Shown: positions 1 through 64,000 of the stretch, in pieces
Position numbering within the stretch: the first letter of the stretch is position 1
How the letters are laid out: the number at the start of each line of letters is the position of its first letter
DNA from: a virus
DNA length: 64,000 nucleotides
IMG/VR virus record: IMGVR_UViG_3300008110_000075
Location: 81,368-145,367 of that record
Strand: one strand, 5' to 3'
The notes under the pieces: generated by a model
Databases searched by the model: none
Told to the model about the DNA's origin: nothing
Seen by the model: the letters and a program-made list of their open reading frames with translations, nothing else
Made by a program: the position numbers and the translations under genes

Positions 1-3000
1 AGATGAACCTGAACTTCCAGATGAACCTGATGTTCCGCTTGTTCCAGATGTTCCATTAGTTCCAGAAGTTCCTGACGAACCACTTGAACCAGATGAGCCA
101 GATGTTCCACTTGTCCCTGATGAACCTGATGTTCCACTTGTTCCTGATGAACCACTTGAACCTGATGAACCTGATGTTCCAGATGTTCCATTTGTTCCAG
201 ATGTTCCGCTTGAGCCTGAACTTCCCGAAGAACCTGATGTTCCGCTTGTTCCAGAAGAGCCCGATGTTCCACTTGTTCCTGATGAACCACTCGAACCTGA
301 AGAACCTGATGTTCCGCTTGTTCCTGATGTTCCGTCAGTTCCACTTGAACCTGAACTACCTGAAGAACCCGAAGTTCCGCTTGTCCCTGAACTACCTGAA
401 GAACCTGAAGTTCCGCTAGTTCCACTCGAACCTGAACTTCCCGAAGAACCTGAAGTTCCGCTAGTTCCAGATGTTCCGTTTGTTCCAGATGTTCCGCTTG
501 AACCTGAACTTCCACTTGAACCAGATGTTCCACTTGTTCCCGATGAACCCGATGTTCCAGACGTTCCAGAAGAACCTGAGCTTCCTGAAGAACCTGAAGT
601 TCCGCTAGTTCCAGATGTTCCGTTTGTTCCACTTGTTCCAGAAGAGCCTGAGGAACCACTTGAGCCTGAGGTTCCAGATGAACCTGATGTTCCGCTTGTT
701 CCAGAAGAGCCAGATGAACCACTTGAACCAGATGTTCCACTTGTTCCAGATGTTCCGTTCGTTCCAGATGTTCCTGATGAACCACTTGAACCGCTTGAAC
801 CAGATGTTCCACTAGTACCAGAGGAGCCTGATGTTCCACTTGTGCCCGATGAACCTGAACTACCAGAAGAACCTGATGTTCCGCTAGTTCCAGATGTACC
901 ATTTGTGCCAGATGTTCCGCTCGAACCTGAGCTACCCGAAGAACCTGATGTCCCTGAAGAACCTGAAGTTCCACTTGTTCCCGATGAACCAGATGAGCCA
1001 CTAGAGCCAGATGTTCCGCTTGTTCCCGATGTTCCGTTTGTTCCAGAAGTCCCAGATGAACCACTTGAACCTGAAGAACCTGAAGTTCCGCTCGTTCCCG
1101 AAGAACCTGAAGAACCTGATGTTCCGCTAGTTCCAGATGAACCACTTGAACCTGAAGAACCTGAAGTTCCGCTAGTTCCAGAAGTTCCATTTGTTCCAGA
1201 TGTTCCTGAAGAACCTGAACTTCCACTCGAACCAGATGTTCCTGATGTTCCAGATGAACCAGATGTTCCACTTGTGCCTGATGAACCTGAGCTACCCGAA
1301 GAACCTGAAGTTCCACTTGTTCCTGATGTCCCAGAAGTTCCATTTGTTCCAGAGGTTCCTGATGAACCTGAGCTACCACTTGAACCTGATGTCCCTGAAG
1401 AGCCAGATGTTCCGCTTGTTCCTGATGAACCACTTGAACCTGACGAACCTGATGTTCCACTTGTTCCCGATGTTCCGTTTGTTCCTGAGGTCCCTGATGA
1501 ACCGCTTGAACCAGATGAGCCTGATGTTCCACTTGTTCCAGAAGAACCTGATGTTCCACTTGTTCCAGAAGAACCTGAAGAACCGCTTGAACCTGATGTC
1601 CCTGAAGAGCCAGATGTTCCACTTGTTCCGGAAGAACCTGAAGAACCACTCGAGCCTGAAGTTCCGGAAGAACCTGATGTTCCAGAAGAACCTGAAGTTC
1701 CAGATGAACCTGAAGTTCCAGATGAACCGTTTCCACCTGTTGCACCATCCAAATTGGTTGTCCAACTATTGAATGTTCCTGTTCCGTTTATTTCCAACAC
1801 ATATAATGTCAATGCTCCTGTCGAAGAATCATAACTTACAACATCTCCATGGAAGTGATTTGCTAATGAATTAGAAACAATAAGATGTTGTGCAATTGTA
1901 TATGATAAACCAGTGCTTGTTGTTAAAGAAGTATTAGCACTTAACGTTAGTGTTGATAAATCAATTGATGTTGTTGAAGTTCCACTGTATTGTGCACTAA
2001 TTCCTGATGTTCCAGATGTTCCGTTCGTTCCAGATGTTCCTGATGAGCCACTCGAACCAGATGAACCCGATGTTCCGCTAGTTCCTGATGAACCAGATGT
2101 TCCGCTAGTTCCAGATGAACCTGAACTTCCTGATGAACCTGAAGTTCCACTCGTCCCAGATGTTCCATCTGTTCCAGATGTTCCTGAAGAACCACTCGAA
2201 CCTGATGAACCTGAAGTTCCACTTGTTCCTGAACTACCTGAAGAACCTGAAGTTCCACTTGTCCCTGAAGAACCAGATGAACCACTTGAACCTGAAGTCC
2301 CACTAGTTCCTGATGTTCCATTTGTTCCAGATGTCCCACTCGAGCCTGAACTTCCGCTTGAACCCGATGTTCCTGAAGAGCCAGATGTTCCGCTAGTCCC
2401 AGATGAACCTGAACTTCCCGAAGAACCTGATGTTCCACTTGTTCCAGATGTCCCATCTGTTCCAGATGTTCCTGATGAACCTGAGCTACCCGAAGAACCA
2501 GATGTTCCTGATGAACCAGATGTTCCACTTGTCCCTGATGAACCAGATGAACCGCTCGAACCTGAAGTTCCGCTTGTTCCTGATGTTCCATCAGTTCCAC
2601 TTATTCCTGAAGAACCACTTGTTCCCGAACTTCCTGATGAACCATCAAGGCCATTTAATAAAATCCAACCACTAAGTGAAGATGGTTCATTTGTATTATT
2701 ATTTATAGTTGATTGGTATGAAAATAAACCATCTATAACCATATCGCCATCCATATAAGTTGTTCCCGATACATAAGCTCCTTTGAATGGAGATGTTCCT
2801 GATGAACCTGAAGTTCCAGATGAGCCACTTGTTCCTGATGTTCCGTTTACTCCACTTAATCCACTAGAACCACTCGAGCCTGATGTCCCATCAGTCCCTG
2901 AAGAACCACTTGAACCTGATGTTCCGTCTATTCCACTAGTTCCAGAAGAACCTGATGTTCCACTTGAGCCTGAAGAACCTGAGCTACCAGATGAACCTGA

Positions 3001-4850
3001 TGTTCCACTTGTGCCTGAAGAACCTGAGCTACCAGATGAACCTGATGTTCCACTTGTTCCTGAACTACCATCTGTTCCACTTGAGCCTGAAGAACCTGAG
3101 CTACCAGATGAACCTGATGTTCCACTAGTTCCTGATGAACCACTTGAACCTGAGGTTCCGCTAGTTCCCGAAGTGCCGTCTGTCCCACTTGAGCCAGATG
3201 AACCTGAAGTTCCACTAGTTCCCGAAGTGCCGTCTGTCCCACTTGTTCCAGAAGAACCTGATGTTCCACTTGTGCCTGAAGAACCACTTGAACCTGATGT
3301 CCCACTTGTTCCTGAAGTGCCGTCTATTCCGCTAGTTCCTGAACTACCGTCTGTTCCACTTGAGCCTGAAGAACCTGAGCTACCAGATGAACCTGATGTT
3401 CCACTAGTTCCTGAAGAACCATCTGTTCCACTGGAACCAGATGAACCTGATGTTCCACTAGTTCCTGAAGAACCATCTGTTCCACTAGAACCAGATGAAC
3501 CTGATGTTCCACTTGTGCCTGAAGAACCTGAGCTACCAGATGAACCCGATGTTCCACTAGTTCCTGAAGTTCCGTCCATTCCGCTAGTTCCTGAAGAACC
3601 ACTTGAACCTGATGTTCCGCTAGTTCCTGAAGTTCCATCAATACCACTAGTTCCTGAAGTTCCATCAATACCACTAGTTCCTGAAGAACCTGATGTTCCA
3701 TCGATACCACTTGTTCCAGAAGTTCCATCTAATCCGCTTGTTCCTGAAGTTCCATCAATACCACTAGTTCCTGAAGTTCCATCGATACCACTTGTTCCTG
3801 ATGAACCTGATGTTCCATCGATACCACTTGTTCCTGATGAACCTGATGTTCCACTTGTTCCCGACGAACCACTTGAGCCTGAAGTTCCACTAATTCCTGA
3901 AGTTCCAGATGTTCCGTCTATTCCGCTAGTCCCAGATGTTCCGTCTATTCCGCTAGTCCCAGATGTTCCGTCTATTCCGCTAGTTCCTGATGTTCCATCT
4001 GTTCCACTGGAACCAGATGAACCTGATGTTCCACTAGTTCCTGAAGAACCATCTGTTCCACTAGAACCAGATGAACCTGAAGAACCTGATGTCCCATCAA
4101 TTCCACTTGTTCCTGATGTGCCATCAATTCCACTTGTTCCTGATGTTCCGTCTAATCCGCTCGTTCCTGATGTGCCATCAATTCCACTTGTTCCTGATGT
4201 TCCGTCTAAACCGCTTGTTCCAGAAGAACCAGATGTTCCGTCTAAACCGCTTGTTCCTGATGTCCCATCAATTCCACTTGTTCCTGATGTCCCATCAATT
4301 CCACTTGTTCCTGATGTCCCATCAATTCCACTAGTCCCTGATGTTCCGTCTAAACCGCTTGTTCCAGAAGAACCAGATGTTCCATCTAATCCACTTGTTC
4401 CTGATGTCCCATCAATTCCACTAGTTCCTGAGGTTCCATCAATTCCACTAGTTCCTGAGGTTCCATCTATGCCACTTGAACCAGACGTTCCGTCTACTCC
4501 ACTTGTTCCTGAAGTGCCATCTATTCCAGATGTTCCACTCGAACCAGAAGTTCCGGATGTTCCGTCTAATCCGCTTGTTCCTGAAGTTCCATCAATTCCA
4601 CTAGTTCCTGATGTTCCGTCTATTCCGCTAGTTCCAGAAGAGCCTGATGTTCCGTCTAAACCACTTGTTCCTGAAGTGCCATCTACCCCAGATGTTCCAC
4701 TCGAACCAGAAGTTCCGTTGATACCACTTGAGCCAGAAGTCCCGTCGATTCCTGATGAACCACTTGAACCAGATGTTCCACTAGTCCCTGATGTTCCTCC
4801 TGTTATACTTTCCGTCAAGGCTGAAAACGTAATTTGCCCCGAAGTTCCTG
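1..4850 (-). repeat. Low-complexity Gly-X-Y coding repeat array
   Basis: A 9-nt-based degenerate repeat (sense GGA ACA TCA GGA ACT AGT and variants) fills nearly the whole interval, broken only at about 1735-1995 and 2640-2800. Synonymous variation between copies is high, so it is a coding repeat under protein-level constraint rather than a fresh microsatellite. The part nearest the gene start (2800-4850) is enriched for GID/GLD triplets and larger near-identical blocks, for example around 4100-4440, which suggests more recent local duplication there. The array has no spacers or palindromic units. Confidence 0.85.
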
Positions 4851-4944
4851 ATGTGCCTCCAGTATAGTCTGTAACTATATATAACCTATCGTCTGGGGCT
4901 GCCGATAGGACTATAGGTAAATCCGTTATTCTTGTTGTTGCCAT
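1..4944 (-). CDS. Giant collagen-like (Gly-X-Y) virion/fibre protein, 3' end outside window
   Basis: Reading the minus strand from ATG at 4944 gives one uninterrupted frame to position 1 (1648 codons, no stop inside the window). A head of about 35 residues (MATTRITDLPIVLSAAPDDR...) is followed by strict Gly-X-Y triplets, mainly GTS, GSS, GID, GLD and GTN. Two non-repetitive inserts interrupt them at roughly residues 715-767 and 983-1069. Gly at every third position is the collagen signature; in phages such proteins are usually tail or side fibres, and trimerisation is inferred. It is the last visible gene of the late baseplate/fibre operon, 38 bp after the Thr/Pro-rich gene, with TATTTATA 4 nt before the ATG. 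The carboxy terminus, which would normally hold the receptor-binding domain, is not visible. The frame and repeat are directly seen; the fibre role is inference. Confidence 0.85.
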   Translation of the reverse strand, partial: MATTRITDLPIVLSAAPDDRLYIVTDYTGGTSGTSGQITFSALTESITGGTSGTSGTSGSSGSSGIDGTSGSSGINGTSGSSGTSGVDGTSGTSGLDGTSGSSGTSGIDGTSGTSGIDGTSGTSGLDGTSGTSGSSGTSGIDGTSGTSGVDGTSGSSGIDGTSGTSGIDGTSGTSGIDGTSGTSGLDGTSGSSGTSGLDGTSGTSGIDGTSGTSGIDGTSGTSGIDGTSGTSGLDGTSGSSGTSGLDGTSGTSGIDGTSGTSGLDGTSGTSGIDGTSGTSGIDGTSGSSGSSGSSGTDGSSGTSGTSGSSGSSGTDGTSGTSGIDGTSGTSGIDGTSGTSGIDGTSGTSGISGTSGSSGSSGTSGTSGSSGTSGIDGTSGSSGTSGIDGTSGTSGIDGTSGTSGLDGTSGTSGIDGTSGSSGTSGIDGTSGTSGIDGTSGTSGTSGSSGSSGTSGMDGTSGTSGTSGSSGSSGSSGTSGTSGSSGSSGTDGSSGTSGTSGSSGSSGTDGSSGTSGTSGSSGSSGSSGSSGTDGSSGTSGIDGTSGTSGTSGSSGSSGTSGTSGSSGTSGTDGTSGTSGTSGSSGSSGTDGTSGTSGTSGSSGSSGTSGTSGSSGSSGSSGSSGTDGSSGTSGTSGSSGSSGSSGTSGTSGSSGSSGSSGSSGTSGSSGTSGIDGTSGSSGSSGTDGTSGSSGSSGLSGVNGTSGTSGSSGTSGSSGTSPFKGAYVSGTTYMDGDMVIDGLFSYQSTINNNTNEPSSLSGWILLNGLDGSSGSSGTSGSSGISGTDGTSGTSGTSGSSGSSGSSGTSGTSGSSGTSGSSGSSGSSGTSGTDGTSGTSGTSGSSGSSGSSGTSGTSGSSGTSGSSGSSGSSGTSGTNGTSGTSGTSGSSGSSGSSGTSGTSGSSGSSGTSGTSGSSGSSGSSGTSGTDGTSGTSGTSGSSGSSGSSGTSGTSGSSGTSGTSGSSGSSGSSGTSGTNGTSGTSGISAQYSGTSTTSIDLSTLTLSANTSLTTSTGLSYTIAQHLIVSNSLANHFHGDVVSYDSSTGALTLYVLEINGTGTFNSWTTNLDGATGGNGSSGTSGSSGTSGSSGTSGSSGTSGSSGSSGSSGTSGTSGSSGTSGSSGSSGSSGTSGTSGSSGTSGTSGSSGSSGSSGTSGTNGTSGTSGTSGSSGSSGSSGTSGTSGSSGTSGSSGSSGSSGTSGTNGTSGTSGTSGTSGSSGSSGSSGTSGTSGSSGTSGTSGSSGSSGSSGTSGTNGTSGTSGTSGSSGSSGSSGTSGTSGSSGSSGTSGTSGSSGSSGSSGTSGTNGTSGTSGTSGSSGSSGSSGTSGTSGSSGTSGSSGSSGSSGTSGTNGTSGTSGTSGSSGSSGSSGTSGTSGSSGTSGTSGSSGSSGSSGTSGTNGTSGTSGTSGSSGSSGSSGTSGTSGSSGTSGSSGSSGSSGTSGTNGTSGTSGTSGSSGSSGSSGTSGTSGSSGTSGTSGSSGSSGSSGTSGTNGTSGTSGTSGSSGSSGSSGTSGTSGSSGSSGTSGTSGSSGSSGSSGTDGTSGTSGTSGSSGSSGSSGTSGTSGSSGTSGTSGSSGSSGSSGTSGTNGTSGTSGSSGSSGSSGTSGTSGSSGTSGTSGSSGSSGSSGTSGTNGTSGTSGTSGSSGSSGSS

Positions 4945-4948
4945 AGCT

Positions 4949-4956
4949 TATAAATA
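4949..4956 (-). promoter_or_regulatory. TATTTATA sense motif 4 nt before the collagen-like gene
   Basis: The minus strand reads TATTTATA then AGCT then ATG. It is one of at least fifteen sense-oriented TATTTAT copies in intergenic gaps of this window. Whether it is a late promoter element or part of the translation start region is not decided by the sequence. Confidence 0.4.
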
Positions 4957-4982
4957 TTTTCTATTAATCTTTTTTATTTGGT

Positions 4983-6470
4983 TTAACATGGTTGCCATAG
5001 TCCTCCGACAACAAATCCATCACTATCTATTTGCCAATATCCTGTGAGAGAGTCGGTGCTGTTGGTATACCAATAATTATTCCCGTTGAAAGGCGTATTG
5101 AATGAACTGTCTGCAAAGAATCTCGTTGCACTATACCAATCATTCGATGGACTGTAAATTGTTTGACCCAACGTTTGTGGGTCTATACATATTGGTTGTG
5201 TTGTTTCCCCTGATGAAACTAAGAATGATGTAATTTCTTGTTGAGCACCAATTGGGTCACCATTTTGAGCAATTAATTCTTGACCATCTTGAGTTATAAT
5301 TAAAATCTCAAATACGGATGGAGTTGCTGTTGGTGAAGGAGTAAACGAAGGGGTTGGTGTATTAGTTTCTGTTGGAGTTGGTGTGTTAGTTTCTGTTGGA
5401 GTTGGTGTGTTAGTTTCTGTTGGAGTAGGAGTCGGAGATATCAAACATCCGTTAGGGTCCGAACTTGTGATTAGACCTGCTCCGCCTGTAACTCTATACC
5501 AAGCAACACCGTTGGAATAGTATCCGTCAGGTGCTGGTGTTGTAAGAGCCGAATCAGTATATAAAGTTTCCCCAATGTTAGGTCCAGGTCCATCTCCAGG
5601 TCCACTGTAGAAGTTAGTTGGTGATGAGTAAAAATTACCACACGATGTTAATGAGCTAGATAAATCATAACCTAATGAATATTCCCAATATGCTCTTGAA
5701 GCTGTAGGTGTTGTTGTCGGTGTTGCGGTTGGAGTTTCAGTTTGCGTAGGTGTTTGTGTTGGAGTCTCAGTATTTGTTGGGGTTGGAGTCTCTGTAGGCG
5801 TCTCGCTTGGTGTTACAGATGGTGTTGGTGTGTTAGTTTCAGTTGGAGTTTGAGTTGGTGTCTCACCAGGTGTTGCGGTAGGTGATTCTGTAGGTGTTTG
5901 TGATGGGGTTTCGGTTGGAGTTCCCGTCTGTGTTGGTGTAGGAGTTTCAGAAGTAGAAGGGGTCGGTGTAGGAGTTGTTGTTGGTGTCTCCGTTTGTGTT
6001 GGGGTCGGCGATTCTGTTGCAGTTGGTGTTTGACCAGGGCTTGCAGTTATACTTGGAGTTGGTGTTTGTGTCTGAGTTTCAGTTGGAGTTTGTGTTGGAG
6101 TCTCTGAAGTTGTTGGAGTCTGTGTTGTTGTTGGTGTTTCTGTAGGTGTAGAATTAGGGGTTCCTGTATTTGTTGGTGTAGGTGTAAACGTAGGTGTTAC
6201 AGTAGGAGTAGGTGTAGGTGTAGGGGTAACGCATTCAAATGTAATAACAACTCCGTTGAACATTTCGGTTCTTGTCTGTGCAGAGGCATAAAGAGTTGCG
6301 GCTGAAAGGTAGGTCGAAGTCCCATAATAGATATCGAATGGACCTAAGGCATTAGAATTCTGAGATAATCTTACAATGTAAGTGACACATCCCGTAACCG
6401 AGACCTGTTGCGTAACTACTGTATTACAACCTTCAGCAGTATTGACACAAAAAATATTATAAAGGGACAT
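4983..6470 (-). CDS. Thr/Pro-rich virion protein with Cys-bounded modules
   Basis: A 495-aa protein starting at ATG 6470. Residues 1-80 form a small Cys-containing module. About 85-245 is an almost pure Thr-Pro/Thr-Glu/Thr-Gln linker. About 255-345 is a second module, then three exact copies of a TPTPTETN unit, then a third module of about 100 residues ending in WQPC. The second and third modules share an aromatic pattern (LY or FF, D-S, T-P, G, W/Y-Y), so they look like copies of one domain. Such linkers are extended and often O-glycosylated in secreted bacterial proteins; here they probably space out binding modules on a fibre or decoration. It lies between the SprB-like gene cluster and the collagen-like gene in the same operon. 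The function is inferred from composition and position only. Confidence 0.65.
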
Positions 6471-6483
6471 CCGCGGTTTTTTT

Positions 6484-6491
6484 AATAAATA
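6484..6491 (-). promoter_or_regulatory. TATTTATT sense motif upstream of the Thr/Pro-rich gene
   Basis: TATTTATT on the minus strand, 13 nt before the ATG at 6470, in a 72-bp gap that is otherwise AT-rich apart from a CCGCGG just before the start. It belongs to the recurring intergenic motif set. Confidence 0.4.
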
Positions 6492-6542
6492 CCACGATTA
6501 TCTATTTGAATATCTCGAAACGAAAAATTATTAAATACTTTA

Positions 6543-6869
6543 TCATGTACAAATAATATTGAATCCACATACAGCATTTTGAATGTCTATATTTACAACA
6601 CAACTCTCGAGCTCAACTGTAATATTGAAAGTACAACCAAATGTACAATCTAGTATTTTTACTGACTCACATCCATTTGCATCAACCAAACGTAACATGA
6701 TTTCAGGTGCGGTCTGAAATATTGTAGGAATAGTTGTATTGTAATAAACAGTTGGTGGAACTCCACTAATTGTACCAAGTAAAAACTGATTATTTCCGTA
6801 TATGTCGGATATAAAAGCTTGTATTGGAAAAGTGCCCCCTGTGATTTCTGTTATTCTTACCTGAACCAT
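6543..6869 (-). CDS. Small unrecognised virion-region protein
   Basis: About 108 aa starting MVQVRITEITGG. The longer reading from a TTG at 6881 is less likely, because ATG at 6869 shares its A with the stop codon of the preceding gene (TAATG), a typical translational coupling arrangement. It has four Cys residues in the second half in C-x3-C and C-x5-C like spacing and looks all-beta. It carries no family I can name. It lies between the SprB-repeat protein and the Thr/Pro-rich protein and is probably made together with them as part of a fibre or its attachment. Confidence 0.6.
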   Translation of the reverse strand: MVQVRITEITGGTFPIQAFISDIYGNNQFLLGTISGVPPTVYYNTTIPTIFQTAPEIMLRLVDANGCESVKILDCTFGCTFNITVELESCVVNIDIQNAVCGFNIICT

Positions 6870-9007
6870 TATGTTAAACAAATTATATCATAAACAATCG
6901 ACAACTCCACAACAATTTCTTGACCATTCAATGAATTGTTTGCCGGGTTAGTTGCAATTGTTATTTGGTTGTTTATTTGGTCTATTGTTACAGTCAAAAT
7001 TCCTGGTATGGAAAGTAGTAGACTCTTTATAGTATCATACCATAAATTATCACCCGGCGGATTGTTCAGAGTCGTTGCTGTGAAGAAAGTGCTTGATGCA
7101 CTCAACCCCGCTGGGTTGACATTGACTTTAGCTGTGAATATTGCAGAAATCAAATCACAGTTTGTATTGTCTTGCGTCAAATCAGCGTAACCCTCGTTTA
7201 ACATTTGTAGTAAACCGAGTTTAGTTGGGGAATCTATGTTAAAGATTTCTTCTCCCATAACATAACACTGATAAGATGTATAGTTGGTGTCACAGGTAAT
7301 TGTTGTTGAGCGTGAAAGTGAACATCCATTTGCATCAACAATAGAAAGACTGTATGTTCCTCCTGTCAAATTGTAAACTTCAATTTGTTGAGGGTTAGAT
7401 GGGACGTTATTTGACCAATTGAATTGGAATGGTGGTGTGCCCGAAGTGATGAATGCGGTAATTTGACCATCGTTTCCTGAGCCACAATTAATACTATATA
7501 AACTAAAATCTAAGTTGTCTCCTTTTGGGATGAAAATTGTTTGAGTTTGTTGACATCCCGTTGAGTCAGTAACAGTAACAACATGGTTTCCAAAAGTTAA
7601 GTTATTAAATGTTACCGCTGTTAAATTTGTATCAACAACATTCAATATTCCATCAACTGAATAATCCAATGGTAGAGTATATCCTGGTGATGTAGTAATT
7701 CTTACACTTCCGTTGTTTTGATTACACGTTGTTCCTGTGATTTCTGTTGAAAGTGTGAATTTATTAATTGCCAATATTATCACTTCTTGACTAAATTGGC
7801 ATCCTGTAGAATCCTCAACAAATACTGAGTAAGTGTCCGCAGATAAATTCTCAAAGGTTTGAATTTGTTGTTGTCCTACAATAATTTTTTGGTTTCCTCC
7901 GTCGCCAACCAAGGTGTAGGTAAAGGGACCTTGTCCTCCTATAACTGTGACAGTTATCAATCCATCATTACTTGAACAATAAGAATTAGTTCCAACAACA
8001 CTTACAGAACTCATCCCGTTTGGTGTTAGTAAAGTAGTCCCCGTGAATATTTGACACAGTCCAGCATCTGTGACTGAGAAATTGTAATCACCAGCAGATA
8101 ATCCTGATATCGTAAAATCTTGAGCATATGATATGAGAACTTGGCCTGTTGACGCGGAGTAATAATATGGTTGACTTCCACCTGTTATTGTGAGAGTAAT
8201 TGAGCCATCGCTTTGGAAACAACTTGGATTGGTTTCTGTTGTGAAAAACGCACCCATTTGGTCGACGTTGACGACAGCAGCATCTTTTATGTTTACACAA
8301 CCAAAACCATCTTTAACTTCAACCGAATATAATCCTTCAGTCAATCCTGTTGCAGTTGCACCTGTCTGACCATTAGACCACAAATAAGTAAAAGGTCCTT
8401 GTCCCGTTAGTCCCGTGACCATTATCTTACCAATCGGGGTTCCTCCACAACTCGAATTAGGTATGGAATATAAACCGTAGTTGGTGAGAAGAGATTGTTC
8501 AACGATAAAACTTTGGCTAAAACCTGAGCATCCACCTAAATCACTAACGGCCAAGTAATATGTTCCGGCCGAAAGATTTTCAAAAATTACGGTTGGGTTG
8601 CTTGAAAGGAAAGTTTGAACAAGTGTTCCGTCACCTGAGAAGACAGAATAATTTGCAGAAGAATAAATCGTATTAGAGGAACCAGTAACAGAACCATTGT
8701 TTTCAGCACAAGTGGTGTTCTGAACACCGAGAACACTACAACACACTCCACTCGAAATAGGTATGTTAACATTAATTTCTTGATTTGTTGGTAAAGTGCT
8801 ATCATTCACAGTCATTAGGACGACTGAACTAAATAATCCTGATTTGGTTACTGGCGCATTTTCAGCTAATGTAACCGTCGGATAATAAGGGTCAACAAAT
8901 TGGACGGTATATGGTTCTATACCACCTGAGAAAGAGATTTGGAATGCACCGCTTCCGTTATTTTGACAATCCCCTGTTACTAATAATGTATAATCAAATA
9001 ATGCCAT
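6869..9007 (-). CDS. SprB-repeat-like adhesin/virion protein
   Basis: A 712-aa protein starting at ATG 9007. It holds about seven tandem modules of 70-90 residues with the pattern C..NNGS(I/V)T.....GG..PY.Y....G........NLSAGTY.V.V.D..GC, beginning near residues 13, 97, 185, 262, 345, 430 and 507. This is the pattern of SprB repeats and related PKD-like modules of Bacteroidota surface adhesins, including the gliding adhesin SprB. The last about 130 residues are different and contain 'TAKVNVNPAGLSASS', possibly an oligomerisation or attachment domain. It ends in the TAATG junction with the next gene. The repeat family is established for Bacteroidota surface proteins; its use as a phage fibre or host-surface mimic is inference from its place in the late operon. 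Confidence 0.75.
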   Translation of the reverse strand: MALFDYTLLVTGDCQNNGSGAFQISFSGGIEPYTVQFVDPYYPTVTLAENAPVTKSGLFSSVVLMTVNDSTLPTNQEINVNIPISSGVCCSVLGVQNTTCAENNGSVTGSSNTIYSSANYSVFSGDGTLVQTFLSSNPTVIFENLSAGTYYLAVSDLGGCSGFSQSFIVEQSLLTNYGLYSIPNSSCGGTPIGKIMVTGLTGQGPFTYLWSNGQTGATATGLTEGLYSVEVKDGFGCVNIKDAAVVNVDQMGAFFTTETNPSCFQSDGSITLTITGGSQPYYYSASTGQVLISYAQDFTISGLSAGDYNFSVTDAGLCQIFTGTTLLTPNGMSSVSVVGTNSYCSSNDGLITVTVIGGQGPFTYTLVGDGGNQKIIVGQQQIQTFENLSADTYSVFVEDSTGCQFSQEVIILAINKFTLSTEITGTTCNQNNGSVRITTSPGYTLPLDYSVDGILNVVDTNLTAVTFNNLTFGNHVVTVTDSTGCQQTQTIFIPKGDNLDFSLYSINCGSGNDGQITAFITSGTPPFQFNWSNNVPSNPQQIEVYNLTGGTYSLSIVDANGCSLSRSTTITCDTNYTSYQCYVMGEEIFNIDSPTKLGLLQMLNEGYADLTQDNTNCDLISAIFTAKVNVNPAGLSASSTFFTATTLNNPPGDNLWYDTIKSLLLSIPGILTVTIDQINNQITIATNPANNSLNGQEIVVELSIVYDIICLT

Positions 9008-9012
9008 TCAAT

Positions 9013-11991
9013 TTAACAATTTATGCTTATGTTAATACATACGTTTAGTTTGACTGTTTCATTCATGTTTCTTGGTGTGCATGTCGAATTAGTTATTGAT
9101 AAATTATTTCCATTTAGGAAATATGTAAACCCATAATCGTAGACTGCTGGTAGATATTGAATCAAAGCATTTCTCCAATTTGAATTTGTTGGAACATCCG
9201 TGAATCCATACCCTGTGTAGAAAGGTTGTTGTATAATTTTTTGTCCCGCAATTTCCAAATCAACATACCAATTTGTTTCAACTGAACTTTGAACACAATC
9301 GTTTAAGGTTAATACTTGTGCTTCGAGCATTATGTTTAGTCTATTTGCTAAAATCGATTGGAAGTTTGATACATTTGTATCACCATTTAACCAAGGATAT
9401 ATGTTGAAGTCAACATATTCTGTTTGACATGTGTAATCAAAAATGTTTGTTATTATAAAACAAGGCTCAACTGGCACAGGAATTATTTCACAACCTCTTT
9501 GTCTTCTATAAACGTATTTTTGTCTGTGTAGTATTGAGTTTTCGAGTCTTGAACCTGTATTCCATATTGTGGTTGCAGGTATCATTTGCTCTACTAACTT
9601 CATCCACCACGGACCCAATCCGTTGATGTAGTCGATTAGTTTTTGATACGTATATTTGTTGTTTGGTATACCCACTGTTTGTTCTGATTGGATATACTTC
9701 CACCAAACCGATTGAAGAGTTGGATATCCTCCTGTTTTACCATCAGTGATATATTGTCTGTTTCTAGTATTAATCATATTCTCCCAAAAAGTTTGGTAGA
9801 ATTCGAAGAATGTTTTCTTTTTTGGTTCGGGTTTGATAAAAGTTGAGTCGACTCCACCTGGAACTGGATATCCAATTGTCAGACCTGATTCAGGAATCGG
9901 GTAGTCGTATTTTCTTGAAGAAACCCAAACGTCGTAAACAAGTCCTTGTGAAGCATTCAAAAACAAATCTATGTTTTTAACATTCAATACGAGTTTTTCA
10001 TTGTCCGCATAATAATAAGCGTTGAAATTAGCATCCCTTGAAACTCTTATCTTGTCATCCTCTTCAAGCCACGACTTATTATTGTCAACAACTTTTTTAA
10101 GTTTGAATCCCTCGGTCATATAAGGAAAATCTCTGAACCTATCGAGATATTTTTGACCATATGTAAATGGTTGTAGTTGAGTTTGAATATCGTAGTTCTG
10201 ACCTGTATAGATTTGTCCTGTAATTTGAACCTCATCTGGACTTCTATGTTGTGGTGTGCTTTCATACCAACCAGCACCCAATTGGAAGAAATAAGATTCC
10301 GTATTTACGGGAGCCTTAGGAAATCCTTGAGCGTCTATTGGATAATCATCTAGATTTATCTGAACATCTTGATAGGTGTCAACAGTTGTGAAGGCTGTAA
10401 AGGTTTTTCCTTTTATTTTATATGTAGAACCTGGTAGATAAGCCGGTGTGTTTTGAACATAAGTTCCACCTGTTATGGCCGCATATTGTGTGTCGAACTG
10501 TTCCATGTTGATTTTTTGGTCAGCCAAATAGATGTGCTCGTTGAATTCTATTAACGACTCGGGTGCACCAATCAATCTCATCATAAACTCAACACTTCGT
10601 CTCGTTCCTTTTGATTTGAAAAGGTATGCTGAGTTGAGAATCAAATTCCTATAAAATGCGTAGTTGATTTCAGTTGGTGTAAGGGCTCTCGCATAACCTG
10701 GATATGAAGGTGTTTGTGTATTTCCAAAAATCGAATCTAAAAAGTCCGTATCAGTAATAGGTGAAAAATTTGAACTCCATCCCAAGGTTTGAGATAGGTT
10801 AACTAACAATTGAGATGGGATGTCATTACCAACATTATAATTTACAGAGTTCATAAACGCTAAAGCGTCGATGAAGTTTTTGACTTGGTCAAAACTTCTT
10901 CCGTAAATTTGAAAAATCTTTTCGGCTTTCCTTCCTAATGTATCAAATTCTTTCAATGAATCTGAAACAAAAAATCTTGAAATTAAATTTGTTTTATATG
11001 AATCAAGATTTACCGCAATTGTTTCCAATTGTGTCAAATACTCTTCGAATAAGAAAGAACGAATATCTAAATTCCATGGACCGTCCTTAGGCCATGTTAC
11101 AGATTGGTTGTTTGTATAAAACTGACCCCCTTCCGTTTGCTGTGGTATTTGGAACACAGCTGTGTATTCAGGTCTAACCAATCTATTCATCAGAAACTTT
11201 TCAACCTCATCCAAACTCTCAGCAAAAATTCTGTCAACTATGAAATCATTCGGTCTTATTTGATACTCTTGAATACTTGTTGTTGCGGTTTGTCCAAAAG
11301 GTGCACCGGAAACAGTGAATTTGATTATACCACTTGATAATGTTTGAGAGGGTGTAAATGAAATAACTTTGAAAATATCATCATTGATTGATACGCAGTA
11401 ATCTAAGTAAGTATTGTAGAGATTCCTATAAGGTGACACACCAATTTCTCTCATGTTTAGGTTTGTGGCCGCACTTACAGAATAATCAACGTCAAATGGG
11501 TTTTTGATTCTATTAACACTTACTTCAAAACTTGTTTCATCATAAATCGGGTCATACGCGACATTCTGTGCTGTAAATCCAGTTAGGAAATCATCGTTCA
11601 AAAATTGAATATCTAAAGAAGCAGGAAATACACTTATAATATGAGTAATTGATACTTGAAATCTTTTTGATAGTGAACCATATAATGTGAAATTTGTAAC
11701 CTGAGACAAATCATAGTTCGGGTAAACCCTGAATTGAGTCGCTTGAATTCTTCTACTCTCAGCAAGTGTATCAACATCAAGATAATCCAAATCTATAGGC
11801 TCCGAAAAAGCACCAACATTAAATCTACGATTCACTTTCTCCACAATAGAAGTTGTGAATTCGAAGTTACCTTGCGTGAGACCGCCCCCTTCAACTGTCT
11901 GCAATCCTACAATATTGTCAGAGAAGGTAGCCGCCCCACTTCCTGGTCTTGGCGGATAGAAAAATTTAGTTGTTCTTCTTGATGTCGCCAT
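9013..11991 (-). CDS. Large baseplate protein with P2 gpI-like segment
   Basis: A 992-aa protein. ATG at 11991 overlaps the upstream stop (TAATG). Residues about 355-490 contain an alpha-helical stretch ending in YLFKSKGTRRSVEFMMRLIG, which resembles the 'KGT...al...lg' core of P2 gpI/gp7-type baseplate wedge proteins. The N-terminal 350 residues are beta-rich and Ser/Thr/Gln-rich. Near residues 690-850 it has 'TFWENMINTRNRQYITDGKT' and a Trp-rich patch, and the last about 100 residues look like a separate beta domain. In T4-type baseplates the wedge proteins gp7 and gp8 follow gp6; this gene is downstream of gp25 and gp6 and of similar size to T4 gp7 (about 1030 aa). The gp7-like role is inference from size, motif and order. 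Confidence 0.55.
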   Translation of the reverse strand: MATSRRTTKFFYPPRPGSGAATFSDNIVGLQTVEGGGLTQGNFEFTTSIVEKVNRRFNVGAFSEPIDLDYLDVDTLAESRRIQATQFRVYPNYDLSQVTNFTLYGSLSKRFQVSITHIISVFPASLDIQFLNDDFLTGFTAQNVAYDPIYDETSFEVSVNRIKNPFDVDYSVSAATNLNMREIGVSPYRNLYNTYLDYCVSINDDIFKVISFTPSQTLSSGIIKFTVSGAPFGQTATTSIQEYQIRPNDFIVDRIFAESLDEVEKFLMNRLVRPEYTAVFQIPQQTEGGQFYTNNQSVTWPKDGPWNLDIRSFLFEEYLTQLETIAVNLDSYKTNLISRFFVSDSLKEFDTLGRKAEKIFQIYGRSFDQVKNFIDALAFMNSVNYNVGNDIPSQLLVNLSQTLGWSSNFSPITDTDFLDSIFGNTQTPSYPGYARALTPTEINYAFYRNLILNSAYLFKSKGTRRSVEFMMRLIGAPESLIEFNEHIYLADQKINMEQFDTQYAAITGGTYVQNTPAYLPGSTYKIKGKTFTAFTTVDTYQDVQINLDDYPIDAQGFPKAPVNTESYFFQLGAGWYESTPQHRSPDEVQITGQIYTGQNYDIQTQLQPFTYGQKYLDRFRDFPYMTEGFKLKKVVDNNKSWLEEDDKIRVSRDANFNAYYYADNEKLVLNVKNIDLFLNASQGLVYDVWVSSRKYDYPIPESGLTIGYPVPGGVDSTFIKPEPKKKTFFEFYQTFWENMINTRNRQYITDGKTGGYPTLQSVWWKYIQSEQTVGIPNNKYTYQKLIDYINGLGPWWMKLVEQMIPATTIWNTGSRLENSILHRQKYVYRRQRGCEIIPVPVEPCFIITNIFDYTCQTEYVDFNIYPWLNGDTNVSNFQSILANRLNIMLEAQVLTLNDCVQSSVETNWYVDLEIAGQKIIQQPFYTGYGFTDVPTNSNWRNALIQYLPAVYDYGFTYFLNGNNLSITNSTCTPRNMNETVKLNVCINISINC

Positions 11992-12899
11992 TAACTAGTA
12001 ATTGATGTAAAATTCTTACTGAAATCAATATTATCACCTCTGTTCTGTCTAACCTCATATAATAATGCATTGAATTGGTCTCTAATTTCATACAAGTTAT
12101 ACTGTCTGTAAATGTTATTTTGACTATCATAGATGGTGTAGATTCCATCGTCGATAGATTTGGTTTGATTACCATAAAGTGCAATTGCAAGAGATGATAT
12201 ATCGTATTCGACCATTTCAATTTCAACAGTTACAGGATTGAAAAAGGTGTTTGTTATTATTATTCCTTGGTCAGGTTGTCCAATATACGGTGTTGCATTT
12301 GGTCTGTTTGTTGGTGATGAAGATGGTGATACCGTCAGGAATAACAAGTTAGAATTGTTATCAACGTATCTATATCTGATTGACTTTTGAGATGTATTAA
12401 CCTCATTTGCAACCACCGCCTCACAGTAGAAACAAGAAGTTACAACTCTGAAGAAGTTTGGAATCTTCGAACCATCAGGATTAAGATATTCGATTCTGAA
12501 TCCCACCAACCCTTGTGGAACAAATTTGTTAAGGAATTGTGGGTCAACGTTGTTTAAGTCAATCACAAGTCCTTTGACATTAGGTAATGCACTTAAAACA
12601 CCACAATCTGTGATTATTGTTCTTATCTGAGCTGGTCTCAAATATAGAGTATAGATTCCCAAAGCATTGAACTGATTTGCAGGAAGAGTTAGATTATATA
12701 ATCCTCCTATTACTTCAACCCCTGAGTTTCCTCCTGTTTCAGTGTTTTCGAAATATGGTCTCAATATTGTTTGAGCATCGAGTTTACTTAAAACGAAGTT
12801 ATCTGTGGCGTCTCTTGTCGGGGTATAATTCATTATGATTTCAACATCTTCTGGTGAAACATCTGAAGGTCTTATCGTGCCATATGAGCCAATTGCCAT
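11991..12899 (-). CDS. Unrecognised baseplate-region structural protein
   Basis: A 302-aa protein from ATG 12899 with a 25-bp gap behind it holding a TATTTATA motif. It begins MAIGSYGTIRPSDVSPEDVE and contains a Cys pair (CFYC) near residue 158. The C-terminal 80 residues describe a regular beta/alpha segment ending DFSKNFTSITS. It is coupled to the following 992-aa protein by a TAATG overlap, which suggests equimolar production and possible physical association. I do not recognise a family; position within the wedge operon is the only hint of function. Confidence 0.6.
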   Translation of the reverse strand: MAIGSYGTIRPSDVSPEDVEIIMNYTPTRDATDNFVLSKLDAQTILRPYFENTETGGNSGVEVIGGLYNLTLPANQFNALGIYTLYLRPAQIRTIITDCGVLSALPNVKGLVIDLNNVDPQFLNKFVPQGLVGFRIEYLNPDGSKIPNFFRVVTSCFYCEAVVANEVNTSQKSIRYRYVDNNSNLLFLTVSPSSSPTNRPNATPYIGQPDQGIIITNTFFNPVTVEIEMVEYDISSLAIALYGNQTKSIDDGIYTIYDSQNNIYRQYNLYEIRDQFNALLYEVRQNRGDNIDFSKNFTSITS

Positions 12900-12914
12900 A
12901 TAAAATTATTTTTC

Positions 12915-12922
12915 TATAAATA
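12915..12922 (-). promoter_or_regulatory. TATTTATA sense motif upstream of 12899 gene
   Basis: TATTTATA on the minus strand 15 nt before the ATG, followed by GAAAAATAATTTTAT. This matches the layout seen before the genes starting at 45590 and 21375. Confidence 0.45.
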
Positions 12923-12924
12923 GT

Positions 12925-14031
12925 TTATGTATCTTTTTTAATGACATTAAAAAAACCATAACCATAGTTTATCATGTCACCCAAGTTGTCCACCTCACCA
13001 AGTCTTTGGACCCTTTCGTAAGCACTGTTCTTCCCTCTCTCAACAAATACGTTTGTTTGAATCTGAGGTTGGTCCATTACTTTAAGCAAAGTTTCATTTT
13101 TTGTTATCGGCACCGCGGTTATGTTATATTCGGTTAAACCAGATGATGGTTGATAGAAAATTGTAGTTCCATCTCCATAGTCAATATAGTTGGTGTCTTG
13201 GATAGTGTAAGCAGTAAAACCATTTCCAACATTAGTAATTGAACCCCACAGCACCCCATTATTTATGATTGGTAAATTGATTCTTTGATTAATTGTTAAA
13301 TTACCGTAAGGTTTCAATTCTGTGATTCTAGACCTACTTACCCCTGACACCGTAAACGGAATTGTTATATATTTCGAACTCACTTGGTCTTGAACATTGT
13401 TTTCTGCATCACCTGAAAATATATAATCATATGAAACAGGGGTTCCAATCCAATTACCAAATGATGGTGCAAAGAAACATTCACCTTGTGGATTGAATAT
13501 TGTTACTTTACTGTAAGGAACTGAAATTGTTTTAGTGACAGTTGTTACACCCCAAGGGTTGATTTGTTCCAACGTGATTTTGTAATCTTTTGTAGTTCCA
13601 ACTGGCGGAGTGGGATATGTATGGTTTATTGAATTGGGTGCATAATTTGTAATTGATTGTTTTGGTGAATTATCACCCCAATCGACTCTGTAGGCAGAGA
13701 GCTGCAAGAAATTTTGGAATTGGTCCGAAGTATTATAAACATAATATGTCATTGGACTTCCAGTAGTTGCTGAGAACAAAAAATTCGCCACAACATCTTT
13801 CTGTAATACCGCTCCGTCAAAAGGACTATAATAGCCACAATCAACCGCACTTTGTCTAAGTAATATCGGAACCGACACCTCCTTCAATAACGAGGACCCA
13901 CCAGGTCCTGAACTCACAACCTTGGTCATTGCAGAATATACACCGACTGAAGTATTATTGTAATTTACAACAGCAATATCCCCTTTTACGGTCTCAGGTG
14001 AAATAATAACCTTATAGTAATCTTGACTCAT
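12925..14031 (-). CDS. Structural protein with PKD-like domain
   Basis: A 368-aa protein. ATG at 14031 overlaps the upstream stop as ATGA. A segment around residues 115-175 has the PKD signature: YRVDWGDNSP, then a short insert, then HTYPTPP, then DYKITLEQINPWG. PKD domains are immunoglobulin-like folds common in surface and virion adhesins. A Cys pair flanks the start of the next segment. The C-terminus (about residues 320-368) is charged and ends VIKKDT. It is part of a chain of four tightly coupled ORFs (16641 to 12925) and is probably a baseplate or short-fibre component. The domain call is from the visible motif; the role is inference. Confidence 0.6.
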   Translation of the reverse strand: MSQDYYKVIISPETVKGDIAVVNYNNTSVGVYSAMTKVVSSGPGGSSLLKEVSVPILLRQSAVDCGYYSPFDGAVLQKDVVANFLFSATTGSPMTYYVYNTSDQFQNFLQLSAYRVDWGDNSPKQSITNYAPNSINHTYPTPPVGTTKDYKITLEQINPWGVTTVTKTISVPYSKVTIFNPQGECFFAPSFGNWIGTPVSYDYIFSGDAENNVQDQVSSKYITIPFTVSGVSRSRITELKPYGNLTINQRINLPIINNGVLWGSITNVGNGFTAYTIQDTNYIDYGDGTTIFYQPSSGLTEYNITAVPITKNETLLKVMDQPQIQTNVFVERGKNSAYERVQRLGEVDNLGDMINYGYGFFNVIKKDT

Positions 14032-14960
14032 GGATTTATATATTCAAACCATTTTATGGGTATACTTGTTCCCAATCTTTGTCCAGCAGTATTATACACC
14101 TGATATGTTTGTGTTGGATAATCTATTTGAACTGTGTAATAAAAATATTGTGTGTTGTCGAATGTATTTCTTTCTCCTACCGACATACATGACTGTGGTC
14201 CCAAGGTTCTATCAACATTAAATGGAGTTGGCCATTGTTGTTGACAAGGAGGAGTCGAACTTTGAGGGTCCCATCCTCTACCTGTCATCATTTTGGTAAA
14301 TTGACCAGTTCCTGCGTTATAAAACTTGGCTGACATATAGAATGTTGATATGTTCAAAAATTCTCTTTTCTTTAACCAGTAGATAAAGAAACCCTCTTTG
14401 TCTCCGATGAAATCCAAAATAAACTTTGGTTTCTTTACTGAGACTGTGGCTCTTTGCATTCGAGTGTCCATCTTCAGACCTTGTTGGGTTGGTATGATGA
14501 TTGTTAGGTAGTTTGTTTGTCTTTTTTCATCAGGAGTGTCATAAAGGTCCAACTTAAAAAACGAGTTCGTAAATGAGTTATTATAGTAGTATAAGTCTTG
14601 AGGTGTAAATCCTTCTCCTAAGTAGTTAATCTGCCAATTATTCAAATCATTAATCGAACCACCTGAATAAAAATAAAATTCATAATTACATACAGTAGAG
14701 TCTGAACCTCCAACTATATTTGATTGAGTTACTTGGCCCGTCGTTGGATTGATAAAGATTGAGGGGCTGTTATGTGGGGCGTGACTAAATCTTGTTACCT
14801 CAAAGTCTCTACCATCACCAATAACCTCTTTAACTATTTGAGTTTCATATTCATCAATAGAGTCATCCAAACCCAAATAATCCCAAGTCATCTGAATCGG
14901 AATATTAATTTGTTTGGATATTCCCCCCTCTCTTAAAATTTGAAATTTATTCACATCCAT
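14028..14960 (-). CDS. Unrecognised baseplate-region structural protein
   Basis: A 310-aa protein starting MDVNKFQILREGGISKQINI. The start overlaps the preceding gene by 14 bp and the stop overlaps the next ATG (ATGA), so it is translationally coupled on both sides. It is rich in Tyr, Phe and Asn, predicted mostly beta, with a Cys in STPPCQQQWP and one in GPQSCMSVG that could pair. No catalytic motif is visible. The tight coupling indicates a fixed-stoichiometry structural part of the baseplate or its fibres. No family recognised. Confidence 0.6.
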   Translation of the reverse strand: MDVNKFQILREGGISKQINIPIQMTWDYLGLDDSIDEYETQIVKEVIGDGRDFEVTRFSHAPHNSPSIFINPTTGQVTQSNIVGGSDSTVCNYEFYFYSGGSINDLNNWQINYLGEGFTPQDLYYYNNSFTNSFFKLDLYDTPDEKRQTNYLTIIIPTQQGLKMDTRMQRATVSVKKPKFILDFIGDKEGFFIYWLKKREFLNISTFYMSAKFYNAGTGQFTKMMTGRGWDPQSSTPPCQQQWPTPFNVDRTLGPQSCMSVGERNTFDNTQYFYYTVQIDYPTQTYQVYNTAGQRLGTSIPIKWFEYINP

Positions 14961-16641
14961 CTATCAAAGGTTTAATTGGTTCATCTACACCTAAAATAGA
15001 TTCATTGTAATCTATTCCCTCAGGTATTAATCTAAATACGGCAGATACAAAAGGGTAATGCGCCGTGTTAAAGAAAGGATAATCCACACCCCTGTTTGAA
15101 CTATCTTTGAATCCATATGTGTATAGGTCTCTCCATCTGAATTCTCTGTCTTGGGTAGAATAAAAAGCCCAGCTTGGTATATTCTCAATCGCGTCGACAT
15201 TTCCTGTTTCGATGTAATCTGAAAATATTCTTATGGTCATAGGGATATGTGGCTCATAGTAAAAACCAGGTGAGTTCGTATTACTGTTATTTGTTGTTTG
15301 AAACACACTTTGATTGTATTTTATTTTTTGATAGTATTTTGATATGACCCTTTCGATTTGTTCATAATCATTCCACTCACAAAAATCACCATCAATAACA
15401 TCTGCTCTTTTCAAGTCTAAATTATAAGTGAATGTCTTTGTTACACCACTTGTCAAAGTATATGCTGATGTTTGAATAGATGAGTTTGACTGTGTGTTAT
15501 TCAAATCCCACCACGGATTAATATTTTTTGAAAGATTGAATTCCCATCCCTGTTTTATTCCGACACCATTATTAGGCTGATTGAAATAACCTGAATAACC
15601 TTTATTTATCACAGTTAGATTAATCTCGTTTAACGGTCTACCGTTGTTATCTTTTAGGGAAGCGAAATCCAAATCGTATGCGGACGTGAACGAATAAGCG
15701 TTACTACTTGTCTTCTGAGAAACCCTCGTGACTTTATTGGGAGTAATCGAACTGTATTCAAATTTTCTTTCTTCACCAAAAACATTTTTTTCAAAACCAG
15801 CTTTTGTTACAATGATATCGTCCAAATTTGTCACAACCTTTAGTTTTTTGATGTAGTATTTCGATTTAGTCTCATTAAGATTATCTGGATTGATAACTCT
15901 TTTAAAAGTTCCTCTAGTTCCGTTGTTGAAAGTAGAGCCAGTGTATCCAACATTTAAAACATTGAAGATATAAGGGTCAGATTCAACTAATCCGTTACCT
16001 AAAGAATATACTTGGAAAATCTTTTCATTCCTATATGTGAGTGATAGTTCGACATATTCATTAGGTAAAACTCCATGAGGAGCAATACATCTAAAACTTA
16101 TTATGTTGTCACCATTTTGTTGTGAGTTAAATATTTCAAATGGAATTCCGTCTCCTGCAACCCAATTGATTGGTGTGTTATTAGAATAATATGTTAATTG
16201 TTTATTATATTGGTTTTCGTAAGGATATGTTAGATAATATGTCCAATTGTAGGTATAAGCACTTTTAGATTTATATGGAAAATGTTGGTCTTTAACATCG
16301 GGTCTGTAGAAATCAAACTCATAAAACTGAGGGAATCCTTTCCAAATTGTGCTGACCGTTGAAACCTCAGGGTTTACATAAAACAGATTATTTCTAAATG
16401 GAATGTATTCAGTTGTTCCTGTATAAGTGTTGGAATACAAATAACTAAGTTTGAATGTCGGTCTGAAGACTGTAGATTCCTGTCTCTCATCGTCATAAAC
16501 CTGAGCTAAACTTATTGTTTGACTTCTATCATATTCAGTAATTTCTTGTTGTTTTTCTTGTAAGGTCAAGGTGATTTCCTGGTCAACAAAAGGAGCACTT
16601 TGGAAAGTCAGACTACTCGGTATAATTTTATAGTTATTCAT
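14947..16641 (-). CDS. Unrecognised large baseplate-region structural protein
   Basis: I choose ATG 16641 (MNNYKIIPSSLTF, 564 aa). The alternative start at 16689 would add 16 residues lying wholly inside the previous gene. ATG 16641 sits in an ATGAATAA overlap with the upstream stop at 16634, a coupling arrangement repeated in this operon. The protein is aromatic-rich and beta-rich with no membrane segment, and ends PIKPLIDGCE. Its size and position three ORFs after gp6 would fit a wedge protein of the gp8/gp10 type, but I see no motif that proves this. Confidence 0.6.
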   Translation of the reverse strand: MNNYKIIPSSLTFQSAPFVDQEITLTLQEKQQEITEYDRSQTISLAQVYDDERQESTVFRPTFKLSYLYSNTYTGTTEYIPFRNNLFYVNPEVSTVSTIWKGFPQFYEFDFYRPDVKDQHFPYKSKSAYTYNWTYYLTYPYENQYNKQLTYYSNNTPINWVAGDGIPFEIFNSQQNGDNIISFRCIAPHGVLPNEYVELSLTYRNEKIFQVYSLGNGLVESDPYIFNVLNVGYTGSTFNNGTRGTFKRVINPDNLNETKSKYYIKKLKVVTNLDDIIVTKAGFEKNVFGEERKFEYSSITPNKVTRVSQKTSSNAYSFTSAYDLDFASLKDNNGRPLNEINLTVINKGYSGYFNQPNNGVGIKQGWEFNLSKNINPWWDLNNTQSNSSIQTSAYTLTSGVTKTFTYNLDLKRADVIDGDFCEWNDYEQIERVISKYYQKIKYNQSVFQTTNNSNTNSPGFYYEPHIPMTIRIFSDYIETGNVDAIENIPSWAFYSTQDREFRWRDLYTYGFKDSSNRGVDYPFFNTAHYPFVSAVFRLIPEGIDYNESILGVDEPIKPLIDGCE

Positions 16642-19525
16642 CTGCACTATATTTTGTCTTAAATTTATCCAAAGCAGACGCACCTGCAACTAATCCAAAG
16701 TAAAACTGGTTTGGAGCACCAATCATAAAATTGTTTGTCCAAGTTCCAGCCGTTGCAGAATATTGTTGGTTTTGGTTAACAGCAAAAATATAACCTCTTT
16801 GATATATGTCACTTACGTTGTTGTATGAACCACTGAAATAAGATGGTGCATTCGTAAATCTTCTACTCAAAGATTGATATTCGTAAGAGATAATACCATC
16901 TGATATGTTCGTTTTCCAATTATTTTTTTCAGTTCCAAAAATTGAATTACCGCCTTCTAAACCCCACTGATAAAAAGGAACTCTTTGTGATTTAATACCG
17001 AAAGGATATGTCAGTGCATTTGCGTTAGATGCTGGTCTGAAGTTAATAACCCCTGGTGAAATATAGTCTTTTATCTGTAAATCTGCAGTTGAGGATGAGA
17101 AGAATATTCCCATAACATTATTACCTGCGGTTTGTAAAACTACAACAGCATTGTTCGGGTCATTTGCATCAAAAGGATAAAATTCTGTGCTGAAAGGAAC
17201 TATTCCAATTTCACTATTAATTGACATCATTTGAACCAAGTCGGCATCCACCCTATTCTTAGGTTGAATAATTCCAACTGTCGATGACCTCGTGAATAAA
17301 CTATTGATTGAGTTATCTCTCAATCCCAACATTTGTTGTAAGAAAGTCGCACTCGTGATTCTAGAAAGAACAAATAGGTTTACAATATCTGATGTGTCGG
17401 AGTAACTTGTAGGATTCAGATTTGACATCACATAAGCCTTTGCGGATGCCTCCATTATAATTTCTTGGTAAAACGAATCCTTCATACCCAAATTTATGAT
17501 TGTTGTTGGAAATAAAAGATTTCTCGAATTAATTGAATATTGTGGCCCTAATGTATTTGCGGGGGAACCTATAAATCTCGAAGATGTTGAACCACTTAAA
17601 AATGGACTACTTCTAAAATAAAAATTGTTTGTATCACTATCAAAATAAGTTAACCTTGAAGGATACTTTGGTGCCAAAGGTTTATTGTTCAAATCAAAAA
17701 ATACATCTATTTGGATTGGGAACATAAATAAAGAACCGTTTATCCAATTATTCGTAAATGATTGAGACAAAACCCCTCTACACAAACCATAGTTAAATCG
17801 GAATCTATATGCCCACTCATTAAAATTTCTAATATCTTTTCCAATATCCAAAAGTGGTCTTCGTAAGAACTGGTAACATCCGCTTACTACTGCATCAGTT
17901 TCAGTGCATCCTGTATTCACTTTAAATGTCGTTCCATTTCCCTCGTAACATTTGAGTGAAACTATTTGTGAACAAAGATTTAATGTATCTATAACGTTGG
18001 TGTAACTGTATTGTCCTACAATATCTGCGGTTGTTATGTCCGCACCTGTGCTGTAAGCATCCACTGAAATTGCACCTTCACCATACGCAGAGATTTGATA
18101 AATTGCAAAACCAATGTTTTGTTGTAACAAAGCGGGATTCAATGTCCAAGTTCCACCATCCAAGTTATCTGAAGAGGGTAATCTGTCGGTTCTCATCACA
18201 TTTAGAGTGTTAGTGGAAATATTCATTGGATTACCTGTAAATGATGGTAAGAACACATTTGTGTAATAGGTTATTTCTACATCTTTGGGTCTCCTTCCAG
18301 ATTCTTGAACATAAAAGAAAGCTGCACCAGAAATATCTTCAGCTGTATTATATTTTCCAACACGTTGTGAAGGTGTTGTTACAATAGATGAGTATGCACC
18401 ATTATATGGGCTAGAAACGACTCCGTTTGAAAAATCTAATGAACCAGATGGATTAGTTGTTCTATCCAAACTACTATAATATCCCACGTTGAAAGTTGTG
18501 AATGCTGACCACTGTTTTCCTATTTCAGTCGTGTTATTTATACCACCCCTGAAGAAATGAGATGGGTAAAATATTTCAGATTGACCATTTTGTGTGAATG
18601 GTTGAACGCTCATTATATTGGAATTAAGTTTCTGGATTGGAATATTAAGTCTTGTTTCTGCGGTCAAGGTTAATGCATCAGGGTCATTGAAACCAAAAAG
18701 AACTCCTAAACCGTATTTGTTCACGTAGGTTGGTGAATACGGGTCAACACCTCTTTGTAAGATTGTGATATACTGATTTCCATAATCTTGGAAAATTTGT
18801 GAATAAGGAATTTCGTTGGTGTAATATCCGTTGAGCCAACCAGTGTTGATACAAATACCAAGAATTTTAATGTGTTTCTGATTATTTCCAATAATAACCG
18901 TCCCTGAATTTACAATTTGCGGTAAAGATTCATCTGGAGCTCCACCAAATAAGTTTATCGCTTGATTTATTGTTAGTGCAGTAATTACTTGATAATATTC
19001 GATATCCGCCGGATATGTATACCCCGTTATCTCGGAACCTCTATTTAATTGGTAGGTTGTTGTGAGGTTACTATAAGGGTTGTTAGGGTCACAATATCCC
19101 ACATTATATGTTGATGGACCAGGATTAAGAGCCTGTCCATAAATACCACTTGTTTGTGGTGTATTTCCTGTGAAATTAAAGTTAACGTCGGTTGTATCTA
19201 AGGGGTTAACAAAACTTAACAATGTGCCAGTTTCAAGTTTGTCTGACAAAAAGATTGTAAGTGTATTATCCAAGTGATTAACCAAATTATTTGGTGAATT
19301 AAATGTAACTTTGATACGATTAACACCATCAAAATATTTTTTTCTCGTGTTAAAAATATTAACTCTTTCACCTAAGGGGAGATAATTTGAGTAAGCGAAA
19401 AAATCAACAGGACAACCATCTATAAAAATACTACCATCATCCCCTGAATCCATAACCTTGTATGAGTTTCTACTGAATGGGTCACCGTCATTTCCACCCG
19501 CAGCACTTGCGAATGCAAGTGCCAC
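16634..19525 (-). CDS. Baseplate-region protein, probably the frameshifted continuation of the upstream gene
   Basis: From the GTG at 19525 the frame gives 963 aa, but the frame stays open back to 19831 with no ATG before 19453. The extra upstream residues look like real protein (KVISLPVLTYPDCQGCECK, then a helical Ser/Gln-rich stretch ending DEDSRDAVALAFASAAG). A -1 shift at 19726-19732 would fuse it to the preceding ORF, giving about 1580 aa. The body is beta-rich with 'FIDGCPVDFFAYSNYLPLGE' near the start and several Cys. No enzyme motif is seen. It ends in ATGAATAA overlapping the next start. It is most likely the distal part of a large baseplate protein; the GTG start is the weakest part of any stand-alone model. 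Confidence 0.7.
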   Translation of the reverse strand: MALAFASAAGGNDGDPFSRNSYKVMDSGDDGSIFIDGCPVDFFAYSNYLPLGERVNIFNTRKKYFDGVNRIKVTFNSPNNLVNHLDNTLTIFLSDKLETGTLLSFVNPLDTTDVNFNFTGNTPQTSGIYGQALNPGPSTYNVGYCDPNNPYSNLTTTYQLNRGSEITGYTYPADIEYYQVITALTINQAINLFGGAPDESLPQIVNSGTVIIGNNQKHIKILGICINTGWLNGYYTNEIPYSQIFQDYGNQYITILQRGVDPYSPTYVNKYGLGVLFGFNDPDALTLTAETRLNIPIQKLNSNIMSVQPFTQNGQSEIFYPSHFFRGGINNTTEIGKQWSAFTTFNVGYYSSLDRTTNPSGSLDFSNGVVSSPYNGAYSSIVTTPSQRVGKYNTAEDISGAAFFYVQESGRRPKDVEITYYTNVFLPSFTGNPMNISTNTLNVMRTDRLPSSDNLDGGTWTLNPALLQQNIGFAIYQISAYGEGAISVDAYSTGADITTADIVGQYSYTNVIDTLNLCSQIVSLKCYEGNGTTFKVNTGCTETDAVVSGCYQFLRRPLLDIGKDIRNFNEWAYRFRFNYGLCRGVLSQSFTNNWINGSLFMFPIQIDVFFDLNNKPLAPKYPSRLTYFDSDTNNFYFRSSPFLSGSTSSRFIGSPANTLGPQYSINSRNLLFPTTIINLGMKDSFYQEIIMEASAKAYVMSNLNPTSYSDTSDIVNLFVLSRITSATFLQQMLGLRDNSINSLFTRSSTVGIIQPKNRVDADLVQMMSINSEIGIVPFSTEFYPFDANDPNNAVVVLQTAGNNVMGIFFSSSTADLQIKDYISPGVINFRPASNANALTYPFGIKSQRVPFYQWGLEGGNSIFGTEKNNWKTNISDGIISYEYQSLSRRFTNAPSYFSGSYNNVSDIYQRGYIFAVNQNQQYSATAGTWTNNFMIGAPNQFYFGLVAGASALDKFKTKYSADE

Positions 19526-19831
19526 CGCATCTCTACTATCCTCATCGAACGACTGAACATAAGGGCTTGCTAATAATTTTTCATAATATTGAATTGAATC
19601 TGAGAATCTTGAGAGTAATCCACTTTGACTTGATGTTAATGATTGGTCTTGAGATATATCTTTTGGTTTACACTCGCAACCTTGGCAGTCTGGATATGTT
19701 AATACCGGTAGGGATATAACTTTTATTTTAAAAGATTTAAAAAGAAGACTATAAAATGGAGTGCAATTAAAAGTGGGATTGAAACAATCTGAAGGAGTTG
19801 AAGTAAAAGTGAGACAATAAAAAATAAAAAG
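19526..19831 (-). other. Open -1 frame overlap and frameshift junction
   Basis: The 0 frame (gene starting 21375) stops with TAA at 19723-19725. The minus strand reads C TTT TAA-free in the -1 frame from 19831 onward. Directly before the stop the 0 frame reads CTT TTA AAA TAA, so positions 19732-19726 form the heptamer T TTA AAA, a standard X XXY YYZ slippery site with the stop as next codon. After slippage the next codons are ATA AAA GTT ATA, giving K-I-K-V-I-S-L-P-V-L-T-Y-P-D-C. No ATG exists in the -1 frame here. A one-base deletion in the sequence would look the same. Confidence 0.7.
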
Positions 19832-21375
19832 TCAAAGTTTTTGAACCCTTCGTTTACCGGAAATTTATTCACTGTGTCAGAACATGAATCATCATCAATT
19901 TCTTTGATTCCTATAAACCTTCCTCTACCCCCATCTTTATATTGGTCTATCAAACCTGAAACTGTATAAACTCTATTATATTCGAATTGATAAAATGTGT
20001 CTTCACAGTTTATCATCTCATTAAGTTTTGTTGTTGCGTCCTGAACAGAAAACCCGTTAGTATAACCTGACCAATCTAGCCCAAAATAATAAGAACTTTT
20101 TAGTTGATTTCTTTGTTGTAAAGGAGGGTTAACATTAGGATTGTTTGGGTCAACCGCAGTGCTACTCCAACCATACTCTCTAACGTTTGGAACTAAAAAA
20201 TACGGTCTTTTGACAGATTCACTTAGACTATTTGATTGTTGCCATTTAATTTTAAATCTATATTTTCCCTTAGTGGGAATTCCAATCGTTGGGTCGTTTG
20301 ATAGAATTTTTTCACCAAACTCGTTTGTGACTAAATAATCCAAATTCATTGGGAGTTCTACCAACCATACCCCATTTTCGTCTATTAAATTTCCACTTTG
20401 TTCCAATCTGTATTCTTCAAGAATTGGATTGCCGCTCAAGTCAGTATTAATTGTTTGTCTTACTGCAAGTATTTGACCAGGTCCTGCAACAAGTGAACAT
20501 AGGTTACCGAAATTATCTCTCGGTTTACCACCCCTTATTGTTATAGAACCTAATTTCAAATCGGGTCTTAACCTAAACTTGTCAGGTGTGGAATAAACCG
20601 AACCCATGAAAACAGAAGTAGGCTGTATGTCAATGTTTGCATCATCCCTCAAATCAAAATCAAGTCGGTTGATTGCTATTTGACAAACATCAGGGTCACC
20701 CCATAAAGGACTAACTTCAATTGTTCTATTCAAATTTACAATTTGAGGAAGAGAATTCAAATCAGTTGAGCTTCTAAATCTATTTCCCGCCACTTGTGAT
20801 TCCGTTGCCCTTCCAATTCTAATTAAATCTTGTGGTGTCAATGAGAATTCACCCATGTCCGACAAATCAACGTCCATCACAAATTGTTGATTACCAACCG
20901 GAACTCCCATTATCATGTAGTCCCCACTTTCGTTTGTTTTTGCGGTAAATTTGTAATACCTATCGTATAACTCAACAACCGTAGACGCGGTCAATGCATC
21001 AAGCCTACTTGGTAAAGTTCCTGTAGGATTGTGTCCGCTATGTGACCTTTCGTAAGGTAGGAGATTGTATCGATATCCATCTTCATTTTTGTCTTCAGGA
21101 GACTTATAAGGATATATACTTGAAATGATAGGGTTCGATTGGTCTACCTCAGTGATAGGAACAAAAACCGAGACCCTTGCGTTGGGTAATCCAAATCCGT
21201 TATTAGCAGTAACTCTTCCTACAACCACACCGTAATCAGCACAAGCTCTTATATAAACATCCGTTTGTTGTATTGTCAAAGACAGAATTTCTAAAAATTC
21301 AAAGTCTTGGTCGAGTTGAACATTAATTGTTTTGTTTACACCTAATTCGGTTCTTATTCTATAGGATTGACCCAT
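19723..21375 (-). CDS. Baseplate protein with carboxypeptidase-regulatory-like domain, frameshift donor ORF
   Basis: ATG 21375 (MGQSYRIRTELG) is preferred over a TTG three bases upstream; length is 550 aa. Residues about 45-180 contain 'GVVVGRVTANNGFGLPNARV', a conserved GY/GD motif and 'NESGDYMIMGVPVGNQQF', the pattern of a carboxypeptidase-regulatory-like (transthyretin-fold) domain, interrupted by an insert. The last about 35 residues in the 0 frame are extremely hydrophobic (FLFFIVSLLLQLL... to FFLNLLK) and long enough for one or two membrane passes. They end at a slippery heptamer and stop, so translation probably continues in part into the next frame. It follows gp6 in the wedge operon. 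The role as a baseplate wedge protein is inferred from position. Confidence 0.65.
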   Translation of the reverse strand: MGQSYRIRTELGVNKTINVQLDQDFEFLEILSLTIQQTDVYIRACADYGVVVGRVTANNGFGLPNARVSVFVPITEVDQSNPIISSIYPYKSPEDKNEDGYRYNLLPYERSHSGHNPTGTLPSRLDALTASTVVELYDRYYKFTAKTNESGDYMIMGVPVGNQQFVMDVDLSDMGEFSLTPQDLIRIGRATESQVAGNRFRSSTDLNSLPQIVNLNRTIEVSPLWGDPDVCQIAINRLDFDLRDDANIDIQPTSVFMGSVYSTPDKFRLRPDLKLGSITIRGGKPRDNFGNLCSLVAGPGQILAVRQTINTDLSGNPILEEYRLEQSGNLIDENGVWLVELPMNLDYLVTNEFGEKILSNDPTIGIPTKGKYRFKIKWQQSNSLSESVKRPYFLVPNVREYGWSSTAVDPNNPNVNPPLQQRNQLKSSYYFGLDWSGYTNGFSVQDATTKLNEMINCEDTFYQFEYNRVYTVSGLIDQYKDGGRGRFIGIKEIDDDSCSDTVNKFPVNEGFKNFDFLFFIVSLLLQLLQIVSIPLLIALHFIVFFLNLLK

Positions 21376-21388
21376 CAACTAGTTTTTC

Positions 21389-21396
21389 AATAAATA
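21389..21396 (-). promoter_or_regulatory. TATTTATT sense motif upstream of 21375 gene
   Basis: TATTTATT on the minus strand, 13 nt before ATG 21375, followed by GAAAAACTAG. The 91-bp gap to gp6 also holds a small perfect hairpin (21432-21447). Confidence 0.45.
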
Positions 21397-21431
21397 GTTT
21401 AACTGTAATTTTCAAAGACGAAATCACACAC

Positions 21432-21447
21432 CACTTAAAAATAAGTG
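21432..21447 (-). terminator. Weak hairpin after gp6
   Basis: The sequence CACTTA-TTTT-TAAGTG (minus strand) forms a perfect 6-bp stem with a 4-nt loop 23 nt beyond the gp6 stop. It lacks a clear U run on the transcribed strand, so it may be an attenuating or processing hairpin rather than a full terminator. Confidence 0.3.
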
Positions 21448-21469
21448 AATTGATTACGAAATAAACTAA

Positions 21470-23308
21470 TTAAGAAAAGGTTACAGATTGGAAATTCTTA
21501 ACTAAGATTTTGATATCTTTTGTTGGGTATCTAACTTGGTAAACCTGTGAGGGTTGTGCAAAGATTGTATTGTCTACAGGTTGTATCTGTTTTGTTTCTG
21601 GGTCTGAATATTCCATTGACGTTTCGGCTGAAGAATATTGACCACCTACTTTATTAAAAACTTTTACGTCAGCAACTGTCAGAACTCCGTTTTGGTTTTG
21701 AACAATACTTTCGAGTTCAGATAAATTTACATTCTGACCCATTTCTCTTCCGAGTGGGTCCATGTATGCAGAGATTCTATCCACTACAGCGGTAATAACT
21801 TGTCCTGAATTTTGTGCGGAGTCGAGAACAATTGAAATTTCAAAAGAAAGGTCAATTACTTCTGCAGTCAAAATCGAAATATAGTCGTTCATCATTCTGT
21901 AATTAGAAAGATAAGTTGCAACATTTTGTCTCAACGTGTTTGAGACAATACTTGTTAGTTTTCCTGAGGTGTCATATGATAATAATTGGATGAGAATCTT
22001 ATTATCATTTTCGGTAATTGAAACTTTGGCAGGTGCACCATATTGTGATGGCATTGTTCTTATCAATGATTCATAATCTTGAACCGTAACAGCTCTTTTT
22101 TGTGCCGAAAAGTTGAATGAAACATAGTTTCTAACCTCTTCTACTGTTGGAACTCCAGCACCTCCAACAGCTGCTGTTACGTTATTACATCTCAATGAGT
22201 TAACCACTGACGAATTAGTCGATTCTGATGGTCCGTTAACATAAAACGAAACCGTTCCGATTTGATTGATTACATTTGTTCCCAAGTTTGTTGCCAATCC
22301 ACCACCGATTCTATATTGAATAAACAGTGTCGAATTAGGGACTAAAGCCGCACCCAAAGACATATTATTAGAGTATCTTTGTATTTCAGCAGTCAAACCT
22401 AAAGTTGTAAATTCATCTAATGCATCTTGTGCGGTATTTGTTCCGCCTCCGAAAGTTAATTTTTTGAATCCTTCGGCTGTGTATTCTGAAATAAACCTAT
22501 TCTGAGTTTGAATATATCTTCCTACTTTTATACCAGGCTGGTCTGAAACTTTGGTCGGGTCTTCAACAAAGATTCTGTCTTCGGCCAATGAGTCAACTTC
22601 ATACCACCTATTCTGTGCCCCCAAGAATTCAGCAACTGAAGGGATGTTAGTATATTCAGTTCCATTTTTCAACAATACACTTGTGATACCTAGAACATTT
22701 TTTTCAGGTAGGAATAACTCTAAGAATGGTCTTACATCATTCGGGGTAATAACCCTTTTGAAAACCTTTGTAATACCATTTACGACAAGTTCTCTCTTGG
22801 TAATTGTATAATTTATCAAGACATTGTTTGCGTTGAAATTTGGTATCTTCAATCTGTTTGGAAAACCTTGAGAGTTGTATGGTGATGCAAAATCAATATC
22901 ATTAATATTTTCAAAAACAATCCCACCACCGGTAAACTGTGAACCTCTCGTTAAAACTCCGAGGTATCTTTCATCTTCTTTGTCTCCAAAGGCTGGAACG
23001 GTAATTGAAAAGTCAACAAGTGCAACTGAAGGTCTTTGACCAGGAACCTTTAATCCATAAGTTCTTGCTATGTTATAAACAGATGACCTTTGTTGTGCGT
23101 ATTGTAATACTGTTTCTTGAATACTTCTATCGATATTGTAATGTAAATTGTCGGCAATCGCGGCATTCATGTCTAAGAACACTGAAAAAACAGATGCATC
23201 ATTAAAGTCCTGAATTAATTCAGGGTAGAATGTTCTGACGTAATTAAGAAGCTCGGTTCTTATTGCTTGATAATCTCTTGTAGTATATGATATTTTTCTG
23301 TTCGCCAT
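21470..23308 (-). CDS. gp6: Baseplate wedge protein, T4 gp6-like (baseplate J family)
   Basis: A 612-aa protein from ATG 23308. The N-terminus (residues 5-80) has the gp6/baseplate J-like layout: YTTRDYQAIRTELLNYVRTF, then 'DASVFSVFLDMNAAIADNLH', then a helix with 'QRSSVYNIARTYGLKVPG'. Around residue 385-440 comes 'VEEVRNYVSFNFSAQKRAVT' followed by VQDYESLI, again typical of J-type proteins, where this helix bundle connects wedges. T4 gp6 is 660 aa and forms the continuous ring of wedge dimers in the inner baseplate. It starts 6 bp before the end of the gp25-like gene's stop region, the usual 25-6 order of T4-type phages. I am confident of the family. Confidence 0.85.
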   Translation of the reverse strand: MANRKISYTTRDYQAIRTELLNYVRTFYPELIQDFNDASVFSVFLDMNAAIADNLHYNIDRSIQETVLQYAQQRSSVYNIARTYGLKVPGQRPSVALVDFSITVPAFGDKEDERYLGVLTRGSQFTGGGIVFENINDIDFASPYNSQGFPNRLKIPNFNANNVLINYTITKRELVVNGITKVFKRVITPNDVRPFLELFLPEKNVLGITSVLLKNGTEYTNIPSVAEFLGAQNRWYEVDSLAEDRIFVEDPTKVSDQPGIKVGRYIQTQNRFISEYTAEGFKKLTFGGGTNTAQDALDEFTTLGLTAEIQRYSNNMSLGAALVPNSTLFIQYRIGGGLATNLGTNVINQIGTVSFYVNGPSESTNSSVVNSLRCNNVTAAVGGAGVPTVEEVRNYVSFNFSAQKRAVTVQDYESLIRTMPSQYGAPAKVSITENDNKILIQLLSYDTSGKLTSIVSNTLRQNVATYLSNYRMMNDYISILTAEVIDLSFEISIVLDSAQNSGQVITAVVDRISAYMDPLGREMGQNVNLSELESIVQNQNGVLTVADVKVFNKVGGQYSSAETSMEYSDPETKQIQPVDNTIFAQPSQVYQVRYPTKDIKILVKNFQSVTFS

Positions 23309-23313
23309 CTATT

Positions 23314-23784
23314 TTAAATATTGACAATTATAAAATCACTTTGACCAAACGCATTCCTTTCGGTTGAATAGTCAATTCTTAATTTTGCGGTATATTCAGA
23401 AGTCCCTTTACCCGGGAAACGATATATTGATATATCACCAGGACCTGCGATGTTTGGAGTATTGGCTGAATCGATTTCCTCTTGGATATCAGCAGGTTCT
23501 ATTGTTATATTATTCAAAAGTAACTCTGGCATAAATTGGGAAACCGCATCTCTGATATCTGATTCGATTGCTGCAAATGTCAACCCATCGAAAGGTTCAA
23601 ATATAAATTCATAAAGTCTCGTTCCGAATTCTGGTAGAAAATATCTCGAACCCTTTCTTGTAAGAATTAAATGTAGAAGGTCAGCTTTGATTTCCTGAGC
23701 CTCAAATTCAGTAAGTGCTAAGTAGTCTCCTTTCCTCGAATCCCTAAAGGGGAAATTTATACCATATGTAATTCCATCTGCCAT
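23314..23784 (-). CDS. gp25: Baseplate wedge protein, T4 gp25-like
   Basis: A 156-aa protein (T4 gp25 is 132 aa). It shows the gp25/lysozyme-like wedge core: 'FEAQEIKADLLHLILTRKGS' followed by LPEFGTRLYEFIFEPFD, where P-E-F-G-T/S-R is the conserved motif of the family, then 'IESDIRDAVSQFMPELLLNN'. In contractile machines gp25 joins the sheath's inner ring to gp6/gp7 wedges. An additional 25-residue insert after VTIEP-like residues is not in T4. It is the first gene of the wedge operon, with a TATTTATA motif 4 nt before the ATG. Confidence 0.88.
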   Translation of the reverse strand: MADGITYGINFPFRDSRKGDYLALTEFEAQEIKADLLHLILTRKGSRYFLPEFGTRLYEFIFEPFDGLTFAAIESDIRDAVSQFMPELLLNNITIEPADIQEEIDSANTPNIAGPGDISIYRFPGKGTSEYTAKLRIDYSTERNAFGQSDFIIVNI

Positions 23785-23788
23785 ATTG

Positions 23789-23796
23789 TATAAATA
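23789..23796 (-). promoter_or_regulatory. TATTTATA sense motif upstream of gp25
   Basis: TATTTATA on the minus strand, 4 nt (CAAT) before the gp25 ATG. The same 4-nt spacing is seen before the collagen-like gene and before the gp13-like gene on the other strand. Confidence 0.4.
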
Positions 23797-23804
23797 TAGT
23801 TGGA

Positions 23805-23993
23805 TTATTTTTTTAATATAGTATTTCCTCTTTCAGCTCTCGGTTCGAATGGACAATGTCTACAATTATTTCCACAACAATATCCTCTGTTAGTGTGATA
23901 ATTCTCTGTGAACACTATTCTACCGTTCTCTTCGTAGAAATAAGAAGGGTCAAGTTTTTTAGGCTCGACCCTTTTATCTTCATTATTTTTCAT
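23805..23993 (-). CDS. DUF5522-like small Cys protein
   Basis: A 62-aa protein. After a charged N-terminus it has 'FTENYHTNRGYCCGNNCRHC' then PF, the GYCCG-x-CRHCP signature of a small protein family (DUF5522) that is widespread in Bacteroidota chromosomes. Four Cys and nearby His suggest a metal site. Its biochemical role is unknown to me. It lies 3 bp after the ribonucleotide reductase stop in the same direction, so it is probably cotranscribed. Presence in a phage supports a Bacteroidota host and probable acquisition from one. Confidence 0.7.
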   Translation of the reverse strand: MKNNEDKRVEPKKLDPSYFYEENGRIVFTENYHTNRGYCCGNNCRHCPFEPRAERGNTILKK

Positions 23994-23996
23994 AGG

Positions 23997-25859
23997 TTAT
24001 ACCAATGTAATCTCACAAGCTCCTCCAGCACATGCTAGTTCTCCACTTAAATCAGTATCATCATCATTTTCAACAATTTTTGACAAATCAACATCTTTTA
24101 GCGTTTGTAATAGCTCTTCGTATTTTTCTTTTGTGCAATCTTCAAAAGGTGCTTGAATATATGTTCCACCATTGTAAGGTAAAACTGAAAGTCCATTATA
24201 ATGTTCCTTATTTTCCCACATCCATTCACCAACTGCCGGCCATTCATGTTCACGAATAGAAACTGTTGCAGATACGTTATGTGCATTTGAACCATTTCTA
24301 TGACCTGGTTTAATCCATTCTTGTTGAACCTTTTTAACTCTTTCTAAGAGTTGAATGGGTGATTCATTTCTTAAGATAGACCCTTCAGGTGCCTTTTGTG
24401 GTATACTAATAACTGCAGTGTCATGTGGTCTGAAATATTCATCTTCAACAAGTTCAGGATGATTATTCTTTAGGTGTGTGTATATTGCTTCGTTTTTACC
24501 AACTCTAACTCTTCTGATATAGTAATCGTTATGCCATGCGTGAATACCTGATGAAGTTCCAAGTGTTAGTGAGGTAGTTCCTGCCGGTTTTACTGTTGTG
24601 GTTCTAGCCGACTTATTAATACCAATTAGGGATGTTACTCTTTCATTTTCTTCTTTTACCACTTTAGCCGCTGATTTCATGTTGAGACCCATAACCGCTC
24701 CTGAGCCAATTCCTGTCATTGAGATACCAATAAGGGCATCTTTTTCTGTAGTTCTTTGCCAAATTGGTCTTAGATAATGGAAATCAGTATATCCTGCCTG
24801 AAGAGTGCCAATGAAAGAAGCAGCCTTAACTCTATCTTCGTAATCTTCTTGAGATACGACATTTGAAACGTTCACTTCAGTCAAGTTACAGAATTGGAAA
24901 GGACGAAGTGCAATTTCACAACATGGGTTAGTTCCCCAATCTTTGTCATTACTTAAGTAGATACCAGGTTCGCCAGCACCACTTGCTTCGATTCTTTTCC
25001 AAAGGTCCATAAAATAGTCCTTTGTAATTTTGTGTCTCATCAATACTGCTGAGTTATTAGCTCTTCCTCTTTGTGGATTTTGTTCCCACCAAGCACCACT
25101 TTTACAACCAATCATATCTTCATCAGTTGCTGAGAATAAACAAATCAAAGCCGCTCTTCTGATACCACCAGCTAACACTGCGTCCGCAATGTGACATACC
25201 ATGTCATGAACTTCGATTGGAGTTAATTTTTCTCCATCTTCTTTCGCTTCTAAAATACCTTCTAATTTGATTAGACATTCTTTCAGTGGTTGAGGACCAG
25301 GAGCCTTACCACCCGATGTTACAAGTCTAGCACCTTTTGGTCTGATATCACTATAATCAAACTCGATATGAGAACCACCAAAGAAGTATGACTTGACTAA
25401 TACTTTAACAGCATCAGCCCATCCCTCGATAGAGTCTGCAACTAACCATCTTCTACCTCTCTCTTTATTTGGTTTTCTAACCTCAGGTAACAACTCAACA
25501 TGGTGTTTTTGAACTGAGTATCCAACACCTGTTCCACCTAAGAGTAAGAACATGATTTCAGAAAATACTCTCCAATCATCAATCGGTGCAAATGCACAGT
25601 TGTAAATTCTGTTTGGAGAAATTTCAATGGGTTTACCTGCAAATTGCATTGACCTCATTGAAGGAAGAACTTGTTTTCTATAAACGTATTTATAGTTCTC
25701 TCTGATTTCTTCTTCTAGTTTGGGATACTTTTTGATATGCATCTCCATGTTTCTTGTGACTAATTCTTGCCACGTTTCTCTTCTCTTAAGTTCGGGAATA
25801 TACTTAGCATACTTCATGTATACTGTAATCTCCGATAAAATCCTGTTCGAAATGTCCAT
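23997..25859 (-). CDS. nrdJ: Class II (adenosylcobalamin-dependent) ribonucleotide reductase
   Basis: A 620-aa monomeric RTPR/NrdJ-type enzyme that reduces ribonucleotides to deoxyribonucleotides for phage replication using adenosylcobalamin as radical source. Key residues are visible: the N-terminal redox Cys in IYNCAFAPID (about residue 87), the loop N-P-C-C-E (about 311-315) with the thiyl Cys and catalytic Asn and Glu, the second redox Cys in FQFCNLTEVN (about 325), and the C-terminal C-x4-C shuttle (CAGGAC, about 610-615). It also has the 'GGTGVGYSVQ' turn of the family. L. leichmannii RTPR is about 739 aa, so this version is compact. It is preceded by a 134-bp gap with TATTTATC and a perfect dyad, and followed by the DUF5522 gene. 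No class I nrdA/nrdB is seen in the window. Confidence 0.92.
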   Translation of the reverse strand: MDISNRILSEITVYMKYAKYIPELKRRETWQELVTRNMEMHIKKYPKLEEEIRENYKYVYRKQVLPSMRSMQFAGKPIEISPNRIYNCAFAPIDDWRVFSEIMFLLLGGTGVGYSVQKHHVELLPEVRKPNKERGRRWLVADSIEGWADAVKVLVKSYFFGGSHIEFDYSDIRPKGARLVTSGGKAPGPQPLKECLIKLEGILEAKEDGEKLTPIEVHDMVCHIADAVLAGGIRRAALICLFSATDEDMIGCKSGAWWEQNPQRGRANNSAVLMRHKITKDYFMDLWKRIEASGAGEPGIYLSNDKDWGTNPCCEIALRPFQFCNLTEVNVSNVVSQEDYEDRVKAASFIGTLQAGYTDFHYLRPIWQRTTEKDALIGISMTGIGSGAVMGLNMKSAAKVVKEENERVTSLIGINKSARTTTVKPAGTTSLTLGTSSGIHAWHNDYYIRRVRVGKNEAIYTHLKNNHPELVEDEYFRPHDTAVISIPQKAPEGSILRNESPIQLLERVKKVQQEWIKPGHRNGSNAHNVSATVSIREHEWPAVGEWMWENKEHYNGLSVLPYNGGTYIQAPFEDCTKEKYEELLQTLKDVDLSKIVENDDDTDLSGELACAGGACEITLV

Positions 25860-25892
25860 TTTTTGTAGTTTTTGTTGTGTAAGTTTTTATCA

Positions 25893-25909
25893 AAAAATCG
25901 TCGATTTTT
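25893..25909. promoter_or_regulatory. Perfect dyad upstream of nrdJ (possible operator)
   Basis: AAAAATCG-T-CGATTTTT is a perfect 8-bp inverted repeat with one central base, 34-50 nt before the nrdJ ATG and just downstream of a TATTTATC motif. It could be an operator or an RNA hairpin. It is not followed by a U run distinct from its own arm. Confidence 0.4.
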
Positions 25910-25911
25910 AT

Positions 25912-25919
25912 GATAAATA
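25912..25919 (-). promoter_or_regulatory. TATTTATC sense motif upstream of nrdJ
   Basis: TATTTATC on the minus strand 52 nt before the nrdJ start. This distance suits a promoter element with a leader containing the dyad at 25893-25909. Confidence 0.45.
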
Positions 25920-25922
25920 TGC

Positions 25923-25941
25923 GGTCGAACACTTTCCGACC
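25923..25941. other. Short inverted repeat between helicase and nrdJ
   Basis: GGTCG-(9 nt)-CGACC, a GC-rich 5-bp stem in an otherwise AT-only gap. It may contribute to termination after the helicase gene, since T runs lie between it and the helicase stop, but no proper U tract follows it in the minus direction. Confidence 0.3.
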
Positions 25942-25993
25942 ACAAAATTAATTAAAAAAAAATAAGTTTTTTTGTTATAAAGTAGATATTTAA

Positions 25994-27373
25994 TTATGGA
26001 TTTTTTTGTTGCTCTCTTTCTTTTCTTTTCTCGAGAAGCTCCTTAACTCTATCTCTTTTTCTTTCTTCTTGTTGTTCTTCAAAACCTAAGAAGGTTACAG
26101 ATGATTCCGTATCTATTTCAAGTAATTCGTTGTTGAATTTACAGTTTTCGAATACAACACCATCTTTACCTAAACGAGACTTAGTAATTGCAATAGTTGC
26201 TAAGTTCATTTCTTTTTGTTGTAGTGTTTTTGCCACGGTTATGATGACGTGACCGACTTGGGCTTTCTTAATTGAACCTCCCATTTGGTCAGTAGTAACA
26301 ACCTCAGATGAGATTGAACTTCTATTACCTTGGGTTGCTGTCCAACCAGCTATGTCAAGTTCATGACACATGGCTTCGAATGCTCTCATAATTGAACCTT
26401 CGGCTTTCCATTCGTCTTTAGCACTTGATTCTGGTAGAACACAATCAATATAGTCCATTACTATCATATCAATCCTTGTTCCATCCGCTATCATTTTTCT
26501 GACCTGATTCTTTATTTGATTCATGGTCATTGTATCTGAAGCTAATTTCTTAAGAACTAATTTGTTTTGCATCGTTTCCTTAATCTCAGTAATTTTTTCC
26601 ATAACTTTTTCTTTATGGAAAACCAAGTTATCGGGTTCTATGCCAGTCCAAATGGTAAAATGTTTTCTTTGGATAATTTTTGGGTTGTCCTCAAAAAATA
26701 TTTGAAGAACGTTATATCCCATATTGAAAGCTGTATTAGAAATTTTTGTGAGGACGGTTGTCTTACCAACACCTGTTGGTGCCAAGATAACACCAATCTC
26801 ACCTTTCGCTAAACCACCTTTGAGTAGTTTGTCAATTCCTGCAATACCCATTGGAATTGGGTGTCTATAATCTTCAACAAGAACATTTTCCAAATCGTTG
26901 AATACGTCTGATTGTCCTTTCTCGATTTCACCAACTTGAAGAGCCTCTCTAACAAGACCTTCGACTTTATCGTAGGATTCGAAATCACCCTCAGTGATTA
27001 TCTTTTGTGCCTTGTCCATTGCTTTCTGTAACTCTTGTTGTTTACAGAATTTCAATGCCTTCTCTTGAACGAACTGAGTTCCTTCTAATGGTGCATCTTT
27101 TACTTGATTGAGAGTATCTAAAACAATTTTAGCTACAAGTTCTTGACTAACCTCGGACTTTATAATTTGTTCTAAAGTTTCGAAGTTTGGTGTTGATTCA
27201 TATTTTACATAATACTCTTTAATCATTTGAATAATGATTTTAAAGTATTTGTTATCGAAATATGAACTCTCAATAACATCCAAGATTGAACTTGAAAAGT
27301 CCTTATCAAGGATTATTTGATTTATTAATTGTATCTGAAATGTATTACCTAAGTAGTCAAAATTCTTATTCAT
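25994..27373 (-). CDS. gp41: Replicative DNA helicase, DnaB/T4 gp41-like
   Basis: A 459-aa RecA-fold helicase. The N-terminal 170 residues are helical, as in DnaB-type N domains. Walker A is APTGVGKTT near residue 198. A Walker B-like MIVMDYIDCV lies near 305. Then come 'GWTATQGNRSSISSEVV' and an arginine-containing 'ITKSRLGKDG' segment near 410, as in DnaB/gp41 proteins. Gp41 is the hexameric 5'-3' helicase of the T4 replisome. The C-terminus is a highly charged K/E/R tail. It lies upstream of nrdJ and downstream of the FEN/UvsX/gp32 group, consistent with a replication cluster. Confidence 0.85.
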   Translation of the reverse strand: MNKNFDYLGNTFQIQLINQIILDKDFSSSILDVIESSYFDNKYFKIIIQMIKEYYVKYESTPNFETLEQIIKSEVSQELVAKIVLDTLNQVKDAPLEGTQFVQEKALKFCKQQELQKAMDKAQKIITEGDFESYDKVEGLVREALQVGEIEKGQSDVFNDLENVLVEDYRHPIPMGIAGIDKLLKGGLAKGEIGVILAPTGVGKTTVLTKISNTAFNMGYNVLQIFFEDNPKIIQRKHFTIWTGIEPDNLVFHKEKVMEKITEIKETMQNKLVLKKLASDTMTMNQIKNQVRKMIADGTRIDMIVMDYIDCVLPESSAKDEWKAEGSIMRAFEAMCHELDIAGWTATQGNRSSISSEVVTTDQMGGSIKKAQVGHVIITVAKTLQQKEMNLATIAITKSRLGKDGVVFENCKFNNELLEIDTESSVTFLGFEEQQEERKRDRVKELLEKRKEREQQKNP

Positions 27374-27412
27374 AAACTCTCTGTGATTCCCCCCTTATAA
27401 TTTAAATAGTCC

Positions 27413-27862
27413 TTAGATAAGGTCAAATTCCAAATACTCGTGAGTTAATTTTTTTGCTGAAAAAATGTCAGTTAATTCTCTAAGTAATTCTTTCAAGAAT
27501 GGTCTTACGTCAACTGTATAACGAACTTTTGGTGGATAAAGTTTTCCATCAATTCTTCTATGACAAATTGTCGTGTCGCCCAACTTGACATAAAGGTTGA
27601 AAAATTCAGGACCTTCTGTGAACGATGTTTCCATAATTGCTGGATTATCATTGATGGCGTCCTTGTTATCCATCATGTAAATCACAGTCTTCATTTTTAG
27701 ATAATAATGGAGTTCCTCACTGAATGCCTTCATGAATCCATAAAGTTCCATAGAGTTCTTAGCTTTCGGGTTGTAACCACGAACATTAAAAAACCTCTGA
27801 ACAACAATGTTTTCATTGAGGGTCAATAGAAATTCCATTTTTGTGCTGTCTTGCTCTTTCAT
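27413..27862 (-). CDS. Conserved-looking hypothetical protein in the replication cluster
   Basis: A 149-aa protein from ATG 27862 with no recognised domain. Charged helices at both ends flank a central beta-type region (ETSFTEGPEFFNLYVKLGD). It sits between the 2OG oxygenase and the helicase, the position where T4-like phages can carry a helicase loader or accessory factor, but the sequence does not show similarity that I can name. The frame is well separated from its neighbours by gaps of 27 and 39 bp and has a clean start, so it is very likely a real gene. Confidence 0.6.
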   Translation of the reverse strand: MKEQDSTKMEFLLTLNENIVVQRFFNVRGYNPKAKNSMELYGFMKAFSEELHYYLKMKTVIYMMDNKDAINDNPAIMETSFTEGPEFFNLYVKLGDTTICHRRIDGKLYPPKVRYTVDVRPFLKELLRELTDIFSAKKLTHEYLEFDLI

Positions 27863-27889
27863 GTTTGTTTAATTTTTGTTTGTATTTGC

Positions 27890-28630
27890 TTAAAATTTAA
27901 ATAAGTTATCTGTTTCATTTATACCCAATTCTTCTTCTTTGTAGAAGATAACTGTGTGTTTGTTTTTTACTTCTTCATCGGTGAAGTAATAAAGTGCTAA
28001 TGAATATCTTGACACATCATCAGGTGTTTTTAATGGTAGTGGATGCCCATGAGGTGCATCTTCAATAGAAAAAATAACCGCTCTATTGAATATTGGTTCT
28101 ATCTCTATTTCTTTTTTCCAAGGGTCTCCACCCCATAACTCTAAATTACCTCCCCATTCTTTCAACCAAGTTTCATTTAAATAAAGTAATAGATTTAAGT
28201 TACGTTTCCATTTTTTACCAGGGTGTTGGTTATAATCAATGTGAATAGATAACTTACCCCCTTTATTTATTTTATGTATTCCCCCTCCCAACATTATAGG
28301 GTCTCTATATAATTTCTCAAACCCTGTTAAATTTTCTAAAAATTTAATAAATGGTTCTGAATTCATATACTCTGTAATCATATTGGTAATAGGAAGGTAG
28401 TTTTTAAACTCTTCCATATCGGTAGAATGTGTTGGGTAATATAATTTGTTTTTCTCAAACTCTTCAACCCATTCTTCTTCATTAGAAAACCATTTCTTGT
28501 GTTTTTTAATTTCTTCTAAACAACTTTTTAGTAAGAAGTCTGGTAAAAAATTATCAATCACAATGTATGGAAAAGGTTTCGCAGTTTGATACTGAATTTT
28601 CAGTTTATCTGATAAAGTGTAGTCTATCAT
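27890..28630 (-). CDS. 2-oxoglutarate/Fe(II) oxygenase (prolyl 4-hydroxylase-like)
   Basis: A 246-aa double-stranded beta-helix protein. The iron triad is visible as H-x-D in SIHIDYNQH (about residue 127-129) and a distal His in APHGHPLP (about 191-193), with the 2-oxoglutarate-binding Arg in SRYSLALYYF (about 208). It also shows 'NLNLLLYLNETW' and GGNLELWGG, typical of the P4H-like 2OG oxygenase family. Such enzymes hydroxylate protein or small-molecule substrates, and in T4-like phages their substrates are unknown. ATG overlaps the FEN gene stop (ATGA), so it is translated together with replication proteins. Confidence 0.85.
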   Translation of the reverse strand: MIDYTLSDKLKIQYQTAKPFPYIVIDNFLPDFLLKSCLEEIKKHKKWFSNEEEWVEEFEKNKLYYPTHSTDMEEFKNYLPITNMITEYMNSEPFIKFLENLTGFEKLYRDPIMLGGGIHKINKGGKLSIHIDYNQHPGKKWKRNLNLLLYLNETWLKEWGGNLELWGGDPWKKEIEIEPIFNRAVIFSIEDAPHGHPLPLKTPDDVSRYSLALYYFTDEEVKNKHTVIFYKEEELGINETDNLFKF

Positions 28631-29619
28631 TTCTTTCGTTTTTCTTTTCTTATTAATTTTAAAAAAGGTTTGAGGAAATTAACCCATGCCTCATCATTTG
28701 TGGGGAGATATTTGAAGAGTCCGTCCTCCATCATCAATCTCATTAAGTTTTTATATCCCCTATCTGTTGGGTCTATGGTGTCTGTGTAGATTTGTTCTAC
28801 TAAGGTTTTACCTTCGTCGGTTATTAGGGGTGTATTCAAATCAACAATTTGTTTATTTATTCTGTAGAACTGTTCTCCAAGTATACCGCTTTTTGTCTTT
28901 CCTGTCAAAATATTAGATAAACTTTTAATAGGTTTTTTTTGCGGGATATTTCGTGCATAATCCAATATTTCTTCGATAGTGCATTGTTTTTCAAGCATAA
29001 TCGGAAAAAGTTTTACTAAAGTTTTTTCACCCAGGCCTTCGATACCATCTATATTATCTGACTTATCACCTGTCATGATTTTTGTCAAAGTAACGTTGTA
29101 ATGTGGAATATCCACTTTATTGATTGTTACCTTATCCCCGTTCTTTAGATAACCTTTACCTACGGGTGAATAGATGGTCACCCTTGGGTTAATTAACTGT
29201 GTTAAGTCTTTGTCTGCCGAGAATATGATAATCTCTTCATCGGTCGCTATTTGAGTATAATAGGATATTAGGTCGTCAGCTTCATTGTTAATCATTTCGA
29301 CTTGTCGCACATAGACCTCCTCCAAATACATCTTTACTCTTGCCTTTTGTTGCAAGTAAGATTCGTATTTGTATTCATTCATGTCTTGACGACGATTACC
29401 CTTGTATTGTGGGTATAAAGATTTTCTGATTGATGAGTTAGAATCACCGTCCCAAAATACAATCACTTTATCGTGATTATGCATCTCTAAAAATCTCCTG
29501 ATTGTGTTGATGAAGTGATATACTCCACCTATATGAGAACCGTCACTATAAAGGTCTCTGACCCCGTGAAATCCAATTTTGAATAGGTTGTCCCCATCCA
29601 CCAACAATGTCTTCGTCAC
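28627..29619 (-). CDS. rnh: 5'-3' exonuclease / RNase H, FEN family (T4 Rnh-like)
   Basis: A 330-aa PIN/FEN nuclease. Metal-binding acidic motifs are visible in order: LLVDGDNLF (residue 5-13), VIVFWDGDSNSS, 'NNEADDLISYYTQ', IIFSADKDLTQLI, and the helix-hairpin-helix 'MTGDKSDNIDGIEGLGEKT'. T4 Rnh (305 aa) removes RNA primers and flaps on the lagging strand. The start is a GTG at 29619 (GTG ACG AAG); an ATG one base away is out of frame and reads ATG TGA. It lies 23 bp after the UvsX stop and overlaps the 2OG oxygenase gene. Confidence 0.85.
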   Translation of the reverse strand: MTKTLLVDGDNLFKIGFHGVRDLYSDGSHIGGVYHFINTIRRFLEMHNHDKVIVFWDGDSNSSIRKSLYPQYKGNRRQDMNEYKYESYLQQKARVKMYLEEVYVRQVEMINNEADDLISYYTQIATDEEIIIFSADKDLTQLINPRVTIYSPVGKGYLKNGDKVTINKVDIPHYNVTLTKIMTGDKSDNIDGIEGLGEKTLVKLFPIMLEKQCTIEEILDYARNIPQKKPIKSLSNILTGKTKSGILGEQFYRINKQIVDLNTPLITDEGKTLVEQIYTDTIDPTDRGYKNLMRLMMEDGLFKYLPTNDEAWVNFLKPFLKLIRKEKRKK

Positions 29620-29642
29620 ATATTCAATTTAATGGTGAACAA

Positions 29643-30644
29643 TCAATCTTCTTTTTCTTCTGTGAGTGTAAAATCCCCTTCAGCACCGATAATATCTTTC
29701 CAATAGTCGGCGTATTCTTTTTTGTAGGCCTCGATAGACGCTTTTTCTTCGGTTGAATCTTTACCAGCCAAGAACCCGTGAGGAGTAACAATAATCTTTC
29801 CGTCATCAAAACCCAATCCGTTGATGTGATTTTTCATAACTGAGATTTTACTTCTTACTGCAAATTTCACTGAGCGTTTGTCTTTGGTAGCAGTAATCTT
29901 GGTAGTTCCAGCACCTTTTTGATTTCCGAAAAGGAAAACTAATGATGAGTTTAACCAAACTGATTCTCCACCTTTAGCCTTAATCTTTGGTTGACCAAAA
30001 GGATTGTCGGGTAGTTCTACCCATGGTTGGTTGATAATAATAAGTGTATTTTCGTATTCGGTGTCTGCCTTTCTAGAGCCTGAGATTCTTTGGTTGATAC
30101 CCATACCAATTTTATCTGATAACACAGATGCGTTGTGTTGTTTACCACCTTTACCTTCGTATGTCATTTTACAAGGAACAGAACCAACTGAATCCCATAT
30201 AAAACATAAACTGTAATTCAATTCCCCTTTTTCTTGTGCATCAAGGAGTTGATTGATGTAGTCTGTGATTTGTTCAATGTAACTGAAATTGTTATTGAAT
30301 AAGAAAAATCCATCCCAATCAAGTTCGCCTGTTTCTTTATCAACAACTTCTTCGCATTGGAAACCCATAAGTTTGGCGTGGTCAAAACTCCATTTCTGTT
30401 CTGTGATTATGAATACAGGAAGTATTTCTTTCTTCTGAGCATCTACCGCAGCTTTGATGGCTGCAGTTGTTTTACCTGTATCTGAGTGCCCGAGGAACAT
30501 GTTGATATGTCCAACTGCGGGACCTGGAAGTCCAACTGCATCCAAAAAGTCAGAACCTAAGTCCAAAAATCTTTGTGGTTTATATCTTGCTGAAGTTGAG
30601 AACTTCTTTTTTAAATTACCGAAATCGTTTTTCTTAATAGCCAT
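29643..30644 (-). CDS. uvsX: RecA-family recombinase, UvsX-like
   Basis: A 333-aa protein with Walker A GHSDTGKTT (about residue 48-56), Walker B LCFIWDSVGSVP (about 145) and a RecA L2-like region 'GESVWLNSSLVFLFG' preceded by 'IINQPWVELPDNPFGQP'. T4 UvsX is 391 aa; it forms the filament on ssDNA that drives recombination-dependent replication together with gp32. It lies directly downstream of gp32 with a strong terminator hairpin in the gap, and ends in an acidic tail (TLTEEKED). Confidence 0.88.
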   Translation of the reverse strand: MAIKKNDFGNLKKKFSTSARYKPQRFLDLGSDFLDAVGLPGPAVGHINMFLGHSDTGKTTAAIKAAVDAQKKEILPVFIITEQKWSFDHAKLMGFQCEEVVDKETGELDWDGFFLFNNNFSYIEQITDYINQLLDAQEKGELNYSLCFIWDSVGSVPCKMTYEGKGGKQHNASVLSDKIGMGINQRISGSRKADTEYENTLIIINQPWVELPDNPFGQPKIKAKGGESVWLNSSLVFLFGNQKGAGTTKITATKDKRSVKFAVRSKISVMKNHINGLGFDDGKIIVTPHGFLAGKDSTEEKASIEAYKKEYADYWKDIIGAEGDFTLTEEKED

Positions 30645-30662
30645 ATTGTGTTACATAAAAAT

Positions 30663-30685
30663 AAGGGCGGCTCAACACCGCCCTT
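30663..30685 (-). terminator. Intrinsic terminator after gp32
   Basis: AAGGGCGG-TGTTGAG-CCGCCCTT followed by ATTTTTATG on the minus strand. The 8-bp GC-rich stem lies 10 nt after the gp32 stop. Partial termination here would raise gp32 mRNA relative to uvsX. Confidence 0.8.
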
Positions 30686-30694
30686 GTTATAAAA

Positions 30695-31552
30695 TTAGAA
30701 TGGTAAATCTTCGTCTACTTCAGAATCTGCTTGTGGGTCTTGAACCTTTTTGGTAGTTGGTTTTGATGAACCACCGAGTGTTTCCTCAGAAACTGTGCTG
30801 TCACCATAAACATATCCACCTTTTTCAGTATCCCACTTTGGAGTTTCACCTCTTGCGATTGCCTCAAGGTACTCAACAGGTTTCTTACTGTATACATCAG
30901 TCCAACTTAACTCATCGTTAATCCACTCTTTAGCTTGGTCCTTGTCTGTATGAACAGGAGCCGGGTCATCATACATAATCGCAGATACGGTTGTGTATTC
31001 TTTACCCTTAGGTGTTTTGGATTTAGCAAGTTCGATGATAAGGTCACGACCATTCTCAGGGTCAGTAACATCACCTTTGTTTCTCCAAATTGGAATGATT
31101 TTATCTAAGATACCTTCGTTCTTGTAGTTGTGTTTGAATCTCCAAAACTTTGGTCCATCAGCTTCGTTATCTCTGTCGATAACTTTTACGATGTAAAACT
31201 TACGAGATTTGTATTGCTTAGCAAGTTCCTTGTCAGATTCCTTACCTGTGCTCATCAATTCTTCATAAACTTCGTTAAGTGGAGAACGCTCATTGTCGTT
31301 TTTTCCTGGGTCATAGAACTTTTGCCATTGACCTCCTACTTGGATTTCGTGATACCAAGCCTCTTTGAATGGTGAGGAACCATCTTGTGTAGGGAGAATT
31401 CTAATTCTTCTCTGACCTGATTTCTCTTTATCACCAAGGATTAAAGCGAAATACTTTTTCATTCTTTCGTCTTGCGACATTTTGGATTGGGCCCCGCCCC
31501 CGATTTGATTTTTTTCATACTGCGCCAATACGGCATCTAATACATTTGTCAT
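30695..31552 (-). CDS. gp32: Single-stranded DNA-binding protein, T4 gp32-like
   Basis: A 285-aa protein (T4 gp32 301 aa). The layout is a basic N-terminal cooperativity segment with MSQDERMKKYFALILGD, an OB-fold core with RRIRILPTQDGSSPFKEAW-type beta strands, 'RKFYIVKVIDRDNEADGPKF' and aromatic residues for base stacking, and an acidic tail. The final residues DEDLPF resemble the protein-docking tip of bacterial SSB (DDDIPF) rather than the T4 gp32 tail. The gene has its own near-perfect sigma70-type promoter (31578-31606) between two terminators, so it forms a separately controlled unit. Gp32 coats replicating ssDNA and recruits UvsX and helicase partners. Confidence 0.82.
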   Translation of the reverse strand: MTNVLDAVLAQYEKNQIGGGAQSKMSQDERMKKYFALILGDKEKSGQRRIRILPTQDGSSPFKEAWYHEIQVGGQWQKFYDPGKNDNERSPLNEVYEELMSTGKESDKELAKQYKSRKFYIVKVIDRDNEADGPKFWRFKHNYKNEGILDKIIPIWRNKGDVTDPENGRDLIIELAKSKTPKGKEYTTVSAIMYDDPAPVHTDKDQAKEWINDELSWTDVYSKKPVEYLEAIARGETPKWDTEKGGYVYGDSTVSEETLGGSSKPTTKKVQDPQADSEVDEDLPF

Positions 31553-31577
31553 TTTGAATTGTTTTTATTGTTTATTA

Positions 31578-31606
31578 ATTATAATTGGGAAATCCCTATA
31601 TGTCAA
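31578..31606 (-). promoter_or_regulatory. Consensus -35/-10 promoter of gp32
   Basis: On the minus strand TTGACA (31606-31601), a 17-nt spacer and TATAAT (31583-31578) give a perfect sigma70 consensus. The spacer contains a small dyad, GGGA-TT-TCCC. The gp32 ATG follows 25 nt after the -10 box. No other gene in the window shows a match of this quality. Confidence 0.75.
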
Positions 31607-31611
31607 ATTAA

Positions 31612-31633
31612 AAAGGGACCTTTCAGTCCCTTT
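31612..31633 (-). terminator. Intrinsic terminator before the gp32 promoter
   Basis: AAAGGGAC-TGAAAG-GTCCCTTT then TTAATTT on the minus strand, beginning 4 nt after the stop of the 31637-32320 gene. It separates the upstream small genes from the gp32 promoter. Confidence 0.8.
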
Positions 31634-31636
31634 ATT

Positions 31637-32320
31637 TTATCTGTTAAATTCGTTTTCGTAACTATCTACATCACCAGGTTGGAATGAGTTTTTGATATCA
31701 TTCACGTTGATGTTTTTAACATCATCCGTTGTTAACACATAATCATGTTTACCTGTTTTTTCCATCTCTTCTTTTTTATCCTCAAAAAAGTCTGTAAGTT
31801 TTTGATTGAATGGATATGAATCATATGTTCTTAGTTCTAACTTTTCTTGTGGAGTTTTCTCTCTATACTTTTCAATCTTCATCTCCAAAGAGTTAAGTTT
31901 AGACATAAGTCCATCCATTTCCTTGAGCTTGGATTCGAGGTTATTTAATTGACCAAATAAATTATTAAAATACTCATCTTGTTTCTTTTCGATGTTTTTT
32001 TGACTATCCACTAAATCAGTAACTTCTACCTCTTCAGTTCCATCACCTTCACCCTCTTCTGATTTTCCCTCATCGTCAATTTTCTCTACGTCAGGGTCAT
32101 TCTCTACATCAATAGGTTGAGGTGCTGTGTCTGTAGCTGGTTCCTCACCAGCTGGTGGTGGGGGAACCGCTCCGGCTTCGGGTGCTGCTGGCGGAGGAGG
32201 AATTGCACCTGGGTCTTCAGGTAATGGTAGTTCTGCTTGTTCTACAATGTATTTGTTAATTTGTCTGTAGCGTTCAATCTCGCTAATAATTTTTCTATCT
32301 AAACTCATAGTTTTAACCAT
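31637..32320 (-). CDS. Acidic coiled-coil protein with Pro/Ala linker
   Basis: A 227-aa protein. Residues 1-28 form a helix (MSLDRKIISEIERYRQINKY from the second Met at 32308), followed by a Pro/Ala-rich linker (about 32-65), an acidic stretch (about 66-100) and a heptad-like coiled coil (about 108-165: NLESKLKEMDGLMSKLNSLE). The C-terminus is polar and ends DSYENEFNR. The first ATG overlaps the preceding gene's stop. The architecture suits a virion-associated or scaffold-like protein, but I cannot name a family. Terminator follows directly. Confidence 0.6.
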   Translation of the reverse strand: MVKTMSLDRKIISEIERYRQINKYIVEQAELPLPEDPGAIPPPPAAPEAGAVPPPPAGEEPATDTAPQPIDVENDPDVEKIDDEGKSEEGEGDGTEEVEVTDLVDSQKNIEKKQDEYFNNLFGQLNNLESKLKEMDGLMSKLNSLEMKIEKYREKTPQEKLELRTYDSYPFNQKLTDFFEDKKEEMEKTGKHDYVLTTDDVKNINVNDIKNSFQPGDVDSYENEFNR

Positions 32321-32537
32321 TTAGTAATTGCTTTATACCTCTTGAAGTTTCAACCCTTACTTTTCTGTTTGCAGTTTGCATGTGTCCGGCTCTTTCGATT
32401 AGACCATCTCTTTCTCTAACTACGTAACAGTCTCCTGTTTCTAAGTCGCAAACTTGTTTAGTTCCATCACCCAAATCTTCTTCAGAAAATTTAACCGATT
32501 TTCCTAAATAATTGTCCAATGTTGATTTTAAACTCAT
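32313..32537 (-). CDS. Small unrecognised protein
   Basis: A 74-aa protein, MSLKSTLDNYLGKSVKFSEE..., with two Cys (QVCDLETGDCYVV) and a basic C-terminal half. It has a TATTTATA motif 12 nt before the ATG and overlaps the next gene by 8 bp, so the two are translationally coupled. It has no recognisable domain; the Cys-x6-Cys hairpin could bind metal or form a disulphide. Reality is supported by start context and coupling. Confidence 0.6.
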   Translation of the reverse strand: MSLKSTLDNYLGKSVKFSEEDLGDGTKQVCDLETGDCYVVRERDGLIERAGHMQTANRKVRVETSRGIKQLLNG

Positions 32538-32549
32538 AAAATTCTTTAT

Positions 32550-32557
32550 TATAAATA
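32550..32557 (-). promoter_or_regulatory. TATTTATA sense motif upstream of 32537 gene
   Basis: TATTTATA on the minus strand 12 nt before ATG 32537, in a 30-bp gap after the giant hub-like gene. Confidence 0.45.
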
Positions 32558-32567
32558 TATTGTTATG

Positions 32568-35500
32568 TTATAAAGTGAAAGGAGGACTTGTTGCTCCGGC
32601 ATTTATAGGAACAGGGTCTGATGTGTTCGGGAAGATGTGTGTATAACTGCTCGATTTATATCTTACGGAAGCTTGGAATCTACCTTTTGCACTTGTCTCA
32701 ACCAAATTAGTATATTTTGTGCCAGGATTATTTGTTATTACAATGGACTGAATTTCTATCTCAGGTATTAAAACTAACTCAAATTCACCTTTCTGAATCA
32801 AGTTCGGACAACTGAATTGTAAAGTAACATAACCTCCCGTAGGTTTTTTAATATTGTAGATGTCGGGTCCCGAAAAATTAGGTAGTTCACCACTGTTAGT
32901 ATTACTCACTATAACTAATGAGCCTGGCGGTGTTTGGGTCGATGGGGTTGCAGGTGGAACATAAATTAAAAAATTGTAATTTTGTCGGACTGTTTCCTGT
33001 GTTGACGTATTATTAGCTAATATCTTAATTTGTGTTGTTATTTCTATTTCGTCGCCCTCATAGTCCTCAAGTTCACCCTGAAACTCAGCACTTATTAATG
33101 CCGCTCTCGAACAGGTGAATGTTTGTTTATCTTGAGAAACGAAACCAACAAGTCTAGTGTTTTGTCTACTTTCAACAGTTCTTGTGATTGAATTATTTGG
33201 ACCCTTCTTTATTGTATATAATGTGTAGGACATTACGGGTTGGTCATCCATCTCCCACGTTCCACTATTAGGAGATATTTTAACAACTAACAACTCATCA
33301 CCACCAATTGTGTTTTTGGTTTGAGTTATAATCTCAAGAGGATTTGGTCCAGTCTGTTGTGGATTAGTAATAACACCTGATGCAGCCGCAGTAACATTAC
33401 TTGCGTTGTTTACATATGAACCTGGAGATGAAGCCGCTGATGGTGAAATTGATGGGTCAAAATTGAAAGTAGAAACTGTTGTAAATGTTCCATAGAAAGT
33501 ATCGACTTTAATGTTTCCTGTTGATACTGTAGTTCCCACTTCGGGGACAACTACTCTAATAGTTTGAGGATTGACTATGGTTATATTTCTCGGTTCAACT
33601 TGAACACCGTTTATGAATACGGCTATTGTTGAATCCAAGCAGTTACCTTTGATTTGAACTATTGTTCCTGAGTTACCAATCGTTGGCGCAAATGTTGTTA
33701 TGATTGGAGGTGGGCATGTTTGTCCAGGATTAGGTGGTGGAGGTGTAGGGACTGTTGTATCTTTTTGAATCTCTTTTGCTTCCTTATCATTCTTTTCTGC
33801 TAATTCTTTTGGTATTATTCCAAGTTGAACCGCAGAAACATAGGCTTCTTGCATTGTTCCAATCACCGTTGAAAATTCTGACTCGGCATTCAACTCGTAG
33901 TAGTTCTCAGCAACACTCTCTTTCGGCCAATAACACACGTAATATTTTGTTAATTTCAATTGTCTAATTCTTTCCAAATTGTTTTCCAATCTAGACCTCA
34001 TAAAACCAATATATTCCTTGAGACTATTGAATGCAGCAATTGGTAATGAATTTGACGAACCTGAGGATGTCACGTTAACACAACAATATTTTTTATTGAA
34101 ATATAAATTTGTTGTTTGAATTGGTTGGAAATTTTTATCGAGTGATAATAATGAAAAGTTGTGATTATATCCAACAAACTTTCCCGCATCTGTGTTCGAG
34201 CTTTTGACAAAACTATTCACATATGAAATCGCATATATGTAGAATCTCAATAATGTGTTGTCTGAACCAGGAATTTCTCTTTCCAATGCCTCCTTGAACT
34301 TCTGAGGTGTGAGTTCTGTTACGGTTCCAGATTGAACCTCATATCCTTGATATGTTATCACGTCAACTTTTGATGTGCAACTATTTTGAGCATCCAATGT
34401 ATTATTTGAAACCTGAACTACTTCGTCTGTTTTCTGTTGTTGTGTATTAGCAATAGGTTTAGGAACGTCTTTCTTAATTTTCAAAATTGCCTCCAATCTT
34501 GTTAATAAGTTTTGATTAATACTTTGTAGGAAAGAATCAATTGCAGGTAAATCATAAATTCCTTGTCTGATACCAGTAAAGGTTGTTTGGAAATTTCCAG
34601 GCTGTATAGAGTGGTTGATACTATCAATCAGATAAGGTCCGTTAAACATTGGGACATGTCTCAAATTGAAATACATTGTTGGTTGAATAATAGCATTTCC
34701 TAAACAAACCACAGAACATTTATAACTTCTTTGTTTATAAAGATTATAGAGTGACACGTTTTGTGTTGCGACATTTCTACCTGTGGATTGGTTTACAATA
34801 TTCAATTGAGTGTTAATTGATTCCGAGGTTGCCACTCCTGACGCTTGCTCGACTTGGAATGAATAGAATATGTTTTGATTTCTATTTCCGATATCGACAT
34901 TAAAACCAACGCACTTATTTGATGTCGCCCAGTCTTTTTTTCCCTCCTGATTCTCAATCAAAGGATTTTCAGACGCCCTTCTCATTTCAAATCCATCATC
35001 ACGAAATCTGAAATTTCCTTTTGGTAAATCCAAATATTGTGATGGTTTTCCAACATATGTGCAAACCATTTTAGGTGATGAATTTCTATAATCAACATTC
35101 AAGAAAGTTCCCCACATGTTATTTGCAAATTCCAAAGAACCCTCAGGTTGAGGTATTGTTGTTCCGTCCACATCTTGAATATTATAGAAGTTTACATAAG
35201 CCGGAAGGTTCATTACTGTAAAGTTATTCTTAATTAGAATACCACTTATCAAAGTGAAGATACTCATGGCATTATTCAGAGAGTTTCTTCCAATCATATT
35301 TTTCAACTCGAAGATATCTAAGAGAACGGTCTGTCCAATGTTTCTTGAAGCCCTATCCAAGAATAAAATGTCTTCGAATAGAGTTTTTGTTTTGTAATCA
35401 CCACCAGCAATCCATTTATCATTTAAGGCTTTGAACACTTCCCAGTTCTCGACTTTACTTTGTTGTCCCGTAAAAACACTATTTATCGTTCCTTGAGGTA

Positions 35501-38500
35501 TTTGACTTTGATTTGGTAATGCCTTGTTAAGCTTAGCCAATAGGTCATTCAAGAAATTACTTTGTAATAATTCCTCAGAATTTAGTAAATCCTGTAGAGC
35601 GTTCTTGAACTGAGCGACGGTAGAATTTGGATTACTCAACTTATAAGTTGCATACATCTTTATTATAGGACTCAGTATTGTAACGTTGGGTAAGGTAAAT
35701 TCGATGTTGTTATCTATGAAGAAATCAGTTATGTAAGAACCATTCGAAGAATACTCAACACTCGGTATGGATGAGAATCCAACTTCAAGTTCCAAAGCTA
35801 ACCAAGCATCAACATTTTGTGTCTTTGAAAGAGTCAATGTTGTTGACCCGCCTATACTCGGTAAAGAACCTTGAACATATGGTTGAAATTGTATAGGGTC
35901 AGTAACCTCAGGTTGTCCACCATGTGAAAGGTAGGAATCCAAAGTTCTTCTCTTGTAATTTGAAGGATTTCCATATTTAAAAAGAACATCATATTCCATG
36001 AAGGCTCTGAGTGTGTTCTGAGAATTTGAATATTGTAAATTTATAACTTCGTTGAAATACTCTGTTTCATTTGTTGCCGGAAGTTGTGGAATCACGGTAA
36101 TCAAACTTTTGAATAAGGATTGGAAGTTTCTAAAATTAATATCACCTGATACTGAGGTTTCACCAATACCAAGATTTGTTGGTGCTGTATCTGCATCAGT
36201 AATTGGCTTACAGAAGTTTAAAAACTCTTGTTCAAAACTATCTAATATTTTTTTATCGAAAACCGAAAAAATCTCTTCAATGTTCGAATACTCATTAGAA
36301 TCTAATAATATGAATGGTGATTGTTCGTCAGTGTTAGGTAAAATTCTATTAACGTATTGTTCTGGAGTTGGTTTGACAACCGCTGAACCGTCAAAATACC
36401 CATAGTTAGGAGCCGACCACATTGTTCTTACAGAACCGTTGTAAACCGCACTATTATTATTTAAATTAACAACTGTACTTGATTGATTATTTGTATTTAC
36501 AATACACTCGTCTGATGTTTGGTTAACGGAAGAACCGAAGGATGGAACAACAAAATAAATTGTTTGTTTCGTCACACTATCAGTTCCACAATTTTCCTCA
36601 GTAGATGAAATCCCACCAGGGATTAGAACGGACCAAGTTGTAAGTCTCAGAACTTTATCTTCCTGTTGGGTTTGTATATTCGATTGAACGTAGTTGTAGA
36701 CTTTCATACCACCTTTAATGGTGTTCTGAATTTCGGCATTTGTATAGTCTTTATATACATCATAACCTATACAAAACTTATAAAAATCATTTATCACTTT
36801 AGGGTAAAATCCAACCTGTAGATTCACATTAGTTGTATCTGTTTTTTCCAAAGCAATTTCTCTATCAGCAGTTCCATATTTGAATGAATAAGTTTGACTT
36901 GGAGAGTTCTGTATTGGCGAAAAGTTTTGAACTTGATTAAAATTTGTCCACGCTGTTTGTAATATATCTGTATTCGATTGCTTGTAGACTTTGTATCTAT
37001 GCCATATCGAACCAAATTTCAAAATCCAAGCATAGGGTAGTTTGTGAATTGCACCAAATTTTTTGAAACATGATGCAATATAATCTAAATCAGTTTGGGC
37101 ACCATTGGCTTGTGTTTTATATTTTTCTCTCAAGGAAGCTAAAGGTAAAGAATTTATAAAAAGATAACCTGCTTGAACGTATGGATACGCTAAGCTCGCT
37201 CTTTGGTTCTGAACCCCATTCTGTATTGCATTAACAAAATATGGTGTGTTCAACATTGACGTAGTTGTCAATCTCGGAAACTCGTTTTCTAACGGGACAT
37301 CTTCAGAAAAAGTTGGTGGGGTGTGAATATAGTAACCCTCGGTCGCCATGAAGTCAATCGGGGTTCTCGTTTGATAAAAAGAACTCAAACTAACATCATT
37401 GTCAGCCAAATCAGTAACTGTTGAATTAGGGTTGTCATTTTTTAGATATGAAAAATTTGTAACTGGTCTTTTTTCATTGACGTTATAAATGTTGTTGAAA
37501 TTTGATATTATTTTTCTAGCGTCAAAAATTGTAAGAACTCGGTTGGTGTTATATACTTCATCCAAAGTTGACCCATCTCCGTTCGATAAATTTTTTATAT
37601 TCCACTGAGGGTCCGTGAAAGGGATAGTATCTGTCACATTTGGTATGTTCGTTGAATTTGTTACCAAACTTTCCAATGCTAAAGACTGTGCTGTGGATTG
37701 AGGTAGCTTACCCTGTTCATCTAAATTCAGAATTGCAAATGAATTTTCAGTCAAATTTCTCAAGTATGGTGTTACATAAAAATCCCTAATAAAATCTTGC
37801 CATGCTCTTCCAGTCCCTTGGTTTGATATGTTCTCCAAAAATGACAAATAATTACTTGAGTTAATTGCGTAATTCTTCAACTTCATTGTTATGTATGGAG
37901 AATTTAATCCTAAACTTTTAACAATATTGTTAACTTCTGTTTCTGTATTTAACTTAATTAACTCATCTATTTGATTTTGATTAGCCCTAATGTAATTAGA
38001 GTATCTCGATGTTACCAATTGTCTTTCATAGATTTCATAGAAGAACTTAATCTCTTCTTTATTAGTGTATGCAACCCCAACTGTTGGAAATTCAATTGCG
38101 TTAATGTTAATAAGATTTGTTTCTATTTGGTTGTCTAAAGGTGGCGGCGCTAATGGGGGATTAAATTTCATGGTGAGACCTCTCATATATTCTTCCACAA
38201 ATTGCACCTCTGGCCATTTAGAATAGTCCCAACCTCCCGTTAACTCAACAACAGTCGGGTCTGCAATATATTTGAGTTGGAATCTACCTTTTTTATCCTC
38301 CGGTGTTTCAACAAAAAACTGTGGCCATGGGTAAACAGGTATTTCAGCGTATTTTAAACCTGTTGAACTTTCAATCGCTTGTCTTGTTATTTTAATTTCA
38401 TCAACGGTATCTGAACCAGGTGCTGACGATGGATTTTCTAGAATCGCCTTTTTTCTGACATCATCATATTTTAAAGCCCAAGCCGAAGTGTGAACATCGT

Positions 38501-40256
38501 CTAAAAGTCTTATGAATGCCTCTGCTGATGCCATAAGAACTGCGATAATATTTCTAACTGTTGGTTTGAAGCCAATACCGTTTGTTCCACTCTCAATTTT
38601 TTCTAAGAGTTTCTTCGTAATTGAGTCTTCAAACTCTGAAAGTTTTTTATTTGCTTGGGTTTCAAGAAGTGCAATTATTTTGTCAAATCTGTTTTTACCC
38701 TCAAAAACAAAAAAAGGAGGTCTTACATCTTCTAATGTTGTTTGACCGTTTACATTTTTTGTTTCATATATTGGTGTTGTTAAGTTTTTTAGCTGGTCTT
38801 TCAATTGATTAATCTGCGTAGGATTCGGTTTCAAAATACCCGTTTGGATTTTTGTTGTTTCCTCCCAATTAATCTGACTTTCTGTAGGTGCTGGTTTGAT
38901 ACTAATTGTAGAATATACAATCGGGTTAGTAATTTTAGATGGTCCGTCATCCCCTAAAGTTGGATTTTTTGAAAGTTGTAAATTATATTCTGTAATAATT
39001 TTCTGTAACTGTGATTCGGCCTCTAACTTAGCTTTCAAATCAATTTCTTTGAAGAAATACGCTCTCTCACCTGTTTTTAGAATAACTGGGTTAGGGTTCA
39101 AGTATCTATTGAACCATGACGTTTGACCTCCCCTTACACCTTCAAAATAGTTTCTGAGTGAAGTTTTATAGTTTCGAATGTTAGTCAAAGGCGCAACTTC
39201 AACAGGGTTAAACTGACTAGCAACGTTTTGTTCAAATAACTCAAGAGCGTTTACAAATTGTGGGAATGAATACTCAGGGAAGTCAGGAGGTATCAAACCC
39301 TTGGATTTATATTCACTATAAACTTCTCGTATTTTTTGATACCCTCTCTCTGCAGTTATTTGGACAGTATTCTCATTTTGTCTTCCGTCTGTGGCGGTAA
39401 GAAGTTTAGTTTGGGTTGCAGCATTTGTTTCCTGTGATTTCAGATTAGATTGTGGACCAACAGGGTTTGTTGTTACATTGAATTGTTGAGAATACATGTG
39501 CGGTGTCGCAATAAGATGTCCTACCGCAATCTCATTTAATATATTAAACTTATATCCTTTGAAATCTAAATCAATTTGATAATTCCCACTAAACGTGTTG
39601 AACCTGGCATTAAAGGTTTCCAAATTCAATTGATATCTTATTGCTTGACCATAAAAACCTTTGAGTGTTAGATAAAATGGTGGATATGGTAAGTTAAAGA
39701 AAGCCGCATAGGGTGAGTTATTACCCAACTGAAATAAGGCTCTTCCTTGAATATCCTCCAAAGAAATTCTCACACTTGGTATGAAGGACATGTTTGTGTC
39801 GATAGTGATTTGTGTAATCCCCAACAAACCGTTATCCAACACATCAGATAAATCATTTGGTCTATCGACTATATAAGCCTTAGTCCCATCTTTAGGAACA
39901 ACAGTTCCCGTATACATTTGATTGACCCCTTTAAACTTTGTTGTGTTGTCTCCAGTAATCTCATCATAATAACCTGTTCCTAAGAATGAATCTTTTGTCG
40001 GTTTTAAAAAATTCATTTTCGCTATTGAAACAATTCTTACTCTATCTTCGGGTGATGCCCCCACAGCAAGTTTTGTTCTTGGTAACACTTCGGCTTCCAA
40101 GTTAGCATACATAACTAAATTTTCGTGGTCGACTAATCTTTCTCTTATCTTTCCGAAAGCATCAATTGTTTTGTTTGGGTCGACTACGATAATGTTGTTA
40201 TAATCAAACTCGACAAGGATATTCCCACTGTTGTCCGCTTGTACATTACCTGCCAT
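32568..40256 (-). CDS. Giant baseplate hub-like protein with IPT/TIG domain
   Basis: A 2562-aa protein. Early residues (about 140-260) contain 'SFIPSVRISLEDIQGRALFQ' and beta-rich 'YPPFYLTLKGFYGQAIRYQL', as in hub or wedge ring proteins. Near residue 1860-1890 comes 'MFNGPYLIDSINHSIQPGNF' with TTFTGIRQGIYDLP, the pattern of the tail tube-like hub domain of gp27/gpD-type proteins (return from the hub into a 'V.H.I.PG.F.T...G.R' strand pair). About residues 2180-2260 form an IPT/TIG immunoglobulin-like domain (PPIITTFAPTIGNSGTIVQI). The gene follows gp53. The hub assignment is inference from that motif and position; a fused hub/spike carrier is plausible because no separate gp27 or gp5 is visible. 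Confidence 0.6.
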   Translation of the reverse strand: MAGNVQADNSGNILVEFDYNNIIVVDPNKTIDAFGKIRERLVDHENLVMYANLEAEVLPRTKLAVGASPEDRVRIVSIAKMNFLKPTKDSFLGTGYYDEITGDNTTKFKGVNQMYTGTVVPKDGTKAYIVDRPNDLSDVLDNGLLGITQITIDTNMSFIPSVRISLEDIQGRALFQLGNNSPYAAFFNLPYPPFYLTLKGFYGQAIRYQLNLETFNARFNTFSGNYQIDLDFKGYKFNILNEIAVGHLIATPHMYSQQFNVTTNPVGPQSNLKSQETNAATQTKLLTATDGRQNENTVQITAERGYQKIREVYSEYKSKGLIPPDFPEYSFPQFVNALELFEQNVASQFNPVEVAPLTNIRNYKTSLRNYFEGVRGGQTSWFNRYLNPNPVILKTGERAYFFKEIDLKAKLEAESQLQKIITEYNLQLSKNPTLGDDGPSKITNPIVYSTISIKPAPTESQINWEETTKIQTGILKPNPTQINQLKDQLKNLTTPIYETKNVNGQTTLEDVRPPFFVFEGKNRFDKIIALLETQANKKLSEFEDSITKKLLEKIESGTNGIGFKPTVRNIIAVLMASAEAFIRLLDDVHTSAWALKYDDVRKKAILENPSSAPGSDTVDEIKITRQAIESSTGLKYAEIPVYPWPQFFVETPEDKKGRFQLKYIADPTVVELTGGWDYSKWPEVQFVEEYMRGLTMKFNPPLAPPPLDNQIETNLININAIEFPTVGVAYTNKEEIKFFYEIYERQLVTSRYSNYIRANQNQIDELIKLNTETEVNNIVKSLGLNSPYITMKLKNYAINSSNYLSFLENISNQGTGRAWQDFIRDFYVTPYLRNLTENSFAILNLDEQGKLPQSTAQSLALESLVTNSTNIPNVTDTIPFTDPQWNIKNLSNGDGSTLDEVYNTNRVLTIFDARKIISNFNNIYNVNEKRPVTNFSYLKNDNPNSTVTDLADNDVSLSSFYQTRTPIDFMATEGYYIHTPPTFSEDVPLENEFPRLTTTSMLNTPYFVNAIQNGVQNQRASLAYPYVQAGYLFINSLPLASLREKYKTQANGAQTDLDYIASCFKKFGAIHKLPYAWILKFGSIWHRYKVYKQSNTDILQTAWTNFNQVQNFSPIQNSPSQTYSFKYGTADREIALEKTDTTNVNLQVGFYPKVINDFYKFCIGYDVYKDYTNAEIQNTIKGGMKVYNYVQSNIQTQQEDKVLRLTTWSVLIPGGISSTEENCGTDSVTKQTIYFVVPSFGSSVNQTSDECIVNTNNQSSTVVNLNNNSAVYNGSVRTMWSAPNYGYFDGSAVVKPTPEQYVNRILPNTDEQSPFILLDSNEYSNIEEIFSVFDKKILDSFEQEFLNFCKPITDADTAPTNLGIGETSVSGDINFRNFQSLFKSLITVIPQLPATNETEYFNEVINLQYSNSQNTLRAFMEYDVLFKYGNPSNYKRRTLDSYLSHGGQPEVTDPIQFQPYVQGSLPSIGGSTTLTLSKTQNVDAWLALELEVGFSSIPSVEYSSNGSYITDFFIDNNIEFTLPNVTILSPIIKMYATYKLSNPNSTVAQFKNALQDLLNSEELLQSNFLNDLLAKLNKALPNQSQIPQGTINSVFTGQQSKVENWEVFKALNDKWIAGGDYKTKTLFEDILFLDRASRNIGQTVLLDIFELKNMIGRNSLNNAMSIFTLISGILIKNNFTVMNLPAYVNFYNIQDVDGTTIPQPEGSLEFANNMWGTFLNVDYRNSSPKMVCTYVGKPSQYLDLPKGNFRFRDDGFEMRRASENPLIENQEGKKDWATSNKCVGFNVDIGNRNQNIFYSFQVEQASGVATSESINTQLNIVNQSTGRNVATQNVSLYNLYKQRSYKCSVVCLGNAIIQPTMYFNLRHVPMFNGPYLIDSINHSIQPGNFQTTFTGIRQGIYDLPAIDSFLQSINQNLLTRLEAILKIKKDVPKPIANTQQQKTDEVVQVSNNTLDAQNSCTSKVDVITYQGYEVQSGTVTELTPQKFKEALEREIPGSDNTLLRFYIYAISYVNSFVKSSNTDAGKFVGYNHNFSLLSLDKNFQPIQTTNLYFNKKYCCVNVTSSGSSNSLPIAAFNSLKEYIGFMRSRLENNLERIRQLKLTKYYVCYWPKESVAENYYELNAESEFSTVIGTMQEAYVSAVQLGIIPKELAEKNDKEAKEIQKDTTVPTPPPPNPGQTCPPPIITTFAPTIGNSGTIVQIKGNCLDSTIAVFINGVQVEPRNITIVNPQTIRVVVPEVGTTVSTGNIKVDTFYGTFTTVSTFNFDPSISPSAASSPGSYVNNASNVTAAASGVITNPQQTGPNPLEIITQTKNTIGGDELLVVKISPNSGTWEMDDQPVMSYTLYTIKKGPNNSITRTVESRQNTRLVGFVSQDKQTFTCSRAALISAEFQGELEDYEGDEIEITTQIKILANNTSTQETVRQNYNFLIYVPPATPSTQTPPGSLVIVSNTNSGELPNFSGPDIYNIKKPTGGYVTLQFSCPNLIQKGEFELVLIPEIEIQSIVITNNPGTKYTNLVETSAKGRFQASVRYKSSSYTHIFPNTSDPVPINAGATSPPFTL

Positions 40257-40569
40257 AATAAAAGAATTGGTTGTCTATTGCCGCTTTATAATCTTGTAAT
40301 GATGGTATCAATGGAAATGGAATACTCAAAATTGCACCATCGAAAATATTATTTTCTAAACCCCCAAACTGAGGGTTGGCTTGTAATATCAACCAACCAA
40401 AAAATGGTGAGTTGTAATATTCTTGTGAGACTCTATCTAACCTACTTCTACCAACTTTATAAATGTAAGCCTTATCGGTTGGTTTTGAAGGCAATTGAAC
40501 ATAAGGGACAACTGTTTGTTCTCCATTAATGATAAATTGACTATATCTATTCCAATATGGATACGCCAT
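40246..40569 (-). CDS. gp53: Baseplate wedge protein, T4 gp53-like (LysM-type)
   Basis: A 107-aa protein beginning MAYPYWNRYSQFIINGEQTV. Residues 35-85 read 'YIYKVGRSRLDRVSQEYYNS' then PFFGWLILQANPQFG, then 'IFDGAILSIPFPL'. This is the LysM-like/gp53 pattern: Y-x-V, R-LD-I-xxxYY, WWxIlxANp, I..G..lxIP. T4 gp53 (196 aa) locks adjacent wedges together; here only the core domain is present. Its 3' end overlaps the hub-like gene start by 11 bp and its ATG abuts the stop of the 1674-aa gene. Confidence 0.8.
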   Translation of the reverse strand: MAYPYWNRYSQFIINGEQTVVPYVQLPSKPTDKAYIYKVGRSRLDRVSQEYYNSPFFGWLILQANPQFGGLENNIFDGAILSIPFPLIPSLQDYKAAIDNQFFYYGR

Positions 40570-43500
40570 TAGTTAAGTTTTGCTTTAGATATTAATGCCC
40601 CTGAAATGTCATCATTCCAAGTGGCTTGGTCGTTCGAGCTGTTTGTTTGTGCAGCCAAACTTTTAATCCAAGATTTTTCAAGGTCGAACAAACTTGGGTC
40701 AGGAAACACGTTTTCCGTTGAAAATCCAAGGATTCTATTCTTTTTGGGGAATGGTGTATAGATTAAGAAATCTTTCAACTCATTCTTAGCCACACTATCC
40801 AAGAATCCTTTAGTTATGTTATTTTCCTCAATATATAAAGGTTTGGATTTTACAATCCAAAAGTCGTCAAAAATCTTACTAACGTCGGCTGTTGAATCTC
40901 CTATGAGTGCAGTGTTATTAATAACGTCTCCGATAATTGATTGTTTGAATGTTTGATATTTCTTGTCATCCAAAATGTCATCAGAGAATATCATATATTG
41001 TCTTTTGAAATTACCGTTTGTGAACTCATCCTTTTTTGAAAAAGGTTCAAACACTACGTCGGTTGAAGGTGCTCCGTCTGCAATTCCATTCTCAGTTTTA
41101 TAAACCATAACACCATCATAAGTTAAATTGTCTTGAGAATAAACAAAAGAATTTGTCGCCCAAATAATATCATTAAATTCTGAAATATTATCTCTCACTT
41201 TTTGTAAATCAATCACCAACTCATCCAAGGTATCAGTTGCAGAAGTGGATGAAACATCTACTTCAGATAATCCTGATATTTCATAAACCGTCACATCACC
41301 TTTCGCTGATTGGAATCCATCGAAAGCAAAACCAGTCGTATAATCATAAGTAATTATGTTGGCTCTTGACCAACTTTGAATATATTGTGTCTCCAGTGTA
41401 ACCAACTCTTGTGTTATTTGGGTTACGGCATTTTGGAAAACACCCCTCTTGTTTTTAATAACATTTGAATAGTTTGTCTTAATTGCATTTATTACTCTTG
41501 GAGTCAGATTTTTTGTGGTATCTGAAATGAAGTTGATAAATTGGTCATCATCATTTGTAATGTCTTCCTCCAAATTAGCAAATATCTGATTGAATCTGTT
41601 CTCAACATTATTTGGTTTTCCAAAAATGTATATTGATACTGGTGCGGTATCCACAGATGTTCCTCCGTATGTATAATTTCTCTCAGCCATCCATTGTTGC
41701 CTTACCGCGTTATTATACTGAGATGTGATTGTAATTTGTTTGTTAACAACATTTTGAAAATAAGTTTGAGTTTGATTGACAAAATTTACCATGAAATCAG
41801 AATATGAAATAGTTCCGTTTTCACCAAAAGGTTGATTCGTTCTGTTTAGAATACTACCGATTGTTTGGTTATTATTTTGTCCATTATTTGGTGCCGCTTG
41901 ATTAGCTGCAGGTGGTTTTGGTGGAACCGCCATTGCCAGAAACTCGTCATCTAAGACTTTCAAGAAATCCTCTTGTGCTGTAACATCGGCTCTGTCATCA
42001 TATATCTCAGTATTCGCATAATAATTGAATGTCAAAGCGTTTTGTAATCTATCAACAGATTCTTTTAGACCGCTACCCCCAACGAACTTGAAATTCAAAC
42101 TAACATTTGCAATCATTGGTTGAACCCCTATACCCTCAGGATTTATGTCCAACTCCTCATATTGTAATGATAAACTCTCAGGTATGATTTTGGTATTATA
42201 AAAATCACCAATTCTCAAAACTAAAACTGGAGGTGCTCCAAATGTTGTGTTTACAGCATTGTTGTATTGTAACACAGGTGAACCATTGACTTCTTTGATT
42301 GTAGGAATTGTGTCACCAGGTCTCATACACTGTTGTAAGAATGTTAACCTCGAGTTTAATCCCTCTGGTGTCATTGAGTGGAATGCCGGTGTGAAGAACT
42401 TTAGTTTGTCTTTTAGGTTGTCAAAAACCATAGGTGTTTCTGCCTTTATTGTCTCAAAGTAATCACACTCAGATAGAAGGGACCTAATAACCCTTTTAGT
42501 AATGTTATCTCTTCTTCTCCATTCTCTTGAAATCTCCTCTGTCTCAGTTGTTGTTACAACTGTATTAGACACTAATACATCGGTATATTGAGGTGTGGGA
42601 ACTGGTTCAGGGGTGTTGTCGGTGGTATTATCTATGATATTATAGATATAAGCCCTCCTACAGGCCATTGCTCCTGGTGTGAAAACATCTTTAGCTTGAA
42701 CTTGTATATCTCCACCCACAACGCTACTATCGGTGTCAGTGCAATTATATGAGTTTCCCAAATTTTTAACAGATAAATCATATGGTTCAGGTCCTTCAAA
42801 CTTTCTTGGTTGAGAAATGAAAGATTCTCCAAACCCTTTACCAGCTTGAACTAATAATCTCCCTTCACTAACGTATTGGGACAATTTAGGGTTTTTATTG
42901 AAAAATAATTGAGCAGACTCAATTCTTCTTTTTGATAACTCTACGTTATAACTTTGTGTTTGTGGTGCGGAACAACTTGAGTCAATTACGATTGTAATAG
43001 ACCCTTTAGTTTGTTTTAATTTTGCAACTAAATCATCAATTAGTTTTTGAGCAACTTTAAAGTTAGTATCTACAACAACATCGAAAAAACTTTTTGTATC
43101 TGCACTTGTGTCATACTTTGCACGTTGACCATCATATATCAGTTTCTGCTGGTCATATCCTGTAACGTCCCCTTTTTTTGGATAATCATTTGCGAAATAC
43201 AAACCAACATCTTTATATTTTAATAGTTCACTTTCAGTGGGTCCAGGTTGACTGATGTCTTGACCTTGTCCACCATCAACCCCTGTTTGAATCTCAAGTT
43301 TAGACCATTCAATTTGTTCTCTTGTCAACTTCTTTGAGGTAATAGCTTCTTGTAATTGATACAAGTCATTCGGATTGATTGTGTAATACTTCTTAGCTAA
43401 TTCATATAAATCGTATTTCCTACATCCCGCAAAGAATGAATCTATAATACTATTAACTCTTGTTCTATTGGTTTCATTTGCAAGAACCTTGTTGACTATA

Positions 43501-45590
43501 ACATTCAAAACTGAAGGATGGTCAACAACTATCTTCCAAGCCAAAGTCCCACCTCTACTTGTTGACTTATATGTATATATTGGCTCTGGTCTACCAAGGA
43601 ACTCACTAGTGTTCCATGACGCAGATACGTTTTCATTAAAGGTAAGTCCATAAGGTGGGAACCACATAACCCTTCCTCCATTAGGTCCTCTCTCACAAAC
43701 AGGTAAATCAGAGACTGATGCTCCTGGTGTAGAAGAGGTTCTCCAAGCAAGATTTTCCAATGAGAACATGTATTTTTTTGCAAATGCGGTATTTGTAGTT
43801 CCTATTAAATTTGTAGAACTTTGACCACCTTCTTGTTTGTTTGGAGCAATGTTCAAATTATATGTGTTATCTAAAACTGAATCTACAAATCTTCTTCCAT
43901 TAATTGTTATACCATCTACCTTTTGTAAATCATTATATTGAAGATATGGAGTATCCTTAGCAAAAACTCTACAATATTCTGTTCCAACTTCCTGTCCTAC
44001 AGCCCCTTCGTATCTATAAACTCTAGAACCCTTTGTCATTTCTTTATATCCGTCGTTGAAAACTTTGGATACTTGGTCTATGGCATTACCTACGTGTTGT
44101 AATCTTTTTCCTCCTTGTGGTTGACTGTCTATTAATCTTTGAGTGTCATCAAGAATTGAACCCTCTCTAAATCTTCTTTCAGTTGATTCTGTTGAGTTAT
44201 AGGATGATGGTCTGAAATCTTCATCTTCTCTTGTCACCTCCCCACCAAGACCCACTCTCTTACCAGCATTTCCCTTGTATTTCGGTGAAACCCAAGTAAA
44301 CCCACCTTCGATACCACCACCGTCACTATACGTTGGTCCATTAGCACCTAATTTTACATCTTGACTAGGTCCTTCATAAAGTTGAGCTAACTCAGTTGGT
44401 CCAAAAACAGGAGATTGTTGGACTACCCCAAACTCATTTACGGGTAATGCACCCGCAGGAGAAAAGACTTGTGATGGTTCTGATGTTCTTGAACCAACAT
44501 AATAGTTACTATTGTCTGATAAACCACCAACAATTGCACCAGCGGCTCTGTCCAAGAAAGTTCTTTCGTAGTTCGGTTTGAATTTGTTAAAATCGATGTT
44601 GGCGAAAAGTCTAGACTTTTGTCCTCCACCTGTGTTATTAAGGAAGAGTTGAGAACCTGATTGAGGGGCACCTAAAAGTCTATTGAAAAAGTTTCCAACA
44701 GCACTTCTTCTAAATGCATTCTGTAGTTGTTGTATTGTTGTTGGCTGTCCTGAATTTATTGATGGGTCCCAATAAGAACCTGGGATTGGGGATACAGGTA
44801 ATATACTTCCAGCAAGTCTGAGCGCAAAATCTGTTGCGGCTAATATTGGGTTACTTGGGGTTGTAATAGTCCAGTTTGGTTCCAACAATGGAACTCTTCC
44901 TGTTATTAAATTCAAAACATCGTTCCCGCTGTCAACATTGAATAGATTTACTCTACCTAATGTATTTTGTCTTATTTGTGCAGCAATTCTTTCCTCAAAA
45001 GATTTCCTCAAGGTTTGAGCTCCCAACTTGGCAATGAAGGAATCTTGACTCAATAACCCATTACTACCCAGTGGGTCTTTGGTTAATAGAATAGTAACAG
45101 GTCCATATAATGAAGGGACGAATGTTGTCGGGTAGGGTTGATTATTATATAATCTTGTTCCACCTATAACAAAATTAGGTTCAGTAATATATTCCCCACT
45201 GTCTAACAGAGCTTCAGAACCATTTGAATATGCGTTAACCGTTTTCCATCTCAACGATTCAGGTTCGGCCTGACCAAGTAATCTTGCATCTTGTTGACCT
45301 GGTCCATATTCTCCTTGATTTGACTTCGTATTAAGTAATCCTGTCGGGTCTGGTGCTTGTTTATATCCACCGTCTGACCCCCATTGGTTGAGAGGGTAGA
45401 GTCTGTTAGCAAAACTAGGTTCATCAATAAGTTGGTCTGGACTGTCTTGAACAGAAGAATCGCTTTGGATATATTCCGTGTCTATCGGTTGTGACGGTCT
45501 ATTAGGAGCCTTAGCATATGGTGTAAGGTTCCTTGTGAGTAACTTTTTTCTGAATCCTGAGGAAGATGAAAATTCTAATAAACTCGCCAT
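40569..45590 (-). CDS. Very large virion protein with OmpA-like peptidoglycan-binding domain
   Basis: About 1673 aa from ATG 45590 (a TTG three bases upstream is the longer alternative). Residues about 795-980 show an OmpA C-terminal-type domain: VGLYFANDYPKKG, an insert, 'GSITIVIDSSCSAP', then 'YNVELSKRRIESAQLFF', AGKGFGES, and CRRAYIYNI, equivalent to the N-x2-LS-x2-RA and NRRVEI motifs. The N-terminal 400 residues are Gly/Pro/Asn-rich; the final 500 contain helical segments. In phage tails such domains would contact peptidoglycan. It lies between tape measure and gp53, where hub and lysozyme-bearing proteins are normally found. The OmpA-like call is from visible motifs; the role in cell-wall engagement is inference. 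Confidence 0.6.
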   Translation of the reverse strand: MASLLEFSSSSGFRKKLLTRNLTPYAKAPNRPSQPIDTEYIQSDSSVQDSPDQLIDEPSFANRLYPLNQWGSDGGYKQAPDPTGLLNTKSNQGEYGPGQQDARLLGQAEPESLRWKTVNAYSNGSEALLDSGEYITEPNFVIGGTRLYNNQPYPTTFVPSLYGPVTILLTKDPLGSNGLLSQDSFIAKLGAQTLRKSFEERIAAQIRQNTLGRVNLFNVDSGNDVLNLITGRVPLLEPNWTITTPSNPILAATDFALRLAGSILPVSPIPGSYWDPSINSGQPTTIQQLQNAFRRSAVGNFFNRLLGAPQSGSQLFLNNTGGGQKSRLFANIDFNKFKPNYERTFLDRAAGAIVGGLSDNSNYYVGSRTSEPSQVFSPAGALPVNEFGVVQQSPVFGPTELAQLYEGPSQDVKLGANGPTYSDGGGIEGGFTWVSPKYKGNAGKRVGLGGEVTREDEDFRPSSYNSTESTERRFREGSILDDTQRLIDSQPQGGKRLQHVGNAIDQVSKVFNDGYKEMTKGSRVYRYEGAVGQEVGTEYCRVFAKDTPYLQYNDLQKVDGITINGRRFVDSVLDNTYNLNIAPNKQEGGQSSTNLIGTTNTAFAKKYMFSLENLAWRTSSTPGASVSDLPVCERGPNGGRVMWFPPYGLTFNENVSASWNTSEFLGRPEPIYTYKSTSRGGTLAWKIVVDHPSVLNVIVNKVLANETNRTRVNSIIDSFFAGCRKYDLYELAKKYYTINPNDLYQLQEAITSKKLTREQIEWSKLEIQTGVDGGQGQDISQPGPTESELLKYKDVGLYFANDYPKKGDVTGYDQQKLIYDGQRAKYDTSADTKSFFDVVVDTNFKVAQKLIDDLVAKLKQTKGSITIVIDSSCSAPQTQSYNVELSKRRIESAQLFFNKNPKLSQYVSEGRLLVQAGKGFGESFISQPRKFEGPEPYDLSVKNLGNSYNCTDTDSSVVGGDIQVQAKDVFTPGAMACRRAYIYNIIDNTTDNTPEPVPTPQYTDVLVSNTVVTTTETEEISREWRRRDNITKRVIRSLLSECDYFETIKAETPMVFDNLKDKLKFFTPAFHSMTPEGLNSRLTFLQQCMRPGDTIPTIKEVNGSPVLQYNNAVNTTFGAPPVLVLRIGDFYNTKIIPESLSLQYEELDINPEGIGVQPMIANVSLNFKFVGGSGLKESVDRLQNALTFNYYANTEIYDDRADVTAQEDFLKVLDDEFLAMAVPPKPPAANQAAPNNGQNNNQTIGSILNRTNQPFGENGTISYSDFMVNFVNQTQTYFQNVVNKQITITSQYNNAVRQQWMAERNYTYGGTSVDTAPVSIYIFGKPNNVENRFNQIFANLEEDITNDDDQFINFISDTTKNLTPRVINAIKTNYSNVIKNKRGVFQNAVTQITQELVTLETQYIQSWSRANIITYDYTTGFAFDGFQSAKGDVTVYEISGLSEVDVSSTSATDTLDELVIDLQKVRDNISEFNDIIWATNSFVYSQDNLTYDGVMVYKTENGIADGAPSTDVVFEPFSKKDEFTNGNFKRQYMIFSDDILDDKKYQTFKQSIIGDVINNTALIGDSTADVSKIFDDFWIVKSKPLYIEENNITKGFLDSVAKNELKDFLIYTPFPKKNRILGFSTENVFPDPSLFDLEKSWIKSLAAQTNSSNDQATWNDDISGALISKAKLN

Positions 45591-45602
45591 CAATTATTTT
45601 TC

Positions 45603-45610
45603 TATAAATA
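45603..45610 (-). promoter_or_regulatory. TATTTATA sense motif upstream of the 1674-aa gene
   Basis: TATTTATA on the minus strand 12 nt before ATG 45590, followed by GAAAAATAATTG, nearly the same downstream sequence as at 12915. Confidence 0.45.
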
Positions 45611-45626
45611 GGTTATATAGTATTTT

Positions 45627-47477
45627 TTATTTGGCTTTGGCTATACCAGATGCTGTTGAAGGATTCTTTTGGCTAACCTGAACCATATAATTTTGGACCC
45701 CAATTTCTCTAAATTTATCACTTAAAATTTTAACTATCTCTTGTTTTTGCGTTTCGTTTAAGGTTTGGTTTCCTTGGATGTTCAAATCAACTTTCAATAC
45801 ACCAAACTCCACTTTTGAATTTACCTGTGTCCCATAAGGAATCTTACCTTCTTTGGCTAAAGATTCTGCTTTTTTCGAAGCGTCATTCAAAATTTCAGCT
45901 TGTTTACTTGCCTTTGTGTTAGTTGTTTCTTGACCAAGAACTTTACCGAGCACCCACGAACCAGCAGCTTCAACTTTATTATCTGTATTGAGTTTGTTTT
46001 TTGATTTTTCTAAAGCACTTTTTATTGCTTTATTCAAATCATTTTTTATATCATCAAGTTCAGTTCCAAAACTTGCCATGTATTTTTGGATAACCGACAA
46101 CTTATTTGTGTTTGGGTCTGCTAATTCATCAACAATACTTCCCATACCCGACATGAATTTTTGAACCTTTTCTCTAACTTCTTTTGTTCCACCTATATCC
46201 GAAAGTTCACCACCAATTGTAGAGATAACATTTCTTGCACCCTCAAATCCTCTTAAGACAGGAGAAGCAGAGGCAAGTCCACCAACCAACTTATTTCTTA
46301 TTGCAGATACGTCAGCCTCAATTGACTCCGTATAATTCATTTGACTTCTAACCAAATCCTCTAAAGTTTTTGGTCCTTTTTTTTGTTCCTGTATCAATTT
46401 GTCAAATTCTGTTTGAGTAACTTGTGAAAGTTCTTTTGTAATATACTCACCAGACTTTTCATCTTTGATTTTTACTTCATAGGTCCCCTCACTCGTCATT
46501 GTGGCTATGTTAGCTAAGTATTGTTTGTCCTCTTCACTTGCAATAGAAAGACCTGCAGCACTTACCGCAGATAATCTCCTGTCCAATTCTAAAGCAGCTA
46601 AAGACATTTCTCTAAGTTCTTTAGCACTCATTTGAGTTTGATTTGCAATCTCATTAATTGTCAGAACTCCCTGTGGATTGATTTTGAATGTTTTAGTTTC
46701 CTCATCGAAATAAGAAAACTGTTTTGTCATTTGGGCTAAACTATCTTGTAAACCTGATGGGTCGTTGATGGATTGATTCATCAGTTGAAAAGGGTCAACT
46801 AAGTTTCCTACGGAAACACCTAATCTTTGGAATGCTGATGCTACTTGAATTGCACCCTCAGGGCTCAGAACCTTTTCCGCCAATTGAAAAGTTTGGTTCA
46901 TGTCAAACCTTAACATTGAGGCTTGTGCTGCCATTTTTGTTAAACCTTTCACACCACCCTCAAACTGATAACGGTTGAGTTGGTCCATGTTTGCAGTCAT
47001 GTCTTTGACAACCTCAGCAGCGTTTCCTCCTATACTTTGAACATACTGTATTGATGACTCTAAATTCTTTCCAATGTCTTTCACAGACATACCAACATTC
47101 ATGAAACTGTTGGTAAGACTCTCTGCACTCAGGTCTAGAATTTTATTTGCAGCATATAACTTTTCGATTTGTTCTTGTGTTGCCAACACATTCCTGTTTG
47201 CCGCTTTGGCAACTCCTTCGATTGCACTACTAACATCTTGAACTGAACCTCCAAGTCTAAGAACGTCAGGAACTGAATCCGCAACTGCCTGCTGAAGTTC
47301 AACTACTCTTTGTCTTCCTTGGGTGAATACCTTATTGATATCGGTTGAGGCCTGACTCAATCTTGTGACCGCTGAAGCAAAGTCTTCTACACCAATATCT
47401 AAAAGCGATTTTATCCTTGCGGCAAATCCTTCTGGTGTTGTTTCCCCGCCTATTTGTCCTCCGTAATCTGCTTGCAT
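45627..47477 (-). CDS. Tail tape measure protein (T4 gp29-like position)
   Basis: A 616-aa, largely alpha-helical protein (T4 gp29 is 590 aa). It has helical repeats with 'VLRLGGSVQDVSSAIEGVAK', ANRNVLATQEQIEKLY, 'AESLTNSFMNVGMSVKDIGK', 'VLSPEGAIQVASAFQRLGVS', the pattern of tape measure and TP901-type tail proteins. Tape measure proteins set the tail length inside the tube, and the similar length to gp29 suggests a T4-sized tail. It follows the tail assembly chaperone across a 12-bp-stem hairpin and a TATTTATA motif, and its C-terminus is Lys-rich. Family similarity is by pattern only; gene order strongly supports it. Confidence 0.75.
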   Translation of the reverse strand: MQADYGGQIGGETTPEGFAARIKSLLDIGVEDFASAVTRLSQASTDINKVFTQGRQRVVELQQAVADSVPDVLRLGGSVQDVSSAIEGVAKAANRNVLATQEQIEKLYAANKILDLSAESLTNSFMNVGMSVKDIGKNLESSIQYVQSIGGNAAEVVKDMTANMDQLNRYQFEGGVKGLTKMAAQASMLRFDMNQTFQLAEKVLSPEGAIQVASAFQRLGVSVGNLVDPFQLMNQSINDPSGLQDSLAQMTKQFSYFDEETKTFKINPQGVLTINEIANQTQMSAKELREMSLAALELDRRLSAVSAAGLSIASEEDKQYLANIATMTSEGTYEVKIKDEKSGEYITKELSQVTQTEFDKLIQEQKKGPKTLEDLVRSQMNYTESIEADVSAIRNKLVGGLASASPVLRGFEGARNVISTIGGELSDIGGTKEVREKVQKFMSGMGSIVDELADPNTNKLSVIQKYMASFGTELDDIKNDLNKAIKSALEKSKNKLNTDNKVEAAGSWVLGKVLGQETTNTKASKQAEILNDASKKAESLAKEGKIPYGTQVNSKVEFGVLKVDLNIQGNQTLNETQKQEIVKILSDKFREIGVQNYMVQVSQKNPSTASGIAKAK

Positions 47478-47492
47478 AATTTAGTAATATTA

Positions 47493-47500
47493 TATAAATA
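47493..47500 (-). promoter_or_regulatory. TATTTATA sense motif upstream of the tape measure gene
   Basis: TATTTATA on the minus strand 15 nt before ATG 47477 and directly after the hairpin at 47501-47528, so termination and re-initiation may occur side by side. Confidence 0.45.
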
Positions 47501-47528
47501 CAAAAGGACTGATTTTTCAGTCCTTTTG
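47501..47528 (-). terminator. Perfect 12-bp hairpin terminator between chaperone and tape measure
   Basis: CAAAAGGACTGA-AAAA-TCAGTCCTTTTG with U-rich sequence (TTTTGTATTTATA) after it on the minus strand. The ascending arm contains the TGA stop of the frameshifted chaperone extension, so a ribosome finishing that frame would melt the hairpin. Confidence 0.7.
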
Positions 47529-47702
47529 ATTTTCTTCAACCCATTTATCCAAAATATATCTTCTCACAAAAAGAGGCATTTTTTCAAAATCGGTCCAACT
47601 TATATTCAACAATCTATTCAAATAATAGAATTCATCAATTTGACCTTTCCTATAATCCGAAGAAAGGGCGAAAAAATTCAACCCCAAAACCAACGTTGAC
47701 TG
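47517..47702 (-). CDS. Frameshifted C-terminal extension of the tail assembly chaperone
   Basis: This is the +1 frame relative to the gp26-like gene, open from 47702 to TGA 47517. After the probable shift site (TTT TTT CGC, 47676-47668) it adds 50 residues: ALSSDYRKGQIDEFYYLN..., then ISWTDFEKMPLFVRRYILDK and WVEENQKD. The only Met is deep inside, so it has no start of its own. The 'MP-x3-RR-x-x-L' core resembles the downstream half of tail assembly chaperones in T4-type and other long-tailed phages, which lie just before the tape measure gene and are commonly made by frameshifting. Shift direction (+1 or -2) is not decided by sequence. Confidence 0.65.
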   Translation of the reverse strand, partial: QSTLVLGLNFFALSSDYRKGQIDEFYYLNRLLNISWTDFEKMPLFVRRYILDKWVEENQKD

Positions 47703-48399
47703 TTAGTCTTTCTCCTGATGGGGCTATTACTTCTCTTCTCAAATCCAATTTAGGTTCATTTTCATCCATGAACTTACGAATATACTTGGAGTCCATAATT
47801 GGCATTTGTTCTACAAACTTGGCAATTTCCGCTCTGTCACTAGTTCCATTTACCTCAACAATTTCTTTATTAAGCCTGAGAGTAACTTTTGGTGCAACTC
47901 TCCCTTGGGGATATGTATCTATGATTTTTTGTATTTCGTTTATCTCACCATATGTAATAGGTTTGAGTTTGACTGTTGAATTTGATTTTGGTAAAGTAGT
48001 GATAAAAGTTCCGTCTTCATTTGGTTTTTGTCCTTTATTTACATTCAATTCGTCCAATACAATTGTCGCAGGAAAAGTCTTTTTGGTTTGTGGGTCGGTA
48101 AGGTTTAAGTTCATCTCTGGTCCAAAACCTGTGTTTCTTAAAAATACTAAAATAGCTTCCACATCTCCTTCCAATAAATCATCAATCCTCATGTCAGGTT
48201 CGTATAATTTATTTCTCAAAAGATTAGTGGTAATATCCAATCCACCAGCCATAAGAATGTTTTCATCAGCTGCGGTCAGATAACCAACCTTCACAGATTT
48301 CTTTTTATTCTTGTAAAATACCCCTTCAGATGGTAAGGGCACGATATCGTGAGGTAATGTTAAATTACTCTGTGCATAATTTCTTGTTTGTTCATCCAT
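47650..48399 (-). CDS. Tail assembly chaperone / baseplate hub assembly protein, T4 gp26/gp51-like
   Basis: A 249-aa protein. The N-terminal half has the T4_baseplate family pattern: IVPLPSEGVFYKNKKKSVKV, 'LTAADENILMAGGLDITTNL', LLRNKLYEPDMRIDDLLEGD, VEAILVFLRNTGFGPEM. T4 gp26 and gp51 belong to this family and are needed for hub assembly. Position between tail tube and tape measure is that of the lambda G/GT-type tail assembly chaperone. It ends FFRPFFGL just after the phenylalanine codons where a frame change would produce the longer form. A strong terminator and a T10 run separate it from the tube gene. Confidence 0.75.
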   Translation of the reverse strand: MDEQTRNYAQSNLTLPHDIVPLPSEGVFYKNKKKSVKVGYLTAADENILMAGGLDITTNLLRNKLYEPDMRIDDLLEGDVEAILVFLRNTGFGPEMNLNLTDPQTKKTFPATIVLDELNVNKGQKPNEDGTFITTLPKSNSTVKLKPITYGEINEIQKIIDTYPQGRVAPKVTLRLNKEIVEVNGTSDRAEIAKFVEQMPIMDSKYIRKFMDENEPKLDLRREVIAPSGERLTVNVGFGVEFFRPFFGL

Positions 48400-48410
48400 A
48401 AAAAAAAAAT

Positions 48411-48435
48411 AACCGTAGAGTTTATGTCTACGGTT
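48411..48435 (-). terminator. Intrinsic terminator after the tail tube gene
   Basis: AACCGTAGA-CATAAAC-TCTACGGTT, then A and ten T on the minus strand: a 9-bp stem with a classic U tract. The chaperone ATG follows the U tract immediately. It lies 35 nt after the tube stop and would keep tube mRNA in excess over the chaperone. Confidence 0.88.
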
Positions 48436-48469
48436 AAATATAATTAGAAACGATTTTTTATAAAGAGTA

Positions 48470-48958
48470 TTAGTAAACTAACACACATCTATCCATTCTC
48501 AATCCACAAGTAATATCTGCAAGAGCGTCCTGACTGTAAGACAGACTTCCGAAGTTTGCACTTGTTAGGAAGGTTCCATAGAGAATCCATTTTTCTACCA
48601 CCACCCCTGTTGGGTCCAACATCTCAAGGTCAATATCTTTTTTATAACCCGCTGCGTAACCCATACGACCTGTTACCGACTCAGCGTGTAGACGAACCCA
48701 TTCCATAAGTGCTTGTGCAGCTGAAGGACCAATTGGGTCTCTAAATTTTACCTGAATTTCATCCCAGTTAAATCTACCTGCAACAAATGTTGAAGTGTTT
48801 AAGAATTGAATTTCAGTTGAGTTTATCTTGATAGATGGTCTTGAAGCAGACTCCACGAACCACTCATTAATACCTAAACTTGACGGAAACCTTAGAATGA
48901 ATCGATTCTGACGTTTCGGTTCGTAAGGTATGGGCATTTTCATCAGTAAATCAGCCAT
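48470..48958 (-). CDS. gp19: Tail tube protein, T4 gp19-like
   Basis: A 162-aa protein (T4 gp19 is 163 aa) matching the gp19 family: N-terminal basic 'MPIPYEPKRQNRFILRFPSS', then 'WFVESASRPSIKINSTEIQF', WDEIQVKFRDPIGPSAAQAL, and 'MGYAAGYKKDIDLEMLDPTG'. Hexamers of this protein stack to form the inner tail tube. The gene is flanked by a strong terminator and has a TATTTATA motif 33 nt before its ATG, so it is probably expressed as a high-level single-gene transcript in late infection. Confidence 0.9.
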   Translation of the reverse strand: MADLLMKMPIPYEPKRQNRFILRFPSSLGINEWFVESASRPSIKINSTEIQFLNTSTFVAGRFNWDEIQVKFRDPIGPSAAQALMEWVRLHAESVTGRMGYAAGYKKDIDLEMLDPTGVVVEKWILYGTFLTSANFGSLSYSQDALADITCGLRMDRCVLVY

Positions 48959-48991
48959 ATAATTAATTTTTTGTTTTCAGTGTTTATATGT

Positions 48992-48999
48992 TATAAATA
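48992..48999 (-). promoter_or_regulatory. TATTTATA sense motif upstream of the tail tube gene
   Basis: TATTTATA on the minus strand 33 nt before ATG 48958; the sheath gene has the same motif at 32 nt. This spacing suits a -10-type promoter with a short leader for these two highly expressed genes. Confidence 0.55.
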
Positions 49000-49050
49000 T
49001 AGTCTGTTAGAAAATATTTCTCTTTACTTTAATTTTTAAAAAAAGTATTC

Positions 49051-49881
49051 TTATTGCACTTCCTTCTTAGTTCCTCCAGCAGTAGAATATGTTTTAACTA
49101 AATTATCTGGTTTATCTTTAAAGGCTTTTCTCATTACTTCTACATTTCTTGGGTCATCGTCTGAAAAACCAATTGATGGTTTAGATGGTGTAAATTTGTT
49201 TCCTATGTCGTTTTTTAACCATGCTCTTTTATTAAGTAATGCTGCCATATTCTTAATGTAGTCCACAAAATCATTCATCGCTCTAACCTTCGCCTCCTCG
49301 GGATTTGTGGCACCCGACTCATCTCCAAAAGAAACGGGATGGTATTTGTTTAAATCCAAATAAAGGTCGATAAGTTCTTTATCAGATAAATCTTCTTCAC
49401 CTGTAAAGTTCCTATATTTTTTTAAATTTTTGATTAGTTCATCTTTGGATATCCCGCCGAAATCATTTACAATATAATTGTAGACGGATTGTTTCAGGGT
49501 TTCGGGATTATGACCCCTTGCAGTGATTATTGCAAATATTGAACCATTATTTATTGCTTCTCTAAAGTCATCAAAAGCTGGTCCCTTCTTTGCTTGCATA
49601 GAATCAATCAAAAAGTCTTTGTCTCCTTCAGTTCGAAAGTTTCTAAACGGATTGTCACCGAACCCAACAATCTTATGTCCGTTATATTCAAAATCTTCTT
49701 TTCCTACAATGTGTCGGTATTCTGCAAAATCTTCGGTTGACATACCTACCTCTTCTCCGTCTGAATCTTTCAGAATTATCTTTGTCGGCATGTGCACAAT
49801 ATTGTCATCCCAGTCGAAAGCGTAATATTTTAAATCCGGGGTTTTCTCGTCTTTGAAACCTTCTGTAATCTCTTTTCTCAT
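49051..49881 (-). CDS. HAD-like phosphatase-fold protein in the tail module
   Basis: A 276-aa protein. HAD motif I is FDWDDNI (residues 22-28, D-x-D in place), motif II is IITARGHN (about 118-125) and the acidic motif is 'IGFSDDDPRNVEVMRKAF' (about 244-261, D-D-x4-N). It has insertions between them and a Lys/Glu-rich C-terminus. HAD enzymes hydrolyse phosphoesters; the conserved catalytic Asp suggests activity on a nucleotide, nucleic acid end or phosphoprotein. It sits between sheath and tube genes and might be packaged in the virion. Similar HAD-like proteins are common in marine T4-type genomes, but the substrate is unknown. Confidence 0.65.
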   Translation of the reverse strand: MRKEITEGFKDEKTPDLKYYAFDWDDNIVHMPTKIILKDSDGEEVGMSTEDFAEYRHIVGKEDFEYNGHKIVGFGDNPFRNFRTEGDKDFLIDSMQAKKGPAFDDFREAINNGSIFAIITARGHNPETLKQSVYNYIVNDFGGISKDELIKNLKKYRNFTGEEDLSDKELIDLYLDLNKYHPVSFGDESGATNPEEAKVRAMNDFVDYIKNMAALLNKRAWLKNDIGNKFTPSKPSIGFSDDDPRNVEVMRKAFKDKPDNLVKTYSTAGGTKKEVQ

Positions 49882-49899
49882 TTAGTATGGCTAAAAAAT

Positions 49900-49918
49900 G
49901 GGGGGATTTTGTCCCCCC
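49900..49918 (-). terminator. Intrinsic terminator after the sheath gene
   Basis: GGGGGGA-CAAAA-TCCCCCC followed by ATTTTTTAG on the minus strand, starting 7 nt past the sheath stop. It is a 7-bp G:C stem, the strongest hairpin in the window. Confidence 0.88.
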
Positions 49919-49925
49919 GTTTTTA

Positions 49926-52900
49926 TTAGATATTTTCGAACGAAGCTCCTGTTGGTGTAATAAAGAATTCAATATCTATGAATTCGAGAGCCTTCGTTGG
50001 TTTTAAGTAAATCTTTCCTGTTAATGTGTTTCTGTCTAAATCTTCAGGTGAAGAAGATACTGTCACACGGAAATCATATAGACCTCTATCTCTTCTAATT
50101 GAATCAAGGATTGGGTTCACACTATCCAAGAATTGTTGTCTTACTACTTGGTCGTTCTGTTCGAACAGTAATCTTACAGCCACCGCTGAAATTAACTTAC
50201 GAGCCTGAAGTAACAATCTTCTTACGTTAAGTCTGTTTAGAGCGGTATCCGCAACCTGTAGGGTTTTGTTACCCCAAATTACAGTTCCAACGTCCGCAAA
50301 AGTTGCAATAGGGTTGATTCTTCCTTGATAAAGAGTATCTCTATCCTCTTGAGTCAACTTCAATCTTGCCTTTATTGAATTTACAAGACCTCTTGTGTAA
50401 CCCGCTGACGCGAACCATGGGAAGGATATGTTATCTGTAAGAGCTAAATTTCTACAAACTTCACCTGTTGGTGGTAAGTAAATCTGTGTATTGTTTACTG
50501 TATCTCTCACCAAAATCCAAGGATAGTAAGTAGATGTATAGTTAGAATCAATTCCTGTGTTATCTAAGTTATCAACCGCTTCCTGAGGATAAATAATATC
50601 CAAAGAGTTTGTTCCATCAGGAGTATACATGTTATAATCTGGTGTCGTTGCTATATAAACAGAATCAGCCCTTTGGAACTGAATCATGTCGATAGCTTCT
50701 TCAACAAGGTTTGAGTTATTGTAATAATCGATACTTGAAGTTGCAAATACATTGATATTAGTAGCTTCAGGATTTCTGAACGTAAGAATACCTAATAGAT
50801 AAGCATAATAGTCAGTGTTAGCAAAATCTTGTGTATTGTTTTCAACCACAATTCTCTTAAATAAACCTTGACCAGTTGCTGAAGGATATCTTGATGATGC
50901 AGATGCACCCGCCAAGTAACCTGATGCTCCCAATTGGAATCTATCTTGGTTTGTTCTATATTCTCTATAAATGTCCCAACCATCAAACCCACCAGCGAAA
51001 CATACTGTGTATTTTCTTGAGTAGATAAAGTAGTAAGGATTTTCTTGTGTTTCTGGGTCAAATCTGAAATCAGCAACCCCACACTCAAATGCCGGTGTTC
51101 CACTTGTTTGATAAACATTACCAATAGTAACTACAGTTGCACCTGAGTCCATATGGAAACCTTTACTTAAGTAGTTCCAAGTAGCACCCTCGACAGGGAT
51201 TGGAGCAATGACCCAAGAAGGTGGATTTTGTTTACCTTTATAAGAAAGGAATGATTCGTCAATTCCGAACTGAGTTGAAAAACCTAAGTAACTTCTTCTC
51301 ACTATATCACCAGGTGACTCGACTAAATTATCACCTCCAGTTGCTGCACCGAAAGGTGGGTTATAGATAACTTCACCAGGGAAGTAGTATTTTGTTTTGA
51401 ACTTTGGAACAGGAGATGGATTACTAACAGATGCATATTCTCTTTGAGTGTATCCGTAGAATCCACAAGGAAGTGCATCTATTGGTGCCTCTTCAGACAT
51501 TTCAACCATCACATATTTTGATATTAAAGCAAACTCACCATTAGAAGAACCAATCTTTTTAGCCACAAAGTTATTTGAAGCTGGGTCCATAGTGCAATTT
51601 GTGAATTTCTCAATCACAACAGGGTTCGCATCGGTGTCAAAGAAATTTCTAACTAAAACATCAAATGTCATGTTGTTAAAAGACAAGTTCGCGATTGAAA
51701 CTTTTACTTCAACGTTAGCTGCATCTCCATCAGAGATTGATATGAATCTGAATAATTTATAAACTTTATTACCTCTCAACTCTGAAACCAAGAATGGTGT
51801 CATAGGTGATTGATATTTTTCTACGTTATAAGCAATTGAACTTGGGTCTTCTGTTCTTGCTCCAGGTAAACCAATCAACTGACAATCTAATCCACGGATA
51901 TAACTTTGATTATAAGCATAAGCCAAAGAAGCTGGATAAACTTCCTCAACGAATACAGGAACCTCCTGTCTAGATTTTCCGAAATTGTCCGTCCCTAATA
52001 CTTTAGTTATAAACTTAGAAGAAAGTGCCGACAATGAAACTTCAAAACTGAAATTATCATTATCTTTCGTTATACCTGATAACAAGAAGGTTTCGTAAGG
52101 ATTAATTGTAACCCCTGAGTATTGTCCCGAACAAACCATAGTTAATGCACTCAATCCTGAAACAGTTCCACCCGAGTTTACCTCGTAAATTGGACCGTGA
52201 GCATTACTTGCTGCACTATTTTCAAAAAGTGATATACCTCTTGAACGGATTGTCGCTACAACCATGTTATTATATTCACTGAAAGCAGTTCCTGACCATG
52301 TATATACATTACCAGAAATACTACCCGAGAAACTATTAGAAGCTCCTGTTGCTATTGATGAAACAATATAGTCCATAGAATAACCTGAATAGTTATCATT
52401 GGAATAGTTGTTAAAGTTTGCATAGAACCAAGAATCATTCAAACCACTTGTTAAATCATTAAGAGGATAATTTATATTATCACAATTATATACGTTGACT
52501 AAGTTACGTCCTGTAGACAAACTATAATAGTCACTTTCTGGAATTGCACCATATACATTTGCAGTTGTTGAAGACAATGAATTTGTTGTTAGAACATCTT
52601 TCACAAACCCTAAAATATCGGATTGGATATTAGATGTGCTTCCGTCACTCATTCTATAAAGTGAAGTCAACGAATTGTTAATTTGTGAAGGGAATGAATT
52701 AAGAAAAGAAATTGTATTCCCTGTCGAACTTCCTGTAAAGTTTACCACCCAAGGGGTAGCTGTTGCAGGATTGAAACCAACCGTAGTTGGGTCAACATTA
52801 GCAACAACTTTGATACTCCAAGACGGACCTGCGTCGTATCCTGAAAGACCAAGGATTCTTGTTACGAACAATTGATTAGATTGTTGTAAGTAAGATTTGG

Positions 52901-53150
52901 CAATGTAAGCCGCTTCATATTTAGGGATTTGTGTATTAACAAATTTTACAGGCTCGGACCCCCCGAAATATGCCTGAAATTCATCGTAGTTCGTTATAAA
53001 AATCGGTTCAAATGCGGGACCCTTAATTGTTTCCCCAACTAAACCTAACGTAGTAACACCCACACTCTGAGCCACGAATGATAAATCCGTTTCAGAGGTA
53101 TAAACACCAGGTGAAACATAAACTTTTTGATTTGCTTGTGCTGTTGCCAT
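49926..53150 (-). CDS. gp18: Tail sheath protein, T4 gp18-like
   Basis: A 1074-aa protein, well above T4 gp18 (659 aa). The N-terminus 'YVSPGVYTSETDLSFVAQSV' and 'GLVGETIKGPAFEPIFITNY' and the C-terminus (LNVRRLLLQARKLISAVAVR, 'FLDSVNPILDSIRRDRGLYD', then FIDIEFFITPTG) are the conserved sheath core that packs around the tube and contracts. The extra about 400 residues form surface insertions between about residues 120 and 400 and are Ser/Asn/Tyr-rich. The gene has TATTTATC 32 nt upstream and a strong terminator downstream, so it is a separate high-expression unit. Confidence 0.9.
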   Translation of the reverse strand: MATAQANQKVYVSPGVYTSETDLSFVAQSVGVTTLGLVGETIKGPAFEPIFITNYDEFQAYFGGSEPVKFVNTQIPKYEAAYIAKSYLQQSNQLFVTRILGLSGYDAGPSWSIKVVANVDPTTVGFNPATATPWVVNFTGSSTGNTISFLNSFPSQINNSLTSLYRMSDGSTSNIQSDILGFVKDVLTTNSLSSTTANVYGAIPESDYYSLSTGRNLVNVYNCDNINYPLNDLTSGLNDSWFYANFNNYSNDNYSGYSMDYIVSSIATGASNSFSGSISGNVYTWSGTAFSEYNNMVVATIRSRGISLFENSAASNAHGPIYEVNSGGTVSGLSALTMVCSGQYSGVTINPYETFLLSGITKDNDNFSFEVSLSALSSKFITKVLGTDNFGKSRQEVPVFVEEVYPASLAYAYNQSYIRGLDCQLIGLPGARTEDPSSIAYNVEKYQSPMTPFLVSELRGNKVYKLFRFISISDGDAANVEVKVSIANLSFNNMTFDVLVRNFFDTDANPVVIEKFTNCTMDPASNNFVAKKIGSSNGEFALISKYVMVEMSEEAPIDALPCGFYGYTQREYASVSNPSPVPKFKTKYYFPGEVIYNPPFGAATGGDNLVESPGDIVRRSYLGFSTQFGIDESFLSYKGKQNPPSWVIAPIPVEGATWNYLSKGFHMDSGATVVTIGNVYQTSGTPAFECGVADFRFDPETQENPYYFIYSRKYTVCFAGGFDGWDIYREYRTNQDRFQLGASGYLAGASASSRYPSATGQGLFKRIVVENNTQDFANTDYYAYLLGILTFRNPEATNINVFATSSIDYYNNSNLVEEAIDMIQFQRADSVYIATTPDYNMYTPDGTNSLDIIYPQEAVDNLDNTGIDSNYTSTYYPWILVRDTVNNTQIYLPPTGEVCRNLALTDNISFPWFASAGYTRGLVNSIKARLKLTQEDRDTLYQGRINPIATFADVGTVIWGNKTLQVADTALNRLNVRRLLLQARKLISAVAVRLLFEQNDQVVRQQFLDSVNPILDSIRRDRGLYDFRVTVSSSPEDLDRNTLTGKIYLKPTKALEFIDIEFFITPTGASFENI

Positions 53151-53182
53151 TATTAAATTATTCTATGCAGATTTATTTTAAT

Positions 53183-53190
53183 GATAAATA
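53183..53190 (-). promoter_or_regulatory. TATTTATC sense motif upstream of the sheath gene
   Basis: TATTTATC on the minus strand 32 nt before ATG 53150, preceded by GATTAGAA. See the tube gene for the same spacing. Confidence 0.55.
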
Positions 53191-53269
53191 TTCTAATCTG
53201 AATGAAAAAACTTGACTTTTGAATATCTATTTGTAAATGGTGAGAATAAATTCTACCTTTTTTCTACCT

Positions 53270-53431
53270 ATGAATAAAAAGAAAGAAATAAAGAATATAA
53301 AGATAGCACCTGAGGTTCACGAGGTATTGAAAAAATACTGTGATAAAAGGGGGATAAAGATTTATAAATTCTTAGAAAATTTAATATTAGAGAAGTGTAA
53401 AGAAAAGAAAGATTTGTATGGGGAGGACTAA
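53270..53431 (+). CDS. Small ribbon-helix-helix-like DNA-binding protein
   Basis: About 53 aa from ATG 53270 (MNKKKEIKNIKIAPEVHEVL); an in-frame ATG at 53237 would add 11 residues. The pattern of a basic beta strand (KNIKIAPEVHEVL), a helix (KKYCDKRGIKI) and a second helix (YKFLENLILEKC) is that of short Arc/CopG/MetJ-type ribbon-helix-helix proteins, frequent in T4-like phages as transcription regulators. It is the only plus-strand gene within the tail module, divergent from the sheath gene and overlapping the convergent gp15-like gene by 4 bp at their stops. It may regulate the sheath promoter, which lies about 80 bp away; that is inference. Confidence 0.6.
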   Translation: MNKKKEIKNIKIAPEVHEVLKKYCDKRGIKIYKFLENLILEKCKEKKDLYGED

Positions 53432-54468
53432 ACCAACTTACTATCAAACTTTATAGAACCTTCTTTCAGGTTGTCTTGTTTCATTACGGATATTGTAAGA
53501 ATGTCGTTGGTTGTTATTTGTATTTTATTAACATTCGAACCGAAATAATCTCCATTAATAAAGACATCAAAATTAGAGATGTTCTCAGAACCAACCCAAG
53601 TCATATCTGCAGTGAAATCAATGAACTCAGACAAAGAGTCATTACCAACCACGTATTGAAAATTTGACAAAAACTCGTCAGGATTTTCAGGAAACTTCCT
53701 TCTTCTTTTACTAATCGTAGATGTGTCAAGTTCCACAACTTGAGCGACGCGAGCAATGGCTGGTTTCACCTGAAACTCCTCCTCATCAATCAAGTAACCC
53801 AACATTGTAAAATCATATGATTGAACATAATACTTCCTTGACTCCAATGTCATTTGTGATTCATCTGAAATATTGTTCATAATTATCGGAACATACTGCC
53901 CTTTTATGAAGGTATAGGCTTGACGCGAAGAAAACTTCTGAAGTGTAATTTTATTTAACTGATTCAATTCTCTCATTCTGTTACACACAATCTTCACACT
54001 ATAATTAATATCAACAGGAACTGGTTGTGGAATTGTATATATGTCCATACCTTGTTCGTTACCATTCCAAGTCGGAACAGATGCATAATAAAATTGTTTT
54101 CTGTTTGGTATTGTGTATTGTAAAGATGGATTGGTTCCGTATTTCACCTCAGGATTTCTCACAACAGTAACGAATGGAGGTTCGACATTATAATCTAAGT
54201 TAACAAATGTTGCAGTTTCAACATACTGACTCCAATTTTGTGTTGTCAATAGTATGTCAATCATCGGAACAGTTTTACCTCCAGTAACAACCTTCAAATC
54301 GTTTTTTACAAAGTCCAACATACCTCTGTCCAAATCCGCATGTAATACTGATTTAGGAAGATAAGTCCCATCCTTATTAATATATTCTAAGAGTTGCTCC
54401 CTCCTTGCAGAAAGAGTCTTCTTGGGAACTAATGGTAAAGTTGGTATGACTTGTTTTGGTAATGGCAT
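53428..54468 (-). CDS. Putative tail terminator / sheath stabiliser (gp15-like)
   Basis: A 346-aa protein. A central segment reads 'PQPVPVDINYSVKIVCNRMR' then ELNQLNKITLQKFSSRQAYT, followed by a strand pair ending YDFTMLGYLIDEEEFQV. T4 gp15 has a comparable strand pattern ('P..y.f.l.iyt....d...i.eqilp.f....') and similar context, and it caps the sheath and tube. The C-terminal third appears to be a separate beta domain (FDVFINGDYFGSNVNKIQIT). The gene sits with a neck protein and a peptidoglycan-binding protein between the neck and sheath genes. The gp15 assignment is a fold-level guess. Confidence 0.45.
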   Translation of the reverse strand: MPLPKQVIPTLPLVPKKTLSARREQLLEYINKDGTYLPKSVLHADLDRGMLDFVKNDLKVVTGGKTVPMIDILLTTQNWSQYVETATFVNLDYNVEPPFVTVVRNPEVKYGTNPSLQYTIPNRKQFYYASVPTWNGNEQGMDIYTIPQPVPVDINYSVKIVCNRMRELNQLNKITLQKFSSRQAYTFIKGQYVPIIMNNISDESQMTLESRKYYVQSYDFTMLGYLIDEEEFQVKPAIARVAQVVELDTSTISKRRRKFPENPDEFLSNFQYVVGNDSLSEFIDFTADMTWVGSENISNFDVFINGDYFGSNVNKIQITTNDILTISVMKQDNLKEGSIKFDSKLV

Positions 54469-54469
54469 A

Positions 54470-55162
54470 TTAATTATTTTTAGTCATTGAACCCACAGTT
54501 TTAAGTGCATTCCAATGAGAGTCTGACTTGGATGAACTCGCCCCAATCACAATCCCTTGTCCTCTCCCGACTGAGTTTCCAACAAAAACATTTGAAGCAG
54601 GAACTCCGTTGTTCACAGCATTTCTTACATTATTTTTCGTTTCACTTCCAGCAGCATATGGCTCAATGATGAACAAGTTATTTTTATTTTGACCCAAGAC
54701 ATTTGAAATCTCATTAGATTTCCTGCATCCCGCACTGAAAAGATAAATCGGGATTCCTGGGTTTTTATTGATAAAATCTATAATTGTAGAGGATGGTGTG
54801 TTAAACCTAAAACCTTTAACATTCTTTTCAGTTCCAATCCCCTGTTTCAATAAACTTACTTGTGAATCTATATTTAAGTCACCAGACCTATTATCTAACC
54901 CCCCAACTAAAATTGCATCATACTCACCAGATGTTTTTTGTGATGAGGAACCTTTTCTCACAATTTTCAAACCAAACTCTTGTTCCATCGCACCTCTTGT
55001 CAAAGGTCCTAACTTACCATCCACTCCATCTTTGTTTGGACCATACTTACCCAAATCATACCCCTTTTTTATCAGATACTTTTGTATGATTTCAACATTT
55101 GGGTCATAGGATATTTGTTCTAATAAAAAACCCAATTGTGATTCTTTTAAAATAAATCTCAT
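54470..55162 (-). CDS. Peptidoglycan-binding-domain protein of the neck region
   Basis: A 230-aa protein. Residues about 18-66 are a PG_binding_1-type domain: 'VEIIQKYLIKKGYDLGKYGP' then 'VDGKLGPLTRGAMEQEFGL', with the D-G-x-x-G-P-x-T core. Residues 80-230 read as an alpha/beta domain (YDAILVGGLDNRSGDLNIDS, 'IPIYLFSAGCRKSNEISNVL', NLFIIEPYAAGS, 'VFVGNSVGRGQGIVIGASSS') with a Ser/Gly-rich turn pattern, but no recognisable catalytic triad. It might be a lysis or cell-wall-degrading enzyme, or a virion protein. No holin is visible nearby. The N-terminal MRFILKESQLGFLLEQ helix also looks like targeting sequence seen in other virion proteins here. Confidence 0.6.
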   Translation of the reverse strand: MRFILKESQLGFLLEQISYDPNVEIIQKYLIKKGYDLGKYGPNKDGVDGKLGPLTRGAMEQEFGLKIVRKGSSSQKTSGEYDAILVGGLDNRSGDLNIDSQVSLLKQGIGTEKNVKGFRFNTPSSTIIDFINKNPGIPIYLFSAGCRKSNEISNVLGQNKNNLFIIEPYAAGSETKNNVRNAVNNGVPASNVFVGNSVGRGQGIVIGASSSKSDSHWNALKTVGSMTKNN

Positions 55163-55164
55163 AA

Positions 55165-55680
55165 TTAGATTCCGTTAAATTCGTTTTCACTAACCCATGT
55201 GGCAACAACAGTTCTATAGAAAGGTTTGTAACCACCATAGGTGTGTTTATTGTCTGACTTTACATATCCATCATCACTAACAACATAATATCTTACTCTA
55301 TCTTCACTTTCATAATATCCAAAATAATCACCCATGAATATATCAACACCCATGTCATCCAAAGTTTTTTGGTAAATACTAAATCTCATATTACCTGGTT
55401 CTTGTAACTCAACTCTAGAGTTACCAACAGTTTTATTTGTAGGAGCCATAACCTGAACGTAACCCTTCAATTCAACGGGAGCTAAGAACTGAATACCATC
55501 TTCCAAAACTTCACCATATACATCATCAGTTTTGGTTTTGTATCTATCTATTCTATATAAAATTACGGTGAAATTCATATCACCAATTAACCACTCCTCA
55601 CCCATACCAATGTCGAGAGCGTAATCCTCACCGCCAAAAAATTTACCGAGTCTTGTAATTGGAACTAATTTCTCTGCCAT
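55165..55680 (-). CDS. Putative neck protein (gp14-like)
   Basis: A 171-aa protein. 'VILYRIDRYKTKTDDVYGEV' followed by FLAPVELKGYVQVMAP resembles the gp14-type neck protein pattern (Y-R-x-D-x..TxxDxLYGE..x-PxE-x-x-G). The C-terminus (RVRYYVVSDDGYVKSDNKHT, then 'FYRTVVATWVSENEFNGI') is beta-rich. It is first in the minus-strand group of three head-tail connector genes, divergent from the plus-strand SET gene. A gp13-like gene lies 4 kb away on the other strand. The assignment is by pattern and location. Confidence 0.5.
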   Translation of the reverse strand: MAEKLVPITRLGKFFGGEDYALDIGMGEEWLIGDMNFTVILYRIDRYKTKTDDVYGEVLEDGIQFLAPVELKGYVQVMAPTNKTVGNSRVELQEPGNMRFSIYQKTLDDMGVDIFMGDYFGYYESEDRVRYYVVSDDGYVKSDNKHTYGGYKPFYRTVVATWVSENEFNGI

Positions 55681-55703
55681 AGTCAGCTGAACTTGTTTAT
55701 ATT

Positions 55704-55711
55704 GATAAATA
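55704..55711 (-). promoter_or_regulatory. TATTTATC sense motif upstream of the neck gene
   Basis: TATTTATC on the minus strand 23 nt before ATG 55680, in the 58-bp divergent gap to the SET gene. In the plus direction the same gap has only TTATTATATTTAATCC before the SET start. Confidence 0.45.
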
Positions 55712-55738
55712 CTTTTAAGTTTATTATATTTAATCCAA

Positions 55739-56134
55739 ATGGAAATTCAAAGAAATACAAAACTACAAGTAAGAAAAAGTTCAATTCACGGTTGGGGGGT
55801 TTTCGCATGTGAAGACATAAACGAGGGTGAGGTTATTGAAGAGTGTCCGATTCTTAGATTACCTGTTCAAAGAGGAGAAACAAACTACACCTTAATTGAC
55901 TATACATTTGTATTTCCAAAAGGAGAGAATTGGCAAAACCACGTTATTGCTCTTGGATATGGTTCACTATATAACCATTCCGAAAACTATAACGCAACAT
56001 GGGAAGACGATTTGGACAAAGACATTTTAAGATTTAAAGCAACAAAACCAATTTCGAAAGATGAGGAAGTCACAACTTATTATGGTGATGAAAGTTATTG
56101 GTCTGACGGTAGAAGTCACATTGAAGTAAAATGA
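55739..56134 (+). CDS. SET-domain protein (putative lysine methyltransferase)
   Basis: A 131-aa minimal SET domain. Visible in order are HGWGVFACEDINEGEVIEEC (17-36; the SAM-binding G-x-G at the start), GYGSLYNHSENYNATW (73-88; R/N-H-S/C knot motif NHS) and 'KATKPISKDEEVTTYYGDES' (100-119; the E-L-x-x-x-Y catalytic turn, here EVTTYYGD). It has no pre- or post-SET zinc site. SET proteins methylate protein lysines using SAM; in bacteria and phages the targets are mostly unknown. It overlaps the SNF2 gene by 4 bp (ATGA), so they are coexpressed. Confidence 0.82.
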   Translation: MEIQRNTKLQVRKSSIHGWGVFACEDINEGEVIEECPILRLPVQRGETNYTLIDYTFVFPKGENWQNHVIALGYGSLYNHSENYNATWEDDLDKDILRFKATKPISKDEEVTTYYGDESYWSDGRSHIEVK

Positions 56135-57891
56135 GCTTATCAGAAATATCACTCGAGTCAAAAGCACTAACACTTCTTGAACAATATGAGGGGTATAACA
56201 ATTATATCTTGGAACTACAAAGGAAATCCCAAGTAAATAAAAAATTCTACCCAACAAGAAGTCAATCAGAATACATAATCAATAACCACGACAAACAACC
56301 CAAAGTTGCCAAAAAGTGGGTAATTTTAGACGCATATTTTGCACAGAAATTAGCTGACGACAAGATGTATACTGAAATCCCACAAAAAGTCTGGGTTGAA
56401 AAACTTCTAGCGGAGAAGGACAAAGCTTATCATATTTGGGGAAAGATTTGGGACTCTGAACAACTACATGATTTTTGGTTACCCAAGGCTTCTATAATAA
56501 AAGACAACACCGTTAAAGACGTTGTCATCGATTTTGAAAAATATTCAAACAGACCCCCGTTAAACCATCAAAAAGAATCCATTCAGAAACTGGTTGAAAA
56601 TAAAAAATATATTTTGGCCGATGATATGGGTTTGGGTAAAACAACCTCAACTATAATTGCAGCCTTAGAAACAGGGGCTAAAAAGGTTTTAATCATATGT
56701 CCCGCAACTTTGAAGATAAACTGGAAGCGTGAAATTGAAAATTACTCTGACAGGACAATATACATAGCGGAGGGTAAAAACTTTAGCACAGAACACGACT
56801 TTGTAATCATAAACTACGACATTCTAAAAAACTTCCATGACCCTAAAAAGAAAGATGATTCGCAAATTCTTAGAGCCAATTTTGATTTGGTTGTTATTGA
56901 TGAAGCACACTATATCAAAAATGCTCAAGCACAAAGAACCAAACTTATAAACGACTTCATAAAAAAAATTGACAGACTTTGGTTATTAACAGGAACACCG
57001 ATGACATCAAGACCAATTGATTATTATAATTTATTGAGTCTCGTAGATTCCCCTGTTGCCAAGAACTGGATGGCCTACGTCATAAGATATTGCAGTGGAT
57101 ATCAATTCAAGGTCGGAGCAAGGAAAGTATGGAACGTAATGGGTGCGTCTAATTTAGATGAACTAAGGGATAGAACCTCGAATACAATCCTAAGGAGATT
57201 GAAAGAAGACGTTTTGGATTTACCTGAAAAAATTATCACACCTGTTTATCTCAGACTCAAATCAAAGGACTATGAAGAACTCATGGGGGAATATTATAAT
57301 TGGTATGATAAAAACCCCGACGAGTCAAAATCGTTAACAGTTCAATTTTCAAAACTTACAAAAGTTAGACAAGTTATTGCCAACGAGAAAATATCTCAAA
57401 CAATAGAACTTGCCGAAAACATATTAGAGCAGGACAAAAAAGTTATCATATTTTGTAACTTCACAGATTCACTAAATCAAATTGTTCAACATTTTGGAAA
57501 AACTGCCGTCAAAGTTGATGGGTCAATGACAAAACAAGATAGACAATTTAGTGTTGACCAATTTCAAGAAAATGATAAAATAAAAGTTTTTGTCGGTAAC
57601 ATAAAGGCTGCGGGTGTTGGACTTACTTTGACTTCCGCAGAAGCGGTTATTATGAACGACTTATCATTCCTACCATCGGACCACTCTCAGGCTGAAGATA
57701 GGGCATACAGATTTGGACAAAAAAATAATGTGTTAGTCTATTATCCAATATTTGAAAACACAATCGAAGGCGCGATATATGACATACTTAATAATAAGAA
57801 GCAAGTCATCGCGACCGTTATGGGTGACAATCAAAACATCGGTGACACTGCCGAAGAAATTCTGAAAAGAATAAACGAATTACGCCCTTAA
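56131..57891 (+). CDS. SNF2-family DNA-dependent ATPase/helicase
   Basis: A 586-aa SF2 enzyme with a short N-terminal 130-residue unique region. Motif I is 'ILADDMGLGKTTSTIIAAL' (about 162-180), Ia is LIICPATLKINWKREIE, II is VVIDEAHYIKN (about 253-263, DEAH), III is WLLTGTPMTSR, and IV-VI are KVIIFCNFTDSLNQIV and 'GVGLTLTSAEAVIMNDL' with AEDRAYRFGQ near 520. This order is that of SNF2/SMARCAL1-type annealing helicases and translocases, not the T4 UvsW family strictly, though the role in fork remodelling could be comparable. Coupled to the SET gene. Confidence 0.85.
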   Translation: MSLSEISLESKALTLLEQYEGYNNYILELQRKSQVNKKFYPTRSQSEYIINNHDKQPKVAKKWVILDAYFAQKLADDKMYTEIPQKVWVEKLLAEKDKAYHIWGKIWDSEQLHDFWLPKASIIKDNTVKDVVIDFEKYSNRPPLNHQKESIQKLVENKKYILADDMGLGKTTSTIIAALETGAKKVLIICPATLKINWKREIENYSDRTIYIAEGKNFSTEHDFVIINYDILKNFHDPKKKDDSQILRANFDLVVIDEAHYIKNAQAQRTKLINDFIKKIDRLWLLTGTPMTSRPIDYYNLLSLVDSPVAKNWMAYVIRYCSGYQFKVGARKVWNVMGASNLDELRDRTSNTILRRLKEDVLDLPEKIITPVYLRLKSKDYEELMGEYYNWYDKNPDESKSLTVQFSKLTKVRQVIANEKISQTIELAENILEQDKKVIIFCNFTDSLNQIVQHFGKTAVKVDGSMTKQDRQFSVDQFQENDKIKVFVGNIKAAGVGLTLTSAEAVIMNDLSFLPSDHSQAEDRAYRFGQKNNVLVYYPIFENTIEGAIYDILNNKKQVIATVMGDNQNIGDTAEEILKRINELRP

Positions 57892-57896
57892 CATAG

Positions 57897-58109
57897 ATGG
57901 AGAAAGTAACTAATCACCAAGGAGTTGAATTGAGAGTTGGTGATAGAATTAAAATTATATCAGACAAATTACATTCAAAATTACTAGCTAACGTTGACCT
58001 AAATGAAGAGGTTGTCATAACAAGTTTTTCAGAAAACGGAAAAATTATATATCATCATAATACATTAGCCCTACCAACCAACAGTGACATTTATGTTAAA
58101 ATAAATTAA
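57897..58109 (+). CDS. Small SH3/KOW-like protein
   Basis: A 70-aa protein, MEKVTNHQGVELRVGDRIKI then ISDKLHS, with alternating beta strands and 'EEVVITSFSENGKIIYHHN', a small SH3-like barrel pattern. ATG begins 6 bp after the SNF2 stop, so it belongs to the same transcript. Function not recognised; small barrels of this kind often bind nucleic acid or partner proteins. Confidence 0.5.
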   Translation: MEKVTNHQGVELRVGDRIKIISDKLHSKLLANVDLNEEVVITSFSENGKIIYHHNTLALPTNSDIYVKIN

Positions 58110-58135
58110 AGTCAATCAAACCTTAAAACAATTCT

Positions 58136-58162
58136 GAGTTATTTATATAAAACGAATAACTC
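58136..58162 (+). other. Inverted repeat before the SOD-fusion gene
   Basis: GAGTTATT-(11 nt)-AATAACTC is a perfect 8-bp inverted repeat whose left arm and loop carry the TATTTATA motif. It ends 6 nt before ATG 58169 and could act as an operator or a translation-controlling hairpin. Confidence 0.45.
58140..58147 (+). promoter_or_regulatory. TATTTATA sense motif upstream of the SOD-fusion gene
   Basis: TATTTATA on the plus strand 21 nt before the ATG. As a plus-strand gene this is an orientation test for the recurrent motif, and it matches the sense direction. Confidence 0.45.
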
Positions 58163-58168
58163 GCCAAT

Positions 58169-59707
58169 ATGAAAAAAATAGAAGAAAGAATTCAACAAAT
58201 TGAAAAACAAATTACCGAAAACCATATCGAAACAGAAAAACAATTGTTGATTACAGAAATGAAAAAAATTGGAATAGAAAAACTACCCTATTCTTATTCA
58301 GCCCTCAAAGGATTCATCGACGCAGAAACGATGAATTTCCACTACAACAAACACTATAAGGGATATGTAGATAAATTAAATGCCGCCCTGTCAAAGAAAA
58401 AACATGGAGATTTAGACTTAGAAAAAATTGTCAAAAACATTAGTCGATACGACCAAGTAGTAAGGAACAACGCTGGAGGAGCATTCAATCACGCACTTTT
58501 TTGGAATATGTTGTCTCCAACACCAAAAAAATTAACAGGGGAATTGTATAAAAAAATTACCAAAGAATACGGTAGTTTCAATCTATTCAAAAAGAAATTT
58601 GAAACTGTTGCAAAGGATAGATTTGGCTCAGGTTGGGTATGGTTAATTTTAACCTCAAAAAATACTTTGAAAATAATGTCGACACCAAATCAAGACAATC
58701 CACTTATGAATGTTATCGAAGGTGGAGGTTTCCCTCTATTAGGTTTGGACCTTTGGGAACACGCCTACTATTTGAAATACAGAAATAAGAGAGACGAATA
58801 CATTTCAAATTTTTGGAAGGTGGTCAATTGGGATTTTGTTCAGAAACTTTATGAAATGAAAGTTGAAACAAAACTACTAGAGTCGAACAAATTTCAAGGA
58901 ATAATTACTGAATCAAAAGAACCACAATTCTGTAATCCAAAAGAAGTATTGTTCTATAGAGACTTGATTAATAATTACGCAATCAAAAAAAGATATCAGG
59001 AGGGAGTATCCTACGTTCTAAAAAAAGTATTTTCACATTTTTGGGTTGAGGGTAATACTGAAGAGATGTCAGGATTTTATGGTGTAGAATCACCCGAGGG
59101 TAGGTCTATACTCAATAACCTTAATACAAATTTCAATACATTTTGTTTATTGGTAAAAGCAGTAAACAAACAGATTGAATTAATTGGAAGGTCAGAAAAG
59201 AAGTTTGATTTTTCAAAAAAAGAAAAAAGAACTCTAAAGGAAACAACTAGATTTATTTCAGCATTGGACCACTTCAGAAACGAAATCTTTACAGAGAATA
59301 ACGAAGACTTTATCAATATAATCAAAGTCCTTAAAAAACTTTGGGATAGGGGTCAAAAGTCTGAAGACAACGCAATTAAAAAAATAGAAGACTATTTTGA
59401 TGGTAATGCTAAAATTGAAAAGATTGGTTCACATGGTGGAAAACAAGACGCCTTCAAAGGTATTGATGTAAATGTGATTTTAGATGGAAAAAAGTTTTCT
59501 GCACAGGTTAAACCATTCTCTAATGTTTCAATAATCGAGGACAGAGTTAAACTTTTGGATACAGGAAATGTTAAGCATTACGAAGTCGATTGGTATATTT
59601 TTATTAATCCTAAAACAAATAAGATACTTATATTCAAAAACGACCCTATAAGTGATAAAAACCAATATGTCTTCAACGTTAGTTCACTACTACACGAAAT
59701 AGAATAA
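58169..59707 (+). CDS. Superoxide dismutase (Mn/Fe) domain fused to PD-(D/E)XK-like C-terminal domain
   Basis: A 512-aa protein with three parts. Residues 1-36 are a short coiled-coil-like helix. Residues 38-228 are a full Mn/Fe superoxide dismutase domain: LPYSYSALKGFID, NFHYNKHYKGYV, VRNNAGGAFNHALFW, FGSGWVWLIL, LGLDLWEHAYYLKYRNKRDE. All four metal ligands are in place (His58, His108, Asp194, His198). Gly103 and Gln175 (TPNQDNPLM) are the Mn-type second-sphere residues. About 230-400 is helical and unrecognised. About 400-470 has Asp433 (GIDVNVILDG) and Gln446-x-Lys448 (AQVKPF) after a helix with Glu residues, the PD-(D/E)XK pattern with Q in place of E. SOD converts superoxide to peroxide and oxygen. 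The SOD call is firm; the nuclease-like call is inference. Confidence 0.85.
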   Translation: MKKIEERIQQIEKQITENHIETEKQLLITEMKKIGIEKLPYSYSALKGFIDAETMNFHYNKHYKGYVDKLNAALSKKKHGDLDLEKIVKNISRYDQVVRNNAGGAFNHALFWNMLSPTPKKLTGELYKKITKEYGSFNLFKKKFETVAKDRFGSGWVWLILTSKNTLKIMSTPNQDNPLMNVIEGGGFPLLGLDLWEHAYYLKYRNKRDEYISNFWKVVNWDFVQKLYEMKVETKLLESNKFQGIITESKEPQFCNPKEVLFYRDLINNYAIKKRYQEGVSYVLKKVFSHFWVEGNTEEMSGFYGVESPEGRSILNNLNTNFNTFCLLVKAVNKQIELIGRSEKKFDFSKKEKRTLKETTRFISALDHFRNEIFTENNEDFINIIKVLKKLWDRGQKSEDNAIKKIEDYFDGNAKIEKIGSHGGKQDAFKGIDVNVILDGKKFSAQVKPFSNVSIIEDRVKLLDTGNVKHYEVDWYIFINPKTNKILIFKNDPISDKNQYVFNVSSLLHEIE

Positions 59708-59713
59708 TAAAGA

Positions 59714-59721
59714 TATTTATT
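59714..59721 (+). promoter_or_regulatory. TATTTATT sense motif upstream of the gp13-like gene
   Basis: TATTTATT on the plus strand, 4 nt (TGAT) before ATG 59726, in an 18-bp gap. Its 4-nt spacing equals that before gp25 and the collagen-like gene on the opposite strand. Confidence 0.4.
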
Positions 59722-59725
59722 TGAT

Positions 59726-60853
59726 ATGGCAGCACTACCAGAACCAGAAAGAAGTAAAATTTATACAAGAGTCAAACACTTGTTGGGAGCACCCTTAAGA
59801 AGTGTAGAATTAGAAGACGAAATGATGGACTCGCTAATGGAATTATCTATTGGTGATTATGAAGAATATATTCTACAATGGCTAATCGATTCACAATGGG
59901 TTAACTTAGTAAACCTCAATATGAATGAAAAGTCTGTTGCCAGAGCTTTGGTTACAAGGACAATGGACTTCGAACAACAATTTGCATATTCGTATTCTAA
60001 GATTGTTGGACTTCAGACCGTAGGACCATGGGTCTTGAAGAAAGATTATTTCATAATTGAAAAGAATGTTCAGACATACGAAATACCAGCCAACAGAGAA
60101 GTCAATGAACTTCTTTGGTTTAGTAATCAGGCTTGGACAGCATTCGGACTTGGAGGTCTTGGTGGATTTGGATTCGGTGGTATAGGTTTGGGTGCCAATG
60201 AAGCAGGATACGCTCAGATGGGATACCAAGGTTCTTATTTTATGATGTCTGGTTTTGATTACCTCATCAGAATGCAAGAAGCAAATATCTTGAATAGAAT
60301 TCTCGGTGGTTCTATGACATATAGGATTACCGCATTACCTGATGGTAAAAAGTTGATACACTTGATGAATACCCCTGGTGGTAAATTTAACTGGGCTAAT
60401 TTCAACATGTATGCTGGTAAAGCGGTTTGGTATTGGTATTATGATGTAACACCAGACAGTAGAGCTGATTGTCTTAAAAACAATCCTGACATTATCAAAC
60501 TACCGACTGACGTTCCTCTTGAATCCTTGAGTTGGGAAGATATCAATGTTCCTGGACAACAATGGATAAGAAGATGGTTTACAGCATATTGTAAAGAAAC
60601 CTTAGCAAGAGTGAGAGGTAAATACAGTGGGAATCTTAAGACACCTGATTCTGAAATTACAATGGATTACACCAGTCTTTTAACTGAAGCCAAGGATGAA
60701 AAATCTAAACTGATGGAAGAATTGACGGGCGCTGAAGGATGGCTTACAAGACTAAGACCTGAAAAGGTTATGGAAAGAGAAGCACAAATTGCTGAAAATT
60801 TAAATAAACAAATGAAATTCAGAGCAATGCCTCGTCAAATCTACGTAATCTAA
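59726..60853 (+). CDS. gp13: Neck/connector protein, T4 gp13-like
   Basis: A 375-aa protein (T4 gp13 is 309 aa). The N-terminus RVKHLLGAPLRSVELEDEMM and 'DSLMELSIGDYEEYILQWL' match the gp13 neck pattern 'klGaP...vELed.q...ai..al..y'. The central part has a Gly-rich stretch (GLGGLGGFGFGGIGLG, residues 143-158) not found in T4. The C-terminal 100 residues contain 'WIRRWFTAYCKETLARVRGK', the conserved region that ends this family in marine T4-like phages, where it connects the head to the tail. It follows the SOD-fusion gene closely, on the strand opposite to the other neck genes. Confidence 0.7.
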   Translation: MAALPEPERSKIYTRVKHLLGAPLRSVELEDEMMDSLMELSIGDYEEYILQWLIDSQWVNLVNLNMNEKSVARALVTRTMDFEQQFAYSYSKIVGLQTVGPWVLKKDYFIIEKNVQTYEIPANREVNELLWFSNQAWTAFGLGGLGGFGFGGIGLGANEAGYAQMGYQGSYFMMSGFDYLIRMQEANILNRILGGSMTYRITALPDGKKLIHLMNTPGGKFNWANFNMYAGKAVWYWYYDVTPDSRADCLKNNPDIIKLPTDVPLESLSWEDINVPGQQWIRRWFTAYCKETLARVRGKYSGNLKTPDSEITMDYTSLLTEAKDEKSKLMEELTGAEGWLTRLRPEKVMEREAQIAENLNKQMKFRAMPRQIYVI

Positions 60854-60854
60854 T

Positions 60855-61190
60855 ATGGCAATAGTAAAATCAATCCCATCCAAAAGAATTATTAATGGTC
60901 ATGCAATCAATACATCTGAACTTTCAGTTGTATCCGAATTGGATTATAGAACCAACGGTGAATTTTGTATAATTGTTAGAGGAATCCCACAATCATTTTT
61001 AGTCTTAGATTCAAAAACAACAGACCATGTTGTAGTCAAAGCTATGACTATGGTAACAGTAAGACCCGATGTCGGAAAAATTGACGAGGAATGGGACGAA
61101 ATTGTATTAGATAAGTTTGCCTGTGTAGAATTCCAATACGTTGGAGGTAATTGGTATATTCTTTCTTCAGACGGTCTTAAGCAATCCTAA
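60855..61190 (+). CDS. Small virion-like protein
   Basis: A 111-aa protein from ATG 60855, 1 bp after the gp13-like stop. It is beta-rich with 'FLVLDSKTTDHVVVKAMTMV' and ends GGNWYILSSDGLKQS, a pattern I associate with small phage structural proteins (W-Y-x-x-S-D-G). No named family. Its 3' end overlaps the convergent DNA polymerase gene by 24 bp. Confidence 0.6.
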   Translation: MAIVKSIPSKRIINGHAINTSELSVVSELDYRTNGEFCIIVRGIPQSFLVLDSKTTDHVVVKAMTMVTVRPDVGKIDEEWDEIVLDKFACVEFQYVGGNWYILSSDGLKQS

Positions 61191-63899
61191 TTTAGTTTCC
61201 CAATTTTCTTCGGCTAATTCATACATGTAATTAGGGTCAAGTCCACGTTTTTCCCAATAAGATAGTTCATCCGATGTTATATCTAAAACATCTTCTTGAA
61301 GTTTATCTTGGTCTCCATCTTCGAATGGCATACCGTTGATTAGTTCACATTGTTCTCCCGTAAAAATTCCCCTTTCTTCAGGATTCGTAACAAGTAGTTG
61401 GTCACGAACGTCTTGTTTATAAACAACAAGTAAAGGTTCAATTCTTTTGTTGAAAGTTACAATTGCTCTTGGAACATTATATTCACCTGTCAGATTGGGG
61501 TTATTTTCTAATATGTTTGCATCCAACATGTAACAATTAATCTGAACACTGTCTCCCTTTTTTTGGACATCACCATGAGAGGCTTTGACACCATTATTAA
61601 CATACATAATAACATCTCCCAAGTTTACACCTATCCCCGTTTGAAGTGCAAGTTCCATGTGTGCCATACGGGACATTGTATTCCCTGCTTTAGTCTTTTG
61701 GGTTAATCTTTTTTTATAATCCTCGAGTGTTAACTTAACTTTCGCTCTTTGTGCAATCTTTGAAAGGGGAATTTGTTGGTTGAATATTTTTTGAAGATAC
61801 TCATAATAATATTCCACGAAGTCTTTACCCTTACCCTCCAAAAGTAATTTGATACCTTTATCCAAAAACTCCTCGATATACAATGGAAGTTTTTTTGATT
61901 TGATGGAATTGCCAGTCAATTTAATCTTTCCTTTGGCGTCCATGACCGCATAATTTTTTCTGGCAAGATTAATACATGAAGGCCACACACCATCAGTATC
62001 GAGAGCCATCTCACCCCTCATGAATATGTCATTGTATTCTGCAACGTCCGCTTCAGGACCTTTATAAACTTTTCCCGCCTTTACCTTCCAATTCAACCCA
62101 CGACCAACATAGTGATGACTTTCCACATCATCGGGACTGGAGAAGTTTACACCGTCTGTATCCATTACAAGTGGGACATAACCCTTAGACATAAAAAATT
62201 TAATCATTTGTCTCAGATATTGTCTACCTGTGCAAGTAATCTGTTCCCCCATATACATGTCACCCCAAGCAAAAACTTGTGGAGCAGACAAAGCACCAAA
62301 CATGGAGTTGATGAATATTTTGATGGGCAATTGTTTGTTTGAATATGATGCGGACTTTTGTGGGTCAGACTTTTCAAACTCTTCCGCAAGTTGTTTGTAA
62401 CGAATACGTGTGTCACGGAAATACTTCAACATTCCTTTCATCGCACCTGTCACATCACAATCAGGAAATACATCATGCACAAGCTGAATAGAGGGGTATA
62501 GAGAGGAGAAGTCGAGCTTTAATACATTCTTACTATAACCAACCTTAAGTAGTCGAGAAAGACCTCCTACGAAGTCTGTCTTCGATTGTTTGGCAGGGAT
62601 TGCCAGTCCGTGTTTGTATGACCAAGCAAGCATCAGCATTTTCCAAAGAGTCGCAGTTCCCATGGTTGATACTCTTTCGTAAGTCGTAGGAATCATAGAT
62701 GCAAGTAGAAATGACGCTTGGTTAAATTCTTTATCCACAGCCAAGGTTTCTTCCAAGTCATCATCAAGATATCTCTCAACAAGATTGTCACCAGTAGTTT
62801 TGATATAAATGTCATTTCTTTTTTCACATACCTCATCAATCTTTGGGTCCAAACCAACCTTCTTGTAATTACCGTTTTTAATATTTAACCAATATTCTTC
62901 CTTAGCGGCATAAAATTTTCCAATGTCCGTGTGTTCGATATAAACACGGTCAGGAGCCTCTTTATTAATAAACTTTGTGATATACTTCAAACCAGCCGCC
63001 TTGATATTTGAATTGATGGCTTGAGCTCTTCGAACAGCATGAATTATATCGATTACATTATATCCCCAAATTGATGTTTGAAGAAAATCTTCGACTTCAT
63101 TTGCTAATTTGAGAATCGTATCTTTTCTTGTGTATGAGTGTTGGGGATGTAAGGATTTAATCGCCTTCCTCATATCTAAACCAAGTCTTTGACCTCTTTC
63201 GAATATCCAGTGCCAGTCGAAGTTTGCCGAATTATATCCACCTATGATTGATGGTTTGAGTTGGTCAATCACATTGAAGAACTCCTGTATAGCACCCTTC
63301 TCTTGTGATTCATCCAAACATTCAATTACTCTATGATATCCTTTATTGGTCTTAATTCCTATCATGAATATTCTACCATCTTTGGGGTCTAACGCATTTG
63401 TTTCCAAGTCAAATACAAGACGTGTCACATCATCATAATCAGTAAACCCCTTGAATAATCTTTTTTCTTTAGAGACCAAATATTGTTCTACAGGTGGAAG
63501 GATTAATATTTTATCTTTCGTTTTTTCTCCCCATGGGTCGCATCCACCATCTCTAAAAAACTGAATCAGTTCTCTGTATCCCTTGAGCGATTTTACCATA
63601 TAGGTCAAACCGTTTTCTAATCTTTCATTATCCTTTGTATCTAATTTTTGTATTACAATTCCATATTTTGTCATGGCTTCTTTTTGAGCCATTTTGGAAT
63701 CGTTGTAGAAATTTACACCACGTAAATCACCGACCCATGCGAATGGGATAAAAGTGTCTTTACGTATTTCCTTACCTTTACCAGGTATTTCTTTTACCTT
63801 GAAAATTGAATTGGAGACGTAGTCAAATTCTATTGCTACAATAAATTCTTCGGGGTCGTTTCCTAATAGGAAAGACTCAATTGCTTCGTGACTGAACAT
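61167..63899 (-). CDS. gp43: DNA polymerase, family B, T4 gp43-like
   Basis: A 910-aa polymerase (T4 gp43 898 aa). The exonuclease motifs are VFDLETNALDPKDGRIF (D-x-E, about residue 160), 'IIGGYNSANFDWHWIFERGQ' and GYNVIDIIHAVRRAQ. Polymerase motif A is LDFSSLYPSI (about 460), motif B is KIFINSMFGALSAP (about 530), with Phe at the usual Tyr position, and motif C is VMDTDGVNF (about 578). All catalytic Asp residues are present, so both synthesis and proofreading are expected. A TATTTATT motif (63963-63970) and a hairpin (63926-63943) precede the start, the latter in the place of T4 gp43's autoregulatory operator. Its 3' end overlaps the convergent small gene by 24 bp. Confidence 0.93.
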   Translation of the reverse strand: MFSHEAIESFLLGNDPEEFIVAIEFDYVSNSIFKVKEIPGKGKEIRKDTFIPFAWVGDLRGVNFYNDSKMAQKEAMTKYGIVIQKLDTKDNERLENGLTYMVKSLKGYRELIQFFRDGGCDPWGEKTKDKILILPPVEQYLVSKEKRLFKGFTDYDDVTRLVFDLETNALDPKDGRIFMIGIKTNKGYHRVIECLDESQEKGAIQEFFNVIDQLKPSIIGGYNSANFDWHWIFERGQRLGLDMRKAIKSLHPQHSYTRKDTILKLANEVEDFLQTSIWGYNVIDIIHAVRRAQAINSNIKAAGLKYITKFINKEAPDRVYIEHTDIGKFYAAKEEYWLNIKNGNYKKVGLDPKIDEVCEKRNDIYIKTTGDNLVERYLDDDLEETLAVDKEFNQASFLLASMIPTTYERVSTMGTATLWKMLMLAWSYKHGLAIPAKQSKTDFVGGLSRLLKVGYSKNVLKLDFSSLYPSIQLVHDVFPDCDVTGAMKGMLKYFRDTRIRYKQLAEEFEKSDPQKSASYSNKQLPIKIFINSMFGALSAPQVFAWGDMYMGEQITCTGRQYLRQMIKFFMSKGYVPLVMDTDGVNFSSPDDVESHHYVGRGLNWKVKAGKVYKGPEADVAEYNDIFMRGEMALDTDGVWPSCINLARKNYAVMDAKGKIKLTGNSIKSKKLPLYIEEFLDKGIKLLLEGKGKDFVEYYYEYLQKIFNQQIPLSKIAQRAKVKLTLEDYKKRLTQKTKAGNTMSRMAHMELALQTGIGVNLGDVIMYVNNGVKASHGDVQKKGDSVQINCYMLDANILENNPNLTGEYNVPRAIVTFNKRIEPLLVVYKQDVRDQLLVTNPEERGIFTGEQCELINGMPFEDGDQDKLQEDVLDITSDELSYWEKRGLDPNYMYELAEENWETKLGLLKTV

Positions 63900-63925
63900 A
63901 TGATTAAGACGAGTGGTTTATTGGC

Positions 63926-63943
63926 TTTCACACTATCGTGAAA
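63926..63943 (-). promoter_or_regulatory. Hairpin in the DNA polymerase leader
   Basis: TTTCAC-GATAGT-GTGAAA on the minus strand, 27 nt before the polymerase ATG. In T4, gp43 represses its own translation through a leader hairpin; an equivalent role here is inference. An overlapping palindrome, GTGAATTTCAC, occupies 63938-63948. Confidence 0.4.
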
Positions 63944-63962
63944 TTCACCTTACTCATTCAAT

Positions 63963-63970
63963 AATAAATA
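63963..63970 (-). promoter_or_regulatory. TATTTATT sense motif upstream of DNA polymerase
   Basis: TATTTATT on the minus strand 63 nt before ATG 63899, within an AT-only segment. The remaining bases to 64000 show no gene. Confidence 0.4.
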
Positions 63971-64000
63971 TAAAAAAAATTAAGTCTTAATCAAATCAAC

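Follow-up and report, generated by a model that had tools for sequence, protein, structure and literature searches.

Superoxide dismutases (SODs) are present in the virions of giant eukaryotic viruses (PMC9405923), and Microcystis viruses carry an Fe/Mn SOD as an auxiliary gene (PMC12542629). In phage T4, the protein Alt is cut by gp21 after ITE-6 and LTE-619 (PMC5694885), and in related giant phages the propeptides contain several cleavage sites (PMC9026906). Polyvalent proteins combine several enzymatic domains, are thought to be delivered together with DNA and are in some cases processed before packaging (PMC5512222). The DREN nuclease of SPARDA uses the catalytic set D41/Q60/K62, with Mg bound by D41 and Q60 (PMC12205087). 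Our literature searches, with most subscription journals outside their scope, found no paper on a phage SOD–nuclease fusion, and the word ‘superoxide’ is absent from two jumbo-phage overviews and from the polyvalent-protein paper (PMC5512222).

Such a fusion is encoded in the window analysed here, a 64,000-nucleotide stretch of viral DNA, where a 512-aa open reading frame (ORF) joins a Mn-type SOD to a C-terminal half that is PD-(D/E)XK-like. Its features, and the gene that follows it, are these:

58140–58146, + strand: TATTTAT, putative late-promoter element, beginning 29 nt before the start codon
58169–59707, + strand: the 512-aa ORF
58169–58258, + strand: putative propeptide, a helical N-terminal segment of 30 residues with LITE at its end (predicted helix 2–34)
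58259–58882, + strand: Mn-type superoxide dismutase (residues 31–238 if cut at E30 and E238), the SOD domain proper being residues ~36–230 by Pfam, PDB search, structure comparison (Z 15.3) and invariant ligands
58874–58912, + strand: inter-domain stretch with two [LI]xE sites (E238 codon 58880–58882, E248 codon 58910–58912)
58883–59704, + strand: exchangeable C-terminal half, of which there are two types, the window having type B
58937–59395, + strand: helical region of the C-terminal half (residues ~257–409; model mf38fd6513589, pLDDT 81–98)
59333–59704, + strand: PD-(D/E)XK-type nuclease fold predicted from structure comparison and invariant residues (residues ~389–512)
59465–59467, 59504–59506 and 59510–59512, + strand: catalytic-type codons D433, Q446 and K448 respectively
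59726–60853, + strand: gp13-like head–tail adaptor (Ad2), next gene (PHROG 211, E 1.1e-9)

With Fe/Mn SODs the phage protein shares the whole domain, the four ligands and the Mn-type Gly103 and Gln175, but it differs by a 30-residue front extension and a 280-residue rear half. Like the gp21-cut T4 proteins IPI–III and Alt, it has an N-terminal segment ending in [LI]xE (in 115/115 distinct phage proteins), further [LI]xE sites, gp21 and gp23 in the genome and a late-type context, whereas it differs from them in being an enzyme pair in one chain with putative cut sites between; sequence similarity forms no part of this likeness, and packaging of the fusion is putative. It resembles polyvalent proteins in its several enzymatic domains but is without their hub domains MPTase and ArdC-N, Pfam giving only the SOD domains. 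Polymorphic toxins also pair a constant front (here the SOD) with an exchanged nuclease-type C-terminal half; unlike them, the fusion is without a secretion domain, and only two types were found, with one fold for both.

The first-pass annotation had described the N-terminal half as a complete Mn-type SOD, and this is borne out. Pfam found both Fe/Mn SOD domains in order, Sod_Fe_N at residues 36–116 (1e-22; 80.8 bits versus a cut-off of 27) and Sod_Fe_C at residues 123–226 (1.4e-39; 134.7 bits versus 20.9), and the closest solved proteins in a sequence search of the PDB are SODs, several of them named Mn, with 6gsc as the top match (1.5e-61). NCBIfam scored the fusion at 196 bits for Mn and 167 bits for Fe, neither reaching the cut-off. 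All four metal ligands (H58, H108, D194 and H198) and both Mn-type residues (G103 and Q175) were found in 104/104 distinct proteins, and in a wider check of the ligand motif 112 of 115 passed, the remaining three still keeping the ligands. The full-length model was of moderate quality (mean pLDDT 74.7), with its SOD part matching solved SODs at Z 15.3. We read this half as a Mn-type SOD with intact ligands and predicted enzyme activity. Its cellular relatives are mostly from Bacteroidota (68 of the 80 best) and unfused, their stop-to-stop ORFs being only 202–323 aa long in 80/80, and the 16 fusion SODs placed in a tree formed one clade with full support. The cellular relatives, taken alone, suggest a Bacteroidota host.

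Conservation of the fusion was followed in 276 viral loci, taken from the best 80 matches of each of four contig scans, with repeats, and covering ~189 different contigs, a sampling that disfavours finding unfused copies. Among these matches a single ORF spans the SOD together with 40 or more C-terminal-half residues in 276/276 loci; 7 end at a contig edge and 269 are complete, giving 115 distinct proteins. The halves were thus never separate genes among the loci listed, so that the SOD–nuclease-like fusion proposed in the first-pass annotation is genuine and conserved. An assembly artefact, which had been considered, was rejected on the same 276/276 count among the matches listed. One relative, A0A6J5L953 (BFVD; 501 aa), from an uncultured phage, is annotated ‘superoxide dismutase’. 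The carriers are giant freshwater phages of up to 317–321 kb, and their description as T4-type holds, since the gp21 and gp23 families are each present in 7/7 related records; record G000 is a fragment without the gp21-type protease. The SET, SNF2 and head–tail-adaptor/neck neighbours named earlier were found again: gp13 adjoins the fusion in 49/49 representative loci, and, with some loci too short to hold every neighbour, SNF2 is nearby in 48, a 111-aa ORF in 44, the DNA polymerase in 43, the neck gene in 40 and SET in 16. The SET-domain gene (window 55739–56134, + strand) is a variable neighbour compared with SNF2 (16/49 versus 48/49 loci), mostly at 38–58% identity.

When the C-terminal half was modelled on its own, with 49 diverse sequences as input, the result (mean pLDDT 87.5) was a helix bundle followed by a PD-(D/E)XK-like core. 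What had been called a ‘170-residue helical linker’ corresponds at residues ~257–409 to confidently folded helices (pLDDT 81–98), and that description is to be dropped; the PD-(D/E)XK-like end stands, as the VIA alignment covers residues ~389–512 and the structure check did not yield an unrelated fold. Residues E399, D433, Q446 and K448 are invariant in 115/115 distinct proteins, with D433 and Q446/K448 on adjacent predicted strands (432–438 and 441–449). The top VIA row was the SPARDA DREN nuclease (Z 8.9, rmsd 3.9, 111 aligned), followed by I-Ssp6803I (Z 8.7, rmsd 3.5, 107 aligned) and archaeal Hjc (Z 8.5, rmsd 3.1, 102 aligned), and the first 28 rows, Z 8.9 to 5.1, were all PD-(D/E)XK-type nucleases or RecU/PrfA relatives, a Z just under 9 being slightly above the level that the tool calls common. 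Foldseek matches to the PDB were weak (top E 3.3e-3, prob 1.00; nothing at E ≤ 0.001). None of Pfam’s families scored above cut-off in this half, a search of the PDB by sequence with the C-terminal family profile found no match (best 0.35), and PADLOC and NCBIfam gave nothing above chance level. Below the Pfam cut-offs, weak matches were seen to DUF6602 (22/49 C-terminal halves, best 9e-4), to MC4 of ABC-three-component (ABC-3C) systems (14/49, best 2.5e-5) and to EcoO109I (1/49, 0.019).

The C-terminal end is therefore best described as a modelled PD-(D/E)XK-like fold of the D..QxK kind, for which nuclease activity and a target are predicted. Because DREN uses D41, Q60 and K62, the Gln in D..QxK is no sign of inactivity (PMC12205087). 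Fold class (Z 8.9) and D..QxK set are what the phage protein has in common with DREN (PMC12205087), at 8–13% sequence identity; it differs in having no Argonaute/APAZ partner and a helical region instead.

The 115 distinct proteins fall into two C-terminal types (n = 62 and n = 53, the window belonging to the second), between which C-terminal identity is at most 43.6% while SOD identity reaches 98.4%. The clearest case is the pair of loci L038 and L187, whose bases are ~83–97% identical from upstream through the SOD, ~50% in the C-terminal half and 72–100% through gp13; near-identity stops three codons past E238 and is back just before the gp13 start, so that the block exchanged here begins three codons beyond E238 and ends at the stop. 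The L187 C-terminal half is closest to that of L151 (74.7%), whose SOD is 86.9% identical to that of L187, and this marks L187 as a swap and not as fast drift. L188, on another contig, encodes a protein identical to that of L187. The profile recurs in other between-type pairs, where the flanks are older, and only the L187/L188 exchange is both recent and sharp. On trees of 101 rows, counted irrespective of branch support, the type changed 6 times for SOD, gp13 and SNF2 combined, 9 times for gp13 and 5 times for the SOD, compared with at least 26 changes (mean 33) when labels were shuffled on the combined tree. The nearest SOD belongs to the other type for just 2 of the 115 proteins, indicating that exchange is real but not frequent. 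These comparisons show block exchange next to E238. With the halves exchanged independently and putative cut sites between them, the superoxide-gated nuclease suggested in the first-pass annotation finds no support.

Free-standing versions of the C-terminal half were not found among INPHARED phages (type A query, E 5), where a whole-length query returned 28 records matching in the SOD part only, or among plasmids; in 395 Bacteroidota genomes there was only one weak match to it (E 0.006, in a 47-aa frame), by a method that recovers the phages with E-values of 1e-133 or lower. The half may nevertheless occur without a SOD, since a structure search matched BFVD entry A0A8D9CCA0, an uncharacterised protein of 1113 aa from an uncultured marine phage, which contains a fold resembling the entire C-terminal half (E 2.8e-14, TM 0.73); this is perhaps the same module on another carrier.

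Three [LI]xE sites, at E30, E238 and E248, are kept in 115/115 distinct proteins and are putative prohead-protease sites. At E30, P3 is I or L in 115/115 and the following M31 is invariant; at E238, P3 is L or I in 115/115 and P1′ is S or T; and at E248, P3 is L or I in 108/115 and M in 7, with S, G, A or Q as P1′. The stretch between the halves is variable (residues ~237–256), and the columns flanking E248 are just 42–80% conserved in 104 proteins, so that the E248 motif is retained where little else is. In those 104 proteins, 11 Glu are nearly invariant, and the four with L, I or M two residues before in at least 95% are E30, E238, E248 and E197, the last being part of the SOD active-site stretch. 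A predicted helix contains both E238 and E248. To our knowledge, Met as P1′ at E30 is unusual, and since the columns directly after E30 are also invariant, this residue could serve SOD folding. In gp23 of these same phages the likely maturation site, which we take to be cut by analogy with T4 gp23, reads LINE|ASS in the 6/6 shown, and the [LI]xE sites of the fusion resemble both this LINE|AS and the ITE and LTE of T4 Alt. The three sites are thus conserved, with cutting there putative.

In a 321-kb relative (G002), whose gp21 homologue lies at 107417–108133, the strict motif [LIV][LIVM]xE is 6.5-fold denser in ORF residues 6–45 than elsewhere (35/12024 versus 33/73589) and occurs at the N-terminus in 34/334 ORFs, the fusion included. 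Many small proteins of this relative start with a segment like KIIxLTESDLxxLVxxVIKEQ and ending LxE (L310 and L311, at G002 184801–224300; for example L311:10254–12898) and are perhaps a family of head-targeted cargo. One such example in the window (54470–55162, − strand), whose start (MRFILKESQLGFLLEQ) is rich in LxE, is a putative peptidoglycan-binding protein and was seen in 3/49 loci. By eye, the putative propeptide of the fusion is unlike the KIIxLTESDL-type N-termini of this other candidate cargo. Pfam gave no convincing family for 20 other proteins with N-terminal LxE patterns.

The heptamer TATTTAT upstream of the fusion was analysed in the same relative, where it is 18-fold enriched in the 60 nt before ORFs, 86 of its 108 occurrences beginning 11–30 nt ahead of a start codon, and is commoner before ORFs with the N-terminal motif than before others (21/34 versus 83/300; Fisher p 1.2e-4). 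It precedes the fusion gene in 112/114 family loci. Of the 27 window genes listed, 8 have it within 45 nt, namely two family-less structural ORFs, the baseplate wedge, tube, sheath, neck, gp13 and SOD genes; RNR, DnaB, exonuclease, UvsX, SSB, DNA polymerase, 2OG oxygenase, SET and SNF2 have none within that distance, with more distant copies for RNR (at −60) and the polymerase (at −71). Likewise, gp23 and several other structural or tail genes lack a copy near their start. TATTTAT is thus a candidate late promoter, mainly of structural and LxE-type genes, and late timing of the fusion would follow from that assignment. The prohead-protease-type sites and this late-gene-type upstream element lend indirect support to the earlier suggestion of a virion-borne protein, and the protection of DNA by the SOD that came with it is possible.

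The combination of a constant SOD, an exchangeable nuclease, putative cut sites in front of and between the two and a late-type element is in keeping with a precursor that is packaged in the head and matured by the protease. We consider it somewhat better than an even bet that the fusion is a late polyprotein packaged in the head, where the prohead protease separates a SOD from an exchangeable nuclease, and that both are ejected with the DNA. The course we propose, from propeptide role, packaging, cutting and ejection to late timing, enzyme activities and target, would be as follows. The first 30 residues would act as a propeptide bringing the protein into the prohead core, where a gp21-type protease would cleave after E30 and after E238 and/or E248; the head would then hold a Mn SOD (~31–238) and a separate D..QxK nuclease (~249–512), and both enzymes would enter the host together with the DNA. 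The SOD would be the constant part and the nuclease a variable effector swapped as a block. This course agrees less well with an N-terminal segment unlike that of the other candidate cargo and with the helix predicted around E238 and E248; the Met after E30, the lack of TATTTAT at gp23 and several tail genes, the weak Foldseek matches and the single recent, sharp exchange also count against it. We advance more tentatively the extension of this scheme to a delivery polyprotein in which a constant SOD carries interchangeable nuclease ‘warheads’, the exchange border being the maturation cut site, and in which, after injection of both, the SOD would blunt the oxidative response of the host and the nuclease attack host or rival DNA.

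Less likely, in our view, is a bifunctional enzyme that stays uncut and works in the infected cell, in which the SOD dimer would pair two nuclease domains and the [LI]xE motifs would be structural, superoxide being lowered and DNA processed during infection. The fusion is indeed unsplit in the 276 loci among the matches listed, the E238 and E248 sites fall within a predicted helix, other giant phages have stand-alone SOD genes, and in Microcystis viruses the SOD is interpreted as a redox gene with its action in the host (PMC12542629). Such an enzyme accords poorly, however, with an E248 that is invariant, with L, I or M at P3 and a small P1′, within an otherwise variable stretch, with the late-type upstream element and with the exchange of one half alone.

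That the protein is a virion antioxidant, a head SOD shielding packaged DNA from oxygen radicals with a C-terminal half that is mainly a DNA anchor, seems to us improbable: an anchor would need none of the D, Q and K kept in 115/115 and would be freed by the putative cut sites, even if SOD is among the virion proteins of giant eukaryotic viruses (PMC9405923) and radical stress would be plausible in sunlit freshwater. We give equally little credence to a resolvase- or packaging-type nuclease for the phage’s own DNA with an incidental SOD, for which the Hjc-type resolvases at Z 8.5, the gp13 gene adjacent in 49/49 loci and the nearby neck gene could be cited, since between types the neighbours are ~80–85% identical versus ~37% for the C-terminal half, unlike a housekeeping gene, and we know of no counterpart of the helical region and the fusion among known resolvases.

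If the reading as a head-packaged, protease-cut precursor is right, an antioxidant enzyme and a nuclease would be carried into the cell as one precursor and separated at head maturation. The capsid would then serve as a redox-enzyme delivery device in bacteria, as is known for giant eukaryotic viruses, and exchange of the nuclease cargo at a protease site would provide a simple rule for reshuffling injected effectors.
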